Origin: a virus
Strand: one strand, 5' to 3'
Virus record (IMG/VR): IMGVR_UViG_3300011129_000041
Span: 1 to 20,936 of that record
Length of the DNA stretch: 20,936 bases
Position numbers and translations under genes: made by a program. Shown one piece after another: positions 1 to 20,936 of this stretch; the first letter of the stretch is position 1; each line of letters begins with the position of its first letter. The notes below the pieces were generated by a model that had not been told where the DNA came from, did not search any database, and was given only the letters and a program-made list of their open reading frames with translations.

Positions 1-1336
1 CGTTTGTGCTCTTAAGAGCCAACAACTGATTATGGAAGATGCGGGCGTCATCTAGTACGTCAAGGTTAACACCGTTTGTCATAATCTCTGCCGCTTTTTC
101 TCTTTGCTCTTTCGTAAAGCCATCCCAGGCGTCTAATGCTTGGGCGTGTCTAGGTGATCCTTTTGGAGAAAGAGCAATACCTTCAGCGGATTTAAAGCTA
201 CTATAAACGATATTAAAATCAGCTTGTGCTTTAGCAATCTTAGTATCAAGAGCAGCGACCGCCCCACCAGTTCCTGGCGTATTTTCTAACATCATTCGTT
301 GCACTTGAAGATCTTGTATCATTGTTCGAGCATCAAATAACGACGCCACGTCATTAATGTTCTTAATGGCTGTTCCAGCTGTTACTGCCTGTGAAGCTAA
401 AGATGTTACAGCCTGTTCACCTCTCATTGTCGTAAAGTTTTTGAACGCCTTAAGGGTTTGTTGTTCTAATGCTTTAGACTCTTTTGGAAAAAGGTTTTCA
501 AACGATACTCTAGGAGCGCCAACCTCTGCCTCATATTGAGGATCTTGGAACAAAGGAGCCCTGAGAAGCGAATAGAATTTCTTAGTTCCTTCTATTGTTT
601 CAGAAGCTTTATCGGCATACATGGACATTAGACGTGCTGAGTTTTGGCCCGGAGTTTCGTTCGGGTACGCAGCACGAATTTGCAGCACCTGAGACTCAAA
701 CGCAGTAGCATTAGGTACATGGTCTGAGCCAGATATTTGTGCGTTTACTGAAGTATTGACAGCTTCTCTAGCCCTGATAACAGCGTTTTTACTGGCTGCA
801 ACCATGTTTTTGTGGTTTAGGTCTACAGTGTTTTTAGACCACTGATCGACAAAAGCGTTGTCATGAAACGGATTTCCAGTGCCTTTGCCAAAGTTTTCAT
901 TAAACCAATCTTGACGATATTTTCCGTAATCAGCTGGCCTTACTTGATTAATGATAGCATCAGAAGCAAACTGTGCTTCAGCTCTAGCAGCCGTTTGGTA
1001 TCCTAAAGAACTTGCATACGATGTTCCATAAGGCCCTGAATGTTTTTCGGAGATCTCTTTTGATACTGACGTTACACCCCTAGCTGCGTCTAGTTGGGCA
1101 TCTTTAACGCCTTGAGCAGCAGCGGCTTTAGCTCTCTTTTCAAGGCTTTTATCAAGCTCTTTTTCAGCAAACTTAGAGCCAAAGTTAAATAACGCAGCTA
1201 GTCCTGCTGACATCATTCCCGCATTAGGATCAGCTATTTCTTTTGGTGTCACAAGTGCTTGCGGTGCGACGGTTCCTACGTTAGATCCAGCTGTAAGGCC
1301 ACGAATAGAAACAGTCGATCTACTTTGTTTTGCCAT
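1..1336 (-). CDS. Internal virion protein, T7 gp15-like (partial, C-terminus beyond window)
   Basis: An uninterrupted minus-strand frame of 445 codons starts at an ATG at 1336 and runs off the left edge, so only the N-terminal part is present. The start has a plausible ribosome site (AGGGA, about nine bases upstream). The product begins MAKQSRSTVSIRGL and is rich in Ala, Gln and charged residues, with long predicted helical stretches such as the Lys/Glu/Ala-rich segment around residues 55-75. It follows the gp14-like gene by five bases. In T7 this slot holds gp15 (747 residues), an internal core protein that is ejected into the cell and forms part of the channel for DNA entry. The assignment rests mainly on position and composition; I see no diagnostic motif. 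It could also be a gp16-like or fused internal protein, which the missing C-terminus would settle. Confidence 0.75.
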   Translation of the reverse strand, partial: MAKQSRSTVSIRGLTAGSNVGTVAPQALVTPKEIADPNAGMMSAGLAALFNFGSKFAEKELDKSLEKRAKAAAAQGVKDAQLDAARGVTSVSKEISEKHSGPYGTSYASSLGYQTAARAEAQFASDAIINQVRPADYGKYRQDWFNENFGKGTGNPFHDNAFVDQWSKNTVDLNHKNMVAASKNAVIRAREAVNTSVNAQISGSDHVPNATAFESQVLQIRAAYPNETPGQNSARLMSMYADKASETIEGTKKFYSLLRAPLFQDPQYEAEVGAPRVSFENLFPKESKALEQQTLKAFKNFTTMRGEQAVTSLASQAVTAGTAIKNINDVASLFDARTMIQDLQVQRMMLENTPGTGGAVAALDTKIAKAQADFNIVYSSFKSAEGIALSPKGSPRHAQALDAWDGFTKEQREKAAEIMTNGVNLDVLDDARIFHNQLLALKSTN

Positions 1337-1341
1337 GTGTT

Positions 1342-1890
1342 TTATTCCCTACTTCCACCGGCTGATCCAACGCCCGTTCCACGATTAGGCACAGTAGCAG
1401 CACCAGAAAGTTTTATACCAGCGCTCGCTCCTGTTAATATAGTGTTTCCAATAGCAGTAGAAATCTGTGAGCTTGCCAATCCAGCAGCTCTTTTTCCTCT
1501 GTTGCTTTGCTCGTTGATGGCTCCCATCTGTTGTGATTCTCTTAGTGCAACATCTCTTGCCTCTTTTTCCGCAATACGACCAAGGCCTACTTGTGTTCCG
1601 TATTCGCCAGCAAACAAAATGCTACCTAAAGAAGACTCAGTAAGCATAGTTTCTGAAGCTTGTAGTTCACCTAGTTCTTTTTGGGCGGCTCGTACAACAT
1701 CCGACTGTTGCTCAAGGCTTTCCTGTTGCTCTTGTGCGAGCAGGCGTAGGGCTTCTTGTTCTTCAGCCTTACGCTGTGCCTCTGCTGCTTTAAACTCTGC
1801 ATCGGCCTGCGCGTTTGCTGACACCGTTGTCATAGCTGTAGACGCTATAGAAGCAGCCACCATCAGCCCTGCTGTTACTGGATCACCCAT
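1342..1890 (-). CDS. Internal virion protein, T7 gp14-like
   Basis: This encodes a 182-residue protein, close to the 196 residues of T7 gp14. The N-terminus (about residues 4-25) is a small-residue hydrophobic stretch, GLMVAASIASTAMTTVSANA. It is followed by a long Gln/Glu/Ala/Arg-rich segment (about 30-75) typical of a coiled coil. The C-terminal half is rich in Gly, Ala and Ser. In T7-like phages gp14 is the first core protein ejected and is thought to form the outer-membrane part of the ejection channel, which fits the hydrophobic N-terminus. The ATG at 1890 has a good AGGAG site eight bases upstream. It lies five bases after the tail nozzle gene and five before the gp15-like gene, the same order as T7 genes 12-14-15. 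Identification is by length, composition and order. Confidence 0.8.
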   Translation of the reverse strand: MGDPVTAGLMVAASIASTAMTTVSANAQADAEFKAAEAQRKAEEQEALRLLAQEQQESLEQQSDVVRAAQKELGELQASETMLTESSLGSILFAGEYGTQVGLGRIAEKEARDVALRESQQMGAINEQSNRGKRAAGLASSQISTAIGNTILTGASAGIKLSGAATVPNRGTGVGSAGGSRE

Positions 1891-1895
1891 AACCC

Positions 1896-4550
1896 CTACT
1901 CCTGCCTCGTCAGTTCATTGAAGAACCCAGTGTAATCAATAGACGTAATGATCATGGGTTTCTCTGAATCATTTACGATTTTAACTGTCACCGTGTTGGC
2001 GTTAGTCCTAACAGGAACCTTGAAAGACCCAAGGGACTCAATGCCTATACCGCCTACCAGTGCTGTACCAATCAGCGTACCGTTAAAGGTAAACGTCTGC
2101 TGTGAACGTGACTCAGGTGTCACTTCGATCTTAAAGAACCCTGTGTCCTGATAGTTAAACTGAAGGCGCTTAAGTTGGAACCGTCCTGTCTGAACAGTCA
2201 TTTTACCAGCAGCGTCTGCTCGAACAAACAGCTTTGATAGTTGGACTTCTTGGGTGAAGGGAACGCCCAGGATAGCGTCGGCTGCTGAATAATCACCTAC
2301 AGCAGTTATGGTAGTTGATGTTGGGTACGACACAGCAAGCCGCTCACCCACCTGCCCTGTTGGGAAGTCGCTGGATAAGACAACAGCTGCTTTGTTGTTA
2401 TGCAGATAGGGCGTCGTCCAGGTCGTTAGGCCCGTTGAGACACTGTAAGATCCTTGGGAATTGAACGTCTGGTCTAGACAGATCTGGTACGGGTGTTTGT
2501 CGTCTGACAGTTCGTACCTTAGTTCTATCTTTTCAAAGAACGTCTCAGTTCCCCTGGTGACGTACATGTACATGTCACCTAGAAGAACACCGACCCAATG
2601 GATATACGTTCCTGTACCAAAGTCCCACTTAGACCAGGCGCTTTGTGCTTTGGTCTCTTGTTCCGTATAGGTCTTGTAGATGTACAGAGAGTTTCGTTCT
2701 GAGTCAGATATGCAGAACATCATCTCATTGGCACTATCAGCTGCGATGTGAACGATAGGTGCCGGTATGTACCCAAGAGCGTGGATCGTAATGTCTTCAG
2801 CTGTGGTCGATAGGGACGCATCGTTGTACTGATACTCGAACACCAAGGCGTCTCGACCACTCTTGGCCGCAAAGTACATACGGTTCCCAAGGGCCACAGG
2901 ATCACACTTAGGTTCTGTGATGTACGCCGTAGCTGTATCGATCACTGCGTTCTTTGACGTAAACGCCTGTTGGTCTGAAGACACCTCAAACTGTGATCTG
3001 TCGGAGCTTAAGAACAATGAGCGCCTGAAGGGGAACGCATGGATCAATTCGTTCACATCGTCACTAGAGGCCTGTAGGCCAAACGGATCGCTGTCCAGAA
3101 CTTGGGTGCTGAACTCTGGCCAAAAGTTAAAGAACAACCGTGAGCGAGAGAAGAACACCGTTTCGCCTGAGATGATCGCAAGACGGTTGCGGTGCGTTGT
3201 GATCTGTTTGATCTTACGGCCCACAAAGTCTGGGTTAGGTGTCGTCTGTGTATCACCGGCACCACGAGCATCGTAAGTCCCATGACCAAACGTAAAGGTT
3301 CCGTCAGCCTTCCGCGTCAGGAAGTGAGGCATCGTCGTCAGGTCAAAGGCGTTGTTCTGATACGGATTGGCCGCTTCGATCCAAGCGTCTTGTGACTGGC
3401 TGAACTTAACCCAATAGCCGTCTGTTGTCTCTGTGGCCGTTAGGAACACATAGTAACCTTCAGGAGCCCAGTTAGGCAGCAGAGAGCGTGATGTTCTTAC
3501 GTTTGCGTAGACGTGCGTTGTGATTGTCTCACCACCGCTTGAGTACGCTGAGAACCCTGTGCCATCGACAGAGGTCGATAGGTCATAGTCGCTATACAAA
3601 GCGAACGTCGTTGCTGTAAGTTTACTAACGAAATACTGGTTACTGTTTAGTTCCGTCATACCCTCAACACTGTTGATGCTGACTTTTTGATATGACTCAA
3701 AATGGTGATCGTCGGTTGTCGTTATGACAACAGGGTTCGCTTGTGTTGCCGCACTGATGTTGTGCGTGTGGGAATCGCTCGGAATATCTACAAGCTGCCT
3801 TAAGGCCTTTACGCCGTATGTGGCATCAGACCCGTTGTCCGAAATCGTGAACTGATGACCGTCTGTGTTTTCTACAAGAACCGTAAGATCCCGGTCGTTT
3901 GGTTTTTGTGTAACTGTGAAGTTTCGGTAGCCTGCTGTAAAGCCTGTGAAAGACGCGTGTGTGATGATGTCGTCTGCAATCGAAGACCCATCAAGTGCGC
4001 CGTTCTTAGACCACACTTCAACACCATCAGTCGCTGTGTCGTTCAGGTTGTCGATGACAAGCGCGTTAGTTCCTGTGGTCGTTGTGCGTGACGTAACAAG
4101 AGCTGTAGGATTGTCACCGTTTGTGTATGTCGTTTCAGCCATACTGACTGTAAAGTCTTTGTTAGCAACAATCGTGATGTCGCCAATCGTAGTTGCAGAA
4201 AAACCTTCTGCTGGGTTGGTATTAGCTAGATATGCTTTGCCGTTGGGAAACTCAACAGTCTGCTCTGCACCTGCTAGGTTATAGACCTTTAAGTCACCAT
4301 TTTTAACGACAATAATATATTGTTCTACTGCGTCTCTAACATAAGCGTAGCACCAAGGTTTATCAGCTGTATAAGCGAATGTGTTTTTAACGATATGTCG
4401 TGAGGACGCACGGCTCTCTAGGCCCCCGCTGATCACAGACGTGAGAACATTGGTTGCTTCTTGTACTTGCCCAGTGAGCCTCAGAGAGTCAGGCTGACGG
4501 CTTACGCCTTGGTATAACGTCTTAAGCGATTGCTCTATAAGAGTTCCCAT
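1896..4550 (-). CDS. Tail tubular protein B / nozzle, T7 gp12-like
   Basis: This encodes the nozzle of the short tail, which closes the channel below the gp11-like ring and carries the fibres. I place the start at the ATG at 4550, giving 884 residues, because the product then begins MGTLIEQSLKTLYQGVSRQP. That matches the family N-terminus (T7 gp12 starts MALISQSIKNLKGGISQQP). A longer reading from 4604 would overlap the gp11-like gene. The start lies directly after the gp11-like stop codon, so coupled translation is likely; the local ribosome site is weak. At 884 residues it is about 90 longer than T7 gp12 (794). Most of the excess falls in an inserted module at about residues 269-340, listed separately. 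The rest is beta-rich, as expected of the nozzle fold. Confidence in the family is high. Confidence 0.93.
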   Translation of the reverse strand: MGTLIEQSLKTLYQGVSRQPDSLRLTGQVQEATNVLTSVISGGLESRASSRHIVKNTFAYTADKPWCYAYVRDAVEQYIIVVKNGDLKVYNLAGAEQTVEFPNGKAYLANTNPAEGFSATTIGDITIVANKDFTVSMAETTYTNGDNPTALVTSRTTTTGTNALVIDNLNDTATDGVEVWSKNGALDGSSIADDIITHASFTGFTAGYRNFTVTQKPNDRDLTVLVENTDGHQFTISDNGSDATYGVKALRQLVDIPSDSHTHNISAATQANPVVITTTDDHHFESYQKVSINSVEGMTELNSNQYFVSKLTATTFALYSDYDLSTSVDGTGFSAYSSGGETITTHVYANVRTSRSLLPNWAPEGYYVFLTATETTDGYWVKFSQSQDAWIEAANPYQNNAFDLTTMPHFLTRKADGTFTFGHGTYDARGAGDTQTTPNPDFVGRKIKQITTHRNRLAIISGETVFFSRSRLFFNFWPEFSTQVLDSDPFGLQASSDDVNELIHAFPFRRSLFLSSDRSQFEVSSDQQAFTSKNAVIDTATAYITEPKCDPVALGNRMYFAAKSGRDALVFEYQYNDASLSTTAEDITIHALGYIPAPIVHIAADSANEMMFCISDSERNSLYIYKTYTEQETKAQSAWSKWDFGTGTYIHWVGVLLGDMYMYVTRGTETFFEKIELRYELSDDKHPYQICLDQTFNSQGSYSVSTGLTTWTTPYLHNNKAAVVLSSDFPTGQVGERLAVSYPTSTTITAVGDYSAADAILGVPFTQEVQLSKLFVRADAAGKMTVQTGRFQLKRLQFNYQDTGFFKIEVTPESRSQQTFTFNGTLIGTALVGGIGIESLGSFKVPVRTNANTVTVKIVNDSEKPMIITSIDYTGFFNELTRQE
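3531..3746 (-). other. Inserted beta-rich module in the tail nozzle protein (FCCH-like repeat unit)
   Basis: Residues of about 269-340 of the nozzle protein read as one copy of a module common in phage tail proteins. It runs from an 'ANPVVITTTDDHHFES' start through 'VEGMTELNSNQYFV' and 'TATTFALY' to 'VDGTGFSAYSSGG'. I know this pattern from phage proteins annotated as resembling the FCCH domain of ubiquitin-activating enzyme E1. That name reflects structural similarity, not function. It probably folds as a small beta domain on the outside of the tail. It accounts for most of the extra length relative to T7 gp12. Boundaries are by eye. Confidence 0.6.
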
Positions 4551-4551
4551 T

Positions 4552-5151
4552 CTACCGCCCGTATAGACCGTGATGTCGGTAGGTTGCGTATGAAACGTAA
4601 GCACTGTCCGTCAGGATGTTGGCGTCGTCTGTCTCAGACTCAGCGTCCAACAAGGCTGCATAGGCCTCAAGTTCACCACGGCGTGTAAAGTTATCTAGGG
4701 CCACAGATTGCATTTGGGACTCTTGGAACTTACGAGCTGCAAGGTACGCAATGTATGTGCTTAGTTCTAAGCTTAGATCTTCAAACTCTAGAAGGTACAC
4801 AACATCTACATTCAGGTTCTGTGTAAACTCGTAGGACTGCTTTTTGATATCGTAAAGCGCCAAACGATTGTTGTAGTTACGAACAGTGACGTTAATAGAT
4901 TGGTGTTCTTGTGTCGTATCAACGCGCAAATAGTTCGACGGAATATAAATAAGATTATTGCTGTTAGGCGTTAGTTTCAAATTGTAGTCAATGTTCTGGT
5001 GCCATCCACGCGCTTGGACGGACTTGTTAACTTCATTGAGTTTGCTTTCAGCTGCTTCAGCATCAGGAAGGCCAGAGGTAAGAGACGAAACGGGTGCTTC
5101 ACCGATAGACTCTAGGACAATGTTAACAGCTTCGATCTTGCTTAGACCCAT
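4552..5151 (-). CDS. Tail tubular protein A / adaptor, T7 gp11-like
   Basis: This encodes a 199-residue protein, almost exactly the length of T7 gp11 (196). It forms the ring that joins the portal to the nozzle and helps seat the fibres. The N-terminus MGLSKIEAVNIVLESIGEAPV is the family signature helix. The middle contains the conserved 'VQARGWHQNIDYNLKL' and 'IYIPSNYLRVD' segments, followed by helices around 'YIAYLAARKFQES'. The start is marked by a near-perfect AGGAGG at 5156-5161. It lies just after the terminator that follows the capsid gene, so tail genes need read-through or their own promoter. The stop codon is followed one base later by the nozzle gene. Confidence 0.95.
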   Translation of the reverse strand: MGLSKIEAVNIVLESIGEAPVSSLTSGLPDAEAAESKLNEVNKSVQARGWHQNIDYNLKLTPNSNNLIYIPSNYLRVDTTQEHQSINVTVRNYNNRLALYDIKKQSYEFTQNLNVDVVYLLEFEDLSLELSTYIAYLAARKFQESQMQSVALDNFTRRGELEAYAALLDAESETDDANILTDSAYVSYATYRHHGLYGR

Positions 5152-5155
5152 AGTA

Positions 5156-5161
5156 CCTCCT
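5156..5161 (-). promoter_or_regulatory. Strong ribosome binding site of the gp11-like gene
   Basis: AGGAGG lies four bases before the ATG at 5151 and directly abuts the U-tract of the terminator. Any transcript that reads through the terminator therefore presents a strong initiation site for the first tail gene. Confidence 0.75.
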
Positions 5162-5162
5162 G

Positions 5163-5202
5163 AAAAACTAAGGGGCCACCTGTATTGCTACAAGCAGCCC
5201 CT
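5163..5202 (-). terminator. Intrinsic terminator after the capsid gene (T7 T-phi position)
   Basis: Read on the minus strand, AGGGGC (5202-5197), TGCT and TGTA form the left arm, GCAA (5188-5185) the loop, and TACA, GGTG and GCCCCT (5176-5171) the right arm. All 14 positions pair if G-U wobbles are allowed in the TGCT/GGTG section. The loop is a GNRA tetraloop. The stem is followed after TAG by five T residues (5167-5163). It starts nine bases after the capsid stop codon. T7 places its main terminator, T-phi, at exactly this point between genes 10 and 11, where it lowers tail gene transcription relative to capsid. Confidence 0.9.
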
Positions 5203-5210
5203 CAATCAGA

Positions 5211-6200
5211 TTAAGCGGACTTGAACTCTACGGCCATTTCTGGACGCAGAACACCATGACCAACGAAGAGCTTGGAGACCAAGAAGTCTTCAAGACGACG
5301 AACGTCACGTTCGGTCTCAAGGCTGATGTCCATAAGCTTGCAAGTAGCAATAGCCTGTGGGCACCACATGACACCAACCGTCGTGGAGTAGTCAGCACGG
5401 TATTTACTGAACACACCACTAGCAGCAGATTCATCAGTCGTTGGCATGTTGCGGCTTTTTACCACCATCACACCATCGATGTTGATCATCTCAGCACGGT
5501 CAGAGATACCGCCTGCGTTGTCTGCCTGGAAGTCACGATTCAGAACCAAGTACTGACCATTGGAGTCGGTCGCATACTTGATGGCATCGAAGATTTCCAC
5601 AGGAACAGCACAGTACCGCTGCATATCCTCTGGAACATCCTGGTTGAACAACGCAATGTTCGCTTCGCGGATAGCGTCGATCCAAGCGATACCAGACGGC
5701 GTTGCGTCGTTAGCCAAGTTGGCGTCCGTAACAGCAGTACCACCGGGGAATGGCGCAGCTGCTGCGGTACGGGATGCCAAGATCAGCTGACGGAACACGT
5801 TCTGATCGAACACTTTAGCAAGCGCTCGGCCCATCTCGTTAGAGACGATGGAACGCATGTCGAAGTGAGACAGGATACGGTCGATATCAGAGATCGCGTA
5901 GTGCGATACAAGGATGTCGTCAACCGTGATGACCTGTTCGCTGGTCGAAAGGTCGGTCCCCAGTAGCTCAGAACCCGGCGTGTGATATTCAGCAGCCGCC
6001 TTCCAAGTTTTCGGGAAACGATAGGATTTAGCACCACCAGAAAGATTCTTAATGAAGTGCTTGTCGAGAGTAACAGTTGCGCTGTCGAAGGCCGTAAGCA
6101 CTTCGCCACCAAAGACACTGAGGAACAATTCCCGATTGTCAACTGGAGACGAAGCACCCTTACCAAAGCGAACTGGAGAGGAAGCATCACCTAATGCCAT
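5211..6200 (-). CDS. Major capsid protein, T7 gp10A-like
   Basis: This encodes a 329-residue protein, compared with 345 for T7 gp10A; the family has the HK97 fold. The N-terminus contains 'DNRELFLSVFGGEVLTAFD', followed by a 'KSYRFPKTWKA' strand and loop typical of the family. Later segments include 'VSHYAISDIDRILSHFDMR' and 'VMVVKSRNMP'. The start at 6200 has an AGGAG site seven bases upstream and follows the largest intergenic gap of the window, where a late promoter would be expected. The stop at 5211 is followed nine bases later by a terminator hairpin, so there is no room for a T7-style frameshifted long form (10B). It sits between the scaffold and tail genes in standard order. Confidence 0.96.
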   Translation of the reverse strand: MALGDASSPVRFGKGASSPVDNRELFLSVFGGEVLTAFDSATVTLDKHFIKNLSGGAKSYRFPKTWKAAAEYHTPGSELLGTDLSTSEQVITVDDILVSHYAISDIDRILSHFDMRSIVSNEMGRALAKVFDQNVFRQLILASRTAAAAPFPGGTAVTDANLANDATPSGIAWIDAIREANIALFNQDVPEDMQRYCAVPVEIFDAIKYATDSNGQYLVLNRDFQADNAGGISDRAEMINIDGVMVVKSRNMPTTDESAASGVFSKYRADYSTTVGVMWCPQAIATCKLMDISLETERDVRRLEDFLVSKLFVGHGVLRPEMAVEFKSA

Positions 6201-6315
6201 TTATTTTCTCCTAATGAGATTGAAGGTAAAAGTGGGTTGGGTTGCTCTGTTAACTTCGTGGGATTGTCCGACGTATCGGGGTCTCAGCTAGTCGTTAGGG
6301 CAGAAGAATGATAGT
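6201..6315 (-). promoter_or_regulatory. Capsid leader region, largest intergenic gap; likely site of a phage late promoter
   Basis: This is the only gap above 100 bases in the window and precedes the most highly expressed gene, the place where T7 carries promoter phi-10. I see no match to the T7 promoter consensus as a whole. The stretch around 6280-6300 on the minus strand contains ACGACT followed two bases later by CT, resembling the T7 core only partly. A short hairpin, CCGA-TACG-TCGG (6279-6268), lies downstream without a T-tract, so it is not a terminator. A clear AGGAG site (about 6208-6212) serves the capsid gene. The promoter call is an inference from position. Confidence 0.35.
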
Positions 6316-7143
6316 TTAGTTATCCAAGTCCCAGGTAGCAGTTTGTATCTTTTTGATAACCTGCTCTCGGAACTTTGGAGACGTGGTGTATTCTTTAGAC
6401 GACATGTCTGCTTTCATCTCAGCCTTGCTGCGATAACCAGCTGACGACGGGGCCGCAGAGTTCTCACCACGAATAAGCGTAGGCTCGCGGGTTGCGGGCC
6501 GTGTTCCTGTAGCTTCTGACATTCTGGCCTTTAGACCATCCGCTGCCAAACGCCACGAAGACGTAGAAAGCAGGTTGTTAAAGTCGGCCACTTCTGTTTC
6601 AGACAGGTTTTCTTGAGCCCATTGCATAGTCTGAGCCCACTGCTCTTCGCCACCAAGGTACTCCAAAGCAGCTTTACGTTCTGTTTCGAACTGGTAGCGA
6701 TACGATTGAACATAGGACTTAATCAGATCCTCTGGAATGCCGACTTTCTTTAGGGCCTCATAGTCCTCAGAAGATAGGTCTCCTTGCTCAATAATCTTTT
6801 GACCAATCTCTTCAGTATCTAGCCCAGCTTTGACAAGAATGTTTGATACTTCTTGTTCTTCGGCCTCTGGACTTGGTTCTTCTGCGGCTTTTTCGGCAGT
6901 CTGGGTTTTTTCTTCTTGGTCCTTTGGGCGTCCGTTTGCGTTGAAGAGCAGCTCTCGGGCATGTGCTTCCCAGTTGTAAGCGCCTGTATCGTTGTCGTAA
7001 TACTTATCAACACCTTCAGCAGGCATATCAGGCACGGGGACAACGTCTTGTTCTATGTCTTCTTCTGTCCCAGGATTGCGGAACTTATCCGCCATAAGCT
7101 GATTGTATTCTTCAGAGCCTGGGACAACTTCAGTTTGTTCCAT
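6316..7143 (-). CDS. Scaffolding / capsid assembly protein, T7 gp9-like
   Basis: This encodes a 275-residue, strongly acidic protein (T7 gp9 has 307). The N-terminal half is rich in Glu, Asp and Pro with little hydrophobic core, for example around residues 25-45 and 80-100 (the Glu-rich 'EEPSPEAEEQEVSN' region). The middle is predicted helical. The C-terminus becomes basic ('FREQVIKKIQTATWDLDN'), as expected for the part that binds capsid subunits. Such proteins fill the procapsid during assembly and leave before DNA packaging. The gene lies two bases after the portal gene and just before the capsid gene, the invariant position of the scaffold gene. The start at 7143 has AAGG nine bases upstream, inside the portal 3' end. 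Confidence 0.9.
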   Translation of the reverse strand: MEQTEVVPGSEEYNQLMADKFRNPGTEEDIEQDVVPVPDMPAEGVDKYYDNDTGAYNWEAHARELLFNANGRPKDQEEKTQTAEKAAEEPSPEAEEQEVSNILVKAGLDTEEIGQKIIEQGDLSSEDYEALKKVGIPEDLIKSYVQSYRYQFETERKAALEYLGGEEQWAQTMQWAQENLSETEVADFNNLLSTSSWRLAADGLKARMSEATGTRPATREPTLIRGENSAAPSSAGYRSKAEMKADMSSKEYTTSPKFREQVIKKIQTATWDLDN

Positions 7144-7145
7144 AT

Positions 7146-8684
7146 TTAGACACCTTGTTGTTGTTGAGCTTCACTCATCATAGCCTGCGCTGCTCCTGTT
7201 GCAAGCTCTTGTCCACCAGCTGCCATCGCTTGGCTCTGAGCCTGCATCATTTGCTGCTGTTGTTGTTCTTCCTGAACTTCTTGCTGTGTCTTCACAGAGT
7301 CAGGAAGGCTTAGGCCATAGAACACCTTGTAAAGCAACTCGTCCCATTTGACATACGCCAGAACTTCAGGCGGCAATCCTTGAAGGAACTGAAGCGCCGT
7401 TTGTACACGGGTCACATCGCTCTCACGACCAAGGGCCTCAAGGCCCGTAAGGATCGTAGGTTCAATTAGACCTTTAGGCCACACAGGCAACTGTTCGTTC
7501 TGTTGCATCTGTACGATCAACCGTTCCAAACGACGCTGTTGCATCGCTCGGTTAAGCTGGCTGTACACACCGCCTAGGGTAGCCTCTAGTTCCTGTTGGT
7601 TCCTTTGGATCTCATAGGCCGTAGTCCGTTCGCTGTCACGAGTAGCAGCAGACCCAAGCATAAAGGCCCCGCCGATCTCACGTGTCAGACGATCTAGTTC
7701 CTGGGCGCTGATCTGAAGACCATTGGTGTTCTGGAACTGAAGCATCACCACGTCTTCAGGATTACCGACGATGATCTCACCGTTGTTCGCCGTAGCAATA
7801 CGACGCCGTAGGTTCAAACCACCGGCAGCATTAGGACGAACCATCGTGACGTTACGAGAGGCCATCGCGCTGCCGTCAAGCAGAGCTTTGGACAAAGCGT
7901 CGATAGCTCGGAAGTCCGGTAGATGCTCTTCGATCTTACCGCGCCCATAGTCCTCACCGATTACTGAGGTCCAACGAAGGGCGTTGTAAGGTAGAACCTC
8001 GTACTCGCCTTCACTGTTAGGCACACGTTCTTTGTTGACCTCTTGGTAAACGTAGTAGGTGCCATCGTCCTGTAGCTGAGTGTGGGTCAGAACAGGCACA
8101 CGATCACCACTGTAGTCTTCCGCAGTCACAATCCCTTTGATCTCATCAGGCAAGCTCTCAGGAGACATATGTTCTTCAGTGATGATCTCACGAACAACGC
8201 CCATCATGTCCCTGCTGATGCAGTATTGATCCAGCCGGAACAACCGGATCGTGTTGTCTGGCATCATGAACTCAAGAGCATTGCCGGTGACGATTAGATA
8301 CTGAAGGGCAAGGTTGGTTGCTGACCGCCAGTCGCGACGTTCGATCTCGCTTTGGATCAAAGCTTCAGACATAACCAAACCATGCTCAATGGCAGGGTCG
8401 ATGTCCATTTCGCCAGATTTGATCTTAGCTTCTGATGGGATGTTCAGTCGGAACGAAGGCTTACCAGGCGGGTACATAGCCACCATAAGCCGTGAGGCCA
8501 GAGAGACAACCGTTCGTGCCCCTAGTCCCTGATATGGCTCAGGAAGCAGAGTGAACTCTGTGTGTCCTTCAGGTGGCAAAAGCGGTGGGATTGTTAGTTC
8601 GGCACATTCACGAGCCCGCCGTAGAAACGGATCACGCTTCCGCTTCATCGCCTCGTATCGTGCGTGACAGGTCTCGTATTTCAT
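7146..8684 (-). CDS. Portal / head-tail connector protein, T7 gp8-like
   Basis: This encodes a 512-residue protein, close to T7 gp8 (536). Twelve copies form the ring through which DNA enters and leaves the capsid. The N-terminal block contains the typical 'RARECAELTIPPLLPPEG' segment, followed by 'QGLGARTVVSLASRLMVAMYPPGKPSFRL', which corresponds to the conserved early region of podoviral connectors. Later come the wing and stem regions with 'SAATRDSERTTAYEIQRNQQELE' and 'GGVYSQLNRAMQQRRLER'. The last 45 residues are very rich in Gln, Ala and Met, a low-complexity tail. The ATG at 8684 lies three bases after the preceding stop. The ribosome site is weak (GGTG eight bases upstream), so coupling to the upstream gene is plausible. 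Confidence 0.96.
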   Translation of the reverse strand: MKYETCHARYEAMKRKRDPFLRRARECAELTIPPLLPPEGHTEFTLLPEPYQGLGARTVVSLASRLMVAMYPPGKPSFRLNIPSEAKIKSGEMDIDPAIEHGLVMSEALIQSEIERRDWRSATNLALQYLIVTGNALEFMMPDNTIRLFRLDQYCISRDMMGVVREIITEEHMSPESLPDEIKGIVTAEDYSGDRVPVLTHTQLQDDGTYYVYQEVNKERVPNSEGEYEVLPYNALRWTSVIGEDYGRGKIEEHLPDFRAIDALSKALLDGSAMASRNVTMVRPNAAGGLNLRRRIATANNGEIIVGNPEDVVMLQFQNTNGLQISAQELDRLTREIGGAFMLGSAATRDSERTTAYEIQRNQQELEATLGGVYSQLNRAMQQRRLERLIVQMQQNEQLPVWPKGLIEPTILTGLEALGRESDVTRVQTALQFLQGLPPEVLAYVKWDELLYKVFYGLSLPDSVKTQQEVQEEQQQQQMMQAQSQAMAAGGQELATGAAQAMMSEAQQQQGV

Positions 8685-8687
8685 AAT

Positions 8688-8903
8688 TTACACACCAGTC
8701 CTAGTGTTTAATCCTGAGCCTGCTGTAGCATCTACACCACCAATCAGTGGAATACGATACTGCTGAAAGCCTTTTGGTTCTTTAGCCTTAGCCCGCGCCA
8801 CAGCTCGTGTTTCAGGAAGCCCTGCAACCTGCTCTGTAGGTGGGGGCGTGGGTGTAGGCTTTGGCGGTGCAGGCTTTGGCGGCTTAGGTGCCAGAAATCC
8901 CAT
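8688..8903 (-). CDS. Small proline-rich protein, T7 gp7.3-like by position
   Basis: This encodes a 71-residue protein directly upstream of the portal gene. The first 22 residues are a Pro/Lys repeat (MGFLAPKPPKPAPPKPTPTP), followed by an Ala/Arg/Lys region and a Gly-rich C-terminus ending GLNTRTGV. T7 encodes gp7.3, a 99-residue, low-complexity virion protein needed for adsorption and tail assembly, in the same position. Gene order, disorder-prone composition and a Gly-rich end agree, but I see no reliable residue-level match. The start at 8903 has AAAGGA eight bases upstream. The MGF N-terminus might also suggest a membrane- or virion-associated peptide. Function is inferred from position only. 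Confidence 0.6.
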   Translation of the reverse strand: MGFLAPKPPKPAPPKPTPTPPPTEQVAGLPETRAVARAKAKEPKGFQQYRIPLIGGVDATAGSGLNTRTGV

Positions 8904-8918
8904 AGTCTTTATCCTTTG

Positions 8919-9374
8919 TTATTCTAGACAATGCATTGTTCCGATAGTCTTAAAACCTAGTCGTTCGTAAAAACGCTTAGTCTTTTCTGGGTGTATCCCG
9001 CTAGATATACCAAGAGTTATGTGTGATGCTTTTTGTTGGTCTGCCCACAGAATGTAGTTCTTTAGGATCTTAACAGCTGCGGAAGATCCACGACGCTCTG
9101 GTCGAACATAGACAATTATGTCTGACGCGATCAGCTCGTCTGTAAAGTAGTGCGCTGTGATCACAAACGCACCGAACCCTACAAGCTCATCACCATCAAG
9201 CGCATAGAACACTTTGATAATAGGGTTCTCATCGAACTGATTGTAGTACAGGTTCTCTAGCTTCTCGTAGTTTATGCTAAAGTCTTTGTAACGACCCTCT
9301 GCTTGTATAGAAGGAAACAGATCTTTGATACGGCTGAACTCTCCCTTAAGAGAAGAGGATACCTTAATACTCAT
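8919..9374 (-). CDS. GNAT-family N-acetyltransferase
   Basis: This encodes a 151-residue protein with the layout of a GCN5-related acetyltransferase. A beta-strand region 'FGAFVITAHYF' precedes motif A, where 'IIVYVRPERRGSSAAVKIL' carries the R-x-x-G-x-A/S type loop that binds the pyrophosphate of acetyl-CoA. The C-terminal motif B is 'TKRFYERLGFKTIGT', with the usual Tyr-x-x-x-Gly-Phe pattern. The substrate cannot be predicted. Acetyltransferases of this kind occur near the structural genes of several T7-like phages and may modify a host or phage protein. The start at 9374 has a good AGGAGA site inside the 3' end of the preceding small gene, which it overlaps by 11 bases. Confidence 0.88.
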   Translation of the reverse strand: MSIKVSSSLKGEFSRIKDLFPSIQAEGRYKDFSINYEKLENLYYNQFDENPIIKVFYALDGDELVGFGAFVITAHYFTDELIASDIIVYVRPERRGSSAAVKILKNYILWADQQKASHITLGISSGIHPEKTKRFYERLGFKTIGTMHCLE

Positions 9375-9552
9375 CTGTCTTCTCCTGCTCTTCGATCAGT
9401 CCTAACAGCTCGTCTAGAAGTTCACGAACACCAGCGTAGCGCTGATGCTCGTCGTCTGGTTCTCCTAGACGTTTGCACCTATGAGGATATGTTTTGTCTA
9501 GCATCTCGACAAGTTCATATGATCTCATAGGTACAAGAACGTCGTCATTCAT
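9364..9552 (-). CDS. Small acidic protein of unknown function
   Basis: This encodes a 62-residue protein lying 29 bases after the reductase gene and overlapping the acetyltransferase gene by 11 bases. It is rich in Glu, Asp, Leu and Arg. The stretch 'YAGVRELLDELLGLIEEQ' looks like an amphipathic helix with a possible protein-binding face. I recognise no motif. The start at 9552 has AAGGG about 11 bases upstream, an acceptable but not strong site. The tight packing and the ribosome site of the next gene inside its end support it as real. A role in nucleotide metabolism or as a small regulator is possible but not shown. Confidence 0.65.
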   Translation of the reverse strand: MNDDVLVPMRSYELVEMLDKTYPHRCKRLGEPDDEHQRYAGVRELLDELLGLIEEQEKTDEY

Positions 9553-9581
9553 AGGCAGAAGCCCTTTTCTATCTGTACTTT

Positions 9582-11534
9582 TTAACGACTTGCGATGTCC
9601 ACAACTTCACATACCCCAGCTGTGCAGGCAAGTTCTTGCGAGCCTGACGTGTTGTCTTCACGCTCGTAATCTTGGAGCTTAGTCCAGTCAAGAGCCGGTG
9701 GCATCGCTTCCTTAAGCGCAACATACTCAGCTTCAGTGCAATCCTGATACGGAGCCTGCTGATAAGAATGGTCAGAGTGAGGCAGGAAAGATATGCCTGA
9801 AATCTTGTCGAAGTTCTCATAGACCCAGTCTCCTACTTTTAGCCATTCGTTCTCTTTGACGCTCACAGTAACACTTGGTTTGTGTTCACACCAGTGGTCT
9901 TGGTACACACTCCACAGCTCCAGCTGTTCGATGGCCGTTAGATCGTTACGACACACCGCGTTATCTGGTGCTTTCATTGGGAACGAAAAGACCACAGTGC
10001 TTTCAGGTTTCATGAAGCAGGGCTCTGATGGAATACCAGAGTCGATCATGAACTTGGTCATTGGATCTTTAATGTCACCACGAACTGTTCGGACATAGTG
10101 TGGATTGTGTCGAGCGTGGATGCCACTAGCGCTGTCAACAAGCTGAGATACCGTACCGCTTGGCTTAACACATGTGATAGCAGCAGACTGTGGGACACCA
10201 AGCTCATACGCCAGCTCGGCGTTCACAGCAACAGCTACTTCTTTTAGTTCTTTCAGCCACGCTTCAGTTTTCTCTAGACCCTCAAAGCCATTAAGAACCT
10301 GATGATCCATGATGCCCGTAAGGCTAACGCCAAGCAGTCGTTCTTCCTCAGTGTTCTTTTTCCAGATGGGGCGAAGGTACTTAAAGTCCGTCAAGCAAGA
10401 CTGTAAGGTTCCTAAGATTGTCGCTTGGCGTACCTTTTCCTTTAGATCCTCAAGGCTATCAGTTGCTCGAACGACAACCTCGGACAAATTGCAGAACTGA
10501 TAAGGCCTCAAGATAATCTCACTGCATGGGTTGGTTCCCCAAGCAATGTCTTTGTCGGTGTTTCGTCTGCCATTCTTAGCGGCCTGCTTACGAGCTGCTT
10601 CTCGGTTGAAGATCCCACGCTCACCGGATTTACTTTCGTAGAGCGAGTGCCACTCTTGAAAGAACACAGACATATCGGGCTTCTCTTTGTACGATACGCT
10701 GTTGTTCGCTAGGCCACGCTGGGGCTCTCGTGTCCACCAGTCACCAGACTTTGCCTTCTGCATCGACGGGTCACTGAGGTTAGACAGGGAGATCAACGCG
10801 CTGCGTCGGACACCACCGACCACAACGATCTCACCGATCTTACACATGATGTCGTGGGCTTCTACAGAATGTAGACGACGGCCTTGGGCCTTATCGAACT
10901 TCTCGACACAGAAGTTAAACAGATCTTCAAGCGGCTCAGGACCAGACGCCCGTCCACCAAAAGTCTTTAGTCGTGCGCCTGCTGGGCGAACCTTTGATGT
11001 GTCCCATTTGGGAACATAGCCACGGTATAGAAGAGCTATTAGTTCCTTGAGAGCTTTGCACCAACCAATCTTGCTGTCTTCAACAACGATGTTCTGTCCA
11101 TCGACGGAGCCAGAAGCGTCACTCTTAAAACTGACAACAGGTAGCTTCAGAACACTCTCTCGTTCGACACTAAATCCTACACCTGTGCCACACATTAGAA
11201 TGTACATAGCCTCGTCGAAAGAACGCGGGCTGTCTACTGGTACATAACTACAGTTGTACGCGCCAACGTGGCAGCGATCTAACGCAGGACCAGAAGTCAT
11301 CACAGCTCGCATAGATGGCATGACACCAAGGCCAAGAACGGACTGTTTAATGGTGTCTACGTCTATGTCTAGTTTCTTTATGTCCTGCTTTTTCTGAACA
11401 TAATCAACCACATAGTTAAAGTAACGATCTACAGTTTCTCCCCAGTTCTCACGTCGTTGTTCGTCATCTTTCCATCGTGCATAACGACTAAGAGCAATGA
11501 AGTTCTGATAGTCGTTAGGTATGTAGTTGTTCAT
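9582..11534 (-). CDS. nrdJ: Adenosylcobalamin-dependent (class II, monomeric) ribonucleoside-triphosphate reductase
   Basis: This encodes a 650-residue enzyme that reduces ribonucleotides to deoxyribonucleotides with a coenzyme B12 radical. The key cysteines match the Lactobacillus leichmannii enzyme: Cys337 in 'NPCSEI' and Cys348 are 11 apart, as are Cys408 and Cys419 there. Cys95 in 'AYNCSYVP' fits Cys119, and Cys637/Cys642 near the C-terminus are five apart, as Cys731/Cys736. 'CVKPSGTVSQL' is another conserved block. It is about 90 residues shorter than the L. leichmannii protein, as is common in phages. The family is oxygen-independent but needs host cobalamin. The start overlaps the DUF3310 stop in ATGA and has AAGGA nine bases upstream. 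It supplies dNTPs for the adjacent DNA polymerase. Confidence 0.94.
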   Translation of the reverse strand: MNNYIPNDYQNFIALSRYARWKDDEQRRENWGETVDRYFNYVVDYVQKKQDIKKLDIDVDTIKQSVLGLGVMPSMRAVMTSGPALDRCHVGAYNCSYVPVDSPRSFDEAMYILMCGTGVGFSVERESVLKLPVVSFKSDASGSVDGQNIVVEDSKIGWCKALKELIALLYRGYVPKWDTSKVRPAGARLKTFGGRASGPEPLEDLFNFCVEKFDKAQGRRLHSVEAHDIMCKIGEIVVVGGVRRSALISLSNLSDPSMQKAKSGDWWTREPQRGLANNSVSYKEKPDMSVFFQEWHSLYESKSGERGIFNREAARKQAAKNGRRNTDKDIAWGTNPCSEIILRPYQFCNLSEVVVRATDSLEDLKEKVRQATILGTLQSCLTDFKYLRPIWKKNTEEERLLGVSLTGIMDHQVLNGFEGLEKTEAWLKELKEVAVAVNAELAYELGVPQSAAITCVKPSGTVSQLVDSASGIHARHNPHYVRTVRGDIKDPMTKFMIDSGIPSEPCFMKPESTVVFSFPMKAPDNAVCRNDLTAIEQLELWSVYQDHWCEHKPSVTVSVKENEWLKVGDWVYENFDKISGISFLPHSDHSYQQAPYQDCTEAEYVALKEAMPPALDWTKLQDYEREDNTSGSQELACTAGVCEVVDIASR

Positions 11535-11794
11535 GCAGACAGTTCCTTCTTTTCAAATAACACTTTTAATAGTTCGTTCAAGTACCACTCCGCTTTCTTG
11601 AGGTCTTGCGACGGGTCTTGCGGGTTCTTGGCTTGGTATCTTGAGACGTACTTGATGATGTTTCCAACGTAGACGGCTTCGTCTCCGGGGAGATCTCGAC
11701 AGATGGCTCGGATGTAATCGATGGTTTCGATTCCTCCTCGCTTGTAATGTCGGGGGTTGATGTGATCCACAAGTTTGGGTTCGACGCGCTCCAT
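11531..11794 (-). CDS. DUF3310 protein (T7 gp1.7-related domain)
   Basis: This encodes an 87-residue protein with the DUF3310 pattern: 'DHINPRHYKRGGIETIDYI' at the N-terminus, then 'VGNIIKYVSRY' and 'DLKKAEWYLNELL'. As I recall, this domain occurs in T7 gp1.7, reported as a nucleotide kinase acting on dTMP and dGMP; most family members are short and untested. Its place beside RNR and ThyX fits a nucleotide role, but that is inference. The ATG at 11794 has an excellent AGGAGA site (11804-11809). The first 217 bases lie inside the exonuclease gene in another frame. The stop overlaps the reductase start in ATGA. The family match makes this frame certain; the overlapping exonuclease tail is the more unusual of the two. 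Confidence 0.88.
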   Translation of the reverse strand: MERVEPKLVDHINPRHYKRGGIETIDYIRAICRDLPGDEAVYVGNIIKYVSRYQAKNPQDPSQDLKKAEWYLNELLKVLFEKKELSA

Positions 11795-12501
11795 AAGCGT
11801 ACTTCTCCTGTCTCTTCGTTGTAATCAGTGTGGCGTAAGATACGAGCCAGCTGCACCATCAGCGTGGCTTGCTCTTCGTTATCAAACAGTTTGACCATAG
11901 CGTCCCAAAGTCTCAAAGGGTTCGCATGTTCCTCTAAGATCTTCTCAGCTTTCTTTGGGCCTATGCCTTTGGCACCAGGGTATCCATCAGTCGAGTCGCC
12001 AACCAAAGCCTGATAGAACATCATGCGATCTGCTGACCGCTCTGAGACTTTCTGAGCCCTGTTCATCTTGTTAGGGTTAAGCACACGACCTGGGACAGTC
12101 ATCATGTCTTTATCAATGGAGACAATCACAGGATCTGATATGTGTTCAGAGCCTGCAAAGATTCCCATCACGTCATCAGCCTCAAGGCCTGGACGCCTAG
12201 CAATCTTGTAGTTCTCTTCAAGATACCTGATGGCATACTCAAGACCTACAGGCCTAGCAGAACCTCTACGGTTGCCTTTGTACTCAGGGTAGATGATGTG
12301 CCGAAAGTATTTATGACTAGCATCAGACAGGCATACGATACTGCTGCCAGCTTTGGCCATCGTTTGCCAACTCTGTACCATAGTGTCTATGGATCTTGCG
12401 ACATTAGCGTCGGCACAGATCTTCTCGCCGTCGAAGTCCACCTCGTTAACGATGGCACAACGATAGGCAATGATGTCTCCATCAAGCAGAGCCACTGTCA
12501 T
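11578..12501 (-). CDS. 5'-3' exonuclease, T7 gp6-like (FEN/PIN fold)
   Basis: This encodes a 307-residue nuclease that removes RNA primers and degrades DNA ends, feeding nucleotides to phage synthesis. Metal-binding acidic residues appear in 'LLDGDIIAYR' (about residues 5-14), 'LEADDVMG' (106-113) and 'SIDKDMM' (128-134). 'GDSTDGYPGAKGIGPKKAEKIL' (168-189) is the helix-three-turn-helix of the FEN family. The recognisable domain ends near residue 235. The remaining 70 residues are Ser/Thr/Lys/Arg-rich, with a basic end (KTRRKTSRKRSGT), and overlap the DUF3310 gene in another frame. T7 gp6 is 300 residues in total. The start shares a TGATG junction with the DNA polymerase stop, so translation is probably coupled. 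Confidence 0.92.
   Translation of the reverse strand: MTVALLDGDIIAYRCAIVNEVDFDGEKICADANVARSIDTMVQSWQTMAKAGSSIVCLSDASHKYFRHIIYPEYKGNRRGSARPVGLEYAIRYLEENYKIARRPGLEADDVMGIFAGSEHISDPVIVSIDKDMMTVPGRVLNPNKMNRAQKVSERSADRMMFYQALVGDSTDGYPGAKGIGPKKAEKILEEHANPLRLWDAMVKLFDNEEQATLMVQLARILRHTDYNEETGEVRLWSASNPNLWITSTPDITSEEESKPSITSEPSVEISPETKPSTLETSSSTSQDTKPRTRKTRRKTSRKRSGT
11804..11809 (-). promoter_or_regulatory. Ribosome binding site of the DUF3310 gene inside the exonuclease coding region
   Basis: AGGAGA lies nine bases before the ATG at 11794, within the exonuclease frame (about codons 231-233). It decides the start of the out-of-frame DUF3310 gene and supports real internal initiation. Confidence 0.75.
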
Positions 12502-14219
12502 CAGTGTGTTTCCTTCCAGTTAGCGCCTATCTCATAAGTGCCACTAAGTGGACACCTCATGCCTAGACGTACAGCAGCTTCGGTTATGCTGTCAGCAAAC
12601 GTCTGCCCGACAGTATCAGCAACATCCGGGTCAGAACTGAACTGAACCTCGTCGTGCACGTTCGCCACATAGGCAAAACCTTTCAGCTGTCCATCGACGA
12701 CCAGTTGTTTCTTTACCGCCAGGTCATAATGGAAAACCTGCGCCGCCTTCTTCATTACAACAGCACCACAGGACTGAAGCAGGAAGTTCAATGCGCTGTG
12801 TGGAGACCTGATGGTTATCTTACGACCATCGATAGCCTTGAACCAACCGGCCTTAGCTCTCTTCTGGATACTATCAGACAATTCACCAAGGCCGTCGATG
12901 CCTTCGTCCATACGCTTGCGGATCTCTTTGCCATCCTTAAGAGGACCACCCGCTTCCTTAGATATCGAAGCGAGCTTACGATCTGAAGCACCATACAGAT
13001 AGGCATACTGCATACGCTTGGCTTCGTCTCGTGTTGGAAGTTCCACAAGCTTCTGGGTTCTAGAGTGAACGTCAGTGCCTTCTTCCTTGGAGCCATACAA
13101 CAAGGCATCACGATAGACACCGTTGTCGTACTTGCCCAGGTAGTGCGCTAGGCACACCAGCTCCAAGGCGTCAGCGTCACAGCCAACAAGAACTTGGCCC
13201 TCGTCAGCCACCCAGACCTCACGCATACGCAGGTCTTTCTTATCGACCTGGGCCATGTTGGGTTTGAAGTGACTGCACCTGTGCGTAGCTGTACCCATCG
13301 AGGACACACCGCCGTGGACGCGATCACCACGCACAAGCTTAAGCCATCCGTTGTCACCGTCACTGAGTTGACCCAGTTGCTTTTGGACCCTGAAGTACCT
13401 AGCGAGCTGCTTGGCCTCTGGGTACGGCAGGTTCGACAAGACCACCTCGTCAATCTTAGGCCCACCAGAAGGCGTGAAGCTCTTTGGTTTCCAGTCGTGT
13501 GTCTCAGCCAAGCGCTCCGCAATCATCTTGCGTGAGCCTGGATTGAACACCTCGACCTTATCCTTGAGACGCTTTCCGGTCTTCTCGGACCAACGCTCTA
13601 TGGTCTTCGAGGGCCACAGGTCTTGTAGCTCTTCCTCAAGATTGGAGATCTCTTGGCGCAGCTCAGAACAAAGATCGTTAGCTTTGTCGAGATCCAAACG
13701 AAACCCGTGTTCCTCTTGAAGCTGAAGGACACGAACAAAGTCTGCTTCAAGTTTGTAAGCGTCAGAGTCCTTCACACTTTTGGTCTTGTCGTAAACGTAC
13801 TGCGTGATCTTAACATCGACCTTACAGTACTCAGCCATCTCATCAGTGAACTTGGTGAAGTCGCTGTAGTCTAGCTTTTCTTCTCCAAGTTCTCGGCCAT
13901 AGTCTTTAATAGAGTGGCCCCTTCTTGTTGAGTCTTTGAGACGGCTTCCAACCAACGTGTCAAAGACTTTTGAGTAATCGAGTATTCCGGTTCCATAAAG
14001 TCGAACGATGGCCGGGATGTCGAATCCAATTCCGTTATGGAAGACAACGCAATCTGCTCCAGACAGTCGGCTGAGTCCCTCAGAGATTGGGCGATAACCC
14101 TCGTGGTCTGCGTAAATTGTGACAGCATCTTCAGTTGTGTCCTTTATTGCCAAACAATGACAGAGTGTCATTTGGTGGAGAAACCCATCGGTCTCTATGT
14201 CCGCTATCAGCGTCGTCAT
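12501..14219 (-). CDS. Family A DNA polymerase with 3'-5' exonuclease, T7 gp5-like
   Basis: I place the start at the ATG at 14219 (AAGGA eight bases upstream), giving 572 residues that begin MTTLIADIETDGF. A longer frame from 14297 has no such support. Proofreading motifs are Exo I D7/E9 ('ADIETDG'), Exo II 'FHNGIGFD' (N62, D67) and Exo III 'YCKVD' (Y131, D135). Polymerase motif A is 'VGCDADALELVCLAH' (D348), motif B R397-DEA-K401-RMQ-Y405-AYL-Y409, and motif C 'VHDEV' (D523). Y405 aligns with T7 Y526 and E. coli Pol I F762. The protein is shorter than T7 gp5 (704), as in cyanophage-type relatives. The 3' end shares TGATG with the exonuclease. The T7 enzyme uses host thioredoxin for processivity; whether this one does is not visible. 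Confidence 0.96.
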   Translation of the reverse strand: MTTLIADIETDGFLHQMTLCHCLAIKDTTEDAVTIYADHEGYRPISEGLSRLSGADCVVFHNGIGFDIPAIVRLYGTGILDYSKVFDTLVGSRLKDSTRRGHSIKDYGRELGEEKLDYSDFTKFTDEMAEYCKVDVKITQYVYDKTKSVKDSDAYKLEADFVRVLQLQEEHGFRLDLDKANDLCSELRQEISNLEEELQDLWPSKTIERWSEKTGKRLKDKVEVFNPGSRKMIAERLAETHDWKPKSFTPSGGPKIDEVVLSNLPYPEAKQLARYFRVQKQLGQLSDGDNGWLKLVRGDRVHGGVSSMGTATHRCSHFKPNMAQVDKKDLRMREVWVADEGQVLVGCDADALELVCLAHYLGKYDNGVYRDALLYGSKEEGTDVHSRTQKLVELPTRDEAKRMQYAYLYGASDRKLASISKEAGGPLKDGKEIRKRMDEGIDGLGELSDSIQKRAKAGWFKAIDGRKITIRSPHSALNFLLQSCGAVVMKKAAQVFHYDLAVKKQLVVDGQLKGFAYVANVHDEVQFSSDPDVADTVGQTFADSITEAAVRLGMRCPLSGTYEIGANWKETH

Positions 14220-14487
14220 TCTGTCGTTCCTTTTCGTGTAACATCCGGTGGCAGTTGGCACACAACATCGTGCATCCCATCGCCTCTTCGAGAACATCTT
14301 TCCAAGAGTGGTCTGTCATACCGCTTACCGACAATACAAACCGTTTGCTCGCTGGGTCTCTGTGGTGAAAGTCAAAGACACAAGCGTCATGCTTTTGTCC
14401 ACAGCTTTCACAAACACCACCCTTTAGATCGACAAGTTTCTGTCGGATCTTACGCCTCTTGGTTCGGCGTCCCTTATGAGAAGTCAT
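14131..14487 (-). CDS. HNH homing-type endonuclease
   Basis: This encodes a 118-residue protein with a basic N-terminus (KGRRTKRRKIRQK). It has two zinc-binding pairs, 'CESC' near residue 27 and 'CANC' near residue 76. The HNH core is 'DFHHRDP' followed by 'LCANCHRMLHEK'. Such free-standing nucleases nick or cut DNA and spread by homing; T7 carries several between its genes. It is wedged between primase-helicase and DNA polymerase. The start at 14487 overlaps the helicase stop by 14 bases and has AGAGG six bases upstream. The last 89 bases overlap the polymerase start in another frame. The residues after the final motif (about 88-118) look non-conserved. The HNH assignment is firm; mobility is inferred. 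Confidence 0.92.
   Translation of the reverse strand: MTSHKGRRTKRRKIRQKLVDLKGGVCESCGQKHDACVFDFHHRDPASKRFVLSVSGMTDHSWKDVLEEAMGCTMLCANCHRMLHEKERQNDDADSGHRDRWVSPPNDTLSLFGNKGHN
14228..14232 (-). promoter_or_regulatory. Ribosome binding site that sets the DNA polymerase start
   Basis: AAGGA lies eight bases upstream of the ATG at 14219, inside the 3' part of the HNH gene. Together with the conserved MTTLIADIETDG start it excludes the longer reading from 14297. Confidence 0.7.
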
Positions 14488-16084
14488 CTATTACCTCTGT
14501 TAATCTTCCGGTTTCTGGGTTGTACTCAAGAGTGCCCATGTCACCAGTGATCCCTGCGTACCTGTTCTTTAGGCAGGACACATGGATCTCTTGTTCACCT
14601 GACGACATGTCTCTTGATATACTGATGACGCTATCACTTAGCTGTGCGATAGCAGCTGATCCACGAAGGTGAGACAGGTAGACCTTCTCGCCACCCTCGT
14701 GTCCTTTGTCCCCTTGGGGCCGCTTGAGGTGCGACACTAACAAAAGGCAGCAGTTGGTGCGCTCAGTGAACGACCTGAGCTGTGTCATGGTGTAGTCCAG
14801 AGCCTTACGCTCATCACCTGATCCACCAAGCTGCGATGAGTCTAAACCTGAGACCAAGATGGACAGATGGTCCAGCACTAAGACCTCTACGCCTAGCGCT
14901 TGGACCATGTAGTTCAGCTTGTTCAGCAGGTTGTCGGAATCCAAAGACCCAAAGTGATCATAGAAAAAGAAGTTACCGGGCTTCAACACAGCGTCGAAAG
15001 CCTTGCGGCGTTCCTTTTCAGTGATGTCATTAGGCAAATGGATAGGCTTGTTCAAAGCCAACGACATCATGCGTAGACCTGTGCGCCCTAGTCCTTCTTC
15101 AAGCGCGACATAACCCACTTTTCTATCGTCTCCAATAGCGATCTTGTAAGCAAGCTCCGCGCATATAGTGCTCTTGCCCACTCCACTGCCAGCACATATA
15201 GTGACCACCTCACGCGGACGTAGTCCGAATAGGACATCGTTCCAAGTCTTCCAAGGGTAGCTGAGACCCACTTCGATACTCTTAGAAACTTCATCCCACA
15301 ACTCCATACCGTTGACGATACCGTCAGGCCTGTGTGGAGACGCTTGGTAGACAGATTCAGATAGTTCTTTGACACGGTTGGCAACCAACAGCTCGTTGGC
15401 ATCCTTCATCGACAGGCTGGCAATAGAGGCCTTGCCCGGTTTGATGGTGTCTGCAACTTCTCGCGCTGCTTTCTGTCCAGCGTCATCCATATCAAACATC
15501 AGGATCACTGAGTCGAATGACTCAACGAACTCAATGTTGTTCTTAATAGCTTTGACGGCTGATGCAGCACCTGTTGGTATCGACACGACAGGCCAGCGTC
15601 CATCCGTAACCTTGGCATACGACATGCAATCGATCTCACCCTCGGTGATCACAAGGCGTATGCTTGGTTTCCAAAGGTGCTGACCAAACAGTTGCACGTT
15701 GCTCATGTCACCAACGGTGTAGAACTGCTTGTCTTCTGTTCGTGCCTTCTGAGCTACAGGCTCACCCTTGGCATTACGATAGGGCGCGACCTGAACAGTC
15801 CGGCCTTTGCTGTCTTCAGTAACAAAGTAGCCAAACTTAGAGCAGATCTTTTCGGATAACCTACGGTCCTCAATGGCCGTGTAGTGGCCAAAGGGCATAA
15901 GGTTTGTATTCTTAGGGGGCTTGGGATCTTGAGACACCAACGTGTCTGGTTGCCTAGTCGTGGCACAAGAGAAGCAGTGGGTGTGACCATCGTCGTACAG
16001 CGCCACAGCGTCTGAAGACCCACAGTCTGGGCAAGGCAGCTTAGTCTCTACTGTCTCGCTTGTCGTAGCTGAAAATGATTCCAT
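14474..16084 (-). CDS. Primase-helicase, T7 gp4-like
   Basis: This encodes a 536-residue bifunctional replication enzyme (T7 gp4 has 566). A zinc finger for template recognition has C18, C21, C37 and C40. The TOPRIM primase active site shows 'VITEGEID' (E148, E150) and the 'MFDMDDAG' pair (D198, D200). The RecA-like helicase domain has Walker A 'GSGVGKST' (299-306), a catalytic Glu region 'YVALEEGLGRT' and Walker B 'VLVLDHLS' (D405). The C-terminus is acidic and aromatic (VIDDFS). In T7 an acidic tail contacts the polymerase. The start overlaps the RusA-like gene by 44 bases and has AGAAGG eight bases upstream. No T7 lysozyme (gp3.5) gene lies before it. Confidence 0.96.
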   Translation of the reverse strand: MESFSATTSETVETKLPCPDCGSSDAVALYDDGHTHCFSCATTRQPDTLVSQDPKPPKNTNLMPFGHYTAIEDRRLSEKICSKFGYFVTEDSKGRTVQVAPYRNAKGEPVAQKARTEDKQFYTVGDMSNVQLFGQHLWKPSIRLVITEGEIDCMSYAKVTDGRWPVVSIPTGAASAVKAIKNNIEFVESFDSVILMFDMDDAGQKAAREVADTIKPGKASIASLSMKDANELLVANRVKELSESVYQASPHRPDGIVNGMELWDEVSKSIEVGLSYPWKTWNDVLFGLRPREVVTICAGSGVGKSTICAELAYKIAIGDDRKVGYVALEEGLGRTGLRMMSLALNKPIHLPNDITEKERRKAFDAVLKPGNFFFYDHFGSLDSDNLLNKLNYMVQALGVEVLVLDHLSILVSGLDSSQLGGSGDERKALDYTMTQLRSFTERTNCCLLLVSHLKRPQGDKGHEGGEKVYLSHLRGSAAIAQLSDSVISISRDMSSGEQEIHVSCLKNRYAGITGDMGTLEYNPETGRLTEVIDDFS

Positions 16085-16439
16085 ACTTTTCGCCTTCTTT
16101 TGGATATCGTTTTGTCACAGTTAAATCTACAATCTGGTCGTCGTCTTTCCAAAAGCCACCATGCTTTGTCATGGAGTCCAGTGGTCCCTTGGCGAAGTTA
16201 TCGACATCACCAACAGGGAACTTACGACGGGTAGTCTTAGGTTTCTTACAGACGAACTCAAGCTCTGCTTTAATAGGACCAGACAGAGGCTCTTGTCCGT
16301 CGTAAGACGCCAACACAACGACCATAGAGCGCCGGAACTGCTCGTACCGTTTGCCGTAGAAGGCACCCCACTTGGAGATGCGAGGACGGGATGCAGGTAC
16401 GGGCTCTATGTCGAAGGTGTAGGTTCGCTTAGAAGTCAT
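16041..16439 (-). CDS. RusA-like Holliday junction resolvase
   Basis: This encodes a 132-residue protein with the RusA layout: an N-terminal 'PVPASRPRISKWGAFY' segment, then 'FPVGDVDNFAKGPLDSM' and 'GGFWKDDDQIVDLTVTKRY'. The Asp-x-Asp-Asn-x-x-Lys group and the downstream Asp triplet match the metal-binding and catalytic residues of E. coli RusA (D70, D72, K76, D91). The enzyme resolves four-way DNA junctions by symmetric cuts. In T7 this genomic slot holds the unrelated endonuclease I (gp3), which debranches concatemers before packaging. This enzyme probably takes over that role. The start overlaps the SSB stop by 11 bases, with AGAGG only three bases upstream of the ATG, so coupling to SSB translation is likely. 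Confidence 0.92.
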   Translation of the reverse strand: MTSKRTYTFDIEPVPASRPRISKWGAFYGKRYEQFRRSMVVVLASYDGQEPLSGPIKAELEFVCKKPKTTRRKFPVGDVDNFAKGPLDSMTKHGGFWKDDDQIVDLTVTKRYPKEGEKYGIIFSYDKRDSRD

Positions 16440-16977
16440 CAGCCTCTAGTTCTGTTGCGCTATCAGCAACAAAGCCAGCGATGTCGTCGAAGCCAGCGGA
16501 CTCAGAGTTACGCTGCTCGACCAGCTGGACGGTGTTCAGCATGGCCGTGACGCCTTTGTTAGCGCCTGCCTTGTATGCGAACATCTTAACAGCAGCGCGG
16601 ATCTTGTCGCCGTTGCGTGGGAATGTGCCGCTGGACAGAGGCTTGGGGGGAGAGTCACAGTCGATGAGCCCAGGTTGGAACTTCGTCTTGGTCCGTAAGA
16701 ACCAATGACCATGAAGGTCTTCCTTCTCGGTCTCATCGCCATCCTTAAGCGGGCCTTGGATGCCTTTGACCTTGTCCCCAAACTCTTGGGACGCAAGCTC
16801 TTGAGTCATCTCATCCATCTTCTGTTTGAACGCACGACCTTCGTCGCTCTCTTTGTCAAACAACAGCGTGACCTTGTACTTGTCGTCACTAAACTCAAAG
16901 CCAGAGTCAGGACGTTCAAGCCAAGTGAAGCTTGCTGTTGCGACGGGAGTGATTACGTTCTTAAAAGCACGAGCCAT
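16429..16977 (-). CDS. Single-stranded DNA binding protein, T7 gp2.5-like
   Basis: This encodes a 182-residue protein, shorter than T7 gp2.5 (232). The N-terminus 'ATASFTWLERPDSGFEFSDDKYKVTLLFDKES' gives the first strands of the OB-fold seen in phage gp2.5-like proteins. A later block contains 'GHWFLRTKTKF' and 'FPRNGDKIRAAVKMFAYK'. The C-terminus ends ELEADDF, an acidic tail with a terminal Phe as in T7. There it contacts DNA polymerase and helicase and competes with DNA. The start at 16977 has AAGGA seven bases upstream. It sits just before the junction resolvase and primase-helicase, the standard order. Confidence 0.93.
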   Translation of the reverse strand: MARAFKNVITPVATASFTWLERPDSGFEFSDDKYKVTLLFDKESDEGRAFKQKMDEMTQELASQEFGDKVKGIQGPLKDGDETEKEDLHGHWFLRTKTKFQPGLIDCDSPPKPLSSGTFPRNGDKIRAAVKMFAYKAGANKGVTAMLNTVQLVEQRNSESAGFDDIAGFVADSATELEADDF

Positions 16978-16994
16978 TTTTGTTTCCTTTGGGT

Positions 16995-17213
16995 CTATTG
17001 AAGTGGTAAATCTACGAGGTGCCAGACGCTCTCAAGGCAGAGATCAATTAGATCTTTTGCTTGGATGCCGTTTCTACCAAACTGGTTAACAATGTCAACG
17101 GGCAGTTGTCCATTGGTTGCGATGAATGTCTCACAAGCAAACACACTGTACAGCTGTAGTTCGTCTGGCGTTAGTTCAGTTCGTTTTCTATGGATGTCCC
17201 TAAGTTCATTCAA
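16995..17213 (-). CDS. Small protein of unknown function with TTG start, coupled to thyX
   Basis: This encodes a 72-residue, mostly helical protein lying between thyX and SSB. The only usable start in this frame before a stop at 17247-17249 is a TTG at 17213, which overlaps the thyX stop as TTGA. The ribosome site is weak (GAAGAG about 11 bases upstream), so it probably depends on re-initiation after thyX. An ATG at 17209 is in another frame. The sequence 'LTPDELQLYSVFACETFIATNGQ' suggests two packed helices. I recognise no family. T7 gene 2, an inhibitor of host RNA polymerase, occupies the slot before gp2.5, but I see no sequence similarity, so a similar role is speculation. Confidence 0.65.
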   Translation of the reverse strand: MNELRDIHRKRTELTPDELQLYSVFACETFIATNGQLPVDIVNQFGRNGIQAKDLIDLCLESVWHLVDLPLQ

Positions 17214-17869
17214 GTCTGAACGAACTCTTCGATCATTGGAAAGACCTTAGCGATCTGTTCTGCACACCCATGAGCAACGTCTCGACATTCCTTCTGTGTC
17301 TCTGGTCCCGTTCGCAGCTGCACAAAGTGCACCCAGCTGCGGATCGATCCACTCATGAACATAGTTGATCGTGTGAGACCTTCAGGCAAAAGAGAACGGG
17401 CCTGCTCTTTAGCTATGCCAAGCTTCAGCGCTTCGTCGTACCGCCTGAACGCTGGATCAGACACAGAGTCCTGAGCCCAACGCCACCACTTCTGCATCTC
17501 AGGGTCATCAGTTTCTAAAGACGATTGCCTGTTGGTCAGGTCTTGCAGGCGGGCCTCAACATAGTCAGGTGTGTTTGTCTCTGTGGCAGCATAGCGTTGC
17601 GACCATTCCTGAAACGCGAAAGATCTGTGCCTTAGCACTTGGCGTCCTATGGACCTGCTGCACACAATCTTGCATGTGGCATGGACCATTTCCAGAGGGC
17701 TCCAGTGTTGGTGCTTCAAGAGGTAACGGACTAATTTCTCTGTGCCCTTGCCGTTCTCTTGGGACGTAGGGTTAGACACCCGTGCATAGTACGCGATCAG
17801 ATCAACCAGGGTGGCGTCTGGGCCTATGAGGTGTGGTGCTGTCGTCCAGCTCGTTAGTTCTACTGTCAT
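17210..17869 (-). CDS. thyX: Flavin-dependent thymidylate synthase ThyX
   Basis: This encodes a 219-residue enzyme making dTMP from dUMP with methylene-tetrahydrofolate, FAD and NADPH. The ThyX motif R-H-R-x7-S is present as 'RHRSFAFQEWSQRYA', near residue 80. The C-terminal part carries 'EQARSLLPEGLTRSTMFMSGS' and 'WVHFVQLRTGPETQKECRD', which fit the substrate-binding half of the fold. Length is typical. The start at 17869 has GGAG about six bases upstream and lies 15 bases after the RNA polymerase stop. With the reductase downstream it forms the phage supply line for DNA precursors. Marine podoviruses of the P60 and pelagiphage groups often carry this gene. Confidence 0.96.
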   Translation of the reverse strand: MTVELTSWTTAPHLIGPDATLVDLIAYYARVSNPTSQENGKGTEKLVRYLLKHQHWSPLEMVHATCKIVCSRSIGRQVLRHRSFAFQEWSQRYAATETNTPDYVEARLQDLTNRQSSLETDDPEMQKWWRWAQDSVSDPAFRRYDEALKLGIAKEQARSLLPEGLTRSTMFMSGSIRSWVHFVQLRTGPETQKECRDVAHGCAEQIAKVFPMIEEFVQT

Positions 17870-17884
17870 CGTTGTCTCCGGGGT

Positions 17885-20404
17885 CTATGAAAAGAAGTAA
17901 GGGGCGTCAAGAACCTCACGCACATCGAAGCTGCCTGTTTCCGGTGGCTCTGGTAGCTCCACCTGGGTTCGAGACTGCACATCTCGATGGAAGCCGTCAC
18001 GCAACCAGTCGTTTCTGAACATAGAGTACGCGACCTCTCGGATTGTGTCACGCAGCTCGTCAGTATGCCTATAGTGAACAGCGAAAGAGTCATGAACCGT
18101 AGCAAAACTATTGATCCCCTTGTCTACCAGTTTGTTCACCACCTTGTGTAGCAGTGCAGCGTCCAACGAATGGATCACATTAGGAGCTGACCCCAAGGCC
18201 TGCTTACGGGCGTTCAGTCCACCGTCTGGGTTCTGAGACCACATGTAGTATGACCCCATGACCGTTCGCACATCAGTCTTGTTGATGTTCCAATAGGACT
18301 GCTGGACCGTACAGCCAGATGGTGTCTTCCAGACCAATGGCTTGTCGTTCTTAGCTAAGGTCTTAGCGACCTCTTGGAAGTACGTCATGATAGGACGTGA
18401 GGCAACGATGGTCTCGTCCAGAGCTACGACCAGGCGGTCCCTCAGCCACGCAGCGTTCTTCATACGCGGGCCTTCAAGATCATCTGTGTGTCCGTCTTCG
18501 ATCAGCTGGTCCATGATGCCTCTAGGCGTCACCCCATACGGTGTCGTCATGCAGGCACGTTTGACCGTAGACCTTGTGATGTTACCGGCCCACGTCATGG
18601 CAACAGGATCACCATTGGCAGCGTCCATCGATACCTTAGATGCCAACAGATCTGCTGTGCTCTGGTAGATATCGTAACGCTGTGCTTCTGATGAACAGTT
18701 GGTCAGCTGTGCACCTACAGGATCTCGACCAAGCAGAGACAACAGCTGTAGCCCGTTGTTGCTTCCGTCCTGGTGTGACGGTTGGTGGCTAAGGTACAGC
18801 TCTGGGTTATCCAAAGCAGTGGCGTCACACCACTCGACACAGGTGGCGTAGAACTCCAGCTCCTTCTCAGCTGTGGTCCAGAAGCGTTCGCCATCTAATG
18901 GTCGTAAGGCACTATCGACAATCAGATCATGATGATCCTTGGCCCACTGTTGCATCTCCTCGAAGCTCAGTTTGTCTGCACCGTACATGTTGCACAGCTT
19001 GACGGCCATCCAATAGAGACCACGCGGACCAAGAGGTTCCGACAGGGCGAACTCAATGAGACCACGGCTCAGGTTGTCACCCTGGGGGTTGAGGTCTGGC
19101 GGTATGGCATACAGTCGTGTGCGTGTGTCGATCTTCTGTGGATATGTGAACCGTGAGAACCTTGAGGCCATAAGCTCTGAGGCAATAGAGATCTTACGCA
19201 GTGCACTCTCGCGTTTGCTTTCGTCACGGGCGTTCTGACTGTGGACCTTGGTCAGTGTGTACTTCCACTCGGACCTTTCGACCTTAGTCATATCGGCCCA
19301 TTCGTCATCAGTCTTACGCCCCGGCATCGCGATGGGGTCCGGGTCTGGAATGTTCTTAAACAGGCTATGTGGTAGCTGGCGGGCCTCGTTGATCAAATCG
19401 AACGCAGGCTTGTTGATCTGCCACCAGACCTTGCCGACGTTGTTCGCAGCATCCAGTGCCTCTTGGCTGATGGGATCATTCAGATCACCTGTGTGCCGGT
19501 GGATCGAACCACGGATAAAGTCCACCTGGATCTGATAGTACCCGCCCGTGTATTTCTTCTGGCTTGGCGACCAGTACCACGGGCGTGGCGCTACGATCAT
19601 AGGCCTAAGAATAGGACTGTTGATACCAACGTGGCCTGTGATCTGATCGACCATCAGGCGACAGGCCTGCGTAAGGAACACTTGGCGCTCGGTCTTCCCC
19701 CTGAACCTGACGTACTCAAGCTCAAAGAACCCACCGCCGTGTATGATCAGGGTGTCTAGCAGCTTGGCCCCAATCCTGAGCTTCTGTTCTTTGGTCCACT
19801 CAAGGGTCTCAATGTCTTCGATCTTACGCCGGTACGATGTCCACTGGCGGGCGTTCATGTTCTTAGCGGTCCTTAAGAGCATAGCGGCCACATCGATACC
19901 ACCGTTCTCACGCTGCGCGTCTTTGCTCTTGCGTGCCCACGCCTCGAACTCAATCTGCATCTTGATGGTGTTGCCGATCTCCAGACAGATCGCGTTGGCC
20001 TTGCGACCAAGAGAGATCTTGTTCATCTTGATCGACAGGACAGAACGGATCGTGAGGTACGCAAGCTTCTCAGCTGGTATGAACTGAATGAGCCACCACC
20101 ACTCAGGCCTAACACCTGGACCACCGGCACCAATGCCAGCAGCGGCCATGTCCTGGTCCTCTTGTATCGGTCGTCGCAGGGTCTCCATCAGCTCTTGCAA
20201 CATGGATCGACCGGCGTCGGTGTCGATCAGCGTAGAACCTTGCGACCATGCAGTGTTCTTAATGAGCTGAATGCCCCGTTCGATGCTCGCAAGCTCTTGC
20301 TCCACTTGGATCTTCTCCTCGTCAGTCTTAAGGTCATCTGCAATCTTGGCGAGCTGGTCATTGAGTGACGAGCTGGTCGTGGGCTTAGCGTTGCTCATAG
20401 GCAT
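17885..20404 (-). CDS. Single-subunit DNA-directed RNA polymerase, T7 gp1-like
   Basis: This encodes an 839-residue phage RNA polymerase (T7 has 883) that transcribes phage genes from its own promoters. Catalytic residues align with T7: D546 in 'HQDGSNNGLQ' (T7 D537), K615 and Y623 in 'TVKRACMTTPYG' (K631, Y639, same spacing), and D772 in 'VHDSFAV' (D812). 'KIDTRTRLYAIPPDLNPQG' is the conserved block before the palm. The region corresponding to the T7 specificity loop (about 713-742) differs strongly and is roughly three residues shorter. The C-terminus is YFFS, compared with FAFA in T7. The ATG at 20404 has GAGG seven bases upstream and is preferred over the second ATG at 20398. It overlaps the integrase gene by 20 bases. 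Confidence 0.96.
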   Translation of the reverse strand: MPMSNAKPTTSSSLNDQLAKIADDLKTDEEKIQVEQELASIERGIQLIKNTAWSQGSTLIDTDAGRSMLQELMETLRRPIQEDQDMAAAGIGAGGPGVRPEWWWLIQFIPAEKLAYLTIRSVLSIKMNKISLGRKANAICLEIGNTIKMQIEFEAWARKSKDAQRENGGIDVAAMLLRTAKNMNARQWTSYRRKIEDIETLEWTKEQKLRIGAKLLDTLIIHGGGFFELEYVRFRGKTERQVFLTQACRLMVDQITGHVGINSPILRPMIVAPRPWYWSPSQKKYTGGYYQIQVDFIRGSIHRHTGDLNDPISQEALDAANNVGKVWWQINKPAFDLINEARQLPHSLFKNIPDPDPIAMPGRKTDDEWADMTKVERSEWKYTLTKVHSQNARDESKRESALRKISIASELMASRFSRFTYPQKIDTRTRLYAIPPDLNPQGDNLSRGLIEFALSEPLGPRGLYWMAVKLCNMYGADKLSFEEMQQWAKDHHDLIVDSALRPLDGERFWTTAEKELEFYATCVEWCDATALDNPELYLSHQPSHQDGSNNGLQLLSLLGRDPVGAQLTNCSSEAQRYDIYQSTADLLASKVSMDAANGDPVAMTWAGNITRSTVKRACMTTPYGVTPRGIMDQLIEDGHTDDLEGPRMKNAAWLRDRLVVALDETIVASRPIMTYFQEVAKTLAKNDKPLVWKTPSGCTVQQSYWNINKTDVRTVMGSYYMWSQNPDGGLNARKQALGSAPNVIHSLDAALLHKVVNKLVDKGINSFATVHDSFAVHYRHTDELRDTIREVAYSMFRNDWLRDGFHRDVQSRTQVELPEPPETGSFDVREVLDAPYFFS

Positions 20405-20936
20405 CAGGTGTCCTCAGCTTGTTTAAGATCGACGCGGCCTCAGCTGCATCACGGTCGGGTGCCATGTGGGCATAGCGCTTGGTCATCTGTACGTCGCTGT
20501 GTCCAAGCAGGGTCGATACGGCGTACAGGCTTAGGCCCGATTGGACCAGCTTGGATGCAAACGTGTGCCTGAAGCTATGAGTGGTGAAGCGACCATATCG
20601 TTCTACCAGATGCTTACGGTTTAGTCCCGCTTGCTCTATGGCCCTCATGATCCCTTTGACACTGTAGGTCCGGGGCTTCTCAGGGTTGGCCTTTGACGAC
20701 CAAACATACAGGTTATTGCCACGCTTATGGTAGCGATCCTTCAGTGTGTCCCTGAGCCGGTCTGTCAGCATCACACGACCCTCGTTGTGCACCTTAGTCC
20801 GATAGAGCGTGGCGTACTTCCAGTCCTTGGTGTCGATGGCATCCCAAGGTGTGCTGCTGGCCTCACTGTACCGACAGCCCGTATCGAGCAAAAAGACCAC
20901 AAGATCGTATTGAACCTGACGGATCTCGACAATGTC
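20385..20936 (-). CDS. int: Tyrosine-type integrase (partial, N-terminus beyond window)
   Basis: The frame is open to the right edge, so 183 residues of the catalytic domain remain and the arm-binding N-terminus is missing. All catalytic residues are visible, counted from the window edge: R22 in 'LDTGCRYSE', K48 in the beta-hairpin 'YRTKVHNEGR', H120 and R123 in 'THSFRHTFAS', H146 in 'LLGHSDVQM' and the nucleophile Y155 in 'KRYAHM'. The enzyme should therefore be active in site-specific recombination. An integrase directly upstream of the RNA polymerase is known from marine T7-like phages such as P-SSP7 and several pelagiphages. No attachment site or tRNA fragment is visible inside the window; it would be expected near the unseen side of this gene. 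Confidence 0.94.
   Translation of the reverse strand, partial: DIVEIRQVQYDLVVFLLDTGCRYSEASSTPWDAIDTKDWKYATLYRTKVHNEGRVMLTDRLRDTLKDRYHKRGNNLYVWSSKANPEKPRTYSVKGIMRAIEQAGLNRKHLVERYGRFTTHSFRHTFASKLVQSGLSLYAVSTLLGHSDVQMTKRYAHMAPDRDAAEAASILNKLRTPDAYEQR

Follow-up and report, generated by a model that had tools for sequence, protein, structure and literature searches.

A putatively disordered exonuclease tail, probably overprinted on a DUF3310 gene and kept by selection in T7-like phages

Two genes of an environmental phage, encoding an exonuclease and a DUF3310 protein, overlap out of frame, and this raises the question of whether the part of the exonuclease that is read across DUF3310 is a functional tail or a by-product of a lost stop codon. 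The window, i.e., the whole stretch of DNA analyzed, comprises 20,936 nucleotides of the IMG/VR record IMGVR_UViG_3300011129_000041. On its minus strand, the exonuclease ORF (12501..11578, 307 aa) and the DUF3310 ORF (11794..11531, 87 aa) share 217 nt (11578..11794) in the same orientation, with the tail frame lying 1 nt 3' of the DUF3310 frame (+1 relative to DUF3310). The ORF coordinates and Pfam support for both proteins confirmed the 217-base out-of-frame overlap claimed in an initial annotation. Its 70 further exonuclease codons correspond to tail residues 238-307 (11581..11790, minus strand), followed by the exonuclease stop codon (11578..11580, minus strand) within DUF3310.

The window is derived from an environmental virus contig, that of a T7-like phage encoding an RNA polymerase of its own. 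Pfam matches to a single-subunit RNA polymerase, T7-type helicase-primase, connector, tail tube, nozzle, and capsid place it among T7-like podoviruses (Autographiviridae-like). In addition to the helicase-primase and structural genes, the window carries genes for family A polymerase, class II ribonucleotide reductase (RNR), ThyX, RusA, SSB, and integrase. The window phage is distant from described phages, its RNA polymerase sharing at most about 29% identity with theirs among the matches listed. RNR was the sole match to described phages in a DNA-level search, and the HMO-2011 and CRP phages, reached via the RNR matches, differ in gene order.

The exonuclease core (residues 1-237; 11791..12501, minus strand) matched the Pfam families 5_3_exonuc_N (PF02739, E=6e-13) and 5_3_exonuc (PF01367, E=3e-10), both passing the gathering score (49.2 vs 34.3 and 41 vs 40 bits, respectively). 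Residues D7, D9, E107, D109, D110, D130, D132, D169, and D172, the acidic residues with metal-site roles in this family, were invariant in the alignment of relatives (A1). The AlphaFold structure was confident to about residue 249, and the model matched T5 FEN and ExoIX, with the FEN/T5 5'-nuclease fold. These results indicate that the window protein is a T7 gp6/FEN-type 5'-3' exonuclease of the FEN superfamily with predicted nuclease activity; the pI of its core is 5.6. It shares its fold and Pfam domains with the flap-type 5'-3' exonucleases T7 gp6, T5 D15, and ExoIX, but the related phage exonucleases in the records examined, unlike that of the window, end no more than about 25 residues past the core; in the described phages examined, the stop comes at most about 20 codons after this point. 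The DUF3310 protein (11531..11794, minus strand) matched PF11753 with 65.4 bits against a cut-off of 24 (E=4.8e-18). It falls in PHROG families annotated as nucleotide kinase, names that suggest a nucleotide-kinase activity.

The core ends with the conserved motif GEVRLW, whose codons also contain both initiation signals of the next gene, its ribosome site and its start codon (11792-11809 in the window, and in relatives). In the tailed clade and most relatives, the start codon of this gene is part of an ATGG within the L-W codons, 4 nt ahead of the end of the core, and GGAGAAG in the GEV codons forms a ribosome-site-like motif. In the window, the ribosome-binding-like site AGGAGAAG (11802-11809, minus strand) lies 7 nt upstream of the DUF3310 ATG, and a Shine-Dalgarno (SD)-like motif precedes the next gene in 27/28 tailed loci. 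The initial annotation had placed both the domain end and the ATG near residue 235; the ATG does lie within the L236-W237 codons, but the core ends at W237.

An overlap of this kind could be false, owing to a sequencing or assembly error or a wrongly assigned DUF3310 start, and the window itself is one environmental contig. However, the tail is retained in about ten independent contigs whose exonuclease cores share 92-98% identity, which excludes the sequencing error that the initial annotation had named as a possible cause of the open frame, and the overlap also occurs in a bacterial isolate and in some 20 divergent lineages. Furthermore, just about 10 residues separate the ATG from the DUF3310 motif, and a later start would hence cut few bases from the overlap. 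A false overlap is therefore barely conceivable.

Among relatives, tail length was bimodal, with most exonucleases stopping 2-25 codons past the core, whereas one clade conserves tails of 52-114 residues. Apparent tails of 48-52 aa in actinobacterial loci were left out, since these are distant bacterial exonucleases with about 25-30% identity. In a core-only tree, 22 tailed rows fell within a clade of 25 (support 99/95), and tailed and untailed states changed twice, compared with 19.8 changes in shuffles. Three Bermanella-type loci with 19-aa tails grouped with the tailed loci in this tree. One gain and one loss would be the simplest history of the tail, although a single tailed clade without the Bermanella-type loci was not rejected (p-AU 0.43). 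Since DUF3310 also occupies the corresponding site in short-tailed relatives, and the tailed loci belong to a single derived clade, the tail frame is the younger of the two, in agreement with the initial annotation. In the Bermanella-type loci, LW is kept without the ribosome site and without the overlap; one of them (L230) has a MazG-like gene downstream, with no overlap.

Within the exonuclease clade, the overlap persists even where core identity is as low as about 40%. This tailed clade consists of environmental contigs and one prophage, a T7-like element in the cultured bacterium Marivibrio halodurans CGMCC 1.15697 (L231, NZ_JAGMWN010000001.1), in which the tailed exonuclease adjoins polymerase and RNR genes. 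When two more tailed exonucleases were searched against described phages, the alignments among the matches listed ended at the core. In several lineages (e.g., L191, L200, L202, L036, L038, L113, L203, and L206), the exonuclease frame encloses the whole of DUF3310. Two others carry DUF6378 under the tail instead, beginning at the same start site (L011:3711-4037 and L112:3205-3522). The DUF6378 leader of L112 (MAPVEERHLDE...) resembles the DUF3310 start of L012; therefore, the DUF3310 body appears to have been swapped for DUF6378 while the tail frame stayed open. In a contig of the window clade (L019:1-323), a stop codon ends the tail seven residues early and SRKRSGT is missing, so the very end of the tail may be dispensable.

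The tail might nevertheless be a neutral by-product, i.e., a harmless read-through product of a chance stop loss whose make-up merely mirrors the DUF3310 codons. For a single locus, the open frame says little against this: synonymous-codon resampling of the DUF3310 genes of the nearest relatives gave a 70-codon open frame with a chance of about 0.04-0.07, so the window alone is just mildly surprising, and the plain open-frame argument (P about 0.05) was set aside as too weak. The K/R content of the tail, which follows from the DUF3310 code, and the shortened tail of L019 are likewise in keeping with a by-product. The weight is carried by conservation. The exonuclease frame is open for 52-114 codons in all 28 distinct tailed loci, even at a GC3 of 0.26, whereas all 34 short-tailed DUF3310 controls had at least two stops in this frame (8.6 per 100 codons). 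Each tailed locus has 9-23 routes to a stop by one DUF3310-synonymous step, and these are unused. Because the tail is kept despite so many routes, its use rather than its tolerance is suggested.

Additional evidence came from the DUF3310 codons, compared with the core in two clades with the tail and in two control clades that were usable. The proportion of variable third positions was reduced in DUF3310 relative to the core both in the window clade (10/70 vs 89/230, p=1.3e-4) and in a second tailed clade (that of L117; 12/83 vs 92/236, p=3.5e-5), with no drop in the two untailed clades (15/69 vs 63/243 and 19/69 vs 73/243). The pooled values were p=6e-9 for the tailed clades and p=0.5 for the controls. 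Another control clade (B) ran the opposite way (0/243 in the core vs 5/65 in DUF3310), with almost no core variation, and was kept out of the support.

The third base of each DUF3310 codon is the second base of a tail codon; therefore, the choice of C or T there sets whether the tail residue is hydrophilic (S/T/P/A) or hydrophobic (F/L/I/M/V), and neither base yields a stop in the tail frame. In all 21 tailed lineages, C-ending codons were more frequent in the overlap than in the exonuclease core (by 0.27, compared with 0.03 in controls), a preference that also held against the upstream and downstream genes. Where the next gene outlasts the exonuclease, C-ending codons within this same gene fell past the exonuclease stop from 221/265 to 32/68 (p=5e-9). 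Reduced third-position variability and C bias, both confined to tailed loci, thus mark 11578..11794 (minus strand) as dual coding and bear out the constraint in both frames that the initial annotation had proposed to look for. The overlap can accordingly be counted among overprinted overlaps, as a same-strand, out-of-frame pair of one older and one younger frame with constraint in both. Its frame having stayed open across deep divergence and its codons having shifted toward a hydrophilic tail, the neutral by-product considered in the initial annotation is very unlikely.

The 70 residues of the window tail include 29 Ser/Thr, 7 Pro, and 12 Lys/Arg, and just 9 A/I/L/V/W; its pI is 9.7, and that of its last 22 residues is 12. 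The AlphaFold pLDDT was below 50 at residues 250-307, which are thus predicted to be disordered. Unconditioned synonymous resampling in 19 tailed lineages gave mean z values of +4.5 for S/T, -3.8 for hydrophobics, +2.4 for acidic residues, and -0.6 for K/R; the values for short-tailed controls were near 0, and the pattern persisted when resampling was conditioned on an open frame. Tail composition was near null in the two DUF6378 loci. Since the lineages share ancestry, these per-lineage statistics are not fully independent. K/R enrichment was rejected as a selected trait, as it did not exceed the null across lineages, and a basic C-terminus was clearly above expectation mainly in the subgroup of the window. 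The low-complexity, basic, disordered tail of the initial annotation therefore holds as to disorder, while its basic content is mostly what the DUF3310 code gives anyway. Instead, the selected property appears to be Ser/Thr richness together with a lack of hydrophobics.

The same codon signals could act at the level of RNA or translation, through structure or through codon use for internal initiation or coupling, rather than through the tail protein. In line with this, the next gene starts from an SD site inside the exonuclease, and ribosomes reading the tail cross that start. However, we found no conserved RNA fold or covariation across the overlap, the C bias weakens once the exonuclease has stopped although the underlying gene continues, and it is absent from short-tailed phages whose next gene starts at the same site, making an RNA-level signal highly improbable. 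We infer from the sequences that the tail is translated and that it is a protein-level, mostly compositional trait, namely a disordered hydrophilic arm.

Selection might also act just for harmlessness, in that a translated tail with no positive role must avoid hydrophobics that trigger degradation or aggregation. The strongest signal is indeed hydrophobic depletion and the choice of C for T, and positional conservation beyond codon counts was modest (mean z 2.1 over 153 pairs). Nevertheless, a useless tail should often regain stops by single DUF3310-synonymous changes, and this is not seen outside the Bermanella group, which has lost the overlap altogether, and L019, with its 7-aa loss. We therefore regard selection for harmlessness as unlikely.

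Taken together, the sequence comparisons make it likely that a stop was lost in the clade ancestor and that the resulting tail was overprinted on DUF3310 and kept by selection. The ancestral exonuclease would have ended a few codons after GEVRLW, just inside the DUF3310 start, as in most related phages. Loss of this stop in the clade ancestor would have let the frame run on through DUF3310, adding a disordered, Ser/Thr-rich, mostly basic-ended tail of 50-110 residues, with DUF3310 presumably still initiated internally from the ribosome site in the GEV codons. Selection would then keep the tail, at the cost of synonymous freedom in DUF3310, and the codon bias would exclude hydrophobics from it.

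By analogy with other FEN nucleases, this tail could act as a flexible arm, keeping the exonuclease with its acidic core attached to DNA or to another component of the replisome, for example the phage SSB (16429-16977) with its acidic tip. The acidic core, the basic-ended arm, and the acidic tip (ELEADDF) at the end of the phage SSB point to such a tether, which we propose tentatively, with slightly less than even confidence; a linker, solubility, or dosage-control role would account for the rest. In a broader reading, for which we judge the prospects evenly balanced, one DNA stretch in a deep marine T7-like phage clade would code for a protein of nucleotide metabolism as well as for a disordered arm that targets the replication exonuclease, the arm being kept whichever protein underlies it (DUF3310 or DUF6378) by selection on disorder and charge, not on sequence.

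Long same-strand overlaps with dual-frame constraint are familiar chiefly from small viruses whose genome size is strictly limited. We found no published description of the exonuclease/DUF3310 overlap in the literature searched. It represents a long dual-constrained case in dsDNA phages, with a whole gene nested in some lineages, and comes with built-in controls in the form of untailed relatives that share the start site, a replacement of the gene beneath the tail, and one loss. It suggests that de novo tails can be selected for composition (disorder), and that gene callers penalizing overlaps could truncate or misjudge real proteins.

The C-terminal tail of human FEN1 is basic and binds partners. 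This tail is flexible (PMC6009646), and the phage exonuclease similarly carries a disordered C-terminal arm on a nuclease of the same superfamily, although the phage tail is not homologous and is overprinted. In a systematic review, the C-terminal region of the phiX174 protein A was described as a de novo overlapping extension, and de novo frames were found to lean to disorder, with those in the +1 frame enriched in hydrophobics (PMC8227390). As in protein A, an older protein has been extended C-terminally by a new frame through a neighboring gene, here in a dsDNA T7-like phage with an exonuclease over DUF3310. The tail fits the trends of that review as a disordered de novo extension, but departs from the +1 hydrophobic enrichment in being hydrophilic. 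Rz/Rz1 of dsDNA phages are genes nested in different frames, whose products act together in lysis. The present pair shares with them the arrangement of a gene within another gene in a different frame of a dsDNA phage, but involves a replication enzyme and DUF3310, with the overlap limited to the exonuclease tail.

Additionally, other features of the window were observed. A GNAT acetyltransferase gene (8919-9374, minus strand) lies close to the head-tail connector gene. An HNH-like protein (CxxC, HH, CANCH) without a Pfam match is encoded at 14131-14487 (minus strand), covering the first codons of the ORF listed as the polymerase. An open frame of 236 codons (5256-5966, plus strand) runs antisense to the major capsid gene and is probably a shadow of the codon use of that gene.
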